From Micromonospora coriariae (lineage in GTDB: Bacteria > Actinomycetota > Actinomycetes > Mycobacteriales > Micromonosporaceae), in NCBI RefSeq assembly GCF_900091455.1, contig NZ_LT607412.1:6634001-6698000 (forward strand): a DNA stretch of 64,000 nucleotides. Reading direction: 5' to 3'. Positions 1-64,000 of this stretch are shown piece by piece. Position 1 is the stretch's first letter. Each line of letters begins with the position of its first letter. Under the pieces are notes generated by a model that did no database searches, was not told the origin of the DNA, and saw nothing but the letters and a program-made list of their open reading frames with translations. The position numbers and the translations under genes are program-made.

Positions 1-154
1 CGGCGACCTCACCGGCCAGCAGCGCGTCGGCGGCGTCGGCCGCGTCCGGGGCGGCGAAGGCGTCCAGCCCGACCGCCGGGAACCCGGCGGTACGCAGCAC
101 CACGTCGCGCCACACCGACCAACCGGTCTCGCCGAGCGGCAGCCGGTGGCTCAT
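1..154 (-). CDS. Lantibiotic dehydratase-like (LanB N-terminal) protein, partial
   Basis: Only the first 51 or so codons are present; the gene continues past the left edge. The ATG (152-154) overlaps the TGA of the upstream gene as ATGA, so the two are translationally coupled. The N-terminus (MSHRLPLGETGWSVWRDVVL) is nearly the same as the start of the LanB part of its neighbour (HRVPLGDTGWSVWRDALL), so this is a tandem paralogue. LanB glutamylation domains use glutamyl-tRNA to modify Ser/Thr in peptide substrates, but some relatives add amino acids to other acceptors. The substrate cannot be told from this fragment. The assignment rests on paralogy to the adjacent full domain. Confidence 0.6.
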   Translation of the reverse strand, partial: MSHRLPLGETGWSVWRDVVLRTAGFPAVGLDAFAAPDAADAADALLAGEVA

Positions 155-3100
155 CGGGACGACTCCGGCTCGGCGGCGTCCACGATGTGCAGCCGCAGCT
201 CACTGAAGTAGCGCCGGCCCGCGGCGTCGGGCACCCAGGCGTCGTCCGGAGTGGGCAGCATCTCGCTGACCACCAGCGTGACGTCGTCGCCGCCGTCACG
301 GCGGGCCGCCCGGACCATTGTGCAGAACAGGCTGGCGAACGCGGGGCTGCTCAGGTCGACGAAGCACGGCTTGGTCTCGGTGCCGAGCTTGACGTACACC
401 TGCTCGGGCAGGCCCAGCCCGCGCCGCCACTCGCGCACCGCCAGGTAGCGGGCCCGGTCGCCGGTCACCGTGGCCAGGCCGCACTCCCCCACCGTGGTAC
501 GCCAGGTCTGCCGGGCCACCACCAGCCGGTCCAGCGTGATCCGGGGCGTGCACGGTGCGGCGGCGACCAGCTTGAACCCGTCGACGGCATGGGTGCTCAG
601 CAGGGCGGCGCAGACCTCGGTCAGTGACCAGCGCTGCCCGTCTTCGGCCGTGACGACCAGCCGGCCGGCCTCGTCGTGCACGGTGAGCGCGACGGTGGGC
701 AGCACCCGGTCGTCCTCGGCGCCAGGTGCCGCGGCGAAGGCCAACTGCCGGTCGGTCGGGCCGGCCAGCGACTCGGCGACCCGGCTGGTGCGCCGCGGCC
801 AGTCGGTCGGGTATAGCAGCCGGATCCGGCGCGGGCCGAGGTCGGCCGCCAGCGCGGCGCGCAGCCGCTCCACGTCGGGGTGCGACGGGGTCACCGCGTA
901 GGTGTCGAACGACGGCCAGGCGGCATGCAGCTCGCCGAGCACCACTGTGTACTCGCCGCGGGTCAGCGCGTCCGCGTCGGCGGCGCAGATCTGCAGGTCG
1001 GGGCTGTGCAGCCGGGCGGTGGACCAGCGTGCCGGCGGCGGCGGGAACGCCTCGTCGACCCGGGCGGCCAGGTCCGCCACGTCCAGCCGGACCTCGGTGA
1101 CGCCCGACGGCTGCTGGGCCAGGCCGAACAGCTCGGCCCAGCGGACGGCGAACTGCGCGGCCACGGCGTCCACCGGGCGCTCCCCGGTGCCCCAGAACAG
1201 GCCCTGCACCAGGAACCACAGGTCGGACAGGGCGACGGGGCCGTCACCCGCCTCGGCGCGCAACTCGTCGTACAGCTCACGGAAGACCGCCCCGTACGCC
1301 TCCTCCAGCGCACCGGCCAGCCAGCGGGCGGCCCGCAGCAGCACGGCCAGCGGCGCCGCCAGCTCGTCCAGCAGCGGCGCGCCGAAGACCACGTCCAGGT
1401 CCCGGCTGGTGTCCTCGTAGCAGAGTGTGCGGCCGGCGTACATCTGCCCGGCCCGCCGTTGCGGCGGCTGCCCGGTCAGCTCGGTGAACGTCTCGTCGAG
1501 CGCGTCCAGGGCGGTCCGCAGCCGGTCCGGGTCACCGGCCGCCGCGGCGACCGCGTCCCGGGCGGCACACAGCCGGTCGAAGCCGGCCTCGGCGGCGGCC
1601 CGGGCCGGGGCGTCGCCGATCGCCGCGATCCGCTGGCGCAGCACCTCCTCGGCCTGCGGGTTCACCGGCAGCGCGGCGTCCCAGGTGATCAGCTCTCGCT
1701 GCACTAGTCGGTCCAGCAGCTCGTACCCGTCCTCGGGTCGGCGCAGCCCGATCGACCCGTCGGCGATCACGTCGCGGGCCGCGCGGCGGCCGTCGACGGC
1801 GGCCAGCAGCGCCGCCTCGACCGGGGACAGCGGCACCGGCGGCCGGGCCGGACGAAGCACCTCGCGCCCGGCGAGGCGCAGGTGCGGGGCGAGCCGGGGC
1901 GCCCACCACCGGCGCACCGCCGGGTCCGCGCCGATCCGCTCGGCGTACGCGGCCAGCGCCCACGACTCGAACCACACCCAGCGGCGGCGGGTCAGCGCCG
2001 CGCCCGGGCGGACCTCGGCGGCGGCCGGCAGGTCTGGGTCGATGGTGACCCAGCAGCTCGGCCCGAAGAAGCCGACAGTCTCGTTCTTGCCGCAGTACCG
2101 CTGCCAGTACTTCAGCAGCGCGCGTTCCCGCTCCCGCCGGCGCACGTTGCGGGTGGCCTCGGCGCCACCGCGGACCAGCCCGTCCAGGGCGGGCAGCGCA
2201 CCCCGGTTCTGCCAGGTGACGGCCTCCCGCAGCAGCGGGTCCGCGGCCAGGTCGGTCAGCCGACCGGCGCTGGCGAGCAGGGCCTCGTCGAATTCCTTGT
2301 CGAACTGCTCGACCCCGGCGCCGGTGACCAGCAGTTCGTCGGCGGCCGCGGCGGCCTGCGGCGCGGCCAGCAGGGTCAGCCCGTCGGCCGGGAACCCGGT
2401 GCTGCGCAGCAGGGCGTCGCGCCACACCGACCAGCCGGTGTCGCCCAACGGCACCCGGTGGGCGCCGGCCTCCGCGGCGCTCCCGGCGACGGCCGCGCGC
2501 AGGTCGGCGCGGATGGTGGCGGCCAGCGCCGGCAGCGCGTCGTGCAGGAAGAAGTGCCCGGCGTCCAGCTCGTGCAGGGTGAAGCCGGCGGTGGTGTGCT
2601 CCCGCCACGCGGCGCTCTGCTCACGGGTCACCGCCCGGTCGGTGCGGCCGCTGAACGCCACGATCGGCACCGGCAGCGGCGCATCGGGCCGGTAGCGGTA
2701 GCCGTCCACCCGGTCGAAGTCGGCACGCAGCAGCGGCATCAGCAGCTCGACGAGTTCGGGGTGCTCCAGCAGCCCGGCGGGGAGCCCACCCCCGGCATCC
2801 AGGCGGCGCAGCAGCTCGGCGTCGTCCACCTGGGACAGTCCGTCGAAGACGCTGGGCTCACTGACGTGCGGGGCGCGGGCGCCGCCGACGTAGAGGCGCA
2901 GTGGCAGCGGCCGGCCGGTGCGGCGCAGCTCGCGGACCACCTCGAAGCCGACCCGGCCGCCCATCGAGTGCCCGTAGATGGCGTACGGCCGGTCGGCCCG
3001 CCCGGCGATGGCCCGGGCCACGTCGGCGATCTGGAACCGCGGGTCCTCGCTGATCCGGTTCTCTCGGCCGGAGAGCTGCACGGGCAGCACCTCGACGTCC

Positions 3101-3216
3101 GGGCCGAGCCGGTCGGGCCAGTGTCGGAACGCGCTGGCGCCGGCACCGGCGTAGGGCAGGCAGAACAACTGCACCGGCGCCGGGTCGCGGCTGCCGGCGG
3201 AGATGAACCAGTTCAC
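151..3216 (-). CDS. Thioesterase-LanB glutamylation-domain fusion protein
   Basis: 1021 aa with two domains. Residues 1-240 form a type II thioesterase-like alpha/beta hydrolase: FCLPYAGAGASAFRHW at the N-terminus, nucleophile Ser84 in GHSMGG, and a late DAGHFFLHD histidine. Residues 255-1015 match the LanB (Lant_dehydr_N) tRNA-dependent glutamylation domain, with a conserved R-rich stretch before KNETVGFFGPSCW and a C-terminal P-x-DDAWVPDAAGRRYFSELR block typical of the end of that domain. The elimination (SpaB_C) domain is absent, so dehydration would need a partner or does not occur. The GTG start overlaps the TGA of the A-PCP-KS gene (GTGA), and the stop overlaps the next start, making one coupled operon. 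A role releasing or editing a carrier-bound intermediate while adding an aminoacyl group is inference. Confidence 0.8.
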   Translation of the reverse strand: MNWFISAGSRDPAPVQLFCLPYAGAGASAFRHWPDRLGPDVEVLPVQLSGRENRISEDPRFQIADVARAIAGRADRPYAIYGHSMGGRVGFEVVRELRRTGRPLPLRLYVGGARAPHVSEPSVFDGLSQVDDAELLRRLDAGGGLPAGLLEHPELVELLMPLLRADFDRVDGYRYRPDAPLPVPIVAFSGRTDRAVTREQSAAWREHTTAGFTLHELDAGHFFLHDALPALAATIRADLRAAVAGSAAEAGAHRVPLGDTGWSVWRDALLRSTGFPADGLTLLAAPQAAAAADELLVTGAGVEQFDKEFDEALLASAGRLTDLAADPLLREAVTWQNRGALPALDGLVRGGAEATRNVRRRERERALLKYWQRYCGKNETVGFFGPSCWVTIDPDLPAAAEVRPGAALTRRRWVWFESWALAAYAERIGADPAVRRWWAPRLAPHLRLAGREVLRPARPPVPLSPVEAALLAAVDGRRAARDVIADGSIGLRRPEDGYELLDRLVQRELITWDAALPVNPQAEEVLRQRIAAIGDAPARAAAEAGFDRLCAARDAVAAAAGDPDRLRTALDALDETFTELTGQPPQRRAGQMYAGRTLCYEDTSRDLDVVFGAPLLDELAAPLAVLLRAARWLAGALEEAYGAVFRELYDELRAEAGDGPVALSDLWFLVQGLFWGTGERPVDAVAAQFAVRWAELFGLAQQPSGVTEVRLDVADLAARVDEAFPPPPARWSTARLHSPDLQICAADADALTRGEYTVVLGELHAAWPSFDTYAVTPSHPDVERLRAALAADLGPRRIRLLYPTDWPRRTSRVAESLAGPTDRQLAFAAAPGAEDDRVLPTVALTVHDEAGRLVVTAEDGQRWSLTEVCAALLSTHAVDGFKLVAAAPCTPRITLDRLVVARQTWRTTVGECGLATVTGDRARYLAVREWRRGLGLPEQVYVKLGTETKPCFVDLSSPAFASLFCTMVRAARRDGGDDVTLVVSEMLPTPDDAWVPDAAGRRYFSELRLHIVDAAEPESSR

Positions 3217-6200
3217 CGCACGCCTTTCTGAGGGGGGTCGATCCAGTACCGCTGCCGTTGGAAGGGGTAGGTGGGCAGCGAGGTTCGCCGGATGGTGCCG
3301 GCGGGATGCAGGGTGGTGAGGTCAGCGTCGCGCCCGGCCACCCAGGCGGCGGCCAGCTCACGCAGCGGCCCGGAGTCGCCGGCCACCCGCGCGTCGGTGG
3401 TCAGCAACTCGTCGAGGGCGGCGACCGCGCCGGCCGGGTCGGTGGCCACCACGGCGGCCCGGTGGCGGAACGCGCGCCGGCCCAGCGCCAGCGTCGCGGC
3501 CGCCTCGGCCAGCGCCGGGGTGGTGCCGGCGAGGTGCCGCCGCAGCCGGATCAACGCCGCCCGCAGCGCCGCCGGGGTACGCGCCGACACCGGCAGCAGG
3601 TGCGCCCCGGCCGGCGCAGGGTCGACCGGCTCGGCCGGCGGGGCCTGCTCGACCACGACGTGCGCGTTGGTGCCGCCCAGTCCGAACGAGCTGACCCCGG
3701 CGACCCGGCGCGGCGCGTCCGGCCAGTCGCGCACCTTGGTCGGTACGTAGAACGGGCCGGCGGACAGGTCGATCTCCGGGTGCGGGCGGGTGAAGTGCAG
3801 GTTCGGTGGGATGACGCCGTGCCGCACGGCGAGCACCGCCTTGATCAGCCCGGCGATGCCGGCGGCGGCGTCCAGGTGGCCGATGGTCGTCTTCACCGAG
3901 CCGAGCGCGCAGGTCTCGGCGGGCGCGGTGCCCTGATACACCTCGTGCAGCGCGGCCACCTCGATGGCGTCGCCGAGCGGCGTACCGCTGCCGTGCGCCT
4001 CGATGAAGCGGACCTCGCCGGGGGCGACCTCGGCGGCGGCGAGCGCGCCGGCCACCGCGGCGGCCTGGCCGGCGGGCCCGGGAACGGCGTAGCCGGCTCG
4101 GTCACCGCCGTCGTTGGTGACCGCCCAGCCGGGCAGGACCGCGTAGATCCGGTCGCCGTCGGCCTGCGCGTCGGCGAGCCGGCGCAGCGCCACCACCCCC
4201 ACACCGGAGCCGAAGCCGGCCCCCTGGGCGGCCTCGTCGAACGCGCGGCAGCGGCCGTCCGGGGAGGCCAGGCCACCGGTGGTGTGCCGGTGCCGCGGCC
4301 AGGTGACGCTCACCCCACCGGCCAGCGCGATGTCGCACTGGTAGTCGGCCAGGCTCTGCGCGGCGAGGCAGACCGCCACCAGCGAGCTGGAGCAGGCGCT
4401 CTGCACGGCCACCGCCGGCCCGGTCAGCCCCAACCGGTACGCGACCTGGCCGGGCAGGTGGTCGGTGAGCTGCCGCCCGACGAGCCGGGCCTCCCAGTCG
4501 TCCGGGTCGACGTCGCCGACCACTGCCGGGTTGTCCATGAGGTGGAACAGGAAGTAGCGGTTGACCGAGGTGGCCGAGTAGACCCCGACCAGGCCGGGGA
4601 ACCGGTCCGGGTCGTGACCGGCGTCCTCCAGCGCCTCCCAGGCCGTCTCCAGGAAGAGCCGGTGCTGCGGGTCGGTGCGGGCCGCCTCCCGGTCGCCGAA
4701 GGCGAAGAACTCCGCGTCGAAGTCGGCGACCCCGTCGAGCCGGCCGGTGGCCTTGACGTGCCGGGGGTCGGCGCGCAGCCCCGGGCCGACGCCGAGCGCG
4801 GCGAGCTCCTCGTCGCTGTGGTCGTGGATGGCGTCCACCCCGGCGCACAGGTTCCACCAGAAGGTGGCCACGTCCGGCGCGCCGGGGAACCGGCCGGCGA
4901 GACCGACCACGGCGATCTCGTCGCCGGTGTACTCCCGCGCGCCGGCCGGGGCGGCGGGCGGGCTGCCGACGGTCGGCGGCGCGGCGGGCAGGGTCGACGC
5001 CGAGGCAACCGGCGGCGCCGGGGTGGTTGGTGTCGGCGGGTCGACCAACCGGGCCTGGGCGGCGATGGTCGGGTGGTCGAAAAGCCGCAGCAGCGGCACC
5101 GCCACACCGAACCGTTCGGCCAGCCGCTGCTGCACCTGGCCGAGTAGCAGGGACTGCCCGCCGACGTCGAAGAAGCTGTCGGTGCGACCGACCGCGTCCC
5201 GGTCGAGCACGGCGCACCAGATGTCGTGCACGACCCGCTCGGTCGGCGTGGCGGGCCGGTCCCCGGGTGGCACCGCCCGGGCCGGGTCCGGCAGCGCCCG
5301 CTCGTCGACCTTCCCGCTGGTGGTCAGGGGGAACTCGGCGATCGGCACGACCGCCTGGGGCAGCGCGTACTCGGGCAGTTGCCGGGCCAGGGCGGCCCGC
5401 AGCGCCGCCGGGTCCAGCGGCGGCCCGGCCGGCCGGACGTACGCCAGCACCTCGCCGTCGCGGACGATGGCGCGCACCTCGGCGATGCCCGGCTCGGCGG
5501 CGAGCACCGACTCGATCTCGGTCAGCTCGATCCGGAACCCGCGCACCTTCACCTGCCGGTCCAGCCGGCCGAGGCAGCGCAGCTCGCCGGTGGGCAGCAG
5601 CTCGCCCAGGTCGCCGGTGCGGTACAGCGGCACGCCGTCGGGGTCGTGGCCGAACCGGTCGCTGGCCCGGTCGAGGTAGCCGGGGGCGAGGTGCCGGCTG
5701 CGTACGACTATCTCGCCGTCCGGCGCGAGCCGCAGCGCGTACCCGGGCAGGGCGGTGCCGATCGGCAGCGGGCCGGTGGCCGCCGGGTCGACGTCGGCCA
5801 GCGGCAGCGCGTACCGGGCGGCGAAGGTCATCTCGGTGGCCCCGTAGCCGTTGACCAGGACGCAGCCGGGGGCGAAGCGGCCCCGGGCGCGGGCGGCGTC
5901 GGCGTAGTTGGCCTGCTCGCCGCCGAGCAGCACCACCCGGATCCGGTCCAGCCGCTCGATGCCCGGGGTGTCCAACAGGTACCGGAAGACGGTCGGCGTG
6001 GAGTGGTAGACGGTGACGCCGTGCCGGGCCAGCTGCTCGACGGCGTACGTCAGCCCGTGCCGGCGCAGGTCGACCGGGACGACGGTGGCCCCGGTGAGCA
6101 GCGCCGGGTGCAGGTCGGGGATGGCCGCGTCGAAGCTGAACGAGGCGAGCAGGCTCAATCGGTCGTCCGGCCGCAGGGCGAGCAGGGCGATCTGGTTGTC

Positions 6201-6725
6201 CACCACATGCGTCAGGTTGCGGTGGCTCTGCCCGACCGCCTTGGGCCGCCCGGTGGAACCGGAGGTGAACAGCACGTACGCGAGCGCGTCCGAGGCCACC
6301 GGCACCGGCCGCAGCGGCGCGGGCCGCACGTCGACTGCCGGAACGACCCGCAGGCCGGGCCGGTCGGCGGCGAGCCGACGCGCCAGCTCGGTGTGCTCGC
6401 CACCGCAGAGCAGGACTGTGACGTCGGCGCCGTCGAGCAGGTGCCGCAGCCGCTGCTCGGGGAAGCCGGGGTCGAGCGGCACGTAGGCGGCGCCCGCGGC
6501 GAGGGTGCCGAGGATGGCCGCGATGGTGCCGGCGCCGTGCGCGGTCAGCAGGCCGACCCGGTCACCGGGCCGGACGCCGGCCGCGGCCAGCAGGCCGGCG
6601 TGCCCCCCGGCCAGGCCGGCGAGGGCGGCGTAGCTGAGCGGGCCGGTGTCGCCGAGTACGGCGGGATGGTCGGGACGAGCGGCGGCGGCATCGCCGAAGC
6701 GATGGATCAGCGTCGAGGTTCCCAT
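3213..6725 (-). CDS. Hybrid NRPS-PKS loading module A-PCP-KS (no condensation or AT domain)
   Basis: About 1170 aa. Residues 1-480 form an adenylation domain with FTSGSTGRPKAVG (A3), FSFDAAIPDL (A4), NGYGATEMTF (A5), YRTGDL and TSGKVDERALP. A carrier domain follows with phosphopantetheine Ser near 524 in VGGQSLL. A ketosynthase runs from about 590 to 1010 with Cys near 777 (SACSSSL), His in EAHGSGTPLGD and His in IGHLDAAAG, so the C-H-H triad is complete. The KS is followed by a linker that goes straight to LPTYPFQRQRYW; the acyltransferase is missing, as in trans-AT KS units. With no C domain it fits a starter module that activates an amino acid and elongates it once. ATG 6725 is chosen because typical A domains begin close to TLIHRFGDAAAARPDHPAV; an in-frame GTG at 6764 would add 13 residues. 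Neither start has a strong Shine-Dalgarno. Confidence 0.85.
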   Translation of the reverse strand: MGTSTLIHRFGDAAAARPDHPAVLGDTGPLSYAALAGLAGGHAGLLAAAGVRPGDRVGLLTAHGAGTIAAILGTLAAGAAYVPLDPGFPEQRLRHLLDGADVTVLLCGGEHTELARRLAADRPGLRVVPAVDVRPAPLRPVPVASDALAYVLFTSGSTGRPKAVGQSHRNLTHVVDNQIALLALRPDDRLSLLASFSFDAAIPDLHPALLTGATVVPVDLRRHGLTYAVEQLARHGVTVYHSTPTVFRYLLDTPGIERLDRIRVVLLGGEQANYADAARARGRFAPGCVLVNGYGATEMTFAARYALPLADVDPAATGPLPIGTALPGYALRLAPDGEIVVRSRHLAPGYLDRASDRFGHDPDGVPLYRTGDLGELLPTGELRCLGRLDRQVKVRGFRIELTEIESVLAAEPGIAEVRAIVRDGEVLAYVRPAGPPLDPAALRAALARQLPEYALPQAVVPIAEFPLTTSGKVDERALPDPARAVPPGDRPATPTERVVHDIWCAVLDRDAVGRTDSFFDVGGQSLLLGQVQQRLAERFGVAVPLLRLFDHPTIAAQARLVDPPTPTTPAPPVASASTLPAAPPTVGSPPAAPAGAREYTGDEIAVVGLAGRFPGAPDVATFWWNLCAGVDAIHDHSDEELAALGVGPGLRADPRHVKATGRLDGVADFDAEFFAFGDREAARTDPQHRLFLETAWEALEDAGHDPDRFPGLVGVYSATSVNRYFLFHLMDNPAVVGDVDPDDWEARLVGRQLTDHLPGQVAYRLGLTGPAVAVQSACSSSLVAVCLAAQSLADYQCDIALAGGVSVTWPRHRHTTGGLASPDGRCRAFDEAAQGAGFGSGVGVVALRRLADAQADGDRIYAVLPGWAVTNDGGDRAGYAVPGPAGQAAAVAGALAAAEVAPGEVRFIEAHGSGTPLGDAIEVAALHEVYQGTAPAETCALGSVKTTIGHLDAAAGIAGLIKAVLAVRHGVIPPNLHFTRPHPEIDLSAGPFYVPTKVRDWPDAPRRVAGVSSFGLGGTNAHVVVEQAPPAEPVDPAPAGAHLLPVSARTPAALRAALIRLRRHLAGTTPALAEAAATLALGRRAFRHRAAVVATDPAGAVAALDELLTTDARVAGDSGPLRELAAAWVAGRDADLTTLHPAGTIRRTSLPTYPFQRQRYWIDPPQKGVR

Positions 6726-6855
6726 TTCAGGACGCGGACACCGATCCACAACAGACGGGCGCACGGCAATCGGCAGGCATGATCATGATCCCCCCCAGGA
6801 CTTCACAATGGAACGAGCATAGGGTTCGATGACTGCCGGGAAAGATCATCGATTA

Positions 6856-6885
6856 GAGTCGAGCCAAAGGGTCGACTCCGGCTCG
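6856..6885. promoter_or_regulatory. Overlapping dyads upstream of the A-PCP-KS gene
   Basis: GAGTCGAGCC and GGGTCGACTC (6856-6878) form a near-perfect inverted repeat with an AAA centre and one mismatch. CGAGCC (6860-6865) can instead pair with GGCTCG (6880-6885), so two mutually exclusive hairpins are possible. The site lies in a 417-bp, noticeably less GC-rich gap (6726-7142) in which no convincing gene was found on either strand. It could be an operator or an attenuator for the leftward cluster. This is inference from symmetry only. Confidence 0.4.
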
Positions 6886-6891
6886 GACGAG

Positions 6892-6909
6892 GGACGATGA
6901 ATATCGTCC
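6892..6909. promoter_or_regulatory. 7-bp inverted repeat GGACGAT-GAAT-ATCGTCC
   Basis: A perfect 7-bp dyad with a 4-nt centre, in the same low-GC intergenic region between the DUF2267 gene and the A-PCP-KS gene, 14 bp from the overlapping dyads. A regulator-binding site or small hairpin is possible. No adjacent regulator gene points to a binder. Confidence 0.35.
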
Positions 6910-7142
6910 GATCATCCCCCTGGCGCAACGGCGAATCTTCGCCTAACACGACTGCCAGCGGCCGATTTTGCGGTGCAATGTTTCTTGCGCGGTGGAATTT
7001 CCCGATCGACGACAATGAAGTCGCGTGGTCGACAGACCACTCGTCGGATGATCGACACCGATTCGGGGGATTCGAATGTCAGGCATACCGCAATTTCGGC
7101 GACCTGGAGTGGATCTCACCCGGAAACGTACGCGTGCGCGGG

Positions 7143-7646
7143 TCAGCTCCCGTATGGATCGGGCGGGGCGGGCGTGACCTCGCCGTCGCCGTCGCGCGGC
7201 AACCGCGCCACCATCTCCCGGAACTCCCGGACGGTCACCGCCTCCCGCAGGGTCGCGAAGACCGCGCCCGTCCCGGTCCGGGCGGTGGCCGGGTCCACCC
7301 CGGCGCGCTGACCCACCCGGCGAAGGAACTCCGCCGGCCCGGCGTCCGGCGCCGGCGGGGGCGCGGCGGCGCCGCCGACGTCCAGGCCAACACCGGTGTC
7401 CAGCCCGACCCCGCCGCTGTCCGGGCCGGCGGTCGCGGCTGGCGGCGTCGGGTCGGTCAGGTAGCCGTCGAGGTCGTCCGGGAGGTGCCCGGCGAGGGGG
7501 TCGGGCGGGCCACCGCTCACCCGTTCGGCCATCGTCTGGAGCACGGCGCGGGCGACGGCGGCGGCCTGCTCGGCCGGCAGGCCGGACCGCCGGGACACCG
7601 CGTCGATGAAGTGTGGGAACTGCCCGCCGCCCGCGCTGTCGGTCAC
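7143..7646 (-). CDS. DUF2267-family protein
   Basis: 167 aa from GTG 7646. Two DUF2267-like helical halves are visible. The first (about residues 5-60) contains HFIDAVSRRSGLPAEQAAAVARAVLQTMAERV; the second (about 100-155) contains EFLRRVGQRAGVDPATARTGTGAVFATLREAV and ends REMVARLPRD. They are joined by a Pro/Ala/Gly-rich linker of about 45 residues. The family is widespread in actinobacteria and of unknown molecular function. A TTG at 7679 would add 11 residues but has no better ribosome site. It lies 42 bp downstream of the NUDIX gene on the same strand. Confidence 0.7.
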   Translation of the reverse strand: MTDSAGGGQFPHFIDAVSRRSGLPAEQAAAVARAVLQTMAERVSGGPPDPLAGHLPDDLDGYLTDPTPPAATAGPDSGGVGLDTGVGLDVGGAAAPPPAPDAGPAEFLRRVGQRAGVDPATARTGTGAVFATLREAVTVREFREMVARLPRDGDGEVTPAPPDPYGS

Positions 7647-7688
7647 GCCCGGGCGCTTACCCCCGGCGGGTGCCGACAAACTGCGCGG

Positions 7689-8087
7689 TCAGCGCAGCAG
7701 GTCGGCCGCCAACAGATGATCGAAAATTATCTGGTCGACCGGGGAGGTGCGGTGCCGGTCGGCGTAGCCCAGCCAGGCCAGCTCGGCGATCTCGTTGGCC
7801 GGCCTGAGCTCGCCGTCGTGCTCGGCGCGGTAGCAGGTCATGCGGACCGTCGTGTCGGCGCCGTGACCGTGCGCCTGGGCGGTGAACGTGCCGACGTGTA
7901 CGGCGCCGGCGACGTCCACCGCGACGCTCAACTCCTCGGCGACCTCCCGGCGCAGCGTGTCCAGGTCGCTCTCCCCCGGCTCACGCTTGCCGCCCGGCAG
8001 GTACCAGACATCCTTGCCTCGGGAGCGGGTGCTCAGCACCCGCCCGCCCTCGATGAGGATCCAGGCCACCTTGTCGATCTCGGGCAC
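7689..8087 (-). CDS. NUDIX hydrolase
   Basis: 132 aa. The Nudix box reads GGKREPGES then RREVAEELSV, matching GX5EX7REUXEEXGU with the expected catalytic glutamates, so a pyrophosphohydrolase acting on a nucleoside diphosphate-X substrate is expected. The specific substrate cannot be read from sequence. GTG 8087 is the chosen start because AAGGAG lies just upstream (revcomp of 8094-8099). An upstream in-frame extension is Arg/Cys-rich and not homologous-looking. Likely cotranscribed with the DUF2267 gene. Confidence 0.85.
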   Translation of the reverse strand: MPEIDKVAWILIEGGRVLSTRSRGKDVWYLPGGKREPGESDLDTLRREVAEELSVAVDVAGAVHVGTFTAQAHGHGADTTVRMTCYRAEHDGELRPANEIAELAWLGYADRHRTSPVDQIIFDHLLAADLLR

Positions 8088-8139
8088 CGTGCTCCTTCGC
8101 GTCGTGGGACGGGGACACCGTACGCCGGCGCAGACGTCC

Positions 8140-9498
8140 TCAGCCCGGCGCGGTCCCGGCGTCCTCGGCCAGCAGGTCGAGCAGCAGCGCCGCCGTCCAA
8201 CTGAACGCCGGCGAGCCCAGCCCGGCACCGGTGTCCGGATGGAAGTACTCGTGGCAGCCGGCGCCGGCGACCAGCCCGATCATGGACCGGCGCAGCCCGG
8301 CCGCCAGCTCCGGGTGCCCGTGCGTGAGCAGCCCGCGCCGCACCAGCCAGCCGACGTTCAGCCAGCTCGGCCCGCGCCAGTAGCGCAGCGGTTCGAAGTC
8401 CGGAGCGGTCCGGTCGTGGCTGGGCAGCGGCCGGTCCATCCGCCGGGCCACCCCGAAGCGCGCCGACCGGGCCTCCACGACCAGCGCCTCGGCCTGCCGG
8501 GTTGGCAGGTCGGGCAGGATCAGCGGCGCCAGGCCCAGCACGGTGCGCGCCGGGACCAGCCGGTCGGTGCGCAGGTCGCGGGGGGCGAACCTGCCAGTGG
8601 CGGGGTCGTACAGCCGGCGCACCAGGGCCTCGGTGATCCGGGCCGCACGGGCCCGGTGCGGCGCGGGGTCGGCGCCGACCAGCGCGGCGATCTCGGCCAG
8701 CGCGTGCTCGGCCGCACCGAACGCCGCGTTGAACAGCGGGCACTCCACCAGGAACGGGTGGCCGTCGGCCAGACCCCGGTCGGAGTAGCCACCGTCCCGG
8801 TAGGAGGCGACGATCGCCAGGTAGCGCGCGTAGTCCAGGTCCGTGGGGCGGTGCGCGGCGTCCGCGTGCGCCGTGTCGTGCCGGCGGTACGCGCGCATCA
8901 CCGTCGCCTCGGCCGGCACCGCGGCCATCGGCTCGTCCCAGGCCGGACTGTTGTCCAGGCCGGACTCCCACGGGTGCACGATGCAGGCCAGCCCGTCGCC
9001 GGCCAGGTCCCGCCGCTCGGTGAGGTAGCGCTGCTGGGCCACCAACGCCGGATAGAGACGGCGCAGCGCGGCCAGGCCGGCCGGGTCGGGCGCCCGCCGG
9101 TACGCCAGCCACGCGGCGAGCGCGTGCACCGGCGGCTGGACCAGGCCGGAGGTGTCGACGGCCGGCGCCCCCGCGGCAGTCGCCGAGCGCCACAGCTCCG
9201 GCCCCGGAAAGTACGCGCCGACCCGTAGCGCCGGGTTGAACACGATGTGCGGCACCCTCCCGTCGGCCCACTGCGCCCGGAACAGGCTGGCCAGCTCCCG
9301 CCAGGCCCGCTCGGGACGGACCTGGGCCAGCCCGACCGCGATGAACGCGGAATCCCAGCTCCACTGGTGCGGGTAGAGCGTGCGCGAGGGCACCGTGTGG
9401 TCGTGCTCCCAGTTGGCGTCGAGGGTGGCGACCGCGAGTCGGCGCAGCCCGGCGAGGTCGGCCGACGCGCCGGTGCGGGCCGGGGCACCGGCGGTCAT
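8140..9498 (-). CDS. MGH1/GH63-like glycoside hydrolase
   Basis: 452 aa, no signal peptide, so cytoplasmic. The (alpha/alpha)6-barrel signatures of the GH63/mannosylglycerate-hydrolase-like group are present: HQWSWDSAFIAVGLAQV near residue 45, HPWESGLDNSPAWDEP near 180 (catalytic acid region), YWRGPSWLNVGWLV near 370, and HEYFHPDTGAGLGSPAFSWTAALLL at the C-terminus. The ATG overlaps the TGA of the isomerase gene (ATGA). It is the third gene of a leftward operon divergent from a sugar ABC transporter, so it probably hydrolyses the imported oligosaccharide or glycoside. The exact substrate is unknown. Confidence 0.8.
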   Translation of the reverse strand: MTAGAPARTGASADLAGLRRLAVATLDANWEHDHTVPSRTLYPHQWSWDSAFIAVGLAQVRPERAWRELASLFRAQWADGRVPHIVFNPALRVGAYFPGPELWRSATAAGAPAVDTSGLVQPPVHALAAWLAYRRAPDPAGLAALRRLYPALVAQQRYLTERRDLAGDGLACIVHPWESGLDNSPAWDEPMAAVPAEATVMRAYRRHDTAHADAAHRPTDLDYARYLAIVASYRDGGYSDRGLADGHPFLVECPLFNAAFGAAEHALAEIAALVGADPAPHRARAARITEALVRRLYDPATGRFAPRDLRTDRLVPARTVLGLAPLILPDLPTRQAEALVVEARSARFGVARRMDRPLPSHDRTAPDFEPLRYWRGPSWLNVGWLVRRGLLTHGHPELAAGLRRSMIGLVAGAGCHEYFHPDTGAGLGSPAFSWTAALLLDLLAEDAGTAPG

Positions 9499-10316
9499 GC
9501 CGCGGCCCGCCGGGGCAGCGCGTGCCGCAGCACCGTGGCGGCCTGCTGGAGGGCGCGGACCGGATCGCCGCGCAGCCGGCACTCCAGCGCCAGCCAGCCC
9601 CGGTAGTCCAGCTCCAGCAGCGTCCGCACCAGCGCCGGCCAGTTGAGGTGCCCGGCACCGGGTTGGTACCGGTTGGAGTCGCTGACCTGCACGTGCCCGA
9701 GATACGGCGCGGCGGCGCGCAGGGCCCGGTGCACATCGTCCTCCTCGATGTTCATGTGGAAGGTGTCCGCGACCACCCGCAGCGAGGGCAACCCGACCGC
9801 CGCGCAGAGCGCGACCGCCTCGTCGAGCCGGTTGACCATGTGGTCCTCGTACCGGTTGAGGGGTTCCAGGAAGAGGGTGACCCCCTCGGCCCGGGCGTGC
9901 TCGCCCAGCTCGCCGAGGGCTTCCAGGAGCACCTGCCGGTCGCCGGTCGGCGGGCGCGGCGGTTCGAACGGTGGCAGCCGCCGGGAGAACATCCCCCACG
10001 ATGCCGGCGTCATCGCCCCGACGCCGCCCAGCTCGGCGATCACCGAGAGCTGGGAGCGCAGGTTGCGGACCGCGTCGGCGGACCGGGCCGGGTCGAAGTC
10101 GCCGATGAAGTGGTCCATCTCGACGCAGACGGTGGGCATCACCACCCCGGCGGCGCGGGCCCGGCGCAACTCGGGCAGCCGGCGGGCGAACGCGAGGTCG
10201 CCGCGCCCGCGCAGCTCGATGCCCTGGTAACCGAGGGCGGCGGCGAGGGCGTACTTCTGGATCAGGTCGGTGCCCGGCAGGAGCTGTTCCTGGCAGGCCA
10301 GCGCGATGGTGGTCAT
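9495..10316 (-). CDS. Sugar phosphate isomerase/epimerase (xylose isomerase-like TIM barrel)
   Basis: 273 aa AP-endonuclease-2/xylose isomerase-like barrel. Likely metal ligands are Glu in FLEPLNRYED, Asp in VVADTFHMNIEED, His in GHVQVSDSNRYQPG and Glu in LALECRL, the usual E-D-H-E set. ATG 10316 shares its A with the TGA of the upstream dehydrogenase (TGATG), and its stop overlaps the hydrolase start, so three enzymes are coupled. In such loci these proteins isomerise or epimerise keto sugars made by the neighbouring dehydrogenase. That pathway role is inferred from context. Confidence 0.85.
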   Translation of the reverse strand: MTTIALACQEQLLPGTDLIQKYALAAALGYQGIELRGRGDLAFARRLPELRRARAAGVVMPTVCVEMDHFIGDFDPARSADAVRNLRSQLSVIAELGGVGAMTPASWGMFSRRLPPFEPPRPPTGDRQVLLEALGELGEHARAEGVTLFLEPLNRYEDHMVNRLDEAVALCAAVGLPSLRVVADTFHMNIEEDDVHRALRAAAPYLGHVQVSDSNRYQPGAGHLNWPALVRTLLELDYRGWLALECRLRGDPVRALQQAATVLRHALPRRAAA

Positions 10317-11353
10317 CAGAACCTCAACACCACTTGAAGGACGTCACCGGCGCCGCGGTCGAGCAGCGCGAGGGCGTCGGCGACGGCGCTGGCGTCGACG
10401 ATGTGGCTGACCAGCGGCAACGGGTCGACGCTGTGCTCAGCCACCAACTCCATGAAGGTCTGCGTCACCCGGTCACCGGTCCACCGGCCGGCCATGCTCG
10501 GCGCGGGGGTGGGGCCGGAGACCTGGGCGGCCACCAACTGGATGCGGTTGTGGTGGAACTCCTCGCCGAGGCCGAGCCCGTCGGCCTGGCCCTGGTAGAA
10601 GCCGGCGGCCACGACCCGACCGGCATGGGTGGTGGAGCGGATCGCCTCGTGCAGCGCGGGGTACGCCCCGGACAGCTCGAGGCAGACGTCCGCGCCCCGG
10701 CCGCCGGTGGCCTGCCGCAGCACGGCGGCGGCGGACTCGGCAGCGGCGTCCACCGTCGACCGCGCGCCGTAGCGGGCGGCGTGCTCCAGCCGGCCGGGCA
10801 TCCGGTCGACCGCCACCACCCGGGCGCCGGAGAGCACCGCGAGCCGGGTGGCGAGCAGCCCGATGACGCCCTGCCCGAAGACACCGACCCAGTCGCCGAG
10901 GTGCAGGTCCCCGGCGAGCACTGCGGTCAGCGCGATGGCGCCCGGCCGGGCGAAGACCGCGGCGAGCGGGTCCAGGCCGGCGGGCAACGGGCGGACCGCC
11001 CCGGCGGCGAGCACGGCCTCGGCGCGGTGCCCCCAGATGCCCCAGACCATCTGCCCGGGGAGCCGGTCGGTGACGTCCGGGGCCACCTCGACGACCTCGC
11101 CGACCTCCTCGTAGCCGAAGCCGATCAGCGGGTACGGCACCGGGGTCTGCCGGGGCACGAACATCCGCGCGGCGTCGTCCCAGTCCTTGCTGAGTCGTGG
11201 ATTACTGCCCCGGTAGAGGGTGAGCTCGGTGCCGGCCGAGATGCCGGAGTAGCAGGTACGCACCCGGACCTGGCCGGGGCCGAGCGGATCCGGTGGGCAG
11301 GGCTCGAGGCTGATCCGTCGAGGCCCCGCGAGAGAGACAACCCAGTTGACCAT
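10316..11353 (-). CDS. MDR-family zinc-type sugar/polyol dehydrogenase
   Basis: 345 aa medium-chain dehydrogenase/reductase. The N-terminal catalytic domain has CYSGISAGTELTLYRG in place of the classical CGICGSD zinc site. The Rossmann part has VGVFGQGVIGLLATRLAVLSGARVVAVDR near residue 170, with Asp favouring NAD. The second structural zinc cysteine cluster is missing. It is the first gene of the leftward operon; its start is 116 bp from the divergent binding-protein gene. Oxidation of an imported sugar or inositol-like polyol is the likely role; the substrate is not determined. Confidence 0.8.
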   Translation of the reverse strand: MVNWVVSLAGPRRISLEPCPPDPLGPGQVRVRTCYSGISAGTELTLYRGSNPRLSKDWDDAARMFVPRQTPVPYPLIGFGYEEVGEVVEVAPDVTDRLPGQMVWGIWGHRAEAVLAAGAVRPLPAGLDPLAAVFARPGAIALTAVLAGDLHLGDWVGVFGQGVIGLLATRLAVLSGARVVAVDRMPGRLEHAARYGARSTVDAAAESAAAVLRQATGGRGADVCLELSGAYPALHEAIRSTTHAGRVVAAGFYQGQADGLGLGEEFHHNRIQLVAAQVSGPTPAPSMAGRWTGDRVTQTFMELVAEHSVDPLPLVSHIVDASAVADALALLDRGAGDVLQVVLRF

Positions 11354-11413
11354 GAGTCACATCCCGGTAGCACTGGGCTCCAGGATAGGCAAAAAATCGT
11401 TATATGTCTTGTT

Positions 11414-11423
11414 ATTGATCAAT
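11414..11423. promoter_or_regulatory. 10-bp palindrome ATTGATCAAT in a divergent promoter
   Basis: A perfect 10-bp palindrome in an AT-rich stretch (about 11390-11425) between the divergent dehydrogenase operon and the sugar ABC transporter operon. Its position suits an operator or promoter element controlling both directions. No regulator gene is adjacent, so the binder would be encoded elsewhere. Confidence 0.45.
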
Positions 11424-11469
11424 CGAAGGCGTTGAATCCTTCATGTACCCTTCGAGAGGAGTGCCACCG

Positions 11470-12864
11470 ATGTCAACACCTCCGAGGCGGATACTCGCCA
11501 CCACCCTGATCATGGCACTTACCGCGTCCACCTTGCTGGCCTGCGGCGACGACGAACCGGACAGCGACAGCAAAAAGATCACCGTGTGGAGCCTGGAGGA
11601 CGTGGCCGATCGGGTCACCGCCACCAAGGCGATCATCGCCGACTTCACCGCGAAGACCGGGATCCAGGTTGAACTGGTCACCGTCAACGAGGACCAGTTC
11701 CCCTCCCTGATCGCCGCCAACGCGGCCGCCGGCGACCTCCCCGACGTGGTCGGCTCCGTCTCCCTGGCCGGCATCCGCACGCTCGCCGGCAACGAACTGC
11801 TGCACGCCTCGGCTAACACCGAGATCGTCGACGCGCTCGGCAAGCAGACCTTCTCCCCCCGCGCACTGGAGCTCACCTCCGACGACGGCAGGCAACTCTC
11901 CGTGCCCAGCGACGGCTGGGGCCAGCTGCTCGTCTACCGCAAGGACCTCTTCGACGCCGCCGGCCTGCCCGCCCCCGACACGTACGAGCGGATCACCGCC
12001 GCCGCGGCGAGGCTCAACACCGGCGGCGTCGCCGGGATCACCGCGGCGACCGCCCCCAGCGACGTGTTCACCCAGCAGACCTTCGAGCACCTGGCGCTGG
12101 CCAACGGCTGCCAGCTCACCGACGACAGCGGCAAGGTCACCCTGGACTCGCCGCAGTGCGTCGAAGCGTTCCGCTTCTACGGCGACCTGATCCGGACCAG
12201 CTCGATAAAGGGCGCACAGGACGTCGACACCACCCGGGCCACCTACTTCGCCGGGAAGGCGGCCATGGTCGTCTGGTCGCCGTTCATCCTCGACGAGCTG
12301 GCCGGGCTGCGCAACGACGCCAAACCGACCTGCCCGCAGTGCCAGGCCGACCCGACGTTCCTGGCGAAGAACAGCGGATTCGTCACCGCCATCAAGGGCC
12401 CGAACGGCACCGAACCGGCCCAGTACGGCGAGATCAGCTCGTGGGCGGTGCTCGACGGCGCCGCGACCGACTCGGCGAAGTCCTTCGTGGAGTACATGCT
12501 CGGCGACGGCTACCCGCGCTGGTTCGGCATGTCGCCCGAGGGCCGCTTCCCCGTGCGCAAGGGCACCCCGGCCGAGCCCGAGGCGTACCTGACCCGGTGG
12601 AACACCAGCCAGGCCGGCGTGGACGCGAAGAAGCCCCTCGCGGACGTGTACGGCGACGAGGTGCTGGCCACGCTGCGCCGCAGCCCGGACACCTTCCAAC
12701 GCTGGGGGCTCAGCCAGGGGCAGGGCAAGCTGGTCGGCGCCATGCTCGGCGAACTGCCGGTGCCCAAGGCGTTGAACGACGTCATCTCCGGCAAGTCCGA
12801 CGCGGCGGCCGCCGCCGCGCGAGCCACGAAGGACGTCGACGCCATCAAGGCAGGCGTCAATTGA
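11470..12864 (+). CDS. Carbohydrate ABC transporter substrate-binding lipoprotein
   Basis: 464 aa extracellular solute-binding protein family 1. A lipoprotein signal peptide ends in ASTLLAC with lipid-anchored Cys25, followed by an acidic linker GDDEPDSDS. KITVWSLEDVADRVTATKAIIADF is the usual start of the maltose-binding-like fold. GAGAGGAG about 10 bases upstream selects ATG 11470; an in-frame ATG at 11443 would precede the signal peptide with 9 residues. The TGA overlaps the next gene's TTG start. The sugar is unknown; the neighbouring hydrolase suggests an oligosaccharide or glycoside. Confidence 0.9.
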   Translation: MSTPPRRILATTLIMALTASTLLACGDDEPDSDSKKITVWSLEDVADRVTATKAIIADFTAKTGIQVELVTVNEDQFPSLIAANAAAGDLPDVVGSVSLAGIRTLAGNELLHASANTEIVDALGKQTFSPRALELTSDDGRQLSVPSDGWGQLLVYRKDLFDAAGLPAPDTYERITAAAARLNTGGVAGITAATAPSDVFTQQTFEHLALANGCQLTDDSGKVTLDSPQCVEAFRFYGDLIRTSSIKGAQDVDTTRATYFAGKAAMVVWSPFILDELAGLRNDAKPTCPQCQADPTFLAKNSGFVTAIKGPNGTEPAQYGEISSWAVLDGAATDSAKSFVEYMLGDGYPRWFGMSPEGRFPVRKGTPAEPEAYLTRWNTSQAGVDAKKPLADVYGDEVLATLRRSPDTFQRWGLSQGQGKLVGAMLGELPVPKALNDVISGKSDAAAAAARATKDVDAIKAGVN

Positions 12865-13817
12865 CCACCACCGCACCCGGCCCCGGTCGCTCCCCCACCC
12901 GTGAGCGACCGCGGCCGGCCCGCCGCCGACCGCTGACCCTGCGTCGTCGAGAGTCCCGCGCCGGGCTCGCGCTGGTCGCCCCGACCCTGCTCGTCACCAT
13001 CACAGTCATCGGCATCCCGATCGTCTGGACCGTGGTGCTCGCCTTCCAGCGGGTCCGGCTCGCCACGCTGCGCAAGACCGGGCTGTTCGGCGAGTTCACA
13101 ATGGACAACGTCGACCGGGTGCTGCACACCCCCGGCTTCGCCAGCACCCTGTGGACGACCCTGGTCTACAGCCTCGGCGGCACCGTCGGGTCGATCCTGC
13201 TGGGCCTGGTCGCCGCCCTGGTGGTCCGTCGGCCGTTCCGCGGTCGCACAGTGGTCCGGGCGTCCATGCTGCTGCCGTACGTGGCGCCGGTGGTCGCGGT
13301 GACCTTCGTCTGGCAGGTGATGCTCGACCCGCAGCTCGGCATCGTCAACGACTGGGGCCGGCGGCTGCTCGGCTGGGACGCCCCGGTGCCGTTCCTGTCC
13401 CAGGAGTCGACCGCGCTGGCCACGGTGATCGTGTTCGAGGCGTGGCGGTACTTCCCGTTCGCGTTCCTGTTCCTGCTGGCCCGGCTCCAGGCGGTGCCCG
13501 GCGAGCTGGAGGAGGCCGCCCGGGTCGACGGCGCCACCCCCACCCAGCGGTTCCGGCACATCCTGCTGCCGCAACTGCTGCCGGTGATCGCCCTGCTGGG
13601 CGTGCTGCGCTTCATCATGACGTTCAACAAGTTCGACGACGTCTACCTGCTGACCGGCGGCGCGGCCGGCACCGAGGTGGTCAGCGTACGGGTGTACGAG
13701 TTCCTCACCGCGCGAACCGACATCGGCGCCGCCGCCGCGCAGGCGGTCGTACTGGCCGTGGTGCTGATCGTGTTCGTGCTGATCTACCTGCGCTTCTTCG
13801 GACGGAGGGTCGGCTGA
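12861..13817 (+). CDS. Sugar ABC transporter permease (MalF-like)
   Basis: 318 aa integral membrane permease with about six helices, starting AGLALVAPTLLVTITVIGIPIVW. The cytoplasmic EAA loop is EEAARVDGATPTQRFRHILLP near residue 215. The TTG start overlaps the upstream stop (TTGA), and AAGGCAGG lies upstream. The first 35 residues are Pro/Arg-rich and cytoplasmic. It pairs with the following permease; no ATPase gene is nearby, so a shared MsiK-type ATPase is likely, as in many actinomycete sugar importers. Confidence 0.9.
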   Translation: MTTTAPGPGRSPTRERPRPARRRPLTLRRRESRAGLALVAPTLLVTITVIGIPIVWTVVLAFQRVRLATLRKTGLFGEFTMDNVDRVLHTPGFASTLWTTLVYSLGGTVGSILLGLVAALVVRRPFRGRTVVRASMLLPYVAPVVAVTFVWQVMLDPQLGIVNDWGRRLLGWDAPVPFLSQESTALATVIVFEAWRYFPFAFLFLLARLQAVPGELEEAARVDGATPTQRFRHILLPQLLPVIALLGVLRFIMTFNKFDDVYLLTGGAAGTEVVSVRVYEFLTARTDIGAAAAQAVVLAVVLIVFVLIYLRFFGRRVG

Positions 13818-14683
13818 TGGACCGGGACCTCGTCGAGACGGTCAGCCTGCGCTGGCTGCGCCGCCTGGTGATCGCCGCGTTCCTGGTGATCACCGTCTTT
13901 CCCTTCTACTACATGCTGATGCTGTCGGTACGCCCCATCGAGCGGCTGCTGCTCGACCCCGGCTCACTGGTGGTCGGCTTCGGTGAGCTGACCGTCGCCA
14001 CGTACGCCGAGGTGCTCAAGGCCACCGACGACGGCGGTCAGGGATTCCTCACCTTCATCCGCAACAGTGGCCTGGTCGCCGTCGCGGCGACGCTGCTCAC
14101 GCTGCTGGTGGCGATCCCCGGGGCGTACGCCGTGGCCCGGCTGCGGTTCTTCGGCCGGCGGCAGGTCGACTTCTTGTTCCTGGCGGTCTACCTGTTCCCG
14201 TCGATCGTCATCGCGATCCCGCTGTTCGTGGTCTTCACCCGGGCCGGGCTGCGCGGCTCACTGTTCGGCCTCGTGCTCGTCTACATCTCGCAGACGCTGC
14301 CGGTCTCGGTCTACATGCTCAAGAACTACTTCGAGACCATCCCGGTCAGTCTCGAGGAGTCCGCCGCGATCGACGGCGCCGGTCGGCTCGGAATCATCCG
14401 CCGGGTCAGCCTGCCCCTGGCCATGCCGTCGATCATGGCGGTCGCGCTCTACGACTTCATGATCGCCTGGAACGAGTTCCTCTTCGCGCTGCTGTTCCTG
14501 GTCGACAAGCCCGACCGGTGGACGGTGTCGCTCGGCCTGTCCCTACTCGCCGACGGGGTCGAGGTGCCCAAGACGGTGCTGATGGCCGGGTCGGTCGTCC
14601 TCACCCTGCCCATCGTGATCCTCTTCTTCTCCAGCGAGCGCCTACTCACCGAGGGCCTGACCACCGGCGCCGAAAAGGGCTAA
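13817..14683 (+). CDS. Sugar ABC transporter permease (MalG-like)
   Basis: 288 aa with six predicted membrane helices, beginning LVIAAFLVITVFPFYYMLMLSV. The EAA loop EESAAIDGAGRLGIIRRVSLP lies near residue 190. ATG 13817 shares its A with the upstream TGA; GGACGGAGGG provides the ribosome site. It is the last gene of the transporter operon. Confidence 0.9.
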   Translation: MDRDLVETVSLRWLRRLVIAAFLVITVFPFYYMLMLSVRPIERLLLDPGSLVVGFGELTVATYAEVLKATDDGGQGFLTFIRNSGLVAVAATLLTLLVAIPGAYAVARLRFFGRRQVDFLFLAVYLFPSIVIAIPLFVVFTRAGLRGSLFGLVLVYISQTLPVSVYMLKNYFETIPVSLEESAAIDGAGRLGIIRRVSLPLAMPSIMAVALYDFMIAWNEFLFALLFLVDKPDRWTVSLGLSLLADGVEVPKTVLMAGSVVLTLPIVILFFSSERLLTEGLTTGAEKG

Positions 14684-14737
14684 CCCCGCCTTCCCCGCCC
14701 CGTCCCCGTCCCCCCACCCCGCCCCCCGCCCCGGCCC

Positions 14738-14805
14738 CGCGTCGATCTAGGGCAAATCAGCGCTAGTTGATCTCCACGGACGACGATATGCCCTAGATCG
14801 GCGCG
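14738..14805. repeat. Long intergenic inverted repeat, 17-bp arms
   Basis: Left arm 14738-14754 (CGCGTCGATCTAGGGCA) pairs with right arm 14789-14805 (TGCCCTAGATCGGCGCG) with a single T/C mismatch, separated by 34 nt. It lies 55 bp after the stop of the permease operon. It may act as a transcription terminator or belong to a dispersed intergenic palindrome family; the flanking sequence has no gene. Confidence 0.65.
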
Positions 14806-14820
14806 ACGAGGGCCGGCGCG

Positions 14821-14850
14821 CGGGGGCGGCGGGCGCGGGGGCGGCGGGCG
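14821..14850. repeat. GC-only 15-bp direct tandem repeat
   Basis: Two perfect copies of CGGGGGCGGCGGGCG in tandem, followed by a degenerate third, between the inverted repeat and the methyltransferase gene. Likely slippage-prone low-complexity DNA; no function is evident. Confidence 0.6.
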
Positions 14851-14915
14851 CGGGGCGGCAGGGCGGGGGCTGGGTTGGGCGTCGCGGCGCTGCCGGCCCC
14901 GGTTACGGTGGCGAC

Positions 14916-15521
14916 ATGGCCAAGCCGACCCGTTGGACGACCGACACCGGACCCGAGCACTCGCAGTGGTACATCGACCGGTTCCGGAAGCTCGCGGCCG
15001 AGGGAGCGGACCTGGCCGGCGAGGCCCGGCTGGTGGACGCCCTGGTTACGCCGGGCTCCCGGATCCTCGACGCCGGCAGCGGCACCGGCCGGGTGGGCGC
15101 CGCGCTGGCTCAGCGGGGGCACACCGTGGTGGGGGTGGACGCCGACCCCGCGCTGGTGGCCGCCGCCGGCGCCGACTACCCGGGCCCGCGCTGGCTGGTC
15201 GCCGACCTGGCCGAGCTGGACCTGCCGGCGCTCGGTGAGGCCGAGCCGTTCGACGCCGCGGTGCTGGCGGGCAACGTGCTCGCCTTCGTCGCCGCCGGCA
15301 CCGAGCCGGAGGTGCTGCGCCGGCTCGCCGGGCACCTGCGTCCGGACGGCGTGCTGGCGGTCGGCTTCGGCACCGACCGTGGTTACCCGCTGACCGCGTT
15401 CGACGCCGATTCGGTCGCGGCCGGGCTGCGCCTGGAGCACCGCTTCGCCACCTGGGATCTGCGCCCGTGGCGCGACGACGCGTCCTTCGCGGTCACCATC
15501 CTGCGCCGTCCGGCCGCCTGA
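14916..15521 (+). CDS. Class I SAM-dependent methyltransferase
   Basis: 201 aa. SAM-binding motif I is ILDAGSGTGRVGAALAQRG near residue 50, followed by the acidic motif VVGVDADPALV and motif-IV-like DAAVLAGNVLAF. The N-terminal block HSQWYIDRFRKLAAEGADLAGEARLVDALV is typical of a small actinobacterial methyltransferase family. The substrate cannot be inferred. It converges with eccB; only 22 bp separate the two stops. Confidence 0.85.
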   Translation: MAKPTRWTTDTGPEHSQWYIDRFRKLAAEGADLAGEARLVDALVTPGSRILDAGSGTGRVGAALAQRGHTVVGVDADPALVAAAGADYPGPRWLVADLAELDLPALGEAEPFDAAVLAGNVLAFVAAGTEPEVLRRLAGHLRPDGVLAVGFGTDRGYPLTAFDADSVAAGLRLEHRFATWDLRPWRDDASFAVTILRRPAA

Positions 15522-15543
15522 CCGGCACCAGCCGGGCCACCGG

Positions 15544-16929
15544 TCAGGCGGGGGCGGCGACCGCCTTCGCGGCGGCCGGGTCGAGGGTCGCGCCGGCCGG
15601 CACCAGACTGACCAGGCCCGCCGGCAGCCGCAGCGGGCGCACGTCGCGGTAGCCGAGCATCGCGAGCACGTCCCGGTCGGCCAGCACGTACCGCCGGCCC
15701 AGGTCGGTGACCACGGAGACCGCGCCGCCGGACGCGCCGGGCGCCGCGGCGGCCTCGACGACCGCGCCGCGGCCCGGCTCCACCACCACGTGGTCGGCCA
15801 GCACGGCACCGCCGGTCGGCGCGGTCCGCGGCACGGCGGCCAGGTCCGGCAGCGGTACGCCCCACCGCACCTCCCCGGCACCCCCGTCGTCTCCGACCCG
15901 GGTGCAGAGCGCCCCGTCGTCGCCGGCCGCGAGCCGGGGCGGGGCCGGCGGCGGAGCGGTCGGACCGTTCGGGGCCAGGTCGGGCACCGTGGGCAGCGCG
16001 GCGAACCGACCCAACGTCATCGGCTCCGGCTCGCCCTGCCCGGTGCGGGCCAGCAGCAGCCCGGCCTGCAACTCGGTGATCCCGGCCAGCCCGGCGTCGA
16101 GTGCCACCGCGTACTGCCGGCCGCCGCCGGAGTTGCGCACCAGGTACACCTGGCCGATCGTGGCGCCCGGCACCCCGGAGGCGCGTCCGCCCAGATCGGG
16201 CAGGGCGAGTGGGGCCAGGTCGGCGCCGGCGGGCAGCGAGTTGAGCAGGGCGGGAGCCACCGGGACCGCCCGGGCCCGGGTGGTTGCCAGCGCCGCCAGC
16301 ACCCGGCTGGGGTCGCGGATCAGGTAGCGCCGCTGGTGCCAGACCAGGTGCAGCCCGCCGTCCGGGTGGCGCAGCAGCAGCGCGTCCTCGCCGAGTGTCC
16401 GGCCACCGCCGGGCTGGGTGCCGATCAGCAGCGCGGAGCGGGGTGCCTCACCGGCCGCGCCGGCCGGGATCGTGGAGCAGACCGTCCACGCCGCCGCGGA
16501 CAACCGACCCGGGGCGGGCAGTGAATCGGGCGCGTCGGCGATGCCCAGCGGCAGCCCGCGCGGCACGCCGTCGATGGACCGCCGGGAGACCAGCACGGTC
16601 TTGGACCGGTCGGCGCCGACGATCAGCAGCGCCGACGCGTAGTTGAGCACCGGGTGCAGCTTCTGCTCCCGGTAGACGAAGCGGGCGCCGGACTCCTTCT
16701 CGACGATCACCGCGCCCGGGTCGCGCCAGCCGCTGCCGCCACCGGCGAACAGGCCGTAGAGCGCCGAGCCGCCCAGCCCGATCGCCGCGACCAGGACGCT
16801 GGCCAGCGCGGCGCCGGCCAGCCGTCGGAACGGCGACTGGGCCGGATCGGTCTCGCGCATCACCAGGGCGGCGACCGCCCGCTGGACGCTGAACTGGTAG
16901 GAGTGCAGCTGGTCCTGCCGCGACGGCAT
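15544..16929 (-). CDS. eccB: Type VII secretion protein EccB
   Basis: 461 aa. The N-terminus MPSRQDQLHSYQFSVQRAVAALVMRETDP is diagnostic for EccB, followed by one membrane helix (about residues 40-65, AGAALASVLVAAIGLGGSALYGLF) and a large extracytoplasmic R1-R4 repeat domain with paired Cys residues. GGAAGGGA six bases upstream supports ATG 16929. EccB is a core component of the ESX membrane complex. No eccC, eccD, eccE, mycP or WXG100 gene is seen here, so this copy is isolated from a canonical cluster within the window. Confidence 0.9.
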   Translation of the reverse strand: MPSRQDQLHSYQFSVQRAVAALVMRETDPAQSPFRRLAGAALASVLVAAIGLGGSALYGLFAGGGSGWRDPGAVIVEKESGARFVYREQKLHPVLNYASALLIVGADRSKTVLVSRRSIDGVPRGLPLGIADAPDSLPAPGRLSAAAWTVCSTIPAGAAGEAPRSALLIGTQPGGGRTLGEDALLLRHPDGGLHLVWHQRRYLIRDPSRVLAALATTRARAVPVAPALLNSLPAGADLAPLALPDLGGRASGVPGATIGQVYLVRNSGGGRQYAVALDAGLAGITELQAGLLLARTGQGEPEPMTLGRFAALPTVPDLAPNGPTAPPPAPPRLAAGDDGALCTRVGDDGGAGEVRWGVPLPDLAAVPRTAPTGGAVLADHVVVEPGRGAVVEAAAAPGASGGAVSVVTDLGRRYVLADRDVLAMLGYRDVRPLRLPAGLVSLVPAGATLDPAAAKAVAAPA

Positions 16930-17056
16930 GAGATCCCTTCCGGCTGTATCGGCCGGCACAGGATATGCGCTGCGTCGATGTCTCGTGGACCCTGCGTGGC
17001 GGGCGCCGGTCGGGCCGGTACCATCCGGGGACGAATCCGGCGGCGAGAGGGCACCC

Positions 17057-17776
17057 GTGGGCACGCGTTTCGAGGAGCTGGCCTGGCGGGAAACCCCGAT
17101 CGGCGCGATCAGCCTGCGCCGGCGCCGCGACCCGGCACTCCAGGTCGAGGTGTACGAGGTCAAGCTCGACGACGAGTACCTGATGTCCAGCCTCTTCCCG
17201 GTCGCGGAGATCGAGCTGGCCCGGCTGGGCCTGGCCGAGTTGGCCGGTGACACGCTCGACGTGGTGGTCGGCGGCCTCGGGCTGGGTTACACCGCCCGCG
17301 CCGCGCTGGACGACCCGCGGGTGCGGTCGCTGCTGGTGGTGGAGGCGATCGAGGACGTGATCGACTGGCACCGGCGCGGTCTGCTGCCGTTCGCGGCGGG
17401 GCTCGCGGAGGACCCGCGGACCCGGTTCGTCCAGGCCGACTTCTTCGCGGCCGTGGCCGGCGACACCGGGTTCGACGCGGAGGCGCCGGGGCGACGGTTC
17501 GATGCCGTACTGCTCGACGTCGACCATTCTCCGCGCAACGTCCTGCACCCGAGCCACGCCGCTTTCTACGCACCGGCCGGGCTGCGGCGCCTGGCCGCCC
17601 AGCTACGCCCGGAGGGCGTCTTCGCGCTCTGGTCGGACGACCCGCCGGACGCCGAGTTCACGACGGCGCTCACCGAGGTGTTCGCGACCGCGCGGGCGCA
17701 CGTCGTGCCGTTCGCCAACCCGCTGACCGGCGGCCAGTCCGCCAACACCGTCTACGTCGCCCGCACGGCGCTCTGA
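17057..17776 (+). CDS. Spermidine synthase-like / SAM-fold protein
   Basis: 239 aa from GTG 17057, with GAGAGGG upstream. The Rossmann methyltransferase-like core shows VVVGGLGLGYTARAAL near residue 70, VVEAIEDVIDWHRRGLLP and FDAVLLDVDHSPRNVLHP, as in polyamine synthase relatives. The upstream GTG/ATG codons in frame precede non-conserved sequence. In actinobacteria many such proteins are annotated as spermidine synthases without biochemical support; aminopropyl transfer is not assured. The gene is divergent from eccB, and its promoter must lie in the 127-bp gap. Confidence 0.75.
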   Translation: MGTRFEELAWRETPIGAISLRRRRDPALQVEVYEVKLDDEYLMSSLFPVAEIELARLGLAELAGDTLDVVVGGLGLGYTARAALDDPRVRSLLVVEAIEDVIDWHRRGLLPFAAGLAEDPRTRFVQADFFAAVAGDTGFDAEAPGRRFDAVLLDVDHSPRNVLHPSHAAFYAPAGLRRLAAQLRPEGVFALWSDDPPDAEFTTALTEVFATARAHVVPFANPLTGGQSANTVYVARTAL

Positions 17777-17867
17777 GCGGCCGCGACGCTCGGGCATGAT
17801 CTCGGCCGGACCGGGAAGGTGGCCGGGAGGTCGCCGCCGTGGGCGCGACCGGTTACCGGAGGTGGAC

Positions 17868-18044
17868 ATGCGCGCACTGCTCTGGGTTGTCGGCGTGGTC
17901 GCCGGCGTGCTGATCCTGCTCGGGCTGATCCTCGAGGCGGTCCGCTGGCTGATCATCATCGGGTTGATCGCGCTGGTGATCGTGATCATCCTGGGTGTGG
18001 TCAAGGGACGGCAGGCGATGCAGCACCAGACCAGGCGACGGTGA
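17868..18044 (+). CDS. Small two-helix membrane protein
   Basis: 58 aa. GGAGGTGG directly upstream of ATG 17868 is a strong ribosome site, which argues that this short gene is real. Two hydrophobic stretches (LLWVVGVVAGVLILLGLIL and WLIIIGLIALVIVIILGVV) are followed by a basic tail KGRQAMQHQTRRR. It resembles short actinobacterial hypothetical membrane proteins; no function can be named. It converges with the acyl-CoA dehydrogenase gene 12 bp away. Confidence 0.65.
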   Translation: MRALLWVVGVVAGVLILLGLILEAVRWLIIIGLIALVIVIILGVVKGRQAMQHQTRRR

Positions 18045-18056
18045 GGGCCCGCGTGG

Positions 18057-19859
18057 TCAGAACCAGTCCTTGCGCATGTCCAGCGTGGTCCGGTCCCGGC
18101 TGTCCAGCAGGTCGAACTGCGGCCCGGTGCGGGGCAGCTCGACAGTGAAGAAGTAGCGCGCGGCCTGGCGCTTGCCGGCGTGGAACGCGTCGCCGGCCCC
18201 CTCCGGCGGCAGGGCCAGCACCTGTTCCAGCCACATCCACGCGACCACGACGTGCCCGACCGCCTCCAGGTAGACGCTGGCGTTGGCCAGCGCGAGCACC
18301 GGGTCACCGTCGGCCCAGAGTCGGCGGGTGACCGCGACGACCCGGTCCACCGCGCCGCCCAGCCGGTCGGCCAGCTCGGCGGCCTCGCCTCCGGCCTTCC
18401 CGGCCCGGGCGACGGTCTCGCGGATCGTCGAGGTCAGCAGGGTCAGACCGGCGCCGTTGTGCATAGTCATCTTGCGCCCCAGCAGGTCCAGCGCCTGGAT
18501 GCCGTGGGTGCCCTCGTGGATCGGGTTGAGCCGGTTGTCCCGGTAGTGCTGCTCCACGTCGTGGTCGCGGGTGTAGCCGGCGCCGCCCAGCACCTGGATC
18601 GCCAGGTCGTTCGCGGTCAGGCACCACTGTGACGGCCAGCTCTTGGTGATCGGGGTGAGGACGTCCAACAGCAGGTGCGCCCGCTTGCGGTCAGCCTCGT
18701 CCGGGGCGGTCTTCTCCTCGTCGAGCAGCCGCGCGCAGTAGAGCACCAGGGCCAGCGCCCCCTCCACGTAGCTCTTCTGGGCCAGCAGCATCCGTCGTAC
18801 GTCGGGGTGGTCGATGATCGGCACCTGCGGCGTGCCCGGGTCCTTGGCGCCGACCGGCCGGCCCTGCGGCCGTTCGCGGGCGTACGCCAGGCTCTTGAGG
18901 TAGCCGGTGTAGCCGAGCGCGGTGGCGCTGGCGCCCACCCCGATCCGGGCCTCGTTCATCATGTGGAACATCTGGGCCAGCCCCTGGTGCGGCGGCCCGA
19001 CCAGGTGACCGACCGCGCCGGAACGGCCACCTGGTTCGTGCGCGCCGTCGCCGAAGCTGAGCAGTGTGTTGGTGGTGCCCCGGTAGCCCATCTTGTGGTT
19101 CAGCCCGACCAGCACCACGTCGTTGCGGTCGCCGAGCGAGCCGTCCGGCCCGACGAGCACCTTGGGCACGATGAACAGCGAGATGCCCTTGACCCCGGGC
19201 GGGCCGTCGGGGATCCGTGCCAGCACCAGGTGGACGATGTTCTCGGCCAGCTCGTGATCACCGCCGGAGATCCACATCTTGGTGCCGAAGAGCCGGTACG
19301 TGCCGTCCGGCTGCGGTTCGGCGCGGGTGGTGATGTCGGCCAGCGAGCTGCCGGCGTGCGGCTCGGACAGGCACATGGTGCCGAAGAACCGTCCCTGGAG
19401 CATGGGTCGTACGTAGGTGTCGACCTGCTCCGCGCTGCCGTGCGTCAACAGGAGGTTGGCGTTGCCCAGGGTGAGGAACGGGTAGGCCGAGGTGGCGACG
19501 TTGGCGGCCTGGAACCAGGCGAAGCAGGCCGCCGCGACGGCGTGCGGCAGTTGCAGGCCGCCGACGGAGGCGTCCAGCCCGGCGCTGAGCAGGCCGGTCT
19601 CGGCGAAGCTGTCCAGCGCCGCGCGGACCTGCGGGATCAGCCGTACCCGCTGCCCGTCGAATGTCGGTTCGGCGAGGTCGGCGGCCCGGTTGTGCGGTGC
19701 GAACTGCTCGGTCGCCACCCGCTCGGCGAGGTCCAGGGCGTCGTCGAAGGTCTCCCGCGAGTGCTCGGCGTAGCGGGGGCGCTCGACCAGCTCGGACACC
19801 CGCAGCCAGTCGTGCAGCAGGAAGTCGAGGTCGCGGCGGGAGAGCAGGGTGGACGGCAC
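18057..19859 (-). CDS. Acyl-CoA dehydrogenase, long (about 600 aa) class
   Basis: 600 aa. All core ACAD blocks are present: GTMCLSEPHAGSSLADI near residue 170, KMWISGGDHE near 205, KMGYRGTTNTLLSF, MFHMMNEARIGVGASATALGYTGYL near 300, and IQVLGGAGYTRDHDVEQHYRDNRLNPIHEGTHGIQALDLLGRK with the FAD/catalytic region near 455. The extra C-terminal helical domain gives the roughly 600-residue length of the FadE5-like group with broad acyl-CoA range. GTG 19859 is chosen because AGGAG lies six bases upstream; an ATG four codons earlier overlaps that ribosome site. Flavoprotein of fatty-acid beta-oxidation. Confidence 0.9.
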   Translation of the reverse strand: MPSTLLSRRDLDFLLHDWLRVSELVERPRYAEHSRETFDDALDLAERVATEQFAPHNRAADLAEPTFDGQRVRLIPQVRAALDSFAETGLLSAGLDASVGGLQLPHAVAAACFAWFQAANVATSAYPFLTLGNANLLLTHGSAEQVDTYVRPMLQGRFFGTMCLSEPHAGSSLADITTRAEPQPDGTYRLFGTKMWISGGDHELAENIVHLVLARIPDGPPGVKGISLFIVPKVLVGPDGSLGDRNDVVLVGLNHKMGYRGTTNTLLSFGDGAHEPGGRSGAVGHLVGPPHQGLAQMFHMMNEARIGVGASATALGYTGYLKSLAYARERPQGRPVGAKDPGTPQVPIIDHPDVRRMLLAQKSYVEGALALVLYCARLLDEEKTAPDEADRKRAHLLLDVLTPITKSWPSQWCLTANDLAIQVLGGAGYTRDHDVEQHYRDNRLNPIHEGTHGIQALDLLGRKMTMHNGAGLTLLTSTIRETVARAGKAGGEAAELADRLGGAVDRVVAVTRRLWADGDPVLALANASVYLEAVGHVVVAWMWLEQVLALPPEGAGDAFHAGKRQAARYFFTVELPRTGPQFDLLDSRDRTTLDMRKDWF

Positions 19860-19964
19860 GGCACTCCTCATCGGGCGCGGCGGTGACTCGGCGCGGGGCG
19901 CCAGCCCGGCGACGCCCCGGCCCATCCTGACGGATAGGCCGGGCGCGCACCACCGCCGGCGGCG

Positions 19965-20165
19965 TCAACGGCGCCCGGCCAGCTCCTGGATCCGGTCCTT
20001 GTCGCTGAGCACGACGGTGCCCGGGTCCGCGTCCGGCAGCTCGGCCGGCGAGGTCGAGCAGCCTTGCCCAGCTGACGCGGCTGTCGCCGGCGTGCACGGC
20101 GATTCGCCTCGGGGCGCCGCCGGCCGGCGGTGAGCAGGCGGGTGACCAGCAGGGTGCGGGTCACC
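19965..20165 (-). pseudogene. Possible frameshifted gene remnant
   Basis: In the 520-bp gap 19860-20379 no intact gene was found. On the minus strand, protein-like pieces appear in shifted frames: TRTLLVTRLLTAG, then RRIAVHAGDSRVSWARLLDLA, then ELPDADPGTVVLSDKDRIQELAGRR ending at a stop at 19965. Read across two frame changes they look like the C-terminal part of one protein. I do not recognise the family. It could equally be chance in GC-rich DNA. Confidence 0.3.
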
Positions 20166-20379
20166 GCGCCGCCACGACGGGGTTCCCCGCGCCCGGCGGG
20201 GGCAACTCGCGGTCGAGTGCCCGAAGTACGTGCAGGCACATGTCCCCCGGGCTCGCACGCCGAAACCACCCGGATCACCCGTGCCGCAGGGGATGGCAGA
20301 TCGTGGGAACACCGAGGTCCGCCGCCCCGACCGGCCGTGCCGGGCGAATCGTCGTACCGTCCGGTTAGGGTCGCGGACC

Positions 20380-20802
20380 GTGACCGAACCCGGAGACGTC
20401 CCACCCGAGGTCCTCGACCGGCTGCGGCCGATCTGCCTCGGGCTGCCGGAGACGTACGAGGAGCCGGCGTGGGTGGGCACCCGCTGGCGGATCCGTAAGC
20501 GGACCTTCGCCCACGTGCTCACCGTCGATTCCGACCACCAGGCCGCCCGTGCTCGGGCCACGGACGTCGACCACCCGACCTGCCTGCTGATCTTCCGCGC
20601 ACCGCCCGACGAGATCGCCGGGCTGGTGGCCAGCGGGCATCCCTTCTACAAGCCGGAGTGGGGCCCGACCGTGCTGGGCATGGTCGTGGACGACGACACC
20701 GACTGGGACGAGGTCGCCGAGCTGCTGACCGAGAGCTACTGCCTGCTCGCCCCGAAGCGACTCGTCGCCCTGGTGGACCGACCGGCCGCGCCGTCCGGCT
20801 GA
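20380..20802 (+). CDS. MmcQ/YjbR-family protein
   Basis: 140 aa from GTG 20380. The YjbR-like fold is recognisable from LRPICLGLPETYEEPAWVGTRWRIRKRTFAHV, the central phosphate-loop-like GHPFYKPEWGP, and LLTESYCLLAPKRLVALVD at the end. MmcQ/YjbR proteins carry a CyaY-like fold proposed to bind DNA; the role is not established. Upstream in-frame codons extend the frame but are Arg/Pro-rich and not family-like. Confidence 0.8.
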   Translation: MTEPGDVPPEVLDRLRPICLGLPETYEEPAWVGTRWRIRKRTFAHVLTVDSDHQAARARATDVDHPTCLLIFRAPPDEIAGLVASGHPFYKPEWGPTVLGMVVDDDTDWDEVAELLTESYCLLAPKRLVALVDRPAAPSG

Positions 20803-20911
20803 GCCTCCCGCCGGGTGGCCCGATCGGCGGTGCGGCCGGCGGTCGGCGGCTACCCACGGGCCGGCGGTCTCGGGCGGCGCGGCGCGTGGATCCGTCGATA
20901 TCCTGCCTCGC

Positions 20912-21292
20912 ATGCATCGAAGCCGCGTCTACGCCCTGCTGATCGACGCCCCCGAGCCGGAAGTCGACCGGGCAGCGGCGTTCTGGTCGGCGGCACTGGG
21001 TGTCAGCGCCCGGCCCGTTCCCGCCGAGCCGCATTTCACTGATCTGCACGAGGCGGTGCCCGGGCTGGTCACCGCGGTCCAGGCAGTCGATGACGCGCCC
21101 CGCTTCCACCTCGACATCGAGAGCGACGATGTGGCGGCCGAGACAGCGCGCCTGGTCGCCCTCGGTGCCACCGAGGTGTCGCGATGGCTGGAGTGTCGGA
21201 CCCTGCGCGCGCCCGGCGGGCATCTGGTCTGCGTCGTGCCGGTGGCGAGCCCGCCGGAGGTCTTCACCGCCCAGGCCCGGACCTGGCCGTGA
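20912..21292 (+). CDS. VOC-family (glyoxalase/bleomycin-resistance-like) protein
   Basis: 126 aa with one full vicinal-oxygen-chelate double half: AAAFWSAALGVSARPVP, then FHLDIESDDVAAETARLVALGATEV, then the C-terminal MRAPGGHLVCVVP-type block (here LRAPGGHLVCVVPV). Possible metal ligands are His in FHLDIE and acidic residues in the other strands. Catalytic or drug-binding function cannot be decided. It lies just upstream of a cytoplasmic alpha/beta hydrolase on the same strand. Confidence 0.8.
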   Translation: MHRSRVYALLIDAPEPEVDRAAAFWSAALGVSARPVPAEPHFTDLHEAVPGLVTAVQAVDDAPRFHLDIESDDVAAETARLVALGATEVSRWLECRTLRAPGGHLVCVVPVASPPEVFTAQARTWP

Positions 21293-21353
21293 CACGCGCC
21301 CGCTCCGGCCGGGTTCGGCGACGGTGTCGGAGGGCCCCGCTAGGGTGCGGTCC

Positions 21354-22049
21354 ATGGCGGAATTCGTACTGGTGGCGGGGGCGTGGCTCGGGTCGTGGGC
21401 GTGGGACGAGGTGCTGCCGCCGCTGCGCGCGGCCGGTCACGGCATCCACCCGCTGACCCTCTCCGGCCTCGCCGAGAAGCAGGGTGTGCCGGCCGGGCAG
21501 CAGACCCACGTGCAGGACATCGTCGGTGAGATCGAGCGGCGAGACCTGCGCGACGTGGTGCTGGTCGGGCACAGTTACTCGGGCATCCCGGTGGGTCAGG
21601 CCGCCGGGCGGATCGGCGACCGGCTGGCCAGGGTGGTCTTCCTCGACTCGGAGGTGCCGGTCGACGGCGGGTCGTTCGCGTCCGGCTGGTGGCAGGGCCC
21701 GGCGGCGCTGGAGTCGTTGCTCGCCGACAACGACGGCTACTGGCCACCGCTGAGCGGGGACGATCTCGACGGCCAGGGGCTCACCGACGAGCAGGTCGCA
21801 CGGCTGACCAAGGGGTTCACCCCGCACCCGGGCGCCACGCTGACCGAGCCGGCCGTGCTGACCCGCCCGCTCGGCGAGTTGCCGACCACGTACGTCAAGT
21901 GCCTGCTCGACGGGCCTGAGCCCAACGACACAGTGGCCGGGCTGCTGACCAGCGAGCACTGGCGACTGGTCACTATGGACACCGGCCACTGGCCGATGAT
22001 CTCCCAGCCCGCCGAGCTGGCCCAGGTGCTGCTGGCCGCGGCGGGCTGA
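21354..22049 (+). CDS. Alpha/beta hydrolase
   Basis: 231 aa, EstC/pheophorbidase-like small hydrolase. The N-terminus FVLVAGAWLGSWAWDEVLPPLRAAGH carries the oxyanion region. The nucleophile elbow is VLVGHSYSG near residue 76, Asp is in VFLDSEVPVDG or a later loop, and His is in DTGHWPMISQPAELA near residue 212. No signal peptide. Substrate not identifiable. It precedes a strong hairpin terminator. Confidence 0.85.
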   Translation: MAEFVLVAGAWLGSWAWDEVLPPLRAAGHGIHPLTLSGLAEKQGVPAGQQTHVQDIVGEIERRDLRDVVLVGHSYSGIPVGQAAGRIGDRLARVVFLDSEVPVDGGSFASGWWQGPAALESLLADNDGYWPPLSGDDLDGQGLTDEQVARLTKGFTPHPGATLTEPAVLTRPLGELPTTYVKCLLDGPEPNDTVAGLLTSEHWRLVTMDTGHWPMISQPAELAQVLLAAAG

Positions 22050-22101
22050 TCTGCCCCGGGCCGCCCAGGCGGTGGTGGCTCTCCACGTCGGCGCTCCCGG
22101 G

Positions 22102-22129
22102 CGGCGGTGCGGCGCCCGCCGCACCGCCG
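22102..22129. terminator. Perfect 12-bp hairpin between convergent genes
   Basis: CGGCGGTGCGGC (22102-22113), loop GCCC, then GCCGCACCGCCG (22118-22129). The stem is perfect and lies between the stops of the hydrolase (+) and the MFS gene (-), so it can terminate both directions. There is no U-tract, as is usual in high-GC actinomycetes. Confidence 0.75.
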
Positions 22130-22146
22130 ATCGTCTGCCGGGGCGG

Positions 22147-23403
22147 TCAGGTCGCCGTGTCGTCGAGGCTGGCGATGCGGGGCACCGGCGACGCGACCAA
22201 CCACAGCACGGCGAGCGCGCCGCCCAGGCCCGCGACGATGAGCGTCGGCCGCAGGCCGATGGTCGTGCCCAGTGCGCCGCCGACCAGCGCGCCGAGCGGC
22301 CGGATCCCGTAGTTGACAGCGCCGTACGCGCCGGCCCGCCGGCCCCGCGCGTCGTCGGGCGTGACCGCGGTGATGAGGGCGTTCAGGTTGACGTCCATGA
22401 GCATCACCCCGACGCTGGAGACCAGCTCGATGGCCGCCAGCATGGCCACCTTCGCCCAGGTCGGTCCGCTCAGCAGCGCGGTCAGCGCCAGCGGCGCGGG
22501 AAAGAGCACCGCGCCGATCATCGCGGTACGGCCCAACCCGATGGCGCGCGAGACCCGGGGCGCCAGCGCCGCGCCCGCGAGCCCACCGATCGCGCCGGCG
22601 CCGAACGCGACGCCGATGGCGCCGGCGGACAGATCGAGCTCGCGGCTCGCGTACAGCACCAGTAACGCGGTGGCGATGAAGGTGAAGAAGTTGACGGTGC
22701 TGGTGCAGCCGAGCGCGGCGCGCAGCACCGGGTGGCGTAGCACCAGCACGAGACCTTCACGGACGAGGCCGAGGGTGGAGGACCGCCGTGGCGGCGGGGG
22801 CGCCTCGGTCACCGGAATGCGGCTGATCAGCAGCGCGGACCCGAGGAACGACACCGCGTCGACGATGACGGCGACCGGCGCGCTCAGCGCCTGGACAAGT
22901 CCCCCGCCGACGGCCGGGCCGGCCATGAAGGACACGGCGCGGCTCATGCTCAGTTTGCTTGTCGCGTCGACGTAGGCCGACGGCGGCACCAGGGCGACGA
23001 AGAACGTCTGGCGGGCCATGGCGAACAGCACCGCCCCGGCGCCGGTCAGCAGCGCCACCAGATAGAGCTGGGTGAGGGTGACCGCGTCGAAGAGGTAGGC
23101 CACCGGCAGGCTGAGCAGCACCGCCGCGCGGACCAGGTCGGCGATGATCAGGAGCCGGCGCTTGCGGGTGCGCTGGTCGACCCACGCGCCGACGAACAGG
23201 CCCAGCAGGTTGGGCAGCCAGATCAACGCGGTGAGGACACTGACCTGCGCGGGCGTCGCGGCGAGCAGGGAGACGGCGATCAGCGGCAGTGCCAGCTCGC
23301 TGATCCGGTCGCCGAACTGGGAGACCGTCTCGCCGATCCAGAAGGTGCGGAACCGCCGGTCCCGGTGCAGGGCCGGCGCTGGCGCGATGTCGACGGTGGT
23401 CAC
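22147..23403 (-). CDS. MFS transporter (EntS-like, MFS_3)
   Basis: 418 aa, about 12 membrane helices. It opens with DRRFRTFWIGETVSQFGDRISELALPLIAV, typical of the MFS_3/EntS exporter group, with the loop-2 motif GAWVDQRTRKRRLLIIADL and a second-half signature RRAGAYGAVNYGIRPLGALVGGALG. The GTG start overlaps the TGA of the ArsR regulator (GTGA), so regulator and exporter are coupled. An efflux role for a drug or metabolite is likely; the substrate is unknown. Confidence 0.85.
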   Translation of the reverse strand: MTTVDIAPAPALHRDRRFRTFWIGETVSQFGDRISELALPLIAVSLLAATPAQVSVLTALIWLPNLLGLFVGAWVDQRTRKRRLLIIADLVRAAVLLSLPVAYLFDAVTLTQLYLVALLTGAGAVLFAMARQTFFVALVPPSAYVDATSKLSMSRAVSFMAGPAVGGGLVQALSAPVAVIVDAVSFLGSALLISRIPVTEAPPPPRRSSTLGLVREGLVLVLRHPVLRAALGCTSTVNFFTFIATALLVLYASRELDLSAGAIGVAFGAGAIGGLAGAALAPRVSRAIGLGRTAMIGAVLFPAPLALTALLSGPTWAKVAMLAAIELVSSVGVMLMDVNLNALITAVTPDDARGRRAGAYGAVNYGIRPLGALVGGALGTTIGLRPTLIVAGLGGALAVLWLVASPVPRIASLDDTAT

Positions 23404-23996
23404 GACGTGGCCGGGTCGTCGCCGGGCTCGGGCAGCAGGTAACGCAGCATCCGGACGAGGTGCGCGCCGGCCGGTGGCGTCTGCTCGTCCTTGCGTCGCA
23501 CGTACGGGGCGAGCAGTTGCTCGATCGCGTCCTCCAGCTCCCGCAGCTCGTCGGCGGTGGCCACGAACCGGGTGTCGGCCACCCCGGCCAGCCCGCGCCA
23601 CTCGGCGTCCAACCGGGGTTCGTCGTGCAGCAGCCACTGCTGCGGTGCGTCGGCGGTACGGGCGAACATCTCGCCGCGCAGTTGACGGGCGGCCGCCTGA
23701 CCCTCCGCGTCGTCGGGCAGCGTGAAGCGGAAGCCGCGGGCGGCCGCCTGCCACCAGCGTTCCCGCTTGCTGGTGGCGCCGTCCCAGTCGGTGACCAGGC
23801 CGAACGTCGCGAGATGCCGCAGGTGCCAGCTGACCACCGAGGGTGTGGCGCCCACGTGCGGCGAGAGCCCGGTGGCGGTGGCGGGGCCGTGCCGCTGGAG
23901 GCGGTCGAGGATGGCCAGCCGGACCGGGTGGGCCAGCGCCCGTAGCGCCTGCGGCTCGGTGATCTCAAAGTCCCCGTAGGGGTTCGTGAGAGACAT
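23400..23996 (-). CDS. ArsR-type winged-helix regulator
   Basis: 198 aa. The N-terminal winged helix ALRALAHPVRLAILDRLQRHGPATATGLSPHVGATPSVVSWHLRHLATFGLV is ArsR-like; no metal-binding cysteines are present. The C-terminal 110 residues form a helical domain seen in actinobacterial regulators upstream of MFS exporters. An inverted repeat overlapping its own start codon suggests autorepression. It is cotranscribed and translationally coupled with the MFS gene. Confidence 0.85.
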   Translation of the reverse strand: MSLTNPYGDFEITEPQALRALAHPVRLAILDRLQRHGPATATGLSPHVGATPSVVSWHLRHLATFGLVTDWDGATSKRERWWQAAARGFRFTLPDDAEGQAAARQLRGEMFARTADAPQQWLLHDEPRLDAEWRGLAGVADTRFVATADELRELEDAIEQLLAPYVRRKDEQTPPAGAHLVRMLRYLLPEPGDDPATS

Positions 23997-24016
23997 GTTT
24001 CGAAAGTAGTCTCTCA
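23987..24016. promoter_or_regulatory. Inverted repeat over the arsR-like start codon (candidate operator)
   Basis: TGAGAGAC (23987-23994) and GTCTCTCA (24009-24016) form a perfect 8-bp dyad with a 14-bp centre that includes the ATG (23994-23996). The spacing between half-site centres is about two helical turns, which suits a dimeric winged-helix repressor. Binding would block transcription of the arsR-MFS operon. Confidence 0.6.
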
Positions 24017-24056
24017 GGTTCCTCCGGGCAACCCCGTCCCCACCGGATCGCCGCGG

Positions 24057-25625
24057 TCAGCTCACCCCGAGCCGGGCCAGGGGCTCGACCAACTCGCGCT
24101 CCTCGTAGCTGAGATGGGACAGCAGGGCGTCGGTGAGCAGGTCCACCGCGGCGCGCAGCTCGGCCAACCCGTCAGGCGCCCCGACGTACGCGACCAGGGC
24201 CCGGTCGACGCCCTCCAGGACGTCGTGGATGACGTGGTGTTCCTGCTCCAGCCGGTCGATGACCGGGCGGAGCCGGGGGTCCGCCTGCCGCAGCCGCGGA
24301 AAGAGCGCCTGGTCCTCGATGGTGTGGTGGGTGGTGACGATCCGGCAGTAGGACTCGCAGTAGGCGCCGAGCGTCCACCTGTTCTGCCGCATGGTCATCG
24401 TGTTGATCTGCGACCGGGCCGCGCCAGCGTCGATCTCACCGGCCGCGACCTGCTCGATCAGGTCGTGGATCTGCGCCAGCTCGCCGCGCAGGCCGTCGTG
24501 CACCTGCACCAGGTGCTGGCCGGTGGCCTGCTCGTGTGCGGTGTAGGTGCGGGTCGGGTCGGGCGCCGGCCCGCTCGGCCGGGCCGACTCGTCCCAGACC
24601 CGCTGGTCGCTGAGCCGCCGGCCGTCGTCTGGGGTCGGCACCACGGCGAACGCGCCGCCGGTCACGCGCGGCCGCGCCGGGGGCTCGACGACGGCCGCCG
24701 GCTCGGTGACCGGAGTACGCGTCGGCGCGGTGCCCCGGTCGCGCTCGGCGGCGACCAGCTCGCGGACGGCGGGCGCCACCTCACCGGCGAACCGGCGCAG
24801 GTCGTCGGGGTCGTCGCTGCCGAGGATGAAGGCGCTGATGCCGTCGCCCAGCGCGAGATCGGCCAGTTCCCGCACCCACTGCTCGGCGGGGCCGTGCAGC
24901 GGGCCGTGCCCGGCGGACGCGAACTGGCCGGAGATGTTGAGCAGACGGCGGACGTCCCCGGGCGAGCGGCCGGCCTGCCGCGCGGCGACGTCGATGATCT
25001 CGTTGCCCTTGGCCAGGTCACCGGGCTGGAGGTAGCCCAGCGAGGGCAGCCATCCGTCGGCCCGACGGCCGGTGAGCTGGAGCATGCGCGGCTTGTACGC
25101 GCCCAGCCAGATCGGCACCGCGTGGGCGGGGGCCGGGCCCCGCTTGGCGCCGACGACCCGGTGGAACTCGCCGTCGACCCGCACTCCTCCCCGCGCGTCG
25201 GCGTCCCAGAGCTGGCGGATGACGTCGATGGCCTCCTCGAGGGCCCGCACTCCCTGTCCCGGGGTCAGCCGTCGGCCGCCCATCGCCTCGATGGCCTCCC
25301 AGAACGCCCCCGCGCCGAGCCCGAGCTCGACCCGACCGCCACTGAGCAGGTCCAGGCTGGCGACGCTGCGGGCGAGCACGGCCGGCGGGCGTAGCGGCAG
25401 GTTGGTGACGTTCGCCGACAGGTGCACCCGGCTGGTCCGCGCGGCGACGTAGCTCAGCAGCGTCCAGGTGTCGAGGAACCTCGGCTGGTACGGGTGGTCC
25501 TGGAAGGTGACCAGGTCCAGCCCTACCTGCTCGGCCAGGACGGCGAGGCCGACGGTGTGGTCCGGATCATCGCTGGCCGGAGTGGTGAACGATCCGAAGA
25601 CCAGGTCGTGGCCGTAGTCGCCCAT
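24057..25625 (-). CDS. LLM-class flavin oxidoreductase fused to a hemerythrin domain
   Basis: 522 aa. Residues 1-290 are a luciferase-like (LLM, probably F420 or FMN) TIM barrel: FGSFTTPASDDPDHTVGLAVLAEQVGLDLVTFQDHPY, GRVELGLGAGAFWEAIEAMGG, and PIWLGAYKPRMLQLTGRRADGWLPSLGY. A roughly 70-residue Pro-rich linker follows. Residues 365-520 form a hemerythrin four-helix bundle with His/Glu ligands in VQVHDGLRGELAQIHD, TTHHTIEDQALFPRL, LEQEHHVIHDVLE and HLSYEERELVEPL. The diiron domain could sense or bind oxygen or NO for the flavin enzyme. The fused architecture is seen directly; the function is inference. It is divergent from a marR gene. Confidence 0.85.
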   Translation of the reverse strand: MGDYGHDLVFGSFTTPASDDPDHTVGLAVLAEQVGLDLVTFQDHPYQPRFLDTWTLLSYVAARTSRVHLSANVTNLPLRPPAVLARSVASLDLLSGGRVELGLGAGAFWEAIEAMGGRRLTPGQGVRALEEAIDVIRQLWDADARGGVRVDGEFHRVVGAKRGPAPAHAVPIWLGAYKPRMLQLTGRRADGWLPSLGYLQPGDLAKGNEIIDVAARQAGRSPGDVRRLLNISGQFASAGHGPLHGPAEQWVRELADLALGDGISAFILGSDDPDDLRRFAGEVAPAVRELVAAERDRGTAPTRTPVTEPAAVVEPPARPRVTGGAFAVVPTPDDGRRLSDQRVWDESARPSGPAPDPTRTYTAHEQATGQHLVQVHDGLRGELAQIHDLIEQVAAGEIDAGAARSQINTMTMRQNRWTLGAYCESYCRIVTTHHTIEDQALFPRLRQADPRLRPVIDRLEQEHHVIHDVLEGVDRALVAYVGAPDGLAELRAAVDLLTDALLSHLSYEERELVEPLARLGVS

Positions 25626-25741
25626 CTGCGGAGCCTCCCGTGTCGTGCGACGCCTCGGTACGACGCGTCATGACCTCAACCTTATGTCATACAGAACATC
25701 TGCTGCCAACAAGGTCTGCGACGCTGCGCTACTGTCGACGC

Positions 25742-26338
25742 ATGACGGGTGCCACTGACACGCGGGACCGGCCCGATCCGCTCGACGAGGACCTGGGCTG
25801 GATGCTCGGGATCGTCTTCCGTGGCTACGTCCGGGCGGCCGAGCACGCGCTCACCGACTTCCCCGGCGGGCCGCGCGGCTACCAGGTGCTCACCGCCGCG
25901 ATCAACGGACCGGCCCGGAACCAGGGTGCGATCGCCGAGGAGCTCGGCATCGACCGCACCGTGCTCACCTACCTGATCGACGACCTGGAACGCCCCGGGT
26001 TCGTGGCCCGCCGGGCGGACCCGGCCGACCGGCGCAGCCGGCTGGTGGACGTCACCGACACCGGCCGCGCGGCGTGGGAGCAGCGGCGGCGGGCGCTGCG
26101 GCAGGTCGAGTCGCACCTGCTGGGGGCGCTCGCGCCGGCCGAGTCCGCGACGCTGCGGGCCCTGCTCCAGCGGGTCGCCTGCTCGGCCCAGGCGGTCGAC
26201 CCGCTGCGCGACCTCTGCGAGGTGGTCGCGCAGGTGCGGTCTGACCCGGCCAGCCCTGGCCCGAACCGGTCGGGGGCAGCGCCGGAGCCGGGCCGGCGGG
26301 CGCCCGCCACCCGAGCCCGTCGCCGCGGCACCGCCTGA
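25742..26338 (+). CDS. MarR-family transcriptional regulator
   Basis: 198 aa from ATG 25742. The winged helix is NQGAIAEELGIDRTVLTYLIDDLERPGFVARRADPADRRSRLVDVTDTGRAAW, with the DRR wing motif. The C-terminal 35 residues are low-complexity Pro/Arg and probably disordered. It is divergent from the LLM-hemerythrin gene across 116 bp containing the symmetric TATGTCATA at 25683-25691, so it probably controls that gene and itself. Confidence 0.85.
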   Translation: MTGATDTRDRPDPLDEDLGWMLGIVFRGYVRAAEHALTDFPGGPRGYQVLTAAINGPARNQGAIAEELGIDRTVLTYLIDDLERPGFVARRADPADRRSRLVDVTDTGRAAWEQRRRALRQVESHLLGALAPAESATLRALLQRVACSAQAVDPLRDLCEVVAQVRSDPASPGPNRSGAAPEPGRRAPATRARRRGTA

Positions 26339-26408
26339 ATTCCGGGCGAGTCGCCCGCTAGGAGCCTGGGTCAGTAAACGTGTTGACGATGGGCGGCGGG
26401 TACCGGGC

Positions 26409-27005
26409 ATGATCGCTGCCGTGTCTTCCAAGATTTCTTTCGGTGAGAAGCCCACGCTCACCGGTGACCTCGTGGTTCTGCGTCCGGTCTGCGTGGCCGA
26501 CGCGTCGGCGTTGGCTGCGGCGGCGCTCGATCCGGACGTGGATCGGCTGACCGGCACCCACAGCAGGTTCAGTCTTGAGGCGTTGGAACGCTGGTATTCC
26601 TCCCGGGCCGAACACGACGACCGGTTGGATCTGGCGATCGTCGAACGAGCCACCGGCGAAACCGTCGGTGAGGTGGTCTTGACAGAGCTTGACGTCCACA
26701 ACAGTTCCTGCTCGTTTCGGATTGCCCTGTTCGGGCGCCGGTTCTTCGGCCGAGGGTTGGGCACCGAGGCGAGCAGGATGATCTTGGGTCACGCCTTCGA
26801 AACCGTCGGTGTGCACCGGATCGAGTTGGAGGTCTACGCGTTCAATCCGCGGGCCCGGCGCGTCTACGAGAAGATTGGCTTCGTCCACGAGGGAACCAAA
26901 CGGGATGCGCTGTGCTGGGACGGGGAGTGGATCGATGCGCACACCATGGCCCTGCTGGGCGATGAGTGGGTCACGCATCGGGGCCACGTTCGCCCCGCGC
27001 AGTGA
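26409..27005 (+). CDS. GNAT-family N-acetyltransferase
   Basis: 198 aa RimJ/RimL-like acetyltransferase. The start is LTGDLVVLRPVCVADASALAAAALDPDV. The acetyl-CoA loop region is RRFFGRGLGTEASRMILGHAFETVGVHRIELEVYAFNPRARRVYEKIGFVHEGTKRDALCWDGEWIDAHTMALL. Codon use is visibly less GC-rich than in neighbouring genes (frequent GAA, TTG, GAT), suggesting acquisition by transfer. GTG 26421 is an alternative start. A transposase fragment follows within 25 bp. Confidence 0.85.
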   Translation: MIAAVSSKISFGEKPTLTGDLVVLRPVCVADASALAAAALDPDVDRLTGTHSRFSLEALERWYSSRAEHDDRLDLAIVERATGETVGEVVLTELDVHNSSCSFRIALFGRRFFGRGLGTEASRMILGHAFETVGVHRIELEVYAFNPRARRVYEKIGFVHEGTKRDALCWDGEWIDAHTMALLGDEWVTHRGHVRPAQ

Positions 27006-27028
27006 TTTTCAGGCGGGCGAAGTGAGCT

Positions 27029-27222
27029 GTGTCCGTCGATGAGCCTGGCCTGTTCGATCCGGTTGCGGTAGTACCTCGGGCGCAGAGCCCGTCCTCGCCG
27101 GTGGACAAGCGGTTCCGGGCGTTCGACCCGCACCAGGTGCTGCTGCCGCCGCCGTCGCTGGACGACTGGCTGCCCGAGGGGCATCTGGCCCGGTTCGTCG
27201 CTGAGCTGGTCGATGACGTGCG
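27029..27222 (+). mobile_element. IS1182-type transposase, 5' fragment
   Basis: The translation from GTG 27029 contains FRAFDPHQVLLPPPSLDDWLPEGHLARFVAELVDD, the N-terminal DUF772 signature of IS1182-family transposases. Similarity stops near 27222. The frame continues only as the shadow of the PHP gene, so the rest of the transposase is gone. No terminal inverted repeat was recognised. It is a remnant of an insertion or recombination next to the atypical GNAT gene. Confidence 0.75.
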
Positions 27223-27298
27223 GCGCGGGTCCGCCAGCACCGCCCGACCGTCGTGCGTCGAGCCGTACCGGCGGACCCTCGATCCGCTGTCGCGCTGG

Positions 27299-28807
27299 TC
27301 AGCGCACGTGCACGAACACCGGGTTCGAGTAGAACCACAGGTCGTCCCACGGGCTCTCCAGCCCGTCGGCGAGCGGCTCGGCCTCGTCGGTGCTGGTGCC
27401 CCGGACCCGCGCGTAGGTGTCGGCCTCGACGTCGCGCAGGGTGTGCCGGATGACGTAATCCGCACCCTGCCGGCGCCAGTCACGGGGGCCGAAACGGGCC
27501 ACCACCTTGGTGGTGGGGTTGGTGTCGGCGTCGAGGTTCGCGCTCGGACCGGTGATCTGGCCGACGATCAGGTCGACCCGACGGACCTCGGGCCGGTCAC
27601 CGTTGGCGTTCTCGCCGTTCAGAGGACGGAACTTGATCTCGATCTCGACGTCGGTGCGGTTGCGACGGCTCACCGTGATCGTCTCGCCCACCTCGGCGGT
27701 CTTGCCCTGGGACTTGGCGGTGACGTCGAGGCTGCGGATCAGATCGCCGGTGGTGACCCAGATCCGGCCGTTGCGCAGGCCGTCCATGATGTCGCCGTAG
27801 TCCTGGCGGGCGTGCACGTAGGTCTTGCTGTACTCGCCCGGCCAGAAGTCCGAGCCACCGCGAGTCCAGTGCACGTGCGAGTCCGAGGTCGCGGTGATCC
27901 ACCAGCGCCGACCCTCGCCGAGCAGCGAGTCCCACAGCCCGCCGACCCGCGCGGTCATCTGGTCGAAGCCGCCGTAGGTGGGGTGGTTGCCGTACCCGCC
28001 CCGCGCGCCACCGTTGAGCGGACCCGCCTGGTGTCCGGGCGCGCCCTCGAAGCCGATGTAGATGTCCGGTGCGGCGTTGTTGCCGTTGCGGAACTCGCGC
28101 GGGGTGTCCTGGCCGTAGACGCCGAGCCCCGGCGCCGAGCGGGACGCGTGGTGGGCGATCACCAGCGGCTTGTGCGGCATGCCCCGGGCGACCTTGAGGA
28201 ACTCCACCATCTTGGCCTCGGTGTCCCGGCCCGGGTCGGTGGGGAACGCGTCGTACTTGGCGAAGCGGCTCTCCAGCTCGAACAGCTGCTTCGCCTCGTC
28301 GTCGTGGCGCGGGATCATCAGCGTGTGGTGATCCAGCGAGGGCGCGTCGAACTCCATGCCCCAGAACTGGAGCACCTCGGGGACCAGCTTGCGCGAGCGC
28401 AGCAGGTCGGGGTACGCCTGCTCGATGTTCACCTTCGAGTGGGTCGGTCCACCGTGGTCGGTGCACATCGCCCAGGTCAGGCCGAAGTTCTTGGCCATTA
28501 TGGCGTTGGTGACGATCGGGTAGACCGCGTCCGCGCCCTTGTGGAAGACCACCGGCGACTTCGTGGTGTCGAATTCGCCGCTGTACTCCGAGTGGACGTG
28601 GTGGTCACCGGCGCGCCACGCCCGGGTCTTCGAGTCACCCCGGTCGTTCCTGTCGTCGCCGGGCCGGCGCTCCTCGTCGGCCCAGGCCGCGCCGCCGCCC
28701 ACCAGCGGGCTGGCCGCGGCCAGTGTCGCGCCGACGCCCGCGTACTTGACCAGCTTGCGCCGCGTCAGCTGCGCGCGCTCGACCTCTTCGGGTTGCTTGT
28801 CCCTCAC
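27299..28807 (-). CDS. Tat-exported PHP-domain phosphoesterase
   Basis: 502 aa. The N-terminal twin-arginine signal is TRRKLVKYAGVGATLAAASPLVGGGAAWA. The PHP fold follows: motif I DHHVHSEYSGE near residue 68, CTDHGGPTHS near 116, a His in VIAHHASRSAPG near 213, and ITATSDSHVHW near 300. These are the metal-binding clusters of PHP phosphoesterases, here extracytoplasmic. The C-terminal 150 residues form a beta-rich domain. GTG 28807 is preceded by GAGGAGAGG. Substrate unknown; exported actinobacterial PHP proteins are poorly studied. Confidence 0.85.
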   Translation of the reverse strand: MRDKQPEEVERAQLTRRKLVKYAGVGATLAAASPLVGGGAAWADEERRPGDDRNDRGDSKTRAWRAGDHHVHSEYSGEFDTTKSPVVFHKGADAVYPIVTNAIMAKNFGLTWAMCTDHGGPTHSKVNIEQAYPDLLRSRKLVPEVLQFWGMEFDAPSLDHHTLMIPRHDDEAKQLFELESRFAKYDAFPTDPGRDTEAKMVEFLKVARGMPHKPLVIAHHASRSAPGLGVYGQDTPREFRNGNNAAPDIYIGFEGAPGHQAGPLNGGARGGYGNHPTYGGFDQMTARVGGLWDSLLGEGRRWWITATSDSHVHWTRGGSDFWPGEYSKTYVHARQDYGDIMDGLRNGRIWVTTGDLIRSLDVTAKSQGKTAEVGETITVSRRNRTDVEIEIKFRPLNGENANGDRPEVRRVDLIVGQITGPSANLDADTNPTTKVVARFGPRDWRRQGADYVIRHTLRDVEADTYARVRGTSTDEAEPLADGLESPWDDLWFYSNPVFVHVR

Positions 28808-29003
28808 GTGCGAGCCTCTCCTCGATCAAGCGAATGCTCTTTCGATGAAGCAGCCTCGGAGAGGGTCGTGAACGGCGGTTGTACGGGGTGCGGGTCCACG
28901 ATGAACACCCCGCCCGGACCCACTGAAGGCTCGGCCGTCAGCGGCGGGACGCTGCGGTCGGTCACCCGGTGACAGCGCCGGGTGCCGGAGCGGGGCCGCC
29001 CGG

Positions 29004-31001
29004 TCAGGGCACCTGCCGGGTGTCCCGCGTGGTCCGGGCGGCCGACGGGTCGGCCGGCGCGGTGACCACCCGTGGCGCGACGTCGACCGTGGGCAGCCCG
29101 GCCCGACCGGTGAGCGGGAGGATCAGCTCGCTGCGGCCCAGGTCGACCCGGACGGTGGCGTCCCGGTCGTCGGTCTCGGTGAACTCCGGGTCGCTCTGGC
29201 CGAGCACCAGCCCGAGCACGTGGCCGGCGGGCAGCACCGCGTCGTAGGCGTTCAGCGGCACGGTCACCGTGTACCAGCGGTCCGGCCGCAGCGGGGTGCG
29301 GAACCGCAGTGAGCGGTGGTGGGCGGCGTCGAGCCAGCCCCGGGTCAGCACCGCGTGGTCGGAGACCGCAGTGATCTCCTCGGTGTCCCGGTAGCAGGCG
29401 TCGTCGGCGGCCGTGGAGGCTCCCCAGCAGGACTCGGTGCTCAGCGTCCGCACGCCCTCCGAGCTGTCGTAACGGATCCGCTCGGCGGTGCCGTAGTCGA
29501 CCAGCCGGGCGGTCAGCTCGGTGGTCGGCCGGTCCACCCGGACCCGCAGTCGCACCGAAGGGCTGCCGGAGATTCGTACCGGCGCCGCGAGCGCTCCGGA
29601 GAGGAAGACCAACCGCCCGGAGGTCGCGGTGTTCGGCTCGGCGACCAGTTCGGCCTCGGTGAGCGATTCGTCGACGTACGCCTGCTCGCGGCCCGGCCGG
29701 GCGCCGCGCCCGCCGAGCGTGCCGGCCACGCCGTCCCCGGCGCCGAGGGCGACCCGGGCCGACCGGGTGCCGGGCGCCGGCCAGTCCCGCTGCGTCGTCC
29801 ACGTTCCGGGCGCGGTCTCCAGGTCGACCCGCGGCTCGTCCATGACCCCGTTGCGCAACCCCTGCAACCAGTAGTCGAACCAGCGGTGCAGGGAGTCGAC
29901 CCACTCGGCGCGCCGGACGTCGAACGGGTCCTCGTGGCCGGCCTGGTAGAGCCAGAGCTTGCGGGGCACGCCCTGCTCGGCCAACTCCTGCCACCAGCGG
30001 GCGAACTGGTTGGTCGTGACGTTCAGATCGTTGACGCCGTGCGCCACGAACACGCTGGCCCGGACCCGGCCCGCGGCGGGTCGGTAGTCGCGTTGCGCCC
30101 AGAAGCCGTTGTGGTCACCGGTCTCCTCGGCGCTGTCGGCGCGCAGCCGGGCCAGCACCTCCGCGCAGGCCCCGTCGGTCCGGCCGTTGACGTACGAGTG
30201 CAGGTATCCGGGATAGTCGGCGGACCGCAGCACCCCCTGGTAGCGCATGTAGTCGTACCAACTGGAGATCGCGGAGATCGGCACGATGGTCGCCAGTCCC
30301 GGCACGCCGGTGGCGGCGACCCCGTTGGCGACCGAGCCGTCCCACGACTTGCCGATCATGCCGACCCGCCCGCTGCTCCAGGCCGCGCTGACCGGTTGGC
30401 CGTCGGCGGCGAAGGCGCGGGCCCGCCCGTTGAGCCAGTCCACCACCGCCTTCGCGCTGCCCACCTCGGCCGGGCCGCCGACGTCCTCGCAGCCGGTCGA
30501 GCGGGCGGTGCCGGCGAGGTCCACCGCGACGAAGGCGTAACCACGCGGAACGAAGTAGTTGTCGTAGAACAACGGCGCCTTGGCGATCACGCCGGCCGCG
30601 TCGTACGTCTTGCGCTCACTCTCGTTGCCCCGACCGCAGCAGAGATAGTAGGGCGAGGCGTCCATGATGACCGGCACCCGGACTCCCGCGACGGCGGCCT
30701 CGCGGGGTCGGACCAGGTCCACCGCCACCCGGTCCCGTACGCCGTCACCATCGCTGTCCGCCCGGGTCTCCACCCAGACGCTCTCCCGGATCGCGTCGGC
30801 ATAGGAGTACGCGGGGACCGTGCGGTCGCCGACGACGTGTGGCGGGGTCGGGCGGTGTCGAGCTACCGCCTCGGCTGCATCGGTGGCGGTCGGCGTCGGC
30901 GCGGCGGCCAGCGGGGCGGTGGGCAGCGCCGCGAGCAGCAGGCCGGTCAGGACGGCGGCGACCCGGGCACGGGTGCGGACGGGCGACAGTGCGGGCGACA
31001 T
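29004..31001 (-). CDS. Secreted CocE/NonD-family hydrolase (Xaa-Pro dipeptidyl-peptidase-like)
   Basis: 665 aa. A Sec signal peptide covers about residues 1-37 (ARVAAVLTGLLLAALPTAPLAAA). The S15 alpha/beta-hydrolase core has the nucleophile in VGMIGKSWDGSVANG, Asp in VAHGVNDLNV and His in LYQAGHEDPFD; the C-terminal jelly-roll CocE_C domain starts near residue 430. Family members cleave X-Pro dipeptides or acyl esters such as cocaine. TGGAGGAC upstream supports ATG 31001. The large size matches actinomycete secreted Xaa-Pro dipeptidyl-peptidases. Confidence 0.85.
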   Translation of the reverse strand: MSPALSPVRTRARVAAVLTGLLLAALPTAPLAAAPTPTATDAAEAVARHRPTPPHVVGDRTVPAYSYADAIRESVWVETRADSDGDGVRDRVAVDLVRPREAAVAGVRVPVIMDASPYYLCCGRGNESERKTYDAAGVIAKAPLFYDNYFVPRGYAFVAVDLAGTARSTGCEDVGGPAEVGSAKAVVDWLNGRARAFAADGQPVSAAWSSGRVGMIGKSWDGSVANGVAATGVPGLATIVPISAISSWYDYMRYQGVLRSADYPGYLHSYVNGRTDGACAEVLARLRADSAEETGDHNGFWAQRDYRPAAGRVRASVFVAHGVNDLNVTTNQFARWWQELAEQGVPRKLWLYQAGHEDPFDVRRAEWVDSLHRWFDYWLQGLRNGVMDEPRVDLETAPGTWTTQRDWPAPGTRSARVALGAGDGVAGTLGGRGARPGREQAYVDESLTEAELVAEPNTATSGRLVFLSGALAAPVRISGSPSVRLRVRVDRPTTELTARLVDYGTAERIRYDSSEGVRTLSTESCWGASTAADDACYRDTEEITAVSDHAVLTRGWLDAAHHRSLRFRTPLRPDRWYTVTVPLNAYDAVLPAGHVLGLVLGQSDPEFTETDDRDATVRVDLGRSELILPLTGRAGLPTVDVAPRVVTAPADPSAARTTRDTRQVP

Positions 31002-31074
31002 CGGTGTCCTCCACAGGGTGCGGCGCGTGGATGACATTCCATCGCATCGATACCCGTCTTGCCTAGGGCGTGTT

Positions 31075-31734
31075 TCAGATCCGGGCGCGGGGCAACCAGC
31101 CCAGGAACCGGAGCCGGGCCCCGGGCAACGGCAGCGTGGGCAGGTCCTGTGCGGCGGCGACGAGGCAGGAGCCGAGGTACACGGCGAGGGCGGCGCGTGC
31201 CCCACCGAACTCGGCGAGGAGCTGACTCTGCTTGGTGGCACAGGGCCAGTCGCGACCGCATCCGGTGCAGGTCCAGGTCGGTGGGCTGGGCAGGTGCTCC
31301 GGCAGCTTGGGCCGGTACCGGCCCACGACGTTGTTGTCCGGGCGTGTGTCACGTCGCCGGGGCACCGGGCCGCCGTTGCGGTGCGTGGGCTGCCGGCCGG
31401 CGGGCAGGTAGCGCCGGACGGTGCCGAGGAGCGCGCCGACGCGGACCAGCGCGTCCGGCCCCACCTGGTGGGTCAGCAGCGCCGTCAGCAGGTGGTGCCC
31501 CAGCAGGTCCAGTGAGTCGCGGTTCAGGTGCAGGTCGCGGCACAGGTCGACGAACTCGGGCGTCGTGAGCGGCACCCGGTCGTCGAGCGCCCGGCGCAGC
31601 ACCTCGCGCAGCGCACTACCGAGGCTCTGCAACGCGTCCGTCTCGCCCAGTGCCAGGCTGTCCTCGCCCGCCACCCGGGCGAGCGTCTCGGCGACGGCGA
31701 ACCGGACGACGCGGTCAGATTCGGTACTGTCCAA
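31075..31734 (-). CDS. Uncharacterised protein with C-terminal CxxC...WPC motif
   Basis: 219 aa from TTG 31734, supported by GGGGGAGA six bases upstream. The N-terminal half is helical. The C-terminal part has WTCTGCGRDWPCATKQSQLLAEFGGARAALAVYLGSCLVAAA, a CxxC plus WPC arrangement found in many small actinobacterial proteins near regulators. Some databases label such proteins flavin reductases without basis. Cys residues could bind a metal. Function unknown. Confidence 0.6.
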   Translation of the reverse strand: MDSTESDRVVRFAVAETLARVAGEDSLALGETDALQSLGSALREVLRRALDDRVPLTTPEFVDLCRDLHLNRDSLDLLGHHLLTALLTHQVGPDALVRVGALLGTVRRYLPAGRQPTHRNGGPVPRRRDTRPDNNVVGRYRPKLPEHLPSPPTWTCTGCGRDWPCATKQSQLLAEFGGARAALAVYLGSCLVAAAQDLPTLPLPGARLRFLGWLPRARI

Positions 31735-32085
31735 TGGTCTCCCCCTACGTGGCCAGTCGCCCGGCATCCCCACGGCCCCCCGGGAATCATGAAAAGAATT
31801 CCGCCGGTGCAACCTGCATGGCTAGGCCACCGGACGCACGATCCCCGCGTGCGATAGCCGGAAAACGAAGTCGACCACCGGACACGGTGGACCAACAGCG
31901 AGCGAAACACTGGCGGATTATCGTAGGGTGGAATTCCCATCAATAGCGATTGCCATAGTAGGAATCAGCAACCGCACCGCCGGCAGCCTCGTGCCGGGAC
32001 ACCGCCTCCACGCACGGACACGTCCCGACCTCGCCGCCGGCCCTGGTCCACCAACCGGCGGCACCATCCCGGACGGAGACAGCGG
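31735..32085. other. Intergenic region with two small hairpins
   Basis: A 351-bp divergent gap with lower GC than its surroundings and no gene seen. It holds CGCACG-N7-CGTGCG (31835-31853) and CCACCG-GACA-CGGTGG (31875-31890), two perfect 6-bp dyads 21 bp apart that might be regulator sites for the flanking genes. Confidence 0.35.
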
Positions 32086-33048
32086 ATGACGTCACCAGTG
32101 CAGACCCGAGGGTTCGACAGCCGGGATCCGTCGGCCATCCGCCACTTCCTGGCCAGGACGTACGACACCGACCTGCGCATGCGCGGCGGGGACGACGGAT
32201 ACCGGCTCGTCCACAAACGTGTCGACGCCGGGCCGTTCGCCGTCGCGACCACCGGGCAGACGGCTTACCTCGACATCGAGGTGGGCGCCATCGACGGACT
32301 GGTGATCTGCCGCGCTGACACCGCCCGGGTCGACCGCACCTGCGACGGCGCGGCCCACCGCTTCGCTGCGGGCGACGTCTTTCTCGCCACCAGGCCCGAC
32401 CTGCCGTACAGCGTGCGTTGGCACCCCGGCGAGGTGGAGGTCTGTGTGCTGGACCTCGCGGTGCTCTCGCAGGTCGCCACCGCCGCGCCGGGCCGACGAC
32501 CCGGTCAGATCCGGTTCACCGACATCGGCCCGGTCTCCGCGAACCTCGCCCGACAGTGGCGCAACACCACCAGCTACGTCAGCGACGTCGTCCTGAACAA
32601 CCCGATCGCCAGCGCGCAGCCGCTGGTGATCGGCAACGCCGCGCGAATGCTCGCCGCGTCGGCGCTCACCGTCTTCCCCAACACCGCGGTCACCGATCCG
32701 ACCGCTCAGGACCGGCGCGACGCCAGCACCGCCACGTTGCGCCGGGCGATCGCCTTCATGGACGAGCACGCCGACCGGGACATCACGGCGGCCGACATCG
32801 CCGACGCCGCCGCGGTCTCGCTACGGGCCGTGCAACTCGCCTTCCGCCGTCATCTCGACACCACTCCGATGGCGTACCTACGTCAGGTCCGGCTCGATCG
32901 GGCCCACCGCGACCTGCTCCGGGCCGACCCCCGCCGGGACACCGTGTCGGAGATCGCCAGTCGGTGGGGATTCGCCAGCCACAGCAGATTCACCGCCCGG
33001 TACCACGCCAGTTACGGAGTACCGCCGCGCGAGACGCTCAACGCCTGA
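32086..33048 (+). CDS. AraC-family transcriptional regulator
   Basis: 320 aa. The N-terminal cupin-like AraC_binding_2 domain (about residues 20-180) contains CDGAAHRFAAGDVFLATRPDLPY. The C-terminal AraC DNA-binding domain has two helix-turn-helix units: ITAADIADAAAVSLRAVQLAFRRHLDTTPMAYLRQVRLDRAH and DTVSEIASRWGFASHSRFTARYHASYGVPPRETL. Ligand and targets are not evident from adjacent genes. Confidence 0.9.
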   Translation: MTSPVQTRGFDSRDPSAIRHFLARTYDTDLRMRGGDDGYRLVHKRVDAGPFAVATTGQTAYLDIEVGAIDGLVICRADTARVDRTCDGAAHRFAAGDVFLATRPDLPYSVRWHPGEVEVCVLDLAVLSQVATAAPGRRPGQIRFTDIGPVSANLARQWRNTTSYVSDVVLNNPIASAQPLVIGNAARMLAASALTVFPNTAVTDPTAQDRRDASTATLRRAIAFMDEHADRDITAADIADAAAVSLRAVQLAFRRHLDTTPMAYLRQVRLDRAHRDLLRADPRRDTVSEIASRWGFASHSRFTARYHASYGVPPRETLNA

Positions 33049-33077
33049 CGGCCAGGTCGGGCACCGTCACGGACGGC

Positions 33078-33575
33078 TCACGAGGCGCGCGGCAGCGTGA
33101 GCCACTCCTGCCAGGTGATGTCGCGGCCCAGATAGCGGGGCTGACGAAAGGGCCAGTCGGCGGCGATCCACCGCGGCACCAGCGCGTCGAGCGCGCGCTC
33201 CTCCTCGCCGCCGACGAGGTCGTCGACCACCCACCAGGAGATCTCGCCGTCGGAGCCGGTGCGCTCGGGCGGGTCGATGTAGACGCAGCCGAGGATCGCC
33301 GTCTCCTCCTCGTCCAGCAGCGCGTAGTTGAACGACTTGTGCGCGGCTATCTCCTTCTCATGTCGCAGCAGGTCGATGCGGTCCTCTTCGTAGGTCATCG
33401 TCTCCGGGGGCCAGGCCCAGGCCGGGCCGAAGATCTCCCACAGGCGCTCTCGCGAGCCCATCACGGCCGGGTAGTCGAGCGGGGTGTCCGCCTCCCGGAT
33501 CGGCCGCAGATGCAGCGCGGTGCCGGGCACGGGTACGTGAACGGGGTGTACGAATTCGTCAGGCAGCCAGCTCAT
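33078..33575 (-). CDS. GNAT-like N-acetyltransferase
   Basis: 165 aa. LHLRPIREADTPLDYPAVMGSRERLWEIFG starts the fold; ILGCVYIDPPERTGSDGEISWWVVDDLVGGEEERALDALVPRWI spans the beta4-alpha3 acetyl-CoA region, although the R/Q-x-x-G-x-G/A loop is degenerate. It matches a family of actinobacterial GNAT-domain proteins without known substrate. It converges with the AraC gene 29 bp away. Confidence 0.7.
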   Translation of the reverse strand: MSWLPDEFVHPVHVPVPGTALHLRPIREADTPLDYPAVMGSRERLWEIFGPAWAWPPETMTYEEDRIDLLRHEKEIAAHKSFNYALLDEEETAILGCVYIDPPERTGSDGEISWWVVDDLVGGEEERALDALVPRWIAADWPFRQPRYLGRDITWQEWLTLPRAS

Positions 33576-33639
33576 GGGGGCTGAGGCTACCGCCCGGTCT
33601 CCGCGGGATGATCAATGCGGCACGTGTGCGACGTGATCG

Positions 33640-34044
33640 CTAGCCCCGGTCGCGCTCGTGGGTGTCGCGTGCGGCCTGCAGGTCGGGCACCGAGGCCTCC
33701 AGCAGGTCGGCGAGGCCGCGCAGCTGCTCGGCGACCCGGGCGCCGAGCGGCGTGAGCGAGTATTCGACACGCGGTGGGATCGCCGTGAGGACCTCGCGGG
33801 TGAGCATGCCGTCGCGCTCCAGGGTCTGCAGGGTCTGGGAGAGCATCCGCTCACTGACCCCGTCGATACGGCGGCGCAGCGCGTTGAACCGGTAGCGACC
33901 CTCGCCGAGCGCCAGCAGGGCCAGCGAGGCCCACTTCGAGGTGACGTCCTCGAAGGCGGCGCGGGAGGTGCAGCCCCGCGCGAAGACATCGCTGACGAGT
34001 TCCTGGGTAGGCCCCGCCGGGTCCCGGGCCGGCATGTCGCTCAC
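33640..34044 (-). CDS. HxlR-family transcriptional regulator
   Basis: 134 aa. The HxlR winged helix is DVTSKWASLALLALGEGRYRFNALRRRIDGVSERMLSQTLQTLERDGMLTREVLTAIPPRVEYSLTPLGARV. Cys25, in the N-terminal FARGCTSR segment, sits where redox-sensing HxlR/QorR-type regulators keep a single reactive cysteine. It is divergent from the NmrA-like reductase across operator-like repeats, resembling the known qorR/qorB (ytfH/ytfG) pairing. Confidence 0.9.
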   Translation of the reverse strand: MSDMPARDPAGPTQELVSDVFARGCTSRAAFEDVTSKWASLALLALGEGRYRFNALRRRIDGVSERMLSQTLQTLERDGMLTREVLTAIPPRVEYSLTPLGARVAEQLRGLADLLEASVPDLQAARDTHERDRG

Positions 34045-34062
34045 CTCGCCAGCCTACCCCAC

Positions 34063-34103
34063 AGTTACTGCTTAGCATGTGCTGTAGATTCGTAAGTGCT
34101 TAC
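34063..34103. promoter_or_regulatory. Twin HxlR operator-like sites
   Basis: GTTAC-TG-CTTAG (34064-34075) and GTAAG-TG-CTTAC (34092-34103) are two related dyads, both centred on TG and sharing TGCTTA, in the 88-bp divergent promoter. The second is a perfect 5+5 palindrome. The centre-to-centre distance is 28 bp. They likely bind the adjacent HxlR regulator. Confidence 0.6.
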
Positions 34104-34132
34104 AGTTTCGCATCATCCCATCGGAGGTCGTC

Positions 34133-34990
34133 ATGCCCACCTATGCCGTCACCGGCGCCACCGGCCGCCTGGGCCGCCTGGTGATCCAGCAGTTGCTCGA
34201 CACCGGCGTGCCCGCCGCCGAGATCGCCGCCATCGTCCGCACCCCGGAGAAGGCCGCTGACCTCGCCGCGCGTGGCGTCGAGATCCGTCGGGCCACCTAC
34301 GACGACCCGTCGATGCTGCCCGGCGCCGTGGCGGGCGTACGCCACCTGCTGCTCATCTCCGGTGACACGCCGGGCCAGCGCGTGCGCCAGCACAGCGCGG
34401 TCATCGACGCGGCCAAGCTCGCCGGTGTCCAGCGCCTGATCTACACGAGCATCCTGCGCGCCGACACCACAACGAACCCGCTGGCGCCGGAGCACAAGGC
34501 CACCGAGGAGGTCCTCGCCGCCTCGGGCCTGCACCACACCGTGCTGCGGAACAGCTGGTACACCGAGAACTACACCGACCAGCTGCCGCAGTACCTGCAG
34601 ACGGGCACCATCCTCGGCGCCACCGGTGGCAACAAGGTCTCCGCCGCGACCCGCGCCGACTACGCGGCCGCCGCCGCCGCGGCGTTGACCCGCGAGGAGG
34701 ACGGCAACGCCGTCTACGAGCTGGGCGGTACCGCCTTCACCTTCGACGAGCTGGCCGCCGCCGTGACCGAGGTCACCGGGACCACGGTCGTCCATCAGGA
34801 CCTGTCGGCCGCCGAGCTGGCCTCGGCCCTGAAGAACGTCGGGCTCGACGCCGGCACGGCCGGGTTCGTCGCCGCGCTCGACCACTCGATCGCCCTCGGC
34901 GAGCTGGTGACCGACAGCGACGACCTCACCCGGTTGATCGGCCGGCCGAGCACCCCGCTGCGCGACGCGATCCGGGCCACGCGGGCCTGA
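34133..34990 (+). CDS. NmrA/QorB-like NAD(P)H-binding reductase
   Basis: 285 aa atypical SDR. The nucleotide-binding loop TGATGRLGRLVIQQLL is at residue 7; AAIVRTPEKAADLAARGVEIRRATYDDP and QHSAVIDAAKLAGVQRLIYTSIL are typical of the NmrA/QorB group; HTVLRNSWYTENY follows. The catalytic YxxxK is absent as in that group. GGAGG precedes the ATG. Context with an HxlR regulator suggests a quinone or electrophile response. Confidence 0.88.
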   Translation: MPTYAVTGATGRLGRLVIQQLLDTGVPAAEIAAIVRTPEKAADLAARGVEIRRATYDDPSMLPGAVAGVRHLLLISGDTPGQRVRQHSAVIDAAKLAGVQRLIYTSILRADTTTNPLAPEHKATEEVLAASGLHHTVLRNSWYTENYTDQLPQYLQTGTILGATGGNKVSAATRADYAAAAAAALTREEDGNAVYELGGTAFTFDELAAAVTEVTGTTVVHQDLSAAELASALKNVGLDAGTAGFVAALDHSIALGELVTDSDDLTRLIGRPSTPLRDAIRATRA

Positions 34991-35012
34991 CCGTCGGCCG
35001 GCCCGATCGGTA

Positions 35013-35058
35013 GCCCGGGCGGGCGACGGGCGTCCTCACCCGCCGCCCGCCGTCGGGC
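35013..35058. terminator. GC-rich hairpin between convergent genes
   Basis: GCCCGGGCGGGCGACGGG (35013-35030) pairs with CCCGCCGCCCGCCGTCGGGC (35039-35058) with a short bulge and one mismatch. It lies between the convergent NmrA-like (+) and TetR (-) genes, so a bidirectional terminator is likely. Confidence 0.55.
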
Positions 35059-35090
35059 TCCGCCCACACCTGCCGGCGGGGCGTGGTGGA

Positions 35091-35783
35091 CTATCCGGCC
35101 GACTCGGCGAGGAGCAGCCCGGTCAGCAGGCTGCGCAGGGCCCGCTCGAACAGGTCTGTCCGGGGCGCGGGGGGCGAGGGCTGACTGAACGCCGCGACCA
35201 GGTGCGGGTACGCCGCGAGGTCGGCGCCGGCGAAGGTGATCGACCCCGCCGTGGCCTCGCTGCGGGCGAAGAGGCTCACCACGCCGGTCACCATCGCGAT
35301 CGCCTCGAACTTGGCCGTGACGGCGCACCCAACGGGTTCCAGGATCCGGAGGCAGTTGTCGAACCAGGCCAGGCTCTCGGGGCCGATGCCGGACGGTCGG
35401 TGAATCACGTCGATCAGCCACGGGTGCCGGCGGTGCAGCGCCAACTGCCGGCGGGCCAGCAGCAACATCCCGTCCAGCCAGTCGCCCTCCGCCCGCGGGT
35501 ACGGCCGCAGCTCCCCCACCACCCGGTCGGTCATCAGGTCCAGCAGGTCGTCCCGGGATGACAGGTACCGGTAGAGCGACCCGGCCCCGGTGCCCAACGC
35601 GGTGGCGACGGCCCGCATGGAGACCGCGGCGAGTCCGTCCTCGTCCGCCAAGGCGATGGCGGCAGCGACGATGGCGTCGCGGCTGTGCGCCGGGGCGGGA
35701 CCGCGGCTGCCGCGTGCGGGCCTGGTCCAGATCGGTTGCCGGTCGGAGCCGCCGTCGTCGGATCTCGTGGGTGCGTCGCTCAC
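35091..35783 (-). CDS. TetR-family transcriptional regulator
   Basis: 230 aa from GTG 35783. Helix-turn-helix near residues 35-80: HSRDAIVAAAIALADEDGLAAVSMRAVATALGTGAGSLYRYLSSRDDLLDLMTDRV. The C-terminal ligand domain resembles the TetR_C group (RHPWLIDVIHRPSGIGPESLAWFDNCLRIL). It is divergent from an alpha/beta hydrolase across a 27-bp palindrome only 11 bp from its start, so it very likely represses both genes. Confidence 0.9.
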   Translation of the reverse strand: MSDAPTRSDDGGSDRQPIWTRPARGSRGPAPAHSRDAIVAAAIALADEDGLAAVSMRAVATALGTGAGSLYRYLSSRDDLLDLMTDRVVGELRPYPRAEGDWLDGMLLLARRQLALHRRHPWLIDVIHRPSGIGPESLAWFDNCLRILEPVGCAVTAKFEAIAMVTGVVSLFARSEATAGSITFAGADLAAYPHLVAAFSQPSPPAPRTDLFERALRSLLTGLLLAESAG

Positions 35784-35793
35784 CGATCTACTG

Positions 35794-35820
35794 TAAACTG
35801 CAAACGCCGTTCGCAGTTTA
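35794..35820. promoter_or_regulatory. 27-bp palindromic TetR operator
   Basis: TAAACTGCAAAC-GCC-GTTCGCAGTTTA: arms of 12 bp around a 3-bp centre with one mismatched pair. It lies in the 57-bp gap between the divergent tetR-like and hydrolase genes. Length, symmetry and position are those of a classical TetR operator. Confidence 0.85.
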
Positions 35821-35840
35821 AGTCGAGAGGTGGGCTGACG

Positions 35841-36677
35841 ATGGAGCGGATCACGGCACGGGACGGCGCGAGCATCGTGCTGCACTCCACGGGCACCGGG
35901 CCCGGGATCGTCGTGGTGCACGGCGGCGGCGTCACCATCGACATGTACCGACGACTGGCCACGGCGCTCGCCGACCGGTTCACCGTGCACCTCTACAACC
36001 GGCGGGGACGGGCGGACGCCCCGCCCAGGTCGACGCCCTACACCGTTGAGCAGGACATCGACGACCTCGCAGTGGTGCTGGAGCACACCGGGTCCCGCAA
36101 CGTCATAGGCCACAGCTCCGGCGGCTTCGTCGCGCTGCAGGCCGCGCTCCGGCTGCCGATCGACCGGCTCGCCCTCTACGACGCCGCGGTCTCCATCGAC
36201 GGCGGCTTTCCCGCCGCGTGGCTCGACCCCGCACAGGAGGCGCTGCGGTCCGGCGACATCGCCCGGAGCCTCACCATCACGGCCGCCGGCATCAATCCGC
36301 AAATGGCCGCGGCGAAACTCCCGTTCGGCGTGCGGCTGGTCATCGTCCGCGCGTTCATGCGTACGCCGATCGGTCGGATGATGGCCGACCTGCTGCCGAT
36401 GACCCTCGATGAGTCAGCCCTGATCCGGGCGCACGACGGCCCTGCCACCCGGTGGGCGGGCGTTACCGCCGAAGTGCTGCTCGCGTGCGGCGCCGACGGC
36501 CCGCCCTACTACGTCGACCTCAACGAGGCGCTGGCCAGCGCGTTGCCCCGGGCCCGGACCCTGGTGATTCCCCGCAGCGGCCACGACGCCGTCAACCGGG
36601 CCTATCCAAGGTTCGTGGATCCGTTCGCCACGTTCTTCGGAGCCCCGGTCACGCCGGAACGGACGGGCCACCCCTGA
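35841..36677 (+). CDS. Alpha/beta hydrolase under TetR control
   Basis: 278 aa. HGGGVTIDMYRRLATAL is the oxyanion segment, NVIGHSSGGFVALQAAL holds the nucleophile Ser near residue 95, and RSGHDAVNRAYPRFVDPFATFF the catalytic His near 255. There is no signal peptide; GAGAGGTGG supports ATG 35841. Probably a detoxifying or catabolic esterase induced when the divergent TetR releases the palindrome; substrate unknown. Confidence 0.85.
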   Translation: MERITARDGASIVLHSTGTGPGIVVVHGGGVTIDMYRRLATALADRFTVHLYNRRGRADAPPRSTPYTVEQDIDDLAVVLEHTGSRNVIGHSSGGFVALQAALRLPIDRLALYDAAVSIDGGFPAAWLDPAQEALRSGDIARSLTITAAGINPQMAAAKLPFGVRLVIVRAFMRTPIGRMMADLLPMTLDESALIRAHDGPATRWAGVTAEVLLACGADGPPYYVDLNEALASALPRARTLVIPRSGHDAVNRAYPRFVDPFATFFGAPVTPERTGHP

Positions 36678-36845
36678 CGCGCCGCGCGGGTCGCCCCACC
36701 CGTGGCCGAGCGGCGACGGTCGGCCGCGGGTCGGGCGCTTGGTTAGGGTGATGGACATGCCCGCACGCCGCCCGCCCCGCCACGACGACGGCCGGAGGTG
36801 GGCCCGACCGGCTGCCTCCGCACACACCACCGGGTCGGGCGACTG

Positions 36846-37793
36846 GTGAGTGGGGCACGCGTACCCGTCCCGCGAGGTGAATCGGCGGCACCCGCGCACG
36901 TCCGGTCCAGACTGGTCGACGCCTGCGCTCGGATCGCCCGGTCACGCCCCTTCGAGGTCGGCATCGTCGCCGTCATCCTCGCCAACGGGATCGTCCTCGG
37001 CCTGGAGACGTACCGGGGCCTGACCGTGGCGGGCACCGCCCTGCACTGGCTGGAGTTGTTCTTCCGCGCCGTCTTCGTCGTCGAGATCGGCATCCGGCTG
37101 GCCGCCTACGGCCGCCGACCCCAGGATTTCTTCCGGCACGGCTGGAACGTCTTCGACTTCGCCGTGATCGCGGCGATCTTCATTCCGGGCCTGCACGGCG
37201 ATCCGGCGCTGCTGCGTGTGGTGCGGGTCGCCCGGATGGTCAGGTTGGTGCGTTTCTCTCCGGGCCTTCGTACCATCGTCTCCGCCCTGTGGCGCAGCCT
37301 GCCGGGCGTCGGTGGTTTCCTCGCGCTGGCCGTGGTGACGCTCTACGTGTACGGCATGGCCGGTTGGCTGATCTTCGGCAGCAGGTTTCCGGACCAGTAC
37401 GGCGACATCGGCCGGTCCCTGCTGACGTTGTTCGTGCTGCTCTCCCTGGAGACGTTGCCGGACCTCATCCAGCAGGGCATGACGATCTCACCGTGGACAC
37501 TGCTCTACTACGTCAGCTACGTGGTCATCACCGTCAACCTGCTGCTCAACATCCTCATCGCGGTGATCGTGAACTCGATGGAGGAGGCACGCCGGCTGGA
37601 GATGACCGAACGGCTGGCCCCGGGGTACGACGAGGACGGCGACGGCGTACCGGACGAGGTGGATCGCATCGCGATCAGCCAACGGCTCGACGACCTGCGC
37701 GCGGTGATCGCCGAGCTGGAGCGGGAGCTGCGGATCGACCGGGATGACGGGCACAGCCGGCCGCACCGCGAGGACACCCACGCCGGACGCTGA
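36846..37793 (+). CDS. NaChBac-type voltage-gated ion channel with EF-hand-like C-terminus
   Basis: About 315 aa, six transmembrane segments. S1 is VGIVAVILANGIVLGLETY; S4 carries repeated Arg in RVVRVARMVRLVRFSPGLR; the pore helix and selectivity filter are TLFVLLSLETLPDL, comparable to the TLExW filter of bacterial sodium channels; S6 is YVVITVNLLLNILIAVIVNSMEEARR. After S6, DEDGDGVPDEVD matches a calcium-binding EF-hand-like loop (D1, D3, D5, G6, D9, D12), followed by a short coiled coil DDLRAVIAELERELR. GTG 36846 is chosen; GTG 36798 is also possible and would add 16 residues. Ion selectivity is not proven. Confidence 0.85.
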   Translation: MSGARVPVPRGESAAPAHVRSRLVDACARIARSRPFEVGIVAVILANGIVLGLETYRGLTVAGTALHWLELFFRAVFVVEIGIRLAAYGRRPQDFFRHGWNVFDFAVIAAIFIPGLHGDPALLRVVRVARMVRLVRFSPGLRTIVSALWRSLPGVGGFLALAVVTLYVYGMAGWLIFGSRFPDQYGDIGRSLLTLFVLLSLETLPDLIQQGMTISPWTLLYYVSYVVITVNLLLNILIAVIVNSMEEARRLEMTERLAPGYDEDGDGVPDEVDRIAISQRLDDLRAVIAELERELRIDRDDGHSRPHREDTHAGR

Positions 37794-37939
37794 GCTGGCT
37801 GCCTGTCCTGGTCGTCCTGTGCGGCAGGACCACGCGAGTGGTTCGCATCCATGTCGGCCATCCGACGCTCTCGCCTCGCGACGGTCAGTTGGGCTAGCGT
37901 CGATGGCGGTGCCATCGGTCCGGCCGAAGGGACTTCCGC

Positions 37940-39106
37940 ATGACGGCCAGTGTCGACAATGCTCGCCCCCACTCCGACGATTCAACCACCCTCACCACGC
38001 TGATCGACGACGTGATCCGCCCCCAGGCTCCACTCGTCGACCGGGACGGCACCTTCCCCCGGCAGAGCGTGGACGCCCTCGCCGCGGCTGGTCTGCTCGG
38101 CCTCGCCTCCTCGACCGAGGTCGGTGGCGGCGGCCGGGATATGCGCACCGTCGCGGAGGTCATCGAACGACTGGCCGCCGAGTGTGGCTCCACGGCGATG
38201 GTCGTTCTCATGCACTACACGGCGACCGCCGTCATCGAGGCGCACGGCCCGCGCGATGTCCGTGCGGCCATCGCCGCGGGTGAGCACCTGAGCACCCTGG
38301 CGTTCTCCGAGTTCGGCTCACGCAGCCACTTCTGGTCGCCGACCGGCACCGCGACGACGGACGACGGTGCGGTCCGGCTCGACGCCAGGAAGAGCTGGGT
38401 CACCTCGGCCGGCGAGGCGGACAGCTACGTCTGGTCGAGCCTCCCGCTCGCGTCGGGAGCGGGTCCGATGACGCTGTGGCTCGTTCCCGCCGGTAGCGCC
38501 GGCCTCAGCATCGCCGGCGACTTCGACGGGCTCGGCCTGCGCGGCAACGGCTCCCGGCCGATGACCGCCGACGGGGTCCGCGTTCCCCCCAGCGCGATGC
38601 TGGCCGCCGACGGCGCCGGCCTCGACACCGCGCTCAGCGCGGTCCTCCCCTGGTTCCTGGTGCTGAACGCCGCGTTCTGCCTCGGTCTCGCGGACAGCGC
38701 GGTCGCCGAAGCGGGTCGACATCTCAGCGCCACCACACTCGCGCACACCGGCGCGGCCCTTCGCGACGCACCGGTCACCCGGCGCGGCTACGCCCAGTTG
38801 AAGATCCGCACCGACGCCCTGCGCGCCTTCCTCGGCGACACCCTGACCGCGCTGGAGACCGGCCGGGAGGACGCGACGCTGCGGGTGTTGCAGGTCAAGG
38901 CGCTCGCCGGCGAGACCGCCGCCGAGGTGACCGACGGCGCGATGCAGCTCTGCGGCGGCAGCGCGTTCCGCAAGGAACTGGGCCTCGAACGCCGGTTCCG
39001 CGACTCCCGCGCGGCCCGGGTGATGGCACCCACCACCGACGCCCTGCACGACTTCGTCGGCCGTGTCGCCACCGGGCTGCCGCTGCTCGACGAGGCCAAC
39101 CGCTGA
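37940..39106 (+). CDS. Acyl-CoA dehydrogenase-like flavoprotein
   Basis: 388 aa ACAD fold. FPRQSVDALAAAGLLGLASSTEVGGGGRDMRTVAEVIERLAAECGSTAMVVLMHYTA is the N-terminal helical domain; ARKSWVTSAGEADSYVW the beta domain; ETAAEVTDGAMQLCGGSAFRKELGLERRFRDSRAARVMAPTTDALHDFVGR the C-terminal FAD region. The usual catalytic Glu region reads APTTDAL, so a flavin-dependent monooxygenase (DszC/SfnC-like) is as likely as a dehydrogenase. GAAGGGAC precedes the ATG. The stop shares A with the next start (TGATG). First gene of a three-gene cassette. Confidence 0.85.
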   Translation: MTASVDNARPHSDDSTTLTTLIDDVIRPQAPLVDRDGTFPRQSVDALAAAGLLGLASSTEVGGGGRDMRTVAEVIERLAAECGSTAMVVLMHYTATAVIEAHGPRDVRAAIAAGEHLSTLAFSEFGSRSHFWSPTGTATTDDGAVRLDARKSWVTSAGEADSYVWSSLPLASGAGPMTLWLVPAGSAGLSIAGDFDGLGLRGNGSRPMTADGVRVPPSAMLAADGAGLDTALSAVLPWFLVLNAAFCLGLADSAVAEAGRHLSATTLAHTGAALRDAPVTRRGYAQLKIRTDALRAFLGDTLTALETGREDATLRVLQVKALAGETAAEVTDGAMQLCGGSAFRKELGLERRFRDSRAARVMAPTTDALHDFVGRVATGLPLLDEANR

Positions 39107-39951
39107 TGGCGGCGCCGGCTGTCCTGATGGGCGCGGTCGCGTACGACCCCAAGGTGGTGACCATCTGGGAGGGCTTCCGCGCCTGGCTGCGAGGGCGCGG
39201 CCTGGACTTCGACTTCGTCCTCTACTCGCACTACGAACGGCAGGTCGAGGATCTCGTCGCCGGGCGGATCAACGCCGCGTGGAACTCGCCGCTCGCCTGG
39301 CTGCGGGCCGAACGGCTGGCGGCGGCCAACTGTGGCACCGTGAGCGCGCTCACCATGCGCGACACCGACCGGGACCTCACCTCGGTCGTGGTGGTGCGGG
39401 CCGACTCACCCGTCCGACGGGTCGAGGACCTGTCCGGCTCGCTCGTCGCAGTCGGTGCGGTGGACAGTCCACAGGCGACGCTCATTCCACTCGGGCACCT
39501 CGCGGCGGCCGGGGTCGAGGTTGACGTGCGCCGGTTCGACGTCGGCGTCGGGTTGCACGGCGACCACATCGGCGGCGAGCGCGACGCCGCCCGGGCCCTG
39601 GTGGCCAAGGAGGTGGACGCCGCCTGCATGATCGACGCCAACCACCTGGCGTTCGTCCAGGAGGGCACGCTGCCGCCCGACGGCACCCGGATCGTGGCGC
39701 AGACCGCACGGTACGACCACTGCAACATGACGGTGCGCGACCCGGCGTCCGCCGGGGTCCGGCTCTTCGGCGCGCTGCTGCGCGGCATGTCCTACGCCGA
39801 CCCGGAGGTACGCCCGTTGCTCGACCTCGAAGGACTGACCGCCTGGGAGGACGGCCGCAGCACGGGGTACGACGCCCTCGCCCGGGCGGTCGACGCCAGC
39901 GGGTTCTACGCGGCCGACGGGCGGGTGACCGCCGCGGACTACCGGCCGTGA
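39106..39951 (+). CDS. PhnD-like periplasmic-binding-fold protein without signal peptide
   Basis: 281 aa of the phosphate/phosphite/phosphonate-binding (PhnD/transferrin-like) fold: MGAVAYDPKVVTIWEGFRAWLRGRGLDFDFVLYSHYERQVEDLVAGRINAAWNSPLAWL, then VEDLSGSLVAVGAVDSPQATLIPLGHLAAAG. No signal peptide or lipobox is present at the coupled start, and no permease or ATPase follows, so it is probably cytoplasmic and acts as an enzyme partner or substrate carrier. Its GTGA overlap with the next gene shows tight coupling. Confidence 0.75.
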   Translation: MAAPAVLMGAVAYDPKVVTIWEGFRAWLRGRGLDFDFVLYSHYERQVEDLVAGRINAAWNSPLAWLRAERLAAANCGTVSALTMRDTDRDLTSVVVVRADSPVRRVEDLSGSLVAVGAVDSPQATLIPLGHLAAAGVEVDVRRFDVGVGLHGDHIGGERDAARALVAKEVDAACMIDANHLAFVQEGTLPPDGTRIVAQTARYDHCNMTVRDPASAGVRLFGALLRGMSYADPEVRPLLDLEGLTAWEDGRSTGYDALARAVDASGFYAADGRVTAADYRP

Positions 39952-41165
39952 GCAGCGCGCCGGCGTCCGACGCCGAGATCCACCTCGGGGGCCTGGGCTT
40001 CGGCCGGGGCGCGCACCTGCTGGTGCAACGCGGCCTCGCCTCGCTCCCGCCCGGCGGCCGGCTGGCGGTCTCCGGCCTCGACCCCGCCCTGCCGGTGCAC
40101 CTGCCCGCCTGGTGCCGGAGCCGGGGCCACCGGCTCGAATGGCCGGATCCGGCCGACCGGAGCGACCTGGTCGCGGTGGTCGTCCGCGGCGCGGCCGATG
40201 ACGACCGCTGGTTCGGCGCGGAGCGCGCCGGGCCCGCCCTGCCCTCGGCGCTCAGCAGCCACCCGCCGCCCCGGTGGGGGCTCGGCGCCCGCGGTGCGCT
40301 GCTGGAAGCCGGCGGCCCCGAGGCCCGGTTCGACCTGGACGACCGCGATCTGGTGTGGGCCGATGTCGCCCCCAAACTGTACGCGCAGGCGGCGGCGCGG
40401 CAGTGGGACCCGGAGACCGCTGTGCCGTGGGACGACGCGTTCGCGCTGCCGGCCGACGTCGAGGCGGCGGTGGTGCAGGTGATGACCTACCTTGTCGAGA
40501 ACGAGCAGGCCGCACTCGTCGTGCCGGCACGGTTCGTCGGGCGGATACACCCGCACTTCCGTGAGGTGATGCAGCTCCTCGCGGTGCAGATGGCCGACGA
40601 GGCCCGGCACATGGAGGTGTTCGGTCGGCGGGCGCTGCTCCGGGGCGCCGAGCTGGGCACGTCGTCGGCCGGCGGTCGGCAGTCGCTCTTCACACTCGTC
40701 ACCGAGTCCGACTTCGCGTTGGCCTCGTTCCTGCTCTCCGTACTCGGAGAGGGCAGCTTCGTCGATCTGCTCTCGTTCCTGGAGCAGAACGCGCCGGACC
40801 CGGTGACCCGTCGTGTCTGCTGGCTGGCGATGCAGGACGAGCGGCGGCACGTGGTGTTCGGCATGGCACACCTCGAGCACCAGGCGACCGTGGACCCCCC
40901 GCTGCGGGACCGGCTCCGCGCGGCCATCCACCGCCGCCACGACGCGCTCGTCGACACCGCGGGGCTCAACGCGGACGTGTTCGACGCGCTGGTGGTTCTC
41001 GCGGCCGGTGGCTGGCACCCCGACGACGTGTCCGCCGGTTTCGAGCAGGTGCAGAGGCTGCAGCACGTGATGGATCAGGGCCGGCAACGCCGGCTGGTAC
41101 GGCTGGGCTTCCGGCCCGACGAGGCGGCAGCGCTCTCCGCCCTGCACACCCGCAACTTCATGTAG
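39948..41165 (+). CDS. Degenerate TusA domain fused to ferritin-like diiron protein
   Basis: 405 aa. Residues 8-75 follow the TusA/SirA fold (GLGFGRGAHLLVQRGLASLPPGGRLAVSG then HLPAWCRSRGHRLEW), but the catalytic CPxP cysteine is replaced by FGRG. Residues 150-380 form a ferritin-like four-helix bundle with metal-ligand patterns VENEQAALVVPARF, MADEARHMEVFGRR, TESDFALASFLLSVLGEGSF and MQDERRHVVFGMAHLEHQ, matching two ExxH motifs plus two further Glu. A diiron oxidase or oxygenase is likely. The GTG overlaps the upstream TGA. The pathway is not known. Confidence 0.75.
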   Translation: MSSAPASDAEIHLGGLGFGRGAHLLVQRGLASLPPGGRLAVSGLDPALPVHLPAWCRSRGHRLEWPDPADRSDLVAVVVRGAADDDRWFGAERAGPALPSALSSHPPPRWGLGARGALLEAGGPEARFDLDDRDLVWADVAPKLYAQAAARQWDPETAVPWDDAFALPADVEAAVVQVMTYLVENEQAALVVPARFVGRIHPHFREVMQLLAVQMADEARHMEVFGRRALLRGAELGTSSAGGRQSLFTLVTESDFALASFLLSVLGEGSFVDLLSFLEQNAPDPVTRRVCWLAMQDERRHVVFGMAHLEHQATVDPPLRDRLRAAIHRRHDALVDTAGLNADVFDALVVLAAGGWHPDDVSAGFEQVQRLQHVMDQGRQRRLVRLGFRPDEAAALSALHTRNFM

Positions 41166-41208
41166 CGATACCGGGTGGGTCGCCAACGAGCAGTACGGTT
41201 GAGCCGCC

Positions 41209-41565
41209 ATGAACAGGGATGTCAGCTCGATCCGTGCGGAACTGCTCCACCTACGAGACCAGAGCCGGGCCCAGGCCGCAGCGTTGGACAGCGATCTGCG
41301 GAGCCTCTTCGAGGCCTCCCGGTCGTCCAACGCCGACGACGAGCACGACCCGGAGGGCAGCACTATCGCGTTCGAACGGGCCCAGCTCACCGCCGTCCTG
41401 GACGCGACGCGCCGGCGCCTCGCCGAACTCGACGTCGCGCTGCGGCGGGTCGAGGCCGGCACCTACGGCGTGTGTGAACGGTGCTCCCGCCCGATTCCCG
41501 CCGAACGACTCGCCGCCCGCCCCTCAGCGAGCACGTGTGTCGGCTGCGCCAGCCGGACCCGCTAG
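41209..41565 (+). CDS. TraR/DksA-family zinc-finger protein
   Basis: 118 aa. The N-terminal coiled coil (about residues 5-80) is followed by a four-Cys zinc finger CERCSRPIPAERLAARPSASTCVGC. Proteins of this type act through the RNA polymerase secondary channel or are RbpA-independent stress factors; the residues at the coiled-coil tip are not a classical DxxDxA. The TAG stop overlaps the nrdB stop on the other strand by 4 bp. Confidence 0.85.
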   Translation: MNRDVSSIRAELLHLRDQSRAQAAALDSDLRSLFEASRSSNADDEHDPEGSTIAFERAQLTAVLDATRRRLAELDVALRRVEAGTYGVCERCSRPIPAERLAARPSASTCVGCASRTR

Positions 41566-42599
41566 AAGTCGTCGTCGAAGGCGACGGTGCCGCTGACCCC
41601 GACCTGGTAGGCCGACACCCGCCGCTCGAAGAAGTTGGACAGCTCCTGCACGTCCTGCAACTCCATGAAGGCGAACGGGTTGGCCGACCCGTAGTGCGGC
41701 GCGATTCCGAGCTGGACGAGACGCCGGTCGGCGACGTGCTGGAGGTACTCCCGCATGTCGGTCAGCGTCAGGCCGGGCACGCCGTGGCCGAGCAGGTCCT
41801 CGGCGAACTGCACCTCGCACTCGACGGCCTCGGTGAGCATCTGGCGGACCTGCCCGGCGAGATCGTCGTCGAACAGGTCCGGCTCCTCGGCGCGGACGGT
41901 ATCGACGACGTCGAACGCGAAGGCCATGTGCATGGACTCGTCGCGGAACACCCAGTTGGTGCCGGAGGCGAGACCGTGCAGCAGGCCGCGAGAGCGCAGG
42001 AAGTAGACGTACGCGAACGCGCCGTAGAAGAACAGTCCCTCGATGCAGGCGGCGAAGCAGATGAGGTTGAGCAGGAACTTCCGCCGGTCCTCGCGGGACC
42101 GCAGCTCGCGCAGGTTGGTGAGGGAGTCGATCCAGCGGAAGCAGAAGTCGGCCTTACGGCGGATCGAGGGGATGTTCTCGATGGCGGCGAAGGCGGCGAA
42201 CCGCTCGCTCTCGTCCGGCACGTACGTGTCGAGCAGGTTGAGATAGAACTGGACGTGCACCGCCTCCTCGAACAGCTGCCGGGACAGGTAGAGGCGGCCC
42301 TCCGGGCTGTTGACGTGCTGGTAGAGGTTGAGCACGAGGTTGTTGGCGACGATGGTGTCGCCGGTGGCGAAGAACGCGACCAGCCGGCTGACCAGGTGCC
42401 GCTCGGCCGGGGAGAGCTTGTCGAGGTCCGCGAGGTCGGCGTGCAGGTCGACCTCCTCGACCGTCCAGGTGTTGCGGATGGCGTCGCGGAACCGGTCGAA
42501 GAAGTGCGGGTAGCGCATCGGGCGGAGGGTGAGGTCCATCCCCGGGTCGAGCAGCATGTGCGTGGTCCTCGTGTCGGTGGTGGTGTCGGCGGCGGTCAC
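41562..42599 (-). CDS. nrdB: Class Ia ribonucleotide reductase beta subunit
   Basis: 345 aa R2 protein. Iron ligands are seen as the Asp/Glu in FFATGDTIVANN, EEAVH, ECEVQFAEDLL and FRDESMHMAF. The Tyr four residues after the EEAVH His (EEAVHVQFY) lies where the radical Tyr of E. coli NrdB sits. The C-terminus NPFAFMELQDVQELSNFFERRVSAYQVG and final FDDDF fit a tail that docks on the alpha subunit. The GTG start overlaps the nrdA TGA; ATG 14 codons later is an alternative. Makes the diiron-tyrosyl radical for deoxyribonucleotide synthesis. Confidence 0.93.
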   Translation of the reverse strand: MTAADTTTDTRTTHMLLDPGMDLTLRPMRYPHFFDRFRDAIRNTWTVEEVDLHADLADLDKLSPAERHLVSRLVAFFATGDTIVANNLVLNLYQHVNSPEGRLYLSRQLFEEAVHVQFYLNLLDTYVPDESERFAAFAAIENIPSIRRKADFCFRWIDSLTNLRELRSREDRRKFLLNLICFAACIEGLFFYGAFAYVYFLRSRGLLHGLASGTNWVFRDESMHMAFAFDVVDTVRAEEPDLFDDDLAGQVRQMLTEAVECEVQFAEDLLGHGVPGLTLTDMREYLQHVADRRLVQLGIAPHYGSANPFAFMELQDVQELSNFFERRVSAYQVGVSGTVAFDDDF

Positions 42600-44998
42600 T
42601 GGCAGGCCTCGCACGACTCGGGGTTCTCCAGCGAGCAGGCCAGCGCCTCCGGGGCGCTCGCCACGGGTGCGGCGAGGGCGACGGCGGCGGGCGCCACGGT
42701 GGCCTGCTGGATCCGGGTGGCCGGGCGGGACCGCAGGTAGTAGGTCGTCTTCAGTCCGGCCTTCCAGGCGTACAGGTACATCGAGGAGAGCTTGCCGATG
42801 GTGGGCGAGGCCAGGAACAGGTTCAGCGACTGCGACTGGTCGATGAACGGCGCGCGAGCGGCGGCCAGGTCGATCAGCGCCCGCTGCGGCAGTTCCCACG
42901 CGGTGCGGAACAGCTCCCGGACGGCGGCCGGCAGCTCCGCGATGTCCTGCACCGACCCCTCCGCCCGTTTGATCGCCGACCGGACCGGCTCGGTCCACAG
43001 GCCACGGGCCTTCAGCTCGCGTACCAGAGCGGTGTTGACCTGGAGGAACTCGCCCGACAGGGTCTCGCGCTTGAACAGGTTGGACACCTGCGGCTCGACG
43101 CACTCGTAGCAACCGACGATCGAGGCGATGGTGGCGGTCGGGGCGACCGCCACCAGCAGCGAGTTGCGCAGCCCGTACGCCTCGACCCGCTCCCGCAGCG
43201 CTGCCCAGCGCGCTGTCTGCGTTCCCTCGACACCCCACAGGTCGGGCTGCAACTGGCCCCGCGCGACCCGGGTCTGCGGGTACGCCGGGTGCGCGCCGAA
43301 GCGCCGCGCCAGTTCGGCGGAGGTCTCCAGGGCGGTCAGGTACAACTCCTCGCTGACCCGGGTGGACAACTCCCGCGCGGCCGGCGAGTCGAACGGCAAC
43401 CGCAGCGCGAAGAACACGTCCTGCAGGCCCATCAGCCCGAGCCCGACCGGCCGCCAGCGGGGATTGCTCGCCGCCGCCTCGGCGGTCGGGTAGTAGTTGA
43501 TGTCGATGACCCGGTCGAGGAACGTGACAGCGGTACGGACCGTCGCGCGCAGCCGCTGCCAGTCGATGGCGCCGTCGGCGAGGTGGGCGGCGAGGTTCAC
43601 CGAGCCGAGGTTGCACACCGCGGTCTCCGCGTCGCTGGACACCTCGATGATCTCGGTGCAGAGGTTGGACAGGTGCACCACGTTGCGCGGTTCGGCGGTC
43701 TGGTTGCACAGCCGGTTGGCGGCGTCCTTGAACGTCATCCACCCGTTGCCGGTCTGCGCCAGGGTGCGCATCATCTTCCCGTACAGCTCCCGCGCCGGGA
43801 CCTGCCGCACGTAGCGGCCCTGCGCCTCGGCCGCCCGGTACGCGACGTCGAACTCGTCGCCCCACAGGTCGGGCAGTTCCGGCACCTCGTGCGGGTCGAA
43901 CAACGACCACACCTCGTCGGCCTCGACCCGGCGCATGAACTCGTCCGGGATCCAGTTGGCCAGGTTCAGGTTGTGGGTACGCCGGGCGTCCTCGCCGGTG
44001 TTGTCCCGCAGTTGCAGGAACTCCTCGACGTCCGGGTGCCACGGCTCCAGGTAGACACAGGCGGCGCCCTTGCGCCGGCCACCCTGGTTGACCGCGGCGA
44101 CGCTCGCGTCCAGCGTGCGCAGCCACGGCACGATCCCGTTGGACTGCCCGTTCGTGCCGCGGATCAGCGCACCGCGGGACCGGACCCGGGAGTACGCGAT
44201 GCCGATGCCGCCGGCGAACTTGGACAGGTTGGCGACCTGCGCGTACCGCTGGTAGATCGAGTCCAGTTCGTCGCGCGGGGAGTCGACCAGGTAGCAGGAG
44301 GACATCTGGGTGTGCCGGGTGCCGGAGTTGAACAACGTCGGCGAGCTGGGCAGGTAGGCCAGGCTGGACATCAGCCGGTAGAAGTCGACCGCCTCGTCCG
44401 GGGTACGGGACAGCCCGCAGGCCACCCGCAGCAGCCAGTACTGCGGCGTCTCCAGCACCAGCCGGCTGGTCGGGTGGCGCAGCAGGTACCTGTCGTACAC
44501 CGTGCGCAGGCCGAAGTACTCGAACCGCCGGTCGCCGTCCGGGTCGACGGCGTCGTCGAGCGTCCGGGCGTGCGCGGCGACGAAGGCGGCGGTCTCGTCG
44601 CCGATCAGGCCCTCGGCGTGGCCCATCCGGATCGCGGTGCTGAACGAGGTGATGCCCTGCCGGCGCACCTCCTTGTCGACGTAGCCGGCGAGCAGCCGAG
44701 CGGCGAGGCGCGAGTACTGCGGCTCCTCGCCGATCATCTCGGCCGCGGTCTGGATGGACAGCCGGTCCAGCTCCGCGGTGGTCGCGCCGTCGTAGAGGCC
44801 GCTGATCGTCCGGGTCGCCACCCGCAGCGGGTCGACATCGGTCAGGTCGTCGGTCCACCGCTCGACCGCGCGGACGATCTTGTTGACGTCCACCTGTTCG
44901 CTGGCGCCGTCGCGCTTGCGGACGTGCATCTGCGTCCGCCGCCGGCCCGGCACTGCGGTGTCGCCGCCGGTCGGGACCACCTGGGTGACTGTCACCAC
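42596..44998 (-). CDS. nrdA: Class Ia ribonucleotide reductase alpha subunit
   Basis: About 800 aa. The N-terminal ATP-cone is MHVRKRDGASEQVDVNKIVRAVERW (residues 24-110). Active-site residues: Cys in QMSSCYLVDS, Cys/Glu in SNLCTEIIEV and Cys in ETAVCNLGSVNL. The tyrosine pair YLYAWKAGLKTTYYLRSR lies near 755, and the C-terminal redox shuttle CSLENPESCEACQ ends the protein. GAGGAG sits 3 nt before GTG 44998 and 6 nt before GTG 44995, so the latter may be used. Expression is probably controlled by the cobalamin riboswitch upstream, keeping this B12-independent enzyme off when cobalamin and a class II enzyme are available. Confidence 0.95.
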   Translation of the reverse strand: MVTVTQVVPTGGDTAVPGRRRTQMHVRKRDGASEQVDVNKIVRAVERWTDDLTDVDPLRVATRTISGLYDGATTAELDRLSIQTAAEMIGEEPQYSRLAARLLAGYVDKEVRRQGITSFSTAIRMGHAEGLIGDETAAFVAAHARTLDDAVDPDGDRRFEYFGLRTVYDRYLLRHPTSRLVLETPQYWLLRVACGLSRTPDEAVDFYRLMSSLAYLPSSPTLFNSGTRHTQMSSCYLVDSPRDELDSIYQRYAQVANLSKFAGGIGIAYSRVRSRGALIRGTNGQSNGIVPWLRTLDASVAAVNQGGRRKGAACVYLEPWHPDVEEFLQLRDNTGEDARRTHNLNLANWIPDEFMRRVEADEVWSLFDPHEVPELPDLWGDEFDVAYRAAEAQGRYVRQVPARELYGKMMRTLAQTGNGWMTFKDAANRLCNQTAEPRNVVHLSNLCTEIIEVSSDAETAVCNLGSVNLAAHLADGAIDWQRLRATVRTAVTFLDRVIDINYYPTAEAAASNPRWRPVGLGLMGLQDVFFALRLPFDSPAARELSTRVSEELYLTALETSAELARRFGAHPAYPQTRVARGQLQPDLWGVEGTQTARWAALRERVEAYGLRNSLLVAVAPTATIASIVGCYECVEPQVSNLFKRETLSGEFLQVNTALVRELKARGLWTEPVRSAIKRAEGSVQDIAELPAAVRELFRTAWELPQRALIDLAAARAPFIDQSQSLNLFLASPTIGKLSSMYLYAWKAGLKTTYYLRSRPATRIQQATVAPAAVALAAPVASAPEALACSLENPESCEACQ

Positions 44999-45001
44999 TC
45001 A

Positions 45002-45044
45002 CTCCTCGCGAGTTCGAGACCTGATGGCCCTCGGACGCGAGGAG
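45002..45044 (-). promoter_or_regulatory. Shine-Dalgarno-sequestering hairpin in the nrdA leader
   Basis: On the nrdA mRNA, CTCCTCGCG (45044-45036) is perfectly complementary to CGCGAGGAG (45010-45002), 25 nt apart. The second arm contains the ribosome site GAGGAG just before the start codon. This is the likely expression platform of the cobalamin riboswitch. A second set of alternatives lies upstream: GCGTGGG (45102-45096), CCCACGC (45077-45071) and GCGTGG (45067-45062) are mutually exclusive partners. Confidence 0.7.
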
Positions 45045-45138
45045 ACAGACACCGGCGGACGCCACGCCGGGCGTGGGTCAGGGGGCGTCGGCCGTCCCAC
45101 GCGGCGTCGGACCGCCGCACACCCGGGTGCGGGTGCAC

Positions 45139-45311
45139 GGCGCGCTGGCAGGTCTTCGGACTTGTGGGCACGACCGGTCTCGCCGGTCTCCTACTGGCCG
45201 TCGCTTCCCAGGCCGCTTGGCGGCCCAGTGCTGATGACGGCGGTCGTTCCCACTCACCGCTGCGGGGCAGTCCCGGATTTCCACCGGGTTCCCTCTTGCC
45301 TCGACCACTGC
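45139..45311 (-). promoter_or_regulatory. Cobalamin (AdoCbl) riboswitch upstream of nrdAB
   Basis: Read on the minus strand, the conserved blocks occur in order: GGGAACCCGGTGGAAATCC, GGGACTGCCCCGCAGCGGTGA, CAGTAGGAGACCGGC, and the 3' closing block AGTCCGAAGACCTGCCAGCGC. These are the core and B12-box-associated elements of cobalamin riboswitches. It lies 140 nt upstream of nrdA with no gene between. Streptomyces nrdABS is known to be controlled by such an element. Confidence 0.92.
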
Positions 45312-45344
45312 GGATGAGCGGCCGAACCAGCTGCGCTCGACACC

Positions 45345-45351
45345 ATATATA
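45345..45351 (-). promoter_or_regulatory. Probable -10 box of the riboswitch-nrdAB transcript
   Basis: The minus strand reads CCTATATATGG about 35 nt before the riboswitch core, an AT island in GC-rich DNA. It would place the transcript start near 45335-45340. A GTGACA-like -35 (minus strand, near 45370) is about 15-16 bp upstream. Confidence 0.5.
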
Positions 45352-45427
45352 GGGACGACGCCGTTGTCACACCCCACATCTCGGGCATCGGCGTGTCGGC
45401 GGTCCAGTCGGTGACGACGGTCACCGG

Positions 45428-46087
45428 TCAGCCGGCGCGGGTGTGGACCAGGGTGGCGGCATGGGCCAGCGCGGCCTTCTCGACGGCGGAGAGGGTGGGA
45501 TTGACCCGTCGAACGTCCAGCGCCCGCCGCAGTTGGCTGGCCCGGGGCGGTTCCGCGTACCGCTGGAACGCGGCGAGGCCCGCCCGGCTGCGCTCGGCGA
45601 GGTCGGCATCCGGACCGACCGCCACCTCCGCCATGATCAGCGCGGTCATGGCCAGATCGAAGTCGGCCGGTCCCTCGGCCGCGTTGTGCCAGTCGATGAC
45701 TACCGGACCGCGCGAGGTCAGCATGATGTTGAGCGGGTGCAGATCGAGGTGCAGGACGCGATCCGCTGGCTCGGCGCGGAGTCTGGCCGGCAGGCTGTGG
45801 AGGCGGTCGTGCAGGTCCACGAGCAGCTCGGCGGTGGAGTCGATGTCGATCCCGCCGAAGAGCAGCGCCTCCAGCAGGGTCTGGCCGTCGAGCCGTTCGA
45901 GCACCAGGTCGGGGCCGTCGGCGGCGTACACCACCGGCACCGGATAACCGGCTGCGGCGACGTACGCCATCACCGCCGCCTCCGGCGCGGTGTCCCCGCC
46001 GGCACGGTAGCGGCGCAGCACGCGCGCCTCGTCGAGCGCGAAGACGTCCGCCTCCCGTCCGGACGCGAGCAGCACGAGACCGTCCAC
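45428..46087 (-). CDS. Aminoglycoside phosphotransferase-fold kinase
   Basis: 219 aa from GTG 46087. ASGREADVFALDEARVLRRY is the nucleotide-binding N-lobe; the Brenner catalytic motif is VLHLDLHPLNIML (Asp as catalytic base, Asn as metal ligand), followed by VVIDWHNAAEGPADFDLAMTAL with the DxD-like metal Asp. The protein is shorter than antibiotic-modifying APHs (about 260 aa) and belongs to a general small-molecule kinase group. Substrate unknown. Confidence 0.8.
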   Translation of the reverse strand: MDGLVLLASGREADVFALDEARVLRRYRAGGDTAPEAAVMAYVAAAGYPVPVVYAADGPDLVLERLDGQTLLEALLFGGIDIDSTAELLVDLHDRLHSLPARLRAEPADRVLHLDLHPLNIMLTSRGPVVIDWHNAAEGPADFDLAMTALIMAEVAVGPDADLAERSRAGLAAFQRYAEPPRASQLRRALDVRRVNPTLSAVEKAALAHAATLVHTRAG

Positions 46088-46159
46088 GATGGCCGACGCT
46101 AGCAGCGCGTGGGACGGGCCGTGATCCGGCCCGCCCCACGCGCTACCGCTACCGCCGAC

Positions 46160-49100
46160 TCAGTTCGTGACGGTGAAGGGCAGCGTGACCCGCGTCACCG
46201 ACCTGGCGCCCGCCAGCGTGATCACTGTCGAGCCGGCCTTCGCCGCCCCGGGGACGCTGACCGTCGCGCCGGCGATGACACCGTCACCGTTCGCGCGCAC
46301 GGTGCTGACCGCGAGGCCGTCACCGAAGCTGACTGTGACCTCCTCGTTCGGAGCGAATCCGGCGCCGTCGAGCGTGATCGTCGTACCGTGCGGTCCGGCG
46401 GTGGTCGTCAGCGCCGCCTGCGGATCGTAGGTCGGCTTCTCCGGCTGCCCGGTCACCTGGATGGTGGCCGTCGCCGGCGTCCGGGAGGACACGCCGGTGG
46501 CGGTGACGGAGTACCGGCCGGGCTCCGCGTCACCGGACGTCGCGACGGACGCACGTACGGCTCCCGCCGCGGACGCCGCGACCTTGACGGTCCGCGCCGG
46601 ACTGGTGCCGAGAGTCACGGTCACCTGCTCACCGGCTGCGAACCCGCTGCCGTTGACGGTGACCGCGTCACCGGTGGTGGCCGACGCCGACACCGCGATC
46701 GCCGGCTGGAGGCCGCCCCGCGCCACGGTCACCGTGAAGGTCCCGGTGCTGCTCGACAACGTGTCCCACGCGGTGACATGCACCGTGTAGGTGCCCTCCT
46801 GCGCATAGGTGTGCCGTCCACTCAGCGCACCGTCCGCGCCGATCGTGACGTCGTCCGGAACCGTGCCGTCGCCCCACTGCACACGGGCGCGGTAGCCCGT
46901 CGTACCGGGAACGCCGCCGCTCACCGAGCCGAGCGTGGCCGCGAGAACCTGCCCGACGTTGGCCGTCTGGTCGCCAGGGGCGGTGGTCACCAACGCGGCG
47001 ACCGGCGTGCCGTCGTTCGCGATGGCGAACACATGGATCCGGCCCGCCGAGCCGGGGTCACCGGTCTGCGTCGGCAGGGTCACCGAGACGAGCGTCTTGC
47101 CCGCCGGGATCTGGTACGGCGCGGTGGCGAACAGGAACGGCTGCGCGCCGTCCCGGCTCGTGCCGCTCAGGCGGTACGCGGCCTTGGCCACGACGATGTT
47201 GCCGTACGACGGGGTGCCGTTGGCGTTGCCGCCCAGCGTCCAGTCACTCATCTGGATCGGGATGCTGGCCGTGCTGCCGTCGCTGAACGTCGCAGTGCCT
47301 GTGCTGTTCTGGTTGCCCTGGGTACCGGCGCCGATGAACGAGATGCTCCGGGCGTCGGTCGGAAGATTGAGATCGATCGTCCTGCCGTTGCCGGTGCTGT
47401 TGTCCGGCTGCCCTGCCGGGACCGCCGGCAACGTGAACCGCAGGTCCGTTCCGGGCACCTGGTGCCGCTCGCCCTGGGTCACGCCGGCTGCCGTCAGGGC
47501 GGCCCGCGAGTACGCCCACGACTTGGCGTCGCAGTTCGCCGCGAGGGTGCCCTCGTCACCGATGCAGACGGTGTCGAACGCCGCGGTGAGGCCGGAGCTC
47601 GGCGCGTAGGCCACGTCGACGCCGACCGTGACCGAGCCCTGGCCGGTGCCGTCGGTCACCGTGACGCTCGCCTGGTGGTGACCAGGCGTGGCGTAGGTGT
47701 GCGACCCGTTGATCCGGTAGACGGCCCGCGAGCTCAACGTCAGTGTGCCCTCGGTGGTCGGTGAGCCGTCACCCCAGTCGATGGTGGCCTGGTAGTCGCC
47801 GGCGGTACCCCCGGTGACGGTGGCCAGTGGCACCGAGACGGGTGCGCCGGACGTGGCGTGCACACTGCCCGCGGCGGTCACCGTGATGTCGCCGCCACCG
47901 ATCTCGAGGTCGCCTCCGGCGAGCAGCTCGATCTCGGCGAGGTTGGCCTGCGCGGCGCCGGCGGTCCTGGTGACGACGAGACGGAACTGCGCGTACCGTC
48001 CCGGCTTGTCGATGGTGAACGGACGGGTCTGGTTGCGCCACCGGAACACCTCGCCCTTGCGGGAGTCGACTGTGCTCCAGGTGATGCCGTCATTGGAGCC
48101 CTGCAACCGCCAGTCCGCCGGATCACCCGCACTCGCGCCGGAGGTGAGGGTGTAGTGGCTCGGCTTCTGCTTGGCGCCACGGGAGGCCCAGCTGACCTGC
48201 GGCGTCGCGGTGGTGAACGTCAGCTGCGTGGTCGACGAGTCGTCGAACAGCTTCGACGCGTCCTGGCCGTCCGTCGCGGTGGCGGTGCCGAGCCCGGGGC
48301 CGGTGACGTCCTGCAGCGGCTTGGGCGCCTTGTCGCCCCTGGTCAGTGACGGCGGCGCGTCGTTCTTGCCGCTGCCCCAGGACGACGGCCTGGGGCCCAT
48401 CTGGAAGTCGATCGTGCCGCCCTTGGCGAGCGCGGTGACGTCGATGGACAGCTCGCGCTGCTTCTTTCCGTTGACCTTGACGCCCTGCACGTAGACGTTC
48501 CTTGTGCTGTTGTTCGGCGCGTTGACGACGATGTCGCCGCTGGTGCGGTGGACTGTCATCTTCGTGAACTGCGGCGAGCCGATGGCCCAGTGGGACGACC
48601 CGGCCTGCAGCGGGTAGATGCCCAGCGAGCTGAGGATGTACCAGGACGACATCTCGCCGTTGTCCTCGTCGCCCAGGTAGCCCTGGCCGATCTCGCTGCC
48701 GACGTAGAGGCGCTGCAGGATCTCGCGCACGATCTCCTGGGTCCTGGCCGGCGCGCCCGCGTAGTCGTACATGTACGGGATGTGGTGCGACGGCTGGTTG
48801 CTCATGCCGAGCTGGCCCATCCGCACCGCGCGCGCCTCGAGCATCTCGTGGATCGTGCCGCCGTACCCGCCGGGTCGGTCGGCGTTCTCCGGGGTGGCGA
48901 AGAACTGGTCGAGCTTGTCGCGCAGCGCCTTCTGCCCGCCGTGCAGGTTTGCCAGTCCCTGGCCGTCCTGCTGGGCGGTGAACGCGAAGTTCCATCCGTT
49001 GGTCTCGGTGTAGACGCCGCCCCAGTCCAGCGGGTCACCGGCGAGGAAGTTGCCCGACGCGTCCCGGCCCTGGAAGAGCTTCGTCTTCGGGTCGAAGAGG

Positions 49101-51772
49101 TGGACGTAGTTGCGGGCGCGCTCCAGGAAGTACCGCGACTCGTCCTTGAGCCGCTGGCGCTCCGACTTCGGCGTGGCCGGGTCCTTGGCCAGGGCGGCGC
49201 CCATGTTGCCGATGCCGTAGTCGTTGATGAAGCCTTCCAGCGCCCACGACACCGACTCTCCGGTGGAGGTCGGCGTGTAGCCGAGGAACAGCGAGGTCTC
49301 GATGCCCTTGCGGCCCACCGCGCTGCGCCCGGACGCGACGGTCGCGTCCTTGACCGCCGCGTCGTACGCCGCGAGCGGGTCGGGCAGTCTGACGCCGGTG
49401 AGGTACGCCTGGGCCAGCGCCACGTTCGCGCTGGTGCCGGTCATCAGGTCGGCGTAACCGGGCGACGACCAGCGGGCGATCCAGCCGCCGTCGCGGTAGT
49501 GCTGGACGAACCCGTCAGAGATCTTGGCCGCGACGTCCGGGTACAGCAACGCGTAGGCGGGCCACACGGTGCGGTAGGTGTCCCAGAAGCCGTTGTTGAC
49601 GTAGATCTGGCCGTCCACGATCTTCGCGCCGGTGTGGGTGGCGGTCGACGTGCCGGTCGGCGCCGACACCGGGCTCGCGTACTGCCAGCGCGGTGCGGCG
49701 GCGGTGCCGGTGTTCTCCGACTGCGAGTTCGGGTACAGGTTCAGCCGGTACAGGTTCGAGTACATCGTCACCAGCTGCGTCTCGGTCGCCCCCCGCACCT
49801 CGACCCGCCCGAGCCGGTCCTTCCAGGCGGCGGTGGCGGCGGTGTGGACCTGGTCGAAGCTCTTACCGGTGACCTCCAGGTCGAGGTTCCGGCGCGCCTG
49901 GTCGACCGAGAGGAACGAGGTCGCGATGCGCATCGTCACCTGGCGGTTCGCGGACACGTCGAAGGTGGCGGCGGTCGCTGTGGACGCCGTGGGCGCCCGG
50001 TCGAACGCGCCGGACACGAACATCCGGCTACGACCGGCCGACAGGCCGCTTCCGTTGTCGACCCAGCCGGTGAAGGTGCCGTCGGCGCCGATGGTGAACG
50101 TGCCGTTGTAGAAGACCAGGCTTCCGGTCGCCGGCCCGGACGGGAAGGTGAACCGCATGATCCCGGCATGGTCGGTGGGCGACATCTCGGCGGTGAGGCC
50201 GTTCTGCAGCGCGACCCGGTAGAAGTCCGGCTGGGCCGTCTCGTCGTCGTGGTTGAAGGCGAGCGCGCGGCTGCTGGGCGGACCGGTGAGGGGTCCGTCG
50301 CCCGCCACCGGCATGACCGACATCTGGTTGCGGTCACCCATCCACGGGCTCGGCTCGTGCGAGATCGCGAGGCCCTGCAGGGTGGGCAGGTTGGCGGCGT
50401 TGTTGACCCGGTGGTACTGGTACTCCCACGAGTCGGAGGTCGCGTCGGTCACCGGGGTGAAGAAGTTGAAGCCGTTCGGCACCGAGGTGATCGGCAGGTT
50501 GTTGCCGCGCGAGAACCCACCTGTCGAGTTGGTCCCGCGCCGGGTGTCGACGTAGTTGGTGAGCCGCGAACCGTCGATCGACGCCGGCGAGGCGGTCACC
50601 GCGACGTCGTCGAGCCAGCCCTGGAACCGGGTGTCCGCCGTTGCCTGCGGGTTGTCGTAGGCGAGCAGGATCCGGTCGATCGTCCTGCCGCGTGCGATCG
50701 CGCCGATGTCGGCCTGCACCGCGTTCCACTGGTCGGCGTAGAGGACCTTCGACGCACCCTGGCCGGCCGGGGTGAGCGCGTAGCCGTGCTGGTCTACCGG
50801 CGAGAGGCGGCTGAGGTAGCTGCCGTCGGTGAAATGCAGGTCGACGGCCGCGAAGGTGGACGGGTACTGGGGGTCCTCGCCGGTGTACTCAGGGAAGATC
50901 TTGTAGGAGAGCCGGGTCTTCGGCCCGACCGGGATGTTGACGTCGAACAGCCTGTTGGTCGCGTACGACCGGCCGTCGTCTTCGGCGCCGCCCGCGTACC
51001 GCAGCGATGCCAGTCCGGTGAAGCCGGCCCCCGGCTTCGTGGTGTAACCGCCGGACGGACCGGTGCCGGCGACGCTGACCATGGGGGCGGCCGGCGGTCG
51101 GACGTTGGAGCCGTCGCTGATGTCCCAGCCGGCGAGCTGCACGAGGGGGTCACCGGAGTTCGCGGTGATGTTCAGCCGGTAGTAGCCGTAGGCGGTCGTG
51201 TTGGTGAAGCTGTAGGTCTTCGTGGCGAACCGCCGAGGGAAGCTCTGGTCCGTCTGGGTGTTCAGGTCGACCCACGTGCTGCCGTCGGTGGACCCCTGCA
51301 CCGTGAAGTTCCTGGGGTCACGGGTCGGAGCGTCGTCCCCGGAGGTCAGCGCGTACCGCACGACGGCCGTCGGCCTGGTCAGCTGGTACGTCACCCAGCC
51401 GGTCCGGTTGCGCGCCAGCCACTTGGTCGACGGATCGCCGTCGGTGAGCTTCGCGGCGACCTCGTTCGGCGGATTCTCGGCGCTCGCGGTCACCGCCTGG
51501 ACCTGACCGAGCAGGCTGCCGGGCAGTACCCTGCGGCTCGATCCGCTCAGGTTGACCTGGACCGGCTTTCCACTCCGGTCGACCTCGACAGTGCTCGCGG
51601 CGGGTTGAGGGTCGGCCGACTCGAACGAGGAGCTGAAGGTGCCGGGTGGCGCGGTGGTCGGCGCGGCGCTGGCCAGGGGCGCGCCGACGAGCAGGCCCAC
51701 CGGCAGCAGGACCGCGGTTGTCGCGGCGATCAGTCGGGGGGACAGGAGGCGCGCGATGGGGGGATGCGACAT
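46160..51772 (-). CDS. Secreted multidomain GH92 alpha-mannosidase
   Basis: 1870 aa. Signal peptide residues 1-36 (LIAATTAVLLPVGLLVGAPLASA). Order: F5/8-type C (discoidin) domain about 77-220; beta-sandwich linker; GH92 N-domain beginning near 410 with SVPNGFNFFTPVT; (alpha/alpha)6 catalytic domain with GFWDTYRTVWPAYALLYPD near 727, NQPSHHIPYMYDY, and catalytic DEDNGEMSSWYILSSLGIYPL near 1035; second discoidin-like domain about 1167-1294; PKD-like repeat about 1300-1395; a galactose-binding-like module about 1400-1587; second PKD; IPT/Ig-like C-terminal repeats about 1685-1870. GH92 enzymes are calcium-dependent exo-mannosidases acting on mannans or N-glycans. Divergent from a lacI gene with operator-like sites between. 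Confidence 0.92.
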   Translation of the reverse strand: MSHPPIARLLSPRLIAATTAVLLPVGLLVGAPLASAAPTTAPPGTFSSSFESADPQPAASTVEVDRSGKPVQVNLSGSSRRVLPGSLLGQVQAVTASAENPPNEVAAKLTDGDPSTKWLARNRTGWVTYQLTRPTAVVRYALTSGDDAPTRDPRNFTVQGSTDGSTWVDLNTQTDQSFPRRFATKTYSFTNTTAYGYYRLNITANSGDPLVQLAGWDISDGSNVRPPAAPMVSVAGTGPSGGYTTKPGAGFTGLASLRYAGGAEDDGRSYATNRLFDVNIPVGPKTRLSYKIFPEYTGEDPQYPSTFAAVDLHFTDGSYLSRLSPVDQHGYALTPAGQGASKVLYADQWNAVQADIGAIARGRTIDRILLAYDNPQATADTRFQGWLDDVAVTASPASIDGSRLTNYVDTRRGTNSTGGFSRGNNLPITSVPNGFNFFTPVTDATSDSWEYQYHRVNNAANLPTLQGLAISHEPSPWMGDRNQMSVMPVAGDGPLTGPPSSRALAFNHDDETAQPDFYRVALQNGLTAEMSPTDHAGIMRFTFPSGPATGSLVFYNGTFTIGADGTFTGWVDNGSGLSAGRSRMFVSGAFDRAPTASTATAATFDVSANRQVTMRIATSFLSVDQARRNLDLEVTGKSFDQVHTAATAAWKDRLGRVEVRGATETQLVTMYSNLYRLNLYPNSQSENTGTAAAPRWQYASPVSAPTGTSTATHTGAKIVDGQIYVNNGFWDTYRTVWPAYALLYPDVAAKISDGFVQHYRDGGWIARWSSPGYADLMTGTSANVALAQAYLTGVRLPDPLAAYDAAVKDATVASGRSAVGRKGIETSLFLGYTPTSTGESVSWALEGFINDYGIGNMGAALAKDPATPKSERQRLKDESRYFLERARNYVHLFDPKTKLFQGRDASGNFLAGDPLDWGGVYTETNGWNFAFTAQQDGQGLANLHGGQKALRDKLDQFFATPENADRPGGYGGTIHEMLEARAVRMGQLGMSNQPSHHIPYMYDYAGAPARTQEIVREILQRLYVGSEIGQGYLGDEDNGEMSSWYILSSLGIYPLQAGSSHWAIGSPQFTKMTVHRTSGDIVVNAPNNSTRNVYVQGVKVNGKKQRELSIDVTALAKGGTIDFQMGPRPSSWGSGKNDAPPSLTRGDKAPKPLQDVTGPGLGTATATDGQDASKLFDDSSTTQLTFTTATPQVSWASRGAKQKPSHYTLTSGASAGDPADWRLQGSNDGITWSTVDSRKGEVFRWRNQTRPFTIDKPGRYAQFRLVVTRTAGAAQANLAEIELLAGGDLEIGGGDITVTAAGSVHATSGAPVSVPLATVTGGTAGDYQATIDWGDGSPTTEGTLTLSSRAVYRINGSHTYATPGHHQASVTVTDGTGQGSVTVGVDVAYAPSSGLTAAFDTVCIGDEGTLAANCDAKSWAYSRAALTAAGVTQGERHQVPGTDLRFTLPAVPAGQPDNSTGNGRTIDLNLPTDARSISFIGAGTQGNQNSTGTATFSDGSTASIPIQMSDWTLGGNANGTPSYGNIVVAKAAYRLSGTSRDGAQPFLFATAPYQIPAGKTLVSVTLPTQTGDPGSAGRIHVFAIANDGTPVAALVTTAPGDQTANVGQVLAATLGSVSGGVPGTTGYRARVQWGDGTVPDDVTIGADGALSGRHTYAQEGTYTVHVTAWDTLSSSTGTFTVTVARGGLQPAIAVSASATTGDAVTVNGSGFAAGEQVTVTLGTSPARTVKVAASAAGAVRASVATSGDAEPGRYSVTATGVSSRTPATATIQVTGQPEKPTYDPQAALTTTAGPHGTTITLDGAGFAPNEEVTVSFGDGLAVSTVRANGDGVIAGATVSVPGAAKAGSTVITLAGARSVTRVTLPFTVTN

Positions 51773-52004
51773 AGGGGCAGGGCCTTTCGCCTCGAACCGG
51801 GTCGAGTACGTCGAACGTCTGGGCGGAGTGGACAGTGGCTGCGGTCCATCGTGGTGAATTCCGTGGTGCCGCCGCCTGACATCGTTGTCATGAGGTTTCA
51901 CGACGACAACATCGGGAGCGGTGGACTGTCGCTGATGGTTCCGGGTGGATCACTGTCGTGTCAATGGGTTCATCAGGGCGAAACGAGCGGTGGTCACATC
52001 CACT

Positions 52005-52020
52005 CCGAAAACCGTTTCGG
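52005..52020. promoter_or_regulatory. LacI operator-like palindrome CCGAAAACCGTTTCGG
   Basis: A 6+4+6 dyad (CCGAAA-ACCG-TTTCGG) in the 389-bp gap between the divergent GH92 and lacI genes. It matches the site at 54359-54374 in 14 of 16 positions. It lies 142 bp before the lacI start and 233 bp before the GH92 start, suitable for controlling both. The rest of the gap holds no gene. Confidence 0.7.
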
Positions 52021-52148
52021 CTCGGCGCCGCGGGCGTGGCGATCTACCACCCTCGACAGCTCGGCCACCTTCCCCGGAGCCAGGACGCGCACTACGCTGG
52101 CGAGGAGTACGGGGCAGCAGGCACCGCCATTCACCCCTGAAATGTTTG

Positions 52149-52161
52149 CGAAAGGCTTTCG
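52149..52161. promoter_or_regulatory. Palindrome CGAAAG-G-CTTTCG abutting the lacI start
   Basis: A perfect 6+1+6 dyad ending at the base before GTG 52162, covering the ribosome-binding region. Related in half-site (CGAAA/TTTCG) to the 52005 element but with different spacing. It fits an autoregulatory LacI site. Confidence 0.6.
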
Positions 52162-53184
52162 GTGGGCCGACGACGATCCCAGTCAGTGACGTTGAGCGAC
52201 GTGGCGAACCGCGCCGGCACCTCCGTGGCCACCGCGTCCAAGGCACTCAACAGCCGCGCCGAGGTCGCACCGGAAACCCGGGAACGGGTCCTGCGGGCCG
52301 CCGCCGAGCTGTCGTTCCAGCCGAACGTGCTGGCCCGCGGTCTGATCTCCGGACGCACCCGCACGGTCGGGCTGCTCACCGACGAACTCGGTGGCCGGTT
52401 CGCCATACCCATCCTGCTCGGCGCCGAGAACGCCCTCGGCAACGGGCAGATGTCCGTGCTGCTCTGCGACGCCCGTGGCGACGCGATCCGCCGCCAGCAC
52501 TACATCCGCACCCTGCTCGCCCGCCAGGTCGACGGGTTCATCGTGGTCGGCGACAGCAACGACCTGCGCCCGTCGTTGACACAGGACATTCCGGTCCCGG
52601 TGGTCTACGCCTACGCCGAGTCGACCGATCCGAACGACCTGTCGATCGTCGCCGACGACGAGGGCGGCGCCCGGCTCGCCGCCGAACACCTGGTGTCGCA
52701 CGGCCGCCGCAGGATCGGGCACATCACCGGGCCGGACACCTACCGCGCGGCACGCGATCGCGCCGCCGGACTACGAACGGTGCTCGCCGAGGCGGGGCTC
52801 GCCCCGGCCGGCGACCCGCTCTACGGCGAGTGGTCGCAGCGATGGGGCCGGCACGCCGCCCGGCTGCTGCTGGCCGCCCAGCCGGACGTGGACGCGATCT
52901 TCTGCGGCAACGACCAGGTCGCCGCCGGCGCGGCCGACACCCTGCGCGACCTCGGTCGGCGGATCCCCGACGACGTGGCGATCGTGGGATACGACAACTG
53001 GGAGTTCTTCGCGGCCGACTGCCGACCGCCCCTGACCACCGTGGACCTCAATCTCGAACAACTCGGGGCCGCCGCGGTCAACCATCTCTTCGCCGCGATG
53101 GACGGCAACCCCGGCGCCGGGGTCATCCGGCAGCCCGGCCGCCTCGTGGTACGCGAGTCGACCGGGCCGGTGCTGCACCGCTGA
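52162..53184 (+). CDS. LacI-family transcriptional regulator (copy 1)
   Basis: 340 aa. The helix-turn-helix and hinge read VTLSDVANRAGTSVATASKALNSRAEVAPETRERVLRAAAELSFQPNVLARGLISGRTRTVGLL. The periplasmic-binding-like sugar domain follows, with CDARGDAIRRQHYIRTLLARQVDGFIVVGD, DAIFCGNDQVAAGAADTLRDLGRRIPDDVAIVGYDNWEFFA and LTTVDLNLEQLG. Divergent from the GH92 gene and convergent with a close paralogue. Sugar ligand unknown. Confidence 0.93.
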   Translation: MGRRRSQSVTLSDVANRAGTSVATASKALNSRAEVAPETRERVLRAAAELSFQPNVLARGLISGRTRTVGLLTDELGGRFAIPILLGAENALGNGQMSVLLCDARGDAIRRQHYIRTLLARQVDGFIVVGDSNDLRPSLTQDIPVPVVYAYAESTDPNDLSIVADDEGGARLAAEHLVSHGRRRIGHITGPDTYRAARDRAAGLRTVLAEAGLAPAGDPLYGEWSQRWGRHAARLLLAAQPDVDAIFCGNDQVAAGAADTLRDLGRRIPDDVAIVGYDNWEFFAADCRPPLTTVDLNLEQLGAAAVNHLFAAMDGNPGAGVIRQPGRLVVRESTGPVLHR

Positions 53185-53208
53185 CACCCGCGCCCGCGCG
53201 GGCGGGTG
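53185..53208. terminator. Hairpin between convergent lacI genes
   Basis: CACCC-GC-GCCCGCGCGGGC-GGGTG begins right after the stop of the first lacI. The inner 12 nt are self-complementary and flanked by CACCC/GGGTG arms. Positioned to terminate copy 1 and, from the other side, copy 2. Confidence 0.5.
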
Positions 53209-53238
53209 GCGCGGCGGACGGGTGTCGACAACCGGTGC

Positions 53239-54267
53239 TCAGCCGACGGGCAGGGTCGACTCACGCATCACCACGCGGCCCGGGAACTCCTCCGAGCTGG
53301 GCGCGGCGCCGTCGATCGCCGCGAAGAGCCGCTGGCCGGCCACCTCACCGAGGTGCTTCAGGTTCATGTCGATGCTGGTCAGTCGTGGACGGGAGTCGGC
53401 GGCGATGGCCTCCCAGTTGTCGAAGCCGATGACCGAGATGCTGCGCGGCACGTCACGTCCGAAGTCACGCAGCGTCTCCAGGACGCCACGTGCGATCTGG
53501 TCGCTGCCGCAGAAGATCGCGTCGACCTCGGGGTGCTGCTCGACGATCATGTGCGCGGCCGCTCTCCCCCAGGACTCGTCCCACGACCCGAAGTAGGGCC
53601 GGTCGCCGACCATCGCCAGGCCGGCGGCGGCGAGCGCGGCCGCCGCGCCCTCGGCACGGTCCCTCGCCGCCTGGAACCCGGCTTCCCCGGTGATGTGGGC
53701 GATGGAGCGCCGGCCGCACGCCAGCAGATGCTCGATGGCGAGCCGCCCACCACCCACGTTGTCGACCGTGATCGAGATGTCCGCCGGATCGGCCGAGGGT
53801 GCGTAGACGTACACGACCGGCACGGGGATGGTGCCGGCCAGCGGCGGGCGGGGGTCGGTGCGGGAGCCCACGACGATCAGGCCATCCACCCGCCGGGACA
53901 GCAGCGCCTGCACGTGATGCTTCTCCCGGATCGCGTCGCCGCGCGCGTCGCACAGGAAGACCGAGACCTGGCCGGCCCCCGACGCGTCCTCGGCGCCCAT
54001 GAGGATGGGGATCGAGAAGCGGCCCTCCAGGTCGCTCGTCAGCAGGCCGACGGTGCCGGTCCGACCACTGAGCAACCCGCGGGCCAGGGCGTTCGGTGCG
54101 AAGGACAGCAGCTCCGCGGCCTCCAGCACACGGACTCTCGTGCTCGACCGCACCTCGCCGCGACCGTTGATGGCCTTGGACGCGGTGGCGACGGACACCC
54201 CGGCGAGCTTGGCGACATCGGTGAGCGTGGGCGGGCGGTAGGCGGGGACGTCGGGCTCGGTGGTCAT
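53239..54267 (-). CDS. LacI-family transcriptional regulator (copy 2)
   Basis: 342 aa from ATG 54267, with GAGGGAG upstream. The DNA-binding part is PTLTDVAKLAGVSVATASKAINGRGEVRSSTRVRVLEAAELLSFAPNALARGLLSGRTGTVGLL. The effector domain is very close to copy 1 throughout (for example CDARGDAIREKHHVQALLSRRVDGLIVVGS). It lies 350 bp downstream of the GH127 operon on the same strand, with its own promoter region. Likely represses the GH127-GH43 operon or the whole locus. Confidence 0.93.
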   Translation of the reverse strand: MTTEPDVPAYRPPTLTDVAKLAGVSVATASKAINGRGEVRSSTRVRVLEAAELLSFAPNALARGLLSGRTGTVGLLTSDLEGRFSIPILMGAEDASGAGQVSVFLCDARGDAIREKHHVQALLSRRVDGLIVVGSRTDPRPPLAGTIPVPVVYVYAPSADPADISITVDNVGGGRLAIEHLLACGRRSIAHITGEAGFQAARDRAEGAAAALAAAGLAMVGDRPYFGSWDESWGRAAAHMIVEQHPEVDAIFCGSDQIARGVLETLRDFGRDVPRSISVIGFDNWEAIAADSRPRLTSIDMNLKHLGEVAGQRLFAAIDGAAPSSEEFPGRVVMRESTLPVG

Positions 54268-54358
54268 GCGATGCTCCCTCTCAGCGACCGACACCGGTGC
54301 GCTGCGCGTCGGCGAGGCCGTCGCCGGGTGTCGTGTCGAACAGCCAGCGGAAGCACAT

Positions 54359-54374
54359 CCTAAAACCTTTTCGG
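54359..54374. promoter_or_regulatory. LacI operator-like site CCTAAAACCTTTTCGG
   Basis: 92 bp upstream of lacI copy 2; matches CCGAAAACCGTTTCGG (52005-52020) except at two positions. A partial match CCGAAAACC followed by TCTCGAA occurs at 54483-54498. The 350-bp gap 54268-54617 contains no gene. Confidence 0.6.
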
Positions 54375-54617
54375 AGATGTTGCGGCGCGGGTGTGGCCCC
54401 GGCAGCACGCGCGGACCCCCGTACCCGGGCGGAACCCTACACGGGGAGCTCGCCGACCCGTGACGGACAGGGACATTCCATCCCGAAAACCTCTCGAAAC
54501 CTCGACAGGGTGCCGTCGATCGGCAGCGGCGGGGAACGCCACCGGACCGGCCGTGGCCCGGTCGGTCGACCGGGCCACGGCCATCCAGCACCCGGGTGGA
54601 CGGCGGCGGACGACGCC

Positions 54618-57600
54618 TTACGGAGCGAGTTCCTTGTTCGATCGGGCGGCGGTCGTCACGACTGTCGACCTCTCCTGCGGGCTCAGGAGTCCCGCCTCGA
54701 CGAACGCCTGCGCGACGTGGTCGACGGTCGACACGAACTGGCCGTGGTTCTTGAAGGGCGCCTGATCCCAGACCAGGTCGAGGAAGGTCGGGCCGTCACT
54801 GCCGGGCGACGGAACGCCCGCGACGGGTACGTCGTAGTTGGGCAACCCGTCGTTCCGCTTGCGGTTCGGCACACCGGTGTCGACCGACCCGAACACGATC
54901 GTCGGCTCGACGCGCCGGAAGTACGTCGAAGCGGCCTGGGCGTCGCCGATGTGGTAGGGCCGCAGGGTGAAGCCGTGCGTGGTGAAGAGCGCGTCACCCG
55001 CCGCCGTGGTGCTCGCGGGTGTGATCGCCGCCCGGGCGTAGTCGCCGTCCCGCTTCAGGTGGCGGTACAGGGACAACTCCCGGTAGTTGCCCACACCGGG
55101 GTTCCCGAGGATCTGCATGAGCAGTGGCCCCCAGAAGATCGACTGCGTGTCGGGACGGTCCAGCGCCCGCTCGATCCGAATGCTGAACGGCATCCGGATC
55201 TCGATGGTGTCGCCCGGCTTCCACGTCCGGCTCAGGGTCAGGTAACTGCCGGGCTTGGCGGTGCCCTTCTCGGCGACGCCGTTGACCGTGACGACGAACC
55301 CCTTCTCCACCCAGCCCGGCACCCGCAGCTTGATGTCGAGCCGGCCGCGCCCGTTGACCGTCAGCCTGGTGCGGTCCTCCCGCGGGTAGTTCGTCTCCTG
55401 AGTGACGACGAAACCCTTCTCGGCCCAGGTCAGCGTCGACGGTATGTACAGGTTGACCCACAGCGTCGTGCCGTCGGCCGACTTGAAGTAGACAGTCTCC
55501 TGGTACTTGGTGTGGTTCTCCATGCCGGTTCCGCCGCAGCAGGTGCCGGTGTTGCCGTAACTGCGGGTGGCCCCCGGGGTCAGCGGTTGGAAGTAGGTGA
55601 CCTGCGGGTTGTTGACGTTCGCGTTGTCGGCGCGCGAACCGAGGATCTGGTTGAGCAGGCCGCGCTCGTAGTAGTCCAGGTACGCGGCGTCGTGCTCGTG
55701 GAGGAACAGGTTACGAGCCAGCTTGAGCAGGTTGTAGGTGGTGCAGGTCTCCGCGCCACCCTGGGCGATCGAGTTCGCGATGTTGTCCCGGTTCTGGAAC
55801 AACTCGGTGTTGTTGTTGGAGCCCGGGTAGTTGCCGCCCGTCCCACCGTTGGCGTACATCCGGTGCGGGACGACCATCCCGAAGAAGTTCTTGGCGGCCT
55901 GGAAGTACTCGGTGTCACCGCTGTGCTCGTAGACGCGCAGGTAGCCGACGAACTGCGGCACGTGCGAGTTGGCGTGCAGCCGGTCCGGACGGCGACGACC
56001 GGGACGGGTCTGCGGCGTCGTGACGAGGATGTCGCGGTTCTCGACGCAGGCGTCGAAGAGCGACTCCCGGTTGTCGAAGAACTTGGCGGTGTCCAGGTGC
56101 CGCTCGTCGCGGGTGATCGCGTAGATCTCGGGGAACACCTCGTTCGCGCCCCCGGTCTCGCCGGCGATGTAGAGGTCCCACATGTAGTTCAGGTTGTCCC
56201 GGGTGATCGGACCCGCGTACGCGGGGTGGTTCTTGTCCCCGACGGTCAGCGCGAGGTGAGCCCATTCGGCCATCCGGACAACCACGTCGAGGGCCTTGGC
56301 GTTGTCGGTGTGGTAGTACGCGTCGAGCAGACCACGCATGATCTTGTGCTGGGTGTACCAGGGCGCCCAGGTGTTGGTGCTCAGGTCGCCGCCGTAGACG
56401 GCCCACCGTGGCGGGCCGAGCCGGAGCACCGCGTCCTCCGGGATCGCGCCCAGGTAGCCCGGGTGGGTCGGGACCCACTCGGCGGTACCCCCGCTCTGGC
56501 TCGCCACGATGCCACCGTCGCGGCCGTTGGGCGAGGCGTCCCTGATGGTGGAACCGCCCTCCTCCTCGAACCGGTACCAGGCGATCGACCCGCCGCCGGT
56601 GCTCCCGGCCGCCGAGTCCAACAGCGACCGGACCTCCTGCGGGCCAAGTGCCCGGTCGAAGATGTGGAACTCGTCGACTGTCGCGTCCAGGAACGCGTCG
56701 CCGTACTGCGACCGCCCGATCCACCGGTTTCCAGGGTTTCCGAGGTTGGCGGGGCTGAGGGTCATGGCCGTGTTCTGGCCGGCCTGTTGACCGTTGACGT
56801 ACAGCGTGCCGGTGTTCTGGGTGAGGGTGACGGCCAGGTGCACCCACTGGTTGGTCGGCAGGGCAGCGCTGCCGTCGATCCGCTGCTCGCCACCGCTACC
56901 CCCCACCGTGATCGCGAACCTCGGCACGTTGCCGGTGACACCGGCACGCGGAGTCAGGAACATGTTGACCGTCGTGTTCTGACCGAAGTCGAACAGCCGG
57001 CTCCAGCTCTGGGTGGAGGCGAGATTCACCCAGCTGGCGATGGTGAAGTCGGCGAGCTGGCTGATCGCCTCCTGCGGAAGGGCGACGTGCTGTGCCTGGC
57101 TGGGGCCGTTCAGGCGGAGGCCGCTTCCGAATCGGCCCGCCACCCGGCCGATCTGCGGCTCCTGGGGGTCCTCACCGCCCGGGTCGCCCCCGCCCATCCG
57201 CGCGGTGATCGCGGCCTGACACGCCGCGAGTTCGTCGACCATCCAGTCGAGCTTGCTCCTGAAGATCGGTTCTGCATGGTCGGCGTAGCCCTGCGCCAGG
57301 GCGGTCATGAAGTGGCCGGCCCAGTGGCCGCTGAGCAGCCCGCCGTCCTCCCAGCCCCCGGGGACGGAGACGCCGGGAGGGTTCGGGCGGCCGGCCTGGT
57401 TGTTGAACAGCACGAGGAAGCGCCGCTCGTCGAGCTGCCGGAGGTAGCTCTTCATGCGGTCGCGCTTCTCCTGGAGCAGGCCGTCGCCCAGCGTCACATC
57501 TCGCAGCTGGAACGGCCGGACCGGGGCCGTGCCGCCGGGTCCGGGATCGGCCGGGGTCGCGCCCGGAGCGGTCGGGCCGGTCGTCGTCGCGGTGGCTGTC

Positions 57601-57716
57601 GCCGCCTCGGCGGCGGTCGCCGGGAGCGCGCCCGCGGCGGCCACCGCGGCGGCGCCAATGGCCGATGCCTGGAGTACCTGACGTCGGCTGACGGGCATCT
57701 TGTCGGATTCCACCAT
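54618..57716 (-). CDS. GH127 (DUF1680) beta-L-arabinofuranosidase-like enzyme with inserted LamG domain
   Basis: 1032 aa. A Tat-type signal PVSRRQVLQASAIGAAAVAAAGALPATAAEA starts the protein. GH127 begins at about residue 68 (FQLRDVTLGDGLLQEKRDRMKSYL, GGWEDGGLLSGHWAGHFMTALAQ), is interrupted by a LamG/concanavalin-like module of about 210 residues (about 190-405), and resumes near 437 (WAVYGGDL, WYTQHKIMRGLLDAYY). The zinc/catalytic set of GH127 is intact: Glu and Cys in GAETCTTYN near 653 and Cys-Cys in GTCCGGTGMENH near 723. Releases beta-L-arabinofuranose from plant glycans in characterised relatives. It lies 28 bp after the DUF916 gene in an operon. Confidence 0.9.
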   Translation of the reverse strand: MVESDKMPVSRRQVLQASAIGAAAVAAAGALPATAAEAATATATTTGPTAPGATPADPGPGGTAPVRPFQLRDVTLGDGLLQEKRDRMKSYLRQLDERRFLVLFNNQAGRPNPPGVSVPGGWEDGGLLSGHWAGHFMTALAQGYADHAEPIFRSKLDWMVDELAACQAAITARMGGGDPGGEDPQEPQIGRVAGRFGSGLRLNGPSQAQHVALPQEAISQLADFTIASWVNLASTQSWSRLFDFGQNTTVNMFLTPRAGVTGNVPRFAITVGGSGGEQRIDGSAALPTNQWVHLAVTLTQNTGTLYVNGQQAGQNTAMTLSPANLGNPGNRWIGRSQYGDAFLDATVDEFHIFDRALGPQEVRSLLDSAAGSTGGGSIAWYRFEEEGGSTIRDASPNGRDGGIVASQSGGTAEWVPTHPGYLGAIPEDAVLRLGPPRWAVYGGDLSTNTWAPWYTQHKIMRGLLDAYYHTDNAKALDVVVRMAEWAHLALTVGDKNHPAYAGPITRDNLNYMWDLYIAGETGGANEVFPEIYAITRDERHLDTAKFFDNRESLFDACVENRDILVTTPQTRPGRRRPDRLHANSHVPQFVGYLRVYEHSGDTEYFQAAKNFFGMVVPHRMYANGGTGGNYPGSNNNTELFQNRDNIANSIAQGGAETCTTYNLLKLARNLFLHEHDAAYLDYYERGLLNQILGSRADNANVNNPQVTYFQPLTPGATRSYGNTGTCCGGTGMENHTKYQETVYFKSADGTTLWVNLYIPSTLTWAEKGFVVTQETNYPREDRTRLTVNGRGRLDIKLRVPGWVEKGFVVTVNGVAEKGTAKPGSYLTLSRTWKPGDTIEIRMPFSIRIERALDRPDTQSIFWGPLLMQILGNPGVGNYRELSLYRHLKRDGDYARAAITPASTTAAGDALFTTHGFTLRPYHIGDAQAASTYFRRVEPTIVFGSVDTGVPNRKRNDGLPNYDVPVAGVPSPGSDGPTFLDLVWDQAPFKNHGQFVSTVDHVAQAFVEAGLLSPQERSTVVTTAARSNKELAP

Positions 57717-57744
57717 TGCGGATCGTCCTTTCGGGCGGAGGGAT

Positions 57745-58806
57745 TTACGGGGCCTTCGTCGCGTTGCCCGCCAGTGCCGAGGTCCGGGCTTCCGCCCGGC
57801 CCTGGTCCCGGGCGTCGGCGAGCAACCGCGCGAGTCGCCGCCGGCGTCGGCGGACGGTGCTCCGGATGGCGAGGGCGAGGGCGGCGAGGGCGGCGGTCAG
57901 GGCCAGTTGCGGCCACGGCAGCGCCCAGATGGTGACGGTGGCGGTGGCGGGCCTGATCTCGGCGTCGGCGGGGCCACCGCCGAGGATGGCCGGGGTGAGG
58001 TCGACGCGGGTCTGGAGCCTTCCCAGCGCCCAGACCCCGTCGAGGTGGGCCCGGACCTCCCGGGTGCCCCCGGGAAGCGCCTCCTCGACGTTCGTCGCGG
58101 TTCGCCGGGTGGCCAGGCCCAACGGACCGGTGGCGGCCGTGCGGCCGGTGCCGGTCACCGCGACGTTGCCGTCGTTCGTCGTGGTGTACCTGAGCTGGAC
58201 TGTGCCGGCCGAGAAGGGGTTCCACGAGCGCTCGTACCTGGCGGTGAGGCCGCTGATCGCCAGGGACGCGGTGACGGTGCCGCTGGCTCGCAGCATGACC
58301 CGGAAGCCGACACGGCTCTCGACGGCGACAGTGCCTCCCGCGCTGGTGACCGCCGCCGCGATGCCGGCCGGGTGGTCCCCCGGCGTGGCGTCGCGGGGCA
58401 CGGTGATGGTGAACGGCACCACCTTCGTCTGCTTGGGCCCGACGCTGACCGTCTCCTGCACCCTGATCCAGGTGCCGCCGTCCGCCGACTCGCGGTTGGA
58501 CGGGAGCATGTTGAAGCGTCCCTTGTCGGTGAGGTAGCCGTCGGCCGCCTTCAGCGCGAAGACGACCGCGCCGTCGCTGAGGTTCCGTACGGCCAGGTGT
58601 TCGGTCACCACCTGGCCCGGGTCGAGCGTGCGCTCGACCCAGCGGCGGCCGTCCGGGCCCTGCGGACTGGCCGGCTGGACCGCCCAGGTCAGCGTCGGGC
58701 TGGTGGGTTCCGCCACCGCGGTGGCGGGTGCGATCGGCACGGTGACGAACACTGCGGCCAGCACGGCGAGCAGTCGCAGCGGCGTCCGCGGCAAGGTCCG
58801 GATCAT
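57745..58806 (-). CDS. DUF916 / WxL-interacting-type surface protein
   Basis: 353 aa from ATG 58806, preceded by GAAGGAC. Signal peptide about 1-33; the Ig-like DUF916 region contains RRWVERTLDPGQVVTEHLAVRNLSDGAVVFALKAADGYLTDKGRFNML and TVPFTITVPRDATPGDHPAGIAAAV-type blocks; one C-terminal membrane helix WPQLALTAALAALALAI is followed by an Arg-rich cytoplasmic tail (RRRRRRLARLL). In Firmicutes such proteins anchor WxL proteins to peptidoglycan. It directly follows the WxL-like gene, supporting a two-protein surface complex. Confidence 0.8.
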   Translation of the reverse strand: MIRTLPRTPLRLLAVLAAVFVTVPIAPATAVAEPTSPTLTWAVQPASPQGPDGRRWVERTLDPGQVVTEHLAVRNLSDGAVVFALKAADGYLTDKGRFNMLPSNRESADGGTWIRVQETVSVGPKQTKVVPFTITVPRDATPGDHPAGIAAAVTSAGGTVAVESRVGFRVMLRASGTVTASLAISGLTARYERSWNPFSAGTVQLRYTTTNDGNVAVTGTGRTAATGPLGLATRRTATNVEEALPGGTREVRAHLDGVWALGRLQTRVDLTPAILGGGPADAEIRPATATVTIWALPWPQLALTAALAALALAIRSTVRRRRRRLARLLADARDQGRAEARTSALAGNATKAP

Positions 58807-58869
58807 CGCGGGTCCTTCGACGGAGGATGTGATGGTGGGGGCCACGGCGACGCGGCCCCCACCCGTGCG

Positions 58870-59502
58870 TCACTCGAACAGGGAGAGGGTCAACGTCGAG
58901 GTGTACGAGCCGGCGGCGACATCCGCCGGGGTCCGCAGGTACAGGTCGGCGTCAACCGAGTACGCGTCGCCGGTGACCGCCTCCGAGTCGAACGTCGACA
59001 CCAGCAGCTCCTGGTCGACGAGGCCCACGTTGTTGCCGGGCTGGGTCGGCTCGTCCAGGACGGTCACCACCTCCTCGCCTTCGGTGACCAGGCCGCTGTC
59101 CCCGCCGTCGAGAAGGCGTGGCTTCCAGCCGAGATGGCCGGCGCTGATCGGCGCCTGGCCGGCGCCGCCGACGAAGTCGGTGGCGCTACCCAGCACGGCC
59201 CAGGCGGCGTTGTCGGGCACCTCCTCGGCCGTACGGGTGTCGGTGACCGTCACCGTCGGCAAGCTGCCGACGAACTGACGGACCAGCAGGGTCGAGCCGT
59301 CCTCGGACAGCGCGACGGAGTTGCCGGCGATCGACATGGCGAGCACGCCGGGTTCGGCGATCTCCTCGATGTCGACCGTCACCCGCACGTCGGTGCTGTC
59401 GCCGGGCTCGGCCTGGACCGGCGCCTGCAACGCCACAGTCCCGGCCAGCACCGCACCCGCGGCACCGGCCGCGAGCAACCGCCTACGCTTTCCTGTGTTC
59501 AT
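58870..59502 (-). CDS. WxL-domain-like secreted protein
   Basis: 210 aa. Signal peptide about 1-31 (RRLLAAGAAGAVLAGTVALQAPVQA). The mature part is all-beta with two Trp-containing segments, AAWAVLGSATDFVGG and ISAGHLGWKP, and a C-terminal DLYLRTPADVAAGSYTSTLTLSLFE strand pattern, like WxL or TasA-like surface domains. Gaps of 24 bp upstream and 63 bp downstream place it in the GH43-GH127 operon beside DUF916. Likely cell-surface polysaccharide-binding or anchoring protein. Confidence 0.65.
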   Translation of the reverse strand: MNTGKRRRLLAAGAAGAVLAGTVALQAPVQAEPGDSTDVRVTVDIEEIAEPGVLAMSIAGNSVALSEDGSTLLVRQFVGSLPTVTVTDTRTAEEVPDNAAWAVLGSATDFVGGAGQAPISAGHLGWKPRLLDGGDSGLVTEGEEVVTVLDEPTQPGNNVGLVDQELLVSTFDSEAVTGDAYSVDADLYLRTPADVAAGSYTSTLTLSLFE

Positions 59503-59526
59503 CTGCTACTCCATCGTCACTAGTGG

Positions 59527-62500
59527 TTACGGGGCCTGACGGGGATCGCCGGCGCAGTCGGCACCGGCGTGGTCTGCGGTGCGGACGGTCGTCACGTCCA
59601 CACCGTTGATGGGTCCGGTGGCCCGGACGGTCGCCGAGCCGGCGGGCACCGAGGGCGTCCGGGTGGCGAACGACTGGTAGGCGTTCGCACCGGGCGCCAC
59701 GTCGGCGACGGAACGCTGGCCGTAGGCCGTCTCCAGGACGATGTCCACCGTCGCGACGTGCTCGTTGCGCGCCTGCACTGCGACGTACGCCCTCCCGCCG
59801 ACGCAGCGCGTCTGGACGCTGAGCGTGACGGGCAACGCGGGTTGGACACCCGGGTCGTCGGCGACGACCCGCCACTCCGTGATCGCGACCGCGGAGTAGG
59901 TGGTGCCGTTCCCGTTGGCCCGGATCGTCGCCCGCACCCGGGGGGTGGTGACCGGATCGAAGGTGACGGTGTTGAACGCTGTGGTGCTCGTGCCGTAGGC
60001 GGACGCGCCGGTCACGTCACGCCAGGCCGAGGTCCCCTCGTCCCAGTACTGCAGCACCCACCCGTCGGGCTCGGCGACGCCGTCGCCGGTGCCGCGGTTG
60101 GAGTCCCGCCAGAACTTCAGCTCCGTGCCGGTGATGCGCACCGGTCGCGTCCAGTCGTACTGGACCCACTGGGTCGCCGGACGGGTCCCGGACCAGGTGC
60201 CCCAGACCTGCGCCTGGCTCGGGTTCGCCGGGTCGGCTCCGTCGTTGAGGGCGGTGACACTGTTCCAGCCCGCCGTGTAGGACGCGGTCGGGGTCGCGAT
60301 GGGCCCGATGTTGCCCGCGAGCGGCCCGGACAGGTCCGCCGGAATGGCGACGGTCTTCGCGGTCTCCAGGTTCCCGGCCGTGTCGAGTGCCCGGAACGAC
60401 ACGGTGTGCCGGCTCGAGTCGGGCGCCGCGATGGCGCCGCTGTAGGCCGTCCACGGCCCGACGTCGATGGAGTACTCGACACGGGCGACACCGGAGGTCG
60501 CGTCGCTCGCGGTCACCGTGACCGCCCGGGTCACGCTGTCCACTGTGGCCGTGCTGACCGGTGCCGTCGCGTCGATGCGGACGCCCAGGCTCGCGGGCTC
60601 CGAGGTGTTGCCCGCACGGTCGGTCCCGGTCGCCCGGACCGTGTGCTGGCCGTCTCCGGAGACGGTCAGGTCGACGGAGCGCACGGCGCTCGCGACGACC
60701 GGCTCGCCGTCGTCCACCCGCGACTCGATGGTCAGCCGACCGCCACCGTCGTCGACACCGGCGACCCGCACCCGCACGGCGGACCCGAACCAGCCGGCAC
60801 TGCCGGCGCTGCCACTGGGTGTGAGCGTCAGCGTCGGCGGCGTCTCGTCGCCCTCGGTGTCATCCGGCGAGATGACCCGGACCTGGGCGGAGACGCGACC
60901 GGCGGCGTAGCCGAGCACGCTGCCCCCGATCGTGAACGTCCCGGGCGTCGCGACGTCCGCCGGCGTGACCGGGTCCCAGAAGACCGGCACCCGCAGCGTT
61001 TCGGCGCCGAACGACACCGCGAGGCCGTCGGGCAGCTCGGTCTCCCCCACCTCCACTGTCACTCCCGGCGGGGTGACGGACCCGGGCTGGGCGGCGAGGA
61101 TCTTCCACTCCTCGACCGCCACTGCCGAGTAGGTGCTGCCATTGGTGGACGCGTCGAACACAGCGCGAACCTGCGTCGTGGTCACCGGATCGAACGTGGT
61201 GTTCTGGAAGCCCTGCGTGCCGGTCGGGAAGCCGCTCGGACTCGGCACGTCGGCCCACTGACCGGCGTCGAGATCCCAGTACTGGATGCGCCATCGGGCG
61301 GGCGCCGCGACGCCCGCGCCGGTGCCCTGCGGCTGGTCGTTCCAGAAGTCGATCTGTGACCCGGAGACCCGCATCGGTTGGTCCCACGTGTACTGCACCC
61401 ACTGCTGCGGCGGGTTGTTGCCGGTCCAGGTCCCCCACATGTCCGGTGGCAGCGGGTTCGACCGGACGATCTCGTCGTTGAGTGCCTTGATCCAGTACTG
61501 CGTGGGCACCGGCTGGTTGGAAACGGTGACCGTCGCCGCCTGGGCGATGTTCGCCCGCGGGGTGCGGTCCGGCCCCCTGACCGGCGTCGGCGTCACGAGC
61601 TTCAGCCTCGGCGGGCTCTGGGTGTCGTCCCACTCGACGGGGTCGATCGCCACCGACCGGCGGAAGTGGCCGCCGCCCACGGCGTCGGCGGTGTGGTACG
61701 CGATGTACCACCTGCCGTTGAACTCCAGGATGCCCGGGTGGCTCGTCGTCGAGGAGACCGGCCGGAGCATGGTGCCCCGGTAGGTCCACGGCCCCTCCGG
61801 CGACGACGCCGTCGCGTACGCGATGCAGGCGTGGTAGTTCGCCGGGGTGCACTGCGAGGTCGGACCGGCGTTGTTCCCGGCGTACGCCATGTAGTAGGTG
61901 CCGTTGCGCTTGAACGCCCAGGCCGCCTCGAAGAAGCCGGTCAGGCCGGTGACCGAACGCTGGGTGGTGACCGGCGTCTTCATGTCCTGCTGGAGCTCGA
62001 TCATCCGCAGCTGGCTGAACGAGCCCCACCAGAGGTACACCCGCTGGTTCGGTGCTGTGCCGTCGACGAGGATCGTCGGGTCGATGTTGTGGATGGTGTT
62101 GGGCGTGGGGACCCGCTGGGAGATGATCGGCCCGCCCGCGTGGTCGGTCCACGGGCCGGTGGGGCTGTCCGAGACGGCCACGCCGATCGCGAACTTGTCC
62201 GAGGCCGGGCTGTCCCGTTCGTTGATCGGTACGTACCAGTAGTAGCGCCCGTCCACGCCCCGGACGACCTGGCCGGCGTACGCGCGCCCCGGCGTCGCCC
62301 AAGCGAAGACCTGTTCCGGGCGCATCAGCGACGGGAAGTGGGTCCACTCCCCCGCCTGGACATCCGTGGTCCGGAACGCGCCCCACTCGTTCATTATGAA
62401 GTCGTTGGTGGACGGTCCGGCCTGGTCGTGGCCGGTGTAGATGTACAGCTGGTCCTGGCCGCTGTCGTTGCCGGGCGCGCCGCCCGGAACGACGACCGGC

Positions 62501-62712
62501 GCCGGGTCGGCGGAGTAGTAGCTGCCGTCGCCGAGGATCGGATTGACGGTGTTGGTGAAGGTGTACGAGTCGGCGGCGTGCGCCGGCGCGGCGATCCCGA
62601 CCAGGCCGGCGGCGACGAGCCCGGCGACCGCCGTCGCGGCGAGCGTCCTGCGGACCCGGCGCGTCGGCCGGCGGGTTGGTGGGGCGGCGCCGCGTACCAC
62701 TGTGGTGTTCAC
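59527..62712 (-). CDS. Secreted GH43 arabinanase/arabinofuranosidase-like multidomain enzyme
   Basis: 1061 aa from GTG 62712, with GAGGAG upstream. Signal peptide about 1-47. A five-bladed GH43 propeller covers about 55-395: Asp in YYSADPAPVVV, Asp in NIDPTILVDG, Glu in GFFEAAWAFKRNGTYYMAY, and HPGILEFNGRWYIAYH. Then a discoidin-like module (about 405-545), an Ig-like domain (about 555-640), a roughly 100-residue Big/PKD-like repeat region, a second discoidin-like module close to the first (about 800-945, both with TYSAVA-x-EEW/TEW), and a C-terminal module of about 90 residues shared with the neighbouring gene. Cleaves arabinose- or xylose-containing polymers outside the cell. Confidence 0.9.
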   Translation of the reverse strand: MNTTVVRGAAPPTRRPTRRVRRTLAATAVAGLVAAGLVGIAAPAHAADSYTFTNTVNPILGDGSYYSADPAPVVVPGGAPGNDSGQDQLYIYTGHDQAGPSTNDFIMNEWGAFRTTDVQAGEWTHFPSLMRPEQVFAWATPGRAYAGQVVRGVDGRYYWYVPINERDSPASDKFAIGVAVSDSPTGPWTDHAGGPIISQRVPTPNTIHNIDPTILVDGTAPNQRVYLWWGSFSQLRMIELQQDMKTPVTTQRSVTGLTGFFEAAWAFKRNGTYYMAYAGNNAGPTSQCTPANYHACIAYATASSPEGPWTYRGTMLRPVSSTTSHPGILEFNGRWYIAYHTADAVGGGHFRRSVAIDPVEWDDTQSPPRLKLVTPTPVRGPDRTPRANIAQAATVTVSNQPVPTQYWIKALNDEIVRSNPLPPDMWGTWTGNNPPQQWVQYTWDQPMRVSGSQIDFWNDQPQGTGAGVAAPARWRIQYWDLDAGQWADVPSPSGFPTGTQGFQNTTFDPVTTTQVRAVFDASTNGSTYSAVAVEEWKILAAQPGSVTPPGVTVEVGETELPDGLAVSFGAETLRVPVFWDPVTPADVATPGTFTIGGSVLGYAAGRVSAQVRVISPDDTEGDETPPTLTLTPSGSAGSAGWFGSAVRVRVAGVDDGGGRLTIESRVDDGEPVVASAVRSVDLTVSGDGQHTVRATGTDRAGNTSEPASLGVRIDATAPVSTATVDSVTRAVTVTASDATSGVARVEYSIDVGPWTAYSGAIAAPDSSRHTVSFRALDTAGNLETAKTVAIPADLSGPLAGNIGPIATPTASYTAGWNSVTALNDGADPANPSQAQVWGTWSGTRPATQWVQYDWTRPVRITGTELKFWRDSNRGTGDGVAEPDGWVLQYWDEGTSAWRDVTGASAYGTSTTAFNTVTFDPVTTPRVRATIRANGNGTTYSAVAITEWRVVADDPGVQPALPVTLSVQTRCVGGRAYVAVQARNEHVATVDIVLETAYGQRSVADVAPGANAYQSFATRTPSVPAGSATVRATGPINGVDVTTVRTADHAGADCAGDPRQAP

Positions 62713-62780
62713 GGTGTCGTTCTCCTCACTGTTGTCCGGAGGTGGTGGCGGCGCCGGTGCGGCGCCGCCACCACGAAGGG

Positions 62781-64000
62781 TCAGCCGCAGGCGAGCGCGC
62801 CGAACGGCGCCTCGAATGCCACCGTCACCGGCTGGCCGTCCACGCTGCCGGTGGCCTTCACCGTCGCGACTCCGGCCGGCACCGACTCGGCGCGGGTGGT
62901 GAACGCCTGGTAGGCGGACTTGCCGGGGGCGACGCCGGACACCGTGCGCGACCCGTACGGCGTGATCAGCTCGATGGTGAGCGGCACGTCCTCGGCGTTG
63001 CGCGCGTTGACCGAGACGTAGGCGCGGGTGCCGACGCACTGCGTGCGCGCCTGCGCCTCGACGTCCCACGTCGGAGTCTGCGGCGGGTCGCCCACGGTGA
63101 GGGTCAGCGTGGTCCGTGTGGCGCCGGCCTGGCTGACGTAGTCGGGCAGGATCAGGTTGCCGATGATGGTGTAGCGACCGGGGGTGTCGACGACGTCCTC
63201 GTCGAACTGCCAGTCGACACCGATGGCCTGGTTGTCCCGGGACCCGTCGTTGTAGGAGACCTCCACCTTGTCCGGCAGGTGGGGAAGCTCCCCCACGTCG
63301 ACGGCCCGCTCGAACGTCTCCGCGCCCTGGATCGAGATGCCGCCCGGCGCCGTTTCCGGCCGCACGTAGACGCGGGCCTCGGCGATCAGGCCGTACGCGT
63401 CGTTCGTGCCGTAGACCACGAACGGTTCGACGTTGGTCTCCGCGACCATCGCCGGCGTGATCTCCTGCCAGTTGAAGGCGACTGTGCCGCGAGCACCGCT
63501 GGCGTAGACCGCGTCGAGCGCGCTCGGCAGGGTGGGCACGTCACCCACCGCGGTCCGGATGAGCACCGGAGAGCGCACCGAGTCTACGGTCTCGCCGTTG
63601 GCGCGCCAGCGCAGCACGCCGGTGCCCGCGCCGCTGCCCATGAGGCCCCAGATGCGGATGCGCAGATAGCTGGTCGTGACCGGTTGGAAGTCGAAGTGGT
63701 TGTAGACGTTGGTGGTGAGCCCACCGGCGTACGTCGAGTCCCCGGTGAGGGTGACCGCCGTCCAGGTGGTGCCGTCCGCGGAGCTCTCGATCGCGTACGT
63801 CGTGCCCGTGGGCCGGCGGGTGCCGCCGTTGTCGTCGTACCAGTAGATGTCGGTCGACGACAGCCGCACCGGTGCGGTCCACCGGTACTGGATCCACGCC
63901 TCCCGCTCCGGGCTGGTGCCGTTCTGTGTCTGGCCCCAGTTGCCCCAGCCGTTCCCGGCACCCGGGTTCGAGCTGTTCGGGGTGGTGTTCTCCTTGACCC
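62781..64000 (-). CDS. C-terminal part of a secreted multidomain carbohydrate-active protein (partial)
   Basis: The frame is open through the right edge, so the N-terminus and probable catalytic domain lie outside. Visible: a discoidin-like carbohydrate-binding module (NGWGNWGQTQ then WIQYRWTAPVRLSSTDIYWYDDNG), a bacterial Ig-like domain DVPTLPSALDAVYASGARGTVAFNWQEI, a second Ig-like domain (GELPHLPDKVEVSYNDGSRDNQAIGVDW), and a C-terminal module of about 90 residues (QCVGTRAYVSVNARNAEDVPL to FGALACG) homologous to the end of the GH43 protein. Such tails are common on actinomycete arabinan- or pectin-degrading enzymes. First visible gene of the operon. Confidence 0.8.
   Translation of the reverse strand, partial: VKENTTPNSSNPGAGNGWGNWGQTQNGTSPEREAWIQYRWTAPVRLSSTDIYWYDDNGGTRRPTGTTYAIESSADGTTWTAVTLTGDSTYAGGLTTNVYNHFDFQPVTTSYLRIRIWGLMGSGAGTGVLRWRANGETVDSVRSPVLIRTAVGDVPTLPSALDAVYASGARGTVAFNWQEITPAMVAETNVEPFVVYGTNDAYGLIAEARVYVRPETAPGGISIQGAETFERAVDVGELPHLPDKVEVSYNDGSRDNQAIGVDWQFDEDVVDTPGRYTIIGNLILPDYVSQAGATRTTLTLTVGDPPQTPTWDVEAQARTQCVGTRAYVSVNARNAEDVPLTIELITPYGSRTVSGVAPGKSAYQAFTTRAESVPAGVATVKATGSVDGQPVTVAFEAPFGALACG

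What the first reader, a model, noticed from the sequence alone, without database searches (positions are those of the whole stretch)
1..3216. Thioesterase fused to a split LanB glutamylation domain, next to a tandem LanB paralogue
Seen: one polypeptide with an intact thioesterase (GHSMGG) and a full LanB N-type domain that lacks the elimination domain, coupled by ATGA to a second LanB-like gene. Known: LanB N-domains glutamylate Ser/Thr of ribosomal peptides using Glu-tRNA, and small relatives append amino acids to peptide C-termini. Inference: here tRNA-dependent aminoacylation may act on a carrier-bound or thioesterase-released NRPS/PKS intermediate rather than a RiPP precursor; no precursor peptide is visible.
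Basis: partly seen in the sequence, partly recalled or inferred. Interest (0 to 1): 0.85.

Follow-up and report, generated by a model that had tools for sequence, protein, structure and literature searches.

The report
Thioesterase-fused aminoacyl-tRNA ligase in assembly line
A Micromonospora-like bacterium carries two side-by-side enzymes, one fused to a thioesterase, that look like they take amino acids from transfer RNA and attach them to a small molecule built by a peptide/polyketide assembly line; one such enzyme has been studied elsewhere, but this widespread version lacks the step that explains how that one works.

Summary
Window 151-3216 (minus) is one 1021-aa protein: type II thioesterase plus complete LanB N-type domain. 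It is coupled by ATGA to a 769-aa paralogue lying almost wholly left of the window, in an eight-gene NRPS-PKS operon with no elimination domain and no room for a precursor gene. The fusion is no artefact: 43 of 75 related loci have it. In 154 of 154 distinct relatives the domain keeps four residues (Asp, Glu, His, Arg) of the ATP site of peptide aminoacyl-tRNA ligases (PEARLs); all four are missing in 21 of 21 genuine LanBs, one from this genome. So these are most likely ATP- and aminoacyl-tRNA-dependent amide ligases on NRPS-PKS intermediates, not glutamylating enzymes. This has a published precedent (SnaE, threopeptin; TE fusions are mentioned there), and the orthologous operon is in print as an orphan. 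New is the variant: tandem ligases and a core (A-PCP-C-PCP, KS without AT, KS-AT) in 61 of 75 loci of 15 named genera, where none of 95 readable C-domain motifs is the ureido-forming type that supplies SnaE's carboxylate. Where these ligases get their carboxylate is open; the fused thioesterase is the obvious, untested candidate.

The parts
151..3216 (-). g25: TE-LanB fusion, 1021 aa, GTG start
2503..3171 (-). type II thioesterase domain (residues 16-238); Ser84, Asp193, His221 conserved in 49 of 49 distinct fused TEs
154..2460 (-). LanB N-type / PEARL-like ligase domain (residues 253-1021)
2086..2109 (-). YWQRYCGK motif: Tyr370, Arg373 = tRNA 3'-end residues (BhaBC-Trp Tyr205, Arg208); Lys377
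925..999 (-). Asp740 ... Glu762-Leu-His764: predicted Mg/ATP site (BhaBC-Trp Asp558, Glu575, His577)
193..204 (-). SELR motif: Glu1006 and Arg1008 (BhaBC-Trp Glu813, Arg815; TglB Glu801, Arg803)
1..154 (-). 5' end of g24, the second LanB-like gene (769 aa, genome 6631845-6634154, continues left of the window)
3213..6764 (-). g26: A-PCP-KS without AT, first gene of the operon

Best explanation
g25 and g24 are PEARL-type enzymes serving an NRPS-PKS line. Each uses ATP to phosphorylate a free carboxylate of an assembly-line intermediate (or of its released form) and condenses it with the amino group of an aminoacyl-tRNA. The tRNA ester is then hydrolysed, leaving the substrate longer by one residue. 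In g25 the fused type II thioesterase most plausibly hydrolyses a carrier-bound thioester next to the ligase, freeing that carboxylate. The second ligase most plausibly adds a second residue. Shown by sequence: operon, fusion, intact TE triad, intact PEARL-type ATP and tRNA residues in both copies. Inferred: the reaction itself (from homology to SnaE and PEARLs). Speculative: the TE-to-ligase hand-over and one residue per ligase copy. The confidence is for the ligase reading; the hand-over is rated in the section on the most novel reading. The amino acids added and the product are unknown.
For: In 154 of 154 distinct LanB rows the equivalents of BhaBC-Trp Asp558, Glu575, His577, Glu813 and Arg815 are invariant. 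In 21 of 21 genuine LanBs linked to an elimination domain, Asp, Glu, His and Arg815 are 0 of 21, while the tRNA-binding Arg is 21 of 21; Glu813 is also 21 of 21, so it does not discriminate. SnaE, whose in-frame deletion stops Thr addition, is 31% identical end to end and has the same residues. Related loci: 71 of 75 have C, KS, PCP or AT domains. TE: fused in 43 of 75 loci, a stand-alone gene in 16; with one ligase per locus the fused state changes at least 7 times over 39 tips of the tree, though that tree is weakly supported. Elimination domain: none in the 36 of 75 loci whose whole genomes (35) were searched with PF14028, although 28 of the 35 have one elsewhere (positions compared).
Against: No biochemistry for this clade. 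No carboxylate source is identified: 0 of 99 C-domain motifs (95 readable) in the 75 loci is ureido-type, so SnaE's chain-reversal route does not apply. Twelve of 75 loci show no TE in the held DNA, and 4 only a TE inside an NRPS protein. Type II TEs commonly just edit mis-primed carriers (general knowledge). Gln201 of BhaBC-Trp is not kept in these two proteins (read); Arg197 and Arg429 were not tested. A more distant relative outside the 154 rows (L043, 27% identical) has Arg where Glu575 should be. The structure model could not be made.
Confidence: 0.72

Rival explanations
1. Split LanB glutamylation: the domain uses Glu-tRNA to glutamylate a hydroxyl (for example the KR-made alcohol), with elimination supplied by another enzyme, so the pair dehydrates an NRPS/PKS intermediate.
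For: Pfam Lant_dehydr_N match; tRNA-binding residues shared with true LanBs; the operon's PKS has a KR.
Against: Four ligase-site residues absent from 21 of 21 true LanBs are invariant here; no elimination domain beside the genes; the PKS module has its own DH.
Confidence: 0.08
2. Classical PEARL on a ribosomal scaffold peptide encoded elsewhere, the NRPS-PKS acting on the released product.
For: Same active site as BhaBC-Trp and TglB.
Against: No room for a precursor gene between the operon genes; nearly all related loci are NRPS/PKS loci (71 of 75); the SnaE authors report no lanthipeptide or PEARL carrier peptide gene in such clusters. Small ORFs in the flanks were not searched systematically here.
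Confidence: 0.07
3. Same ligase chemistry, but the thioesterase is an ordinary editing enzyme fused for convenience; the ligases act on carrier-bound chains or on a side-chain carboxylate of a monomer, without release. (Not exclusive of the ligase reading; it differs in the role of the TE.)
For: In 10 distinct relatives LanB is fused directly behind C-A-PCP, pointing to on-line action; stand-alone TE genes are common (16 of 75); the A domain of A-PCP-KS has an unusual, strongly conserved code (DAPHLGGFA/V in 50 of 51 rows, duplicates not removed).
Against: Does not explain why TE and LanB are so often one protein (43 of 75, with at least 7 changes of state).
Confidence: 0.4
4. Sequencing-error or assembly fusion of two genes.
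For: In 16 of 75 loci the TE is a stand-alone gene.
Against: The same fusion stands in 43 of 75 loci, 36 of them Micromonospora and 7 from six other genera.
Confidence: 0.01

Closest known systems
SnaE / threopeptin (sna) cluster of Stackebrandtia nassauensis (Yu & van der Donk 2024, PMC11212132; parts 1-3 of 6 read)
   Same: LanB-like enzyme in an NRPS-PKS cluster with a TE; same PEARL residues; 31% identity. [quoted passage not shown]
   Different: One ligase, not two; SnaA is A-T-C(EHHLVHDG)-A-T and frees a carboxylate by ureido formation (recovered here as L135). This clade has A-PCP-C(xHHAVFDG or LHHAVADG)-PCP, an AT-less KS and no ureido signature.
PEARLs BhaBC-Trp, TglB, AmmB (PMC11962472: abstract and sections 9-11; review PMC12945691: passages)
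   Same: ATP and tRNA site residues; C-terminal amide extension expected.
   Different: These PEARLs extend ribosomal scaffold peptides; no scaffold gene is seen here.
pks/nrps-3, orphan cluster of Micromonospora okii TP-A0468 and strain TP-A0316 (PMC8698034, passages of Tables 2 and 4)
   Same: Listed as A/T-KS/DH, A/T-C/T, KS/ATm/KR/DH/ACP, C/Aasn/T, C/Aser/T-Te: the same operon layout (M. okii is L056 here).
   Different: The passages seen do not mention the LanB or TE-LanB genes; ORF numbers jump from 17-59 to 17-56 where they would lie.
Class I LanB glutamylation domains (TbtB met; NisB, MibB by name only)
   Same: Sequence family and tRNA 3'-end residues.
   Different: Ligase-site Asp, Glu, His, Arg missing in 21 of 21 tested LanBs; an elimination partner is needed.
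Livipeptin, L/F-transferase with C-minus NRPS (PMC10548850, passages)
   Same: An aminoacyl-tRNA-using enzyme works with an NRPS, sometimes fused.
   Different: Unrelated enzyme family that acylates amino groups (general knowledge).

Membership tests
PEARL-type ligase | ATP/carboxylate site (BhaBC-Trp Asp558, Glu575, Glu813, Arg815) | tested here: met
   all four invariant in 154 of 154 distinct rows, both paralogues included; Asp558, Glu575 and Arg815 are 0 of 21 in true LanBs, Glu813 is shared by 21 of 21 and so does not discriminate
PEARL-type ligase | tRNA CCA-end residues Tyr205, Arg208 | tested here: met
   Arg 154 of 154, Tyr 152 of 154; shared with true LanBs
PEARL-type ligase | Gln201 contact to C74 | tested here: not met
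   the aligned residue is Ala in g25 and Ser in g24 (read); whether it defines the family is unclear
PEARL-type ligase | no elimination domain in the neighbourhood | tested here: met
   own genome: only match about 120 kb away; 0 of 36 related loci tested by PF14028
PEARL-type ligase | ATP- and aminoacyl-tRNA-dependent amide formation | not testable with these tools
   needs an assay
SnaE-type pathway (chain reversal, then ligation) | ureido C domain EHHXXHDG in the cluster | tested here: not met
   0 of 99 motifs, 4 unreadable; own C domains WHHAVFDG, VHHAVFDS, QHHIVGDG. L135, L035, L151 were read as EHHLVHDG, EHHFIHDG, EHHFVHDG by the same method
Split class I LanB | partner elimination domain PF14028 | tested here: not met
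   the only PF14028 gene of the genome is about 120 kb away in a YcaO cluster with its own LanB
RiPP pathway | precursor peptide gene | tested here: inconclusive
   no room between the operon genes; flanks not searched systematically

The most novel reading that the evidence does not exclude
A release-and-re-extend NRPS-PKS: the fused thioesterase cuts the chain off its carrier, and the attached ligase and its tandem copies then add one residue each from aminoacyl-tRNA, so that the number of ligase genes (one to three) sets the length of a tRNA-derived tail. No ureido chain reversal is involved.
Probability: 0.2. Interest if true: 0.82.

Novelty: new variant of a known kind. Interest (0 to 1): 0.55.

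Why it matters
Published work explains one LanB-like enzyme in an NRPS-PKS cluster by a ureido step that exposes a carboxylate. Here is a conserved clade (61 of the 75 loci examined share the three-part core) in which no ureido-type C domain was seen. It makes a clear question testable: where does a tRNA-dependent ligase find its carboxylate on an otherwise ordinary assembly line? The natural TE-LanB fusions, the tandem copies and the strains that lost one copy by recombination are ready-made test material.

Tried and rejected
Rejected: sequencing-error fusion (same fusion in 43 of 75 loci); canonical split LanB; ureido chain reversal as in sna (0 of 99 motifs, 95 readable). A tRNA gene belonging to the cluster: ARAGORN on 33 loci gave four predictions, each of a different tRNA in a different locus, so no support. 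Naming the first A-domain substrate failed: codes DAPHLGGFA/V and the DMTH type match nothing I can recall, and its closest solved sequence, linear gramicidin synthase subunit A, did not help. Partner genes of clusters with a stand-alone first A domain: DUF6002 and a second protein without Pfam, NCBIfam or PDB match; DUF6002 is in no paper of the held library and was not found in this genome (no control rang, so this does not show absence). The tree (FastTree, 76 rows) separates the core clade from SnaE, but the core node has support 0.518 only. A single-sequence BLAST for the elimination protein found nothing in 116 loci but is insensitive (a like search reached 3 of 21 control LanBs), so I replaced it by PF14028 searches.

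Structure prediction of g25 with alignment A2 was asked for 26 times and never accepted ('100 jobs are waiting'). No fold claim is made. One search hit its time limit and was repeated on fewer ORFs.
Full report
Observation. The window lies at 6634001-6698000 of a single-contig genome of 6,929,687 bases; of the 75 named related loci, 42 are Micromonospora. Residues 16-238 are a type II thioesterase. Residues 253-1021 match Lant_dehydr_N over nearly the whole profile when given alone (99.9 bits); the hit was lost in hmmscan of the full protein, so annotation could miss it. The next gene starts at window 154 with an ATGA overlap and encodes a 769-aa paralogue, 57% identical.

Operon. Extending left, the genes in transcription order are: g26 A-PCP-KS (window 3213-6764), g25 TE-LanB, g24 LanB, g23 A-PCP-C-PCP, g22 KS-AT-KR-DH-PCP, g21 TauD-type dioxygenase, g20 C-A-PCP, g19 C-A-PCP-TE-MFS. 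The A-domain codes of g20 (DLTKVGEVG) and g19 (DVWHISLID) read as Asn and Ser (code meanings recalled; codes); the domain calls printed for the same layout in M. okii agree. That paper lists the cluster as orphan 'pks/nrps-3' without, in the passages I saw, naming the LanB genes.

Not a glutamylation domain. Work on PEARLs places ATP and the substrate carboxylate at Asp558, Glu575, Glu813 and Arg815 of BhaBC-Trp and the tRNA 3' end at Arg208 and Tyr205; a review adds His577 and Lys763. From the loci (L043 left out) I took 175 LanB ORFs, dropped 10 short and 2 odd-length ones and 9 duplicates, and kept 154 distinct rows. The equivalents of Asp558, Glu575, His577, Arg208, Glu813 and Arg815 are invariant, 154 of 154; Lys763 is Lys in 150 and Arg in 4; Tyr205 is Tyr in 152. 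L043 holds more distant LanB-like genes; its one aligned row keeps Asp558, His577, Glu813 and Arg815 but has Arg for Glu575. As a control I took 21 genuine LanBs linked to an elimination domain: the split LanB of this genome (about 120 kb away, next to PF14028 and YcaO genes) and 20 picked by hand from a search in which 88 of 150 family genomes had PF14028. They keep the tRNA Arg (21 of 21) and Glu813 (21 of 21) but have Asp558 0 of 21, Glu575 0 of 21 (9 of them a gap), His577 0 of 21 and Arg815 0 of 21. These sequences are divergent, so single columns carry some risk; the three closest controls (one from this genome) align cleanly and agree. Both paralogues here are therefore PEARL-like by active site.

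Precedent. SnaE of S. nassauensis, whose deletion stops Thr addition in the threopeptin pathway, is 31% identical end to end to the g25 domain. I recovered its cluster (L135, contig 6,841,557 bp) by layout; its C-domain signature EHHLVHDG is the one printed in the paper. [quoted passage not shown] So neither the enzyme type nor the fusion is new.

What differs. A pattern scan of 84,980 species genomes found 454 relatives; the best 80 gave 75 loci, which I examined. 71 of 75 hold C, KS, PCP or AT domains; L098, L115, L117 and L118 show only an A-like hit. 65 have A-PCP-C-PCP, 42 A-PCP-KS, 24 more a stand-alone KS, 69 KS-AT; 61, of 15 named genera, have A-PCP-C-PCP, an AT-less KS and KS-AT together. 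The 10 without A-PCP-C-PCP are L066, L067, L098, L106, L107, L108, L110, L115, L117 and L118; L107 has A-PCP-C-A-PCP instead and L108 the like in two frames. None of 99 C motifs (4 unreadable) is ureido-type; all 65 core C domains read xHHAVFDG (61) or LHHAVADG (4). The ureido signature was found by the same method in L035, L135 and L151. TE is fused in 43 loci, a stand-alone gene in 16, only inside an NRPS protein in 4, and not seen in 12; fused TEs keep Ser/Asp/His in 49 of 49 distinct copies. Full-length ligase ORFs on the match strand number one in 37 loci, two in 37, three in one; L075 also has two ligase domains in one ORF. An elimination domain was absent from all 36 loci tested with PF14028, though 28 of their 35 genomes have one elsewhere (positions compared by eye, and contig lengths where the numbers could overlap).

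The second copy can be lost. L086 has one copy without such a mark. L094, L096, L103 and L075 are no clear cases: the tails of L096 (11 against 3) and L075 (9 against 3) lean to g24, but their bodies lean to neither copy, and L075 has further copies that were not counted. In 37 two-copy loci only ten columns are fixed differently (97% or more in each copy) between g24 and g25.

Mechanism. A PEARL needs a free carboxylate. In sna the ureido step supplies it; here no such step is seen. Candidates are hydrolysis by the fused TE, a side-chain carboxylate of a monomer, or a carrier-bound acid. The frequent TE-LanB union favours the first (43 of 75 loci; at least 7 changes of state over 39 tips with one ligase per locus, on a tree whose core node has support 0.518). 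C-A-PCP-LanB fusions in 10 distinct relatives suggest that on-line action also occurs in the wider family.

Limits. No structure model. Gene starts come from a simple GC-frame caller. The 75 loci are the best hits, not a random sample; in a wider look 128 of 250 genomes of this family had some relative at E 0.001 or better, many of them weak. Literature was searched only in the open library; no report of this clade's chemistry was found there.

Noticed in passing
L076, L082, L097, L104, L109, L113 and 18 other loci: The AT-less KS has its second catalytic His replaced by Asn (GN for GH) in 24 of 73 distinct copies, all stand-alone KS; the other 49 (47 fused A-PCP-KS copies, that of this genome among them, and 2 counted as stand-alone) keep His, as do 81 of 81 KS of KS-AT genes. 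It suggests an altered, perhaps transferring, KS.
   Followed up: partly
L109:3426-4793, L113:8563-9534 and similar: Among 26 hand-picked loci, a DUF6002 protein recurs in 9 genera and a protein with a Rossmann-like start in 11 genera, mostly in clusters with a stand-alone KS; perhaps they make the unusual first monomer.
   Followed up: partly
window 3213-6764: After the KS, g26 ends in sequence that looks like KS-AT and post-AT linker with no AT between: the AT seems to have been cut out (read from the sequence; motif meaning recalled).
   Followed up: no
genome 6613035-6618545 (L013:9035-14545): Terminal NRPS module fused to a TE and then to an MFS exporter in one 1836-aa protein; the same layout in L031, L082, L083, L090 and L102.
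   Followed up: no
L124:5989-17726 (genome about 6.760-6.772 Mb): Separate RiPP-type cluster with a true split LanB, PF14028 protein, M50-like peptidase and two YcaO proteins; precursor not sought.
   Followed up: partly
L137, L140-L145, L147, L148, L150, L037: Another family: C-A-PCP-LanB in one protein with further C-A-PCP genes beside it, and no ureido signature in the readable C domains.
   Followed up: no
L107, L108, L041, L042: LanB clusters whose NRPS is A-PCP-C-A-PCP or nearly so; second-A codes beginning DPRH turn up in such proteins. In L107 and L108 no separate A-PCP or AT-less KS is seen, as if a cis A domain replaced them.
   Followed up: no
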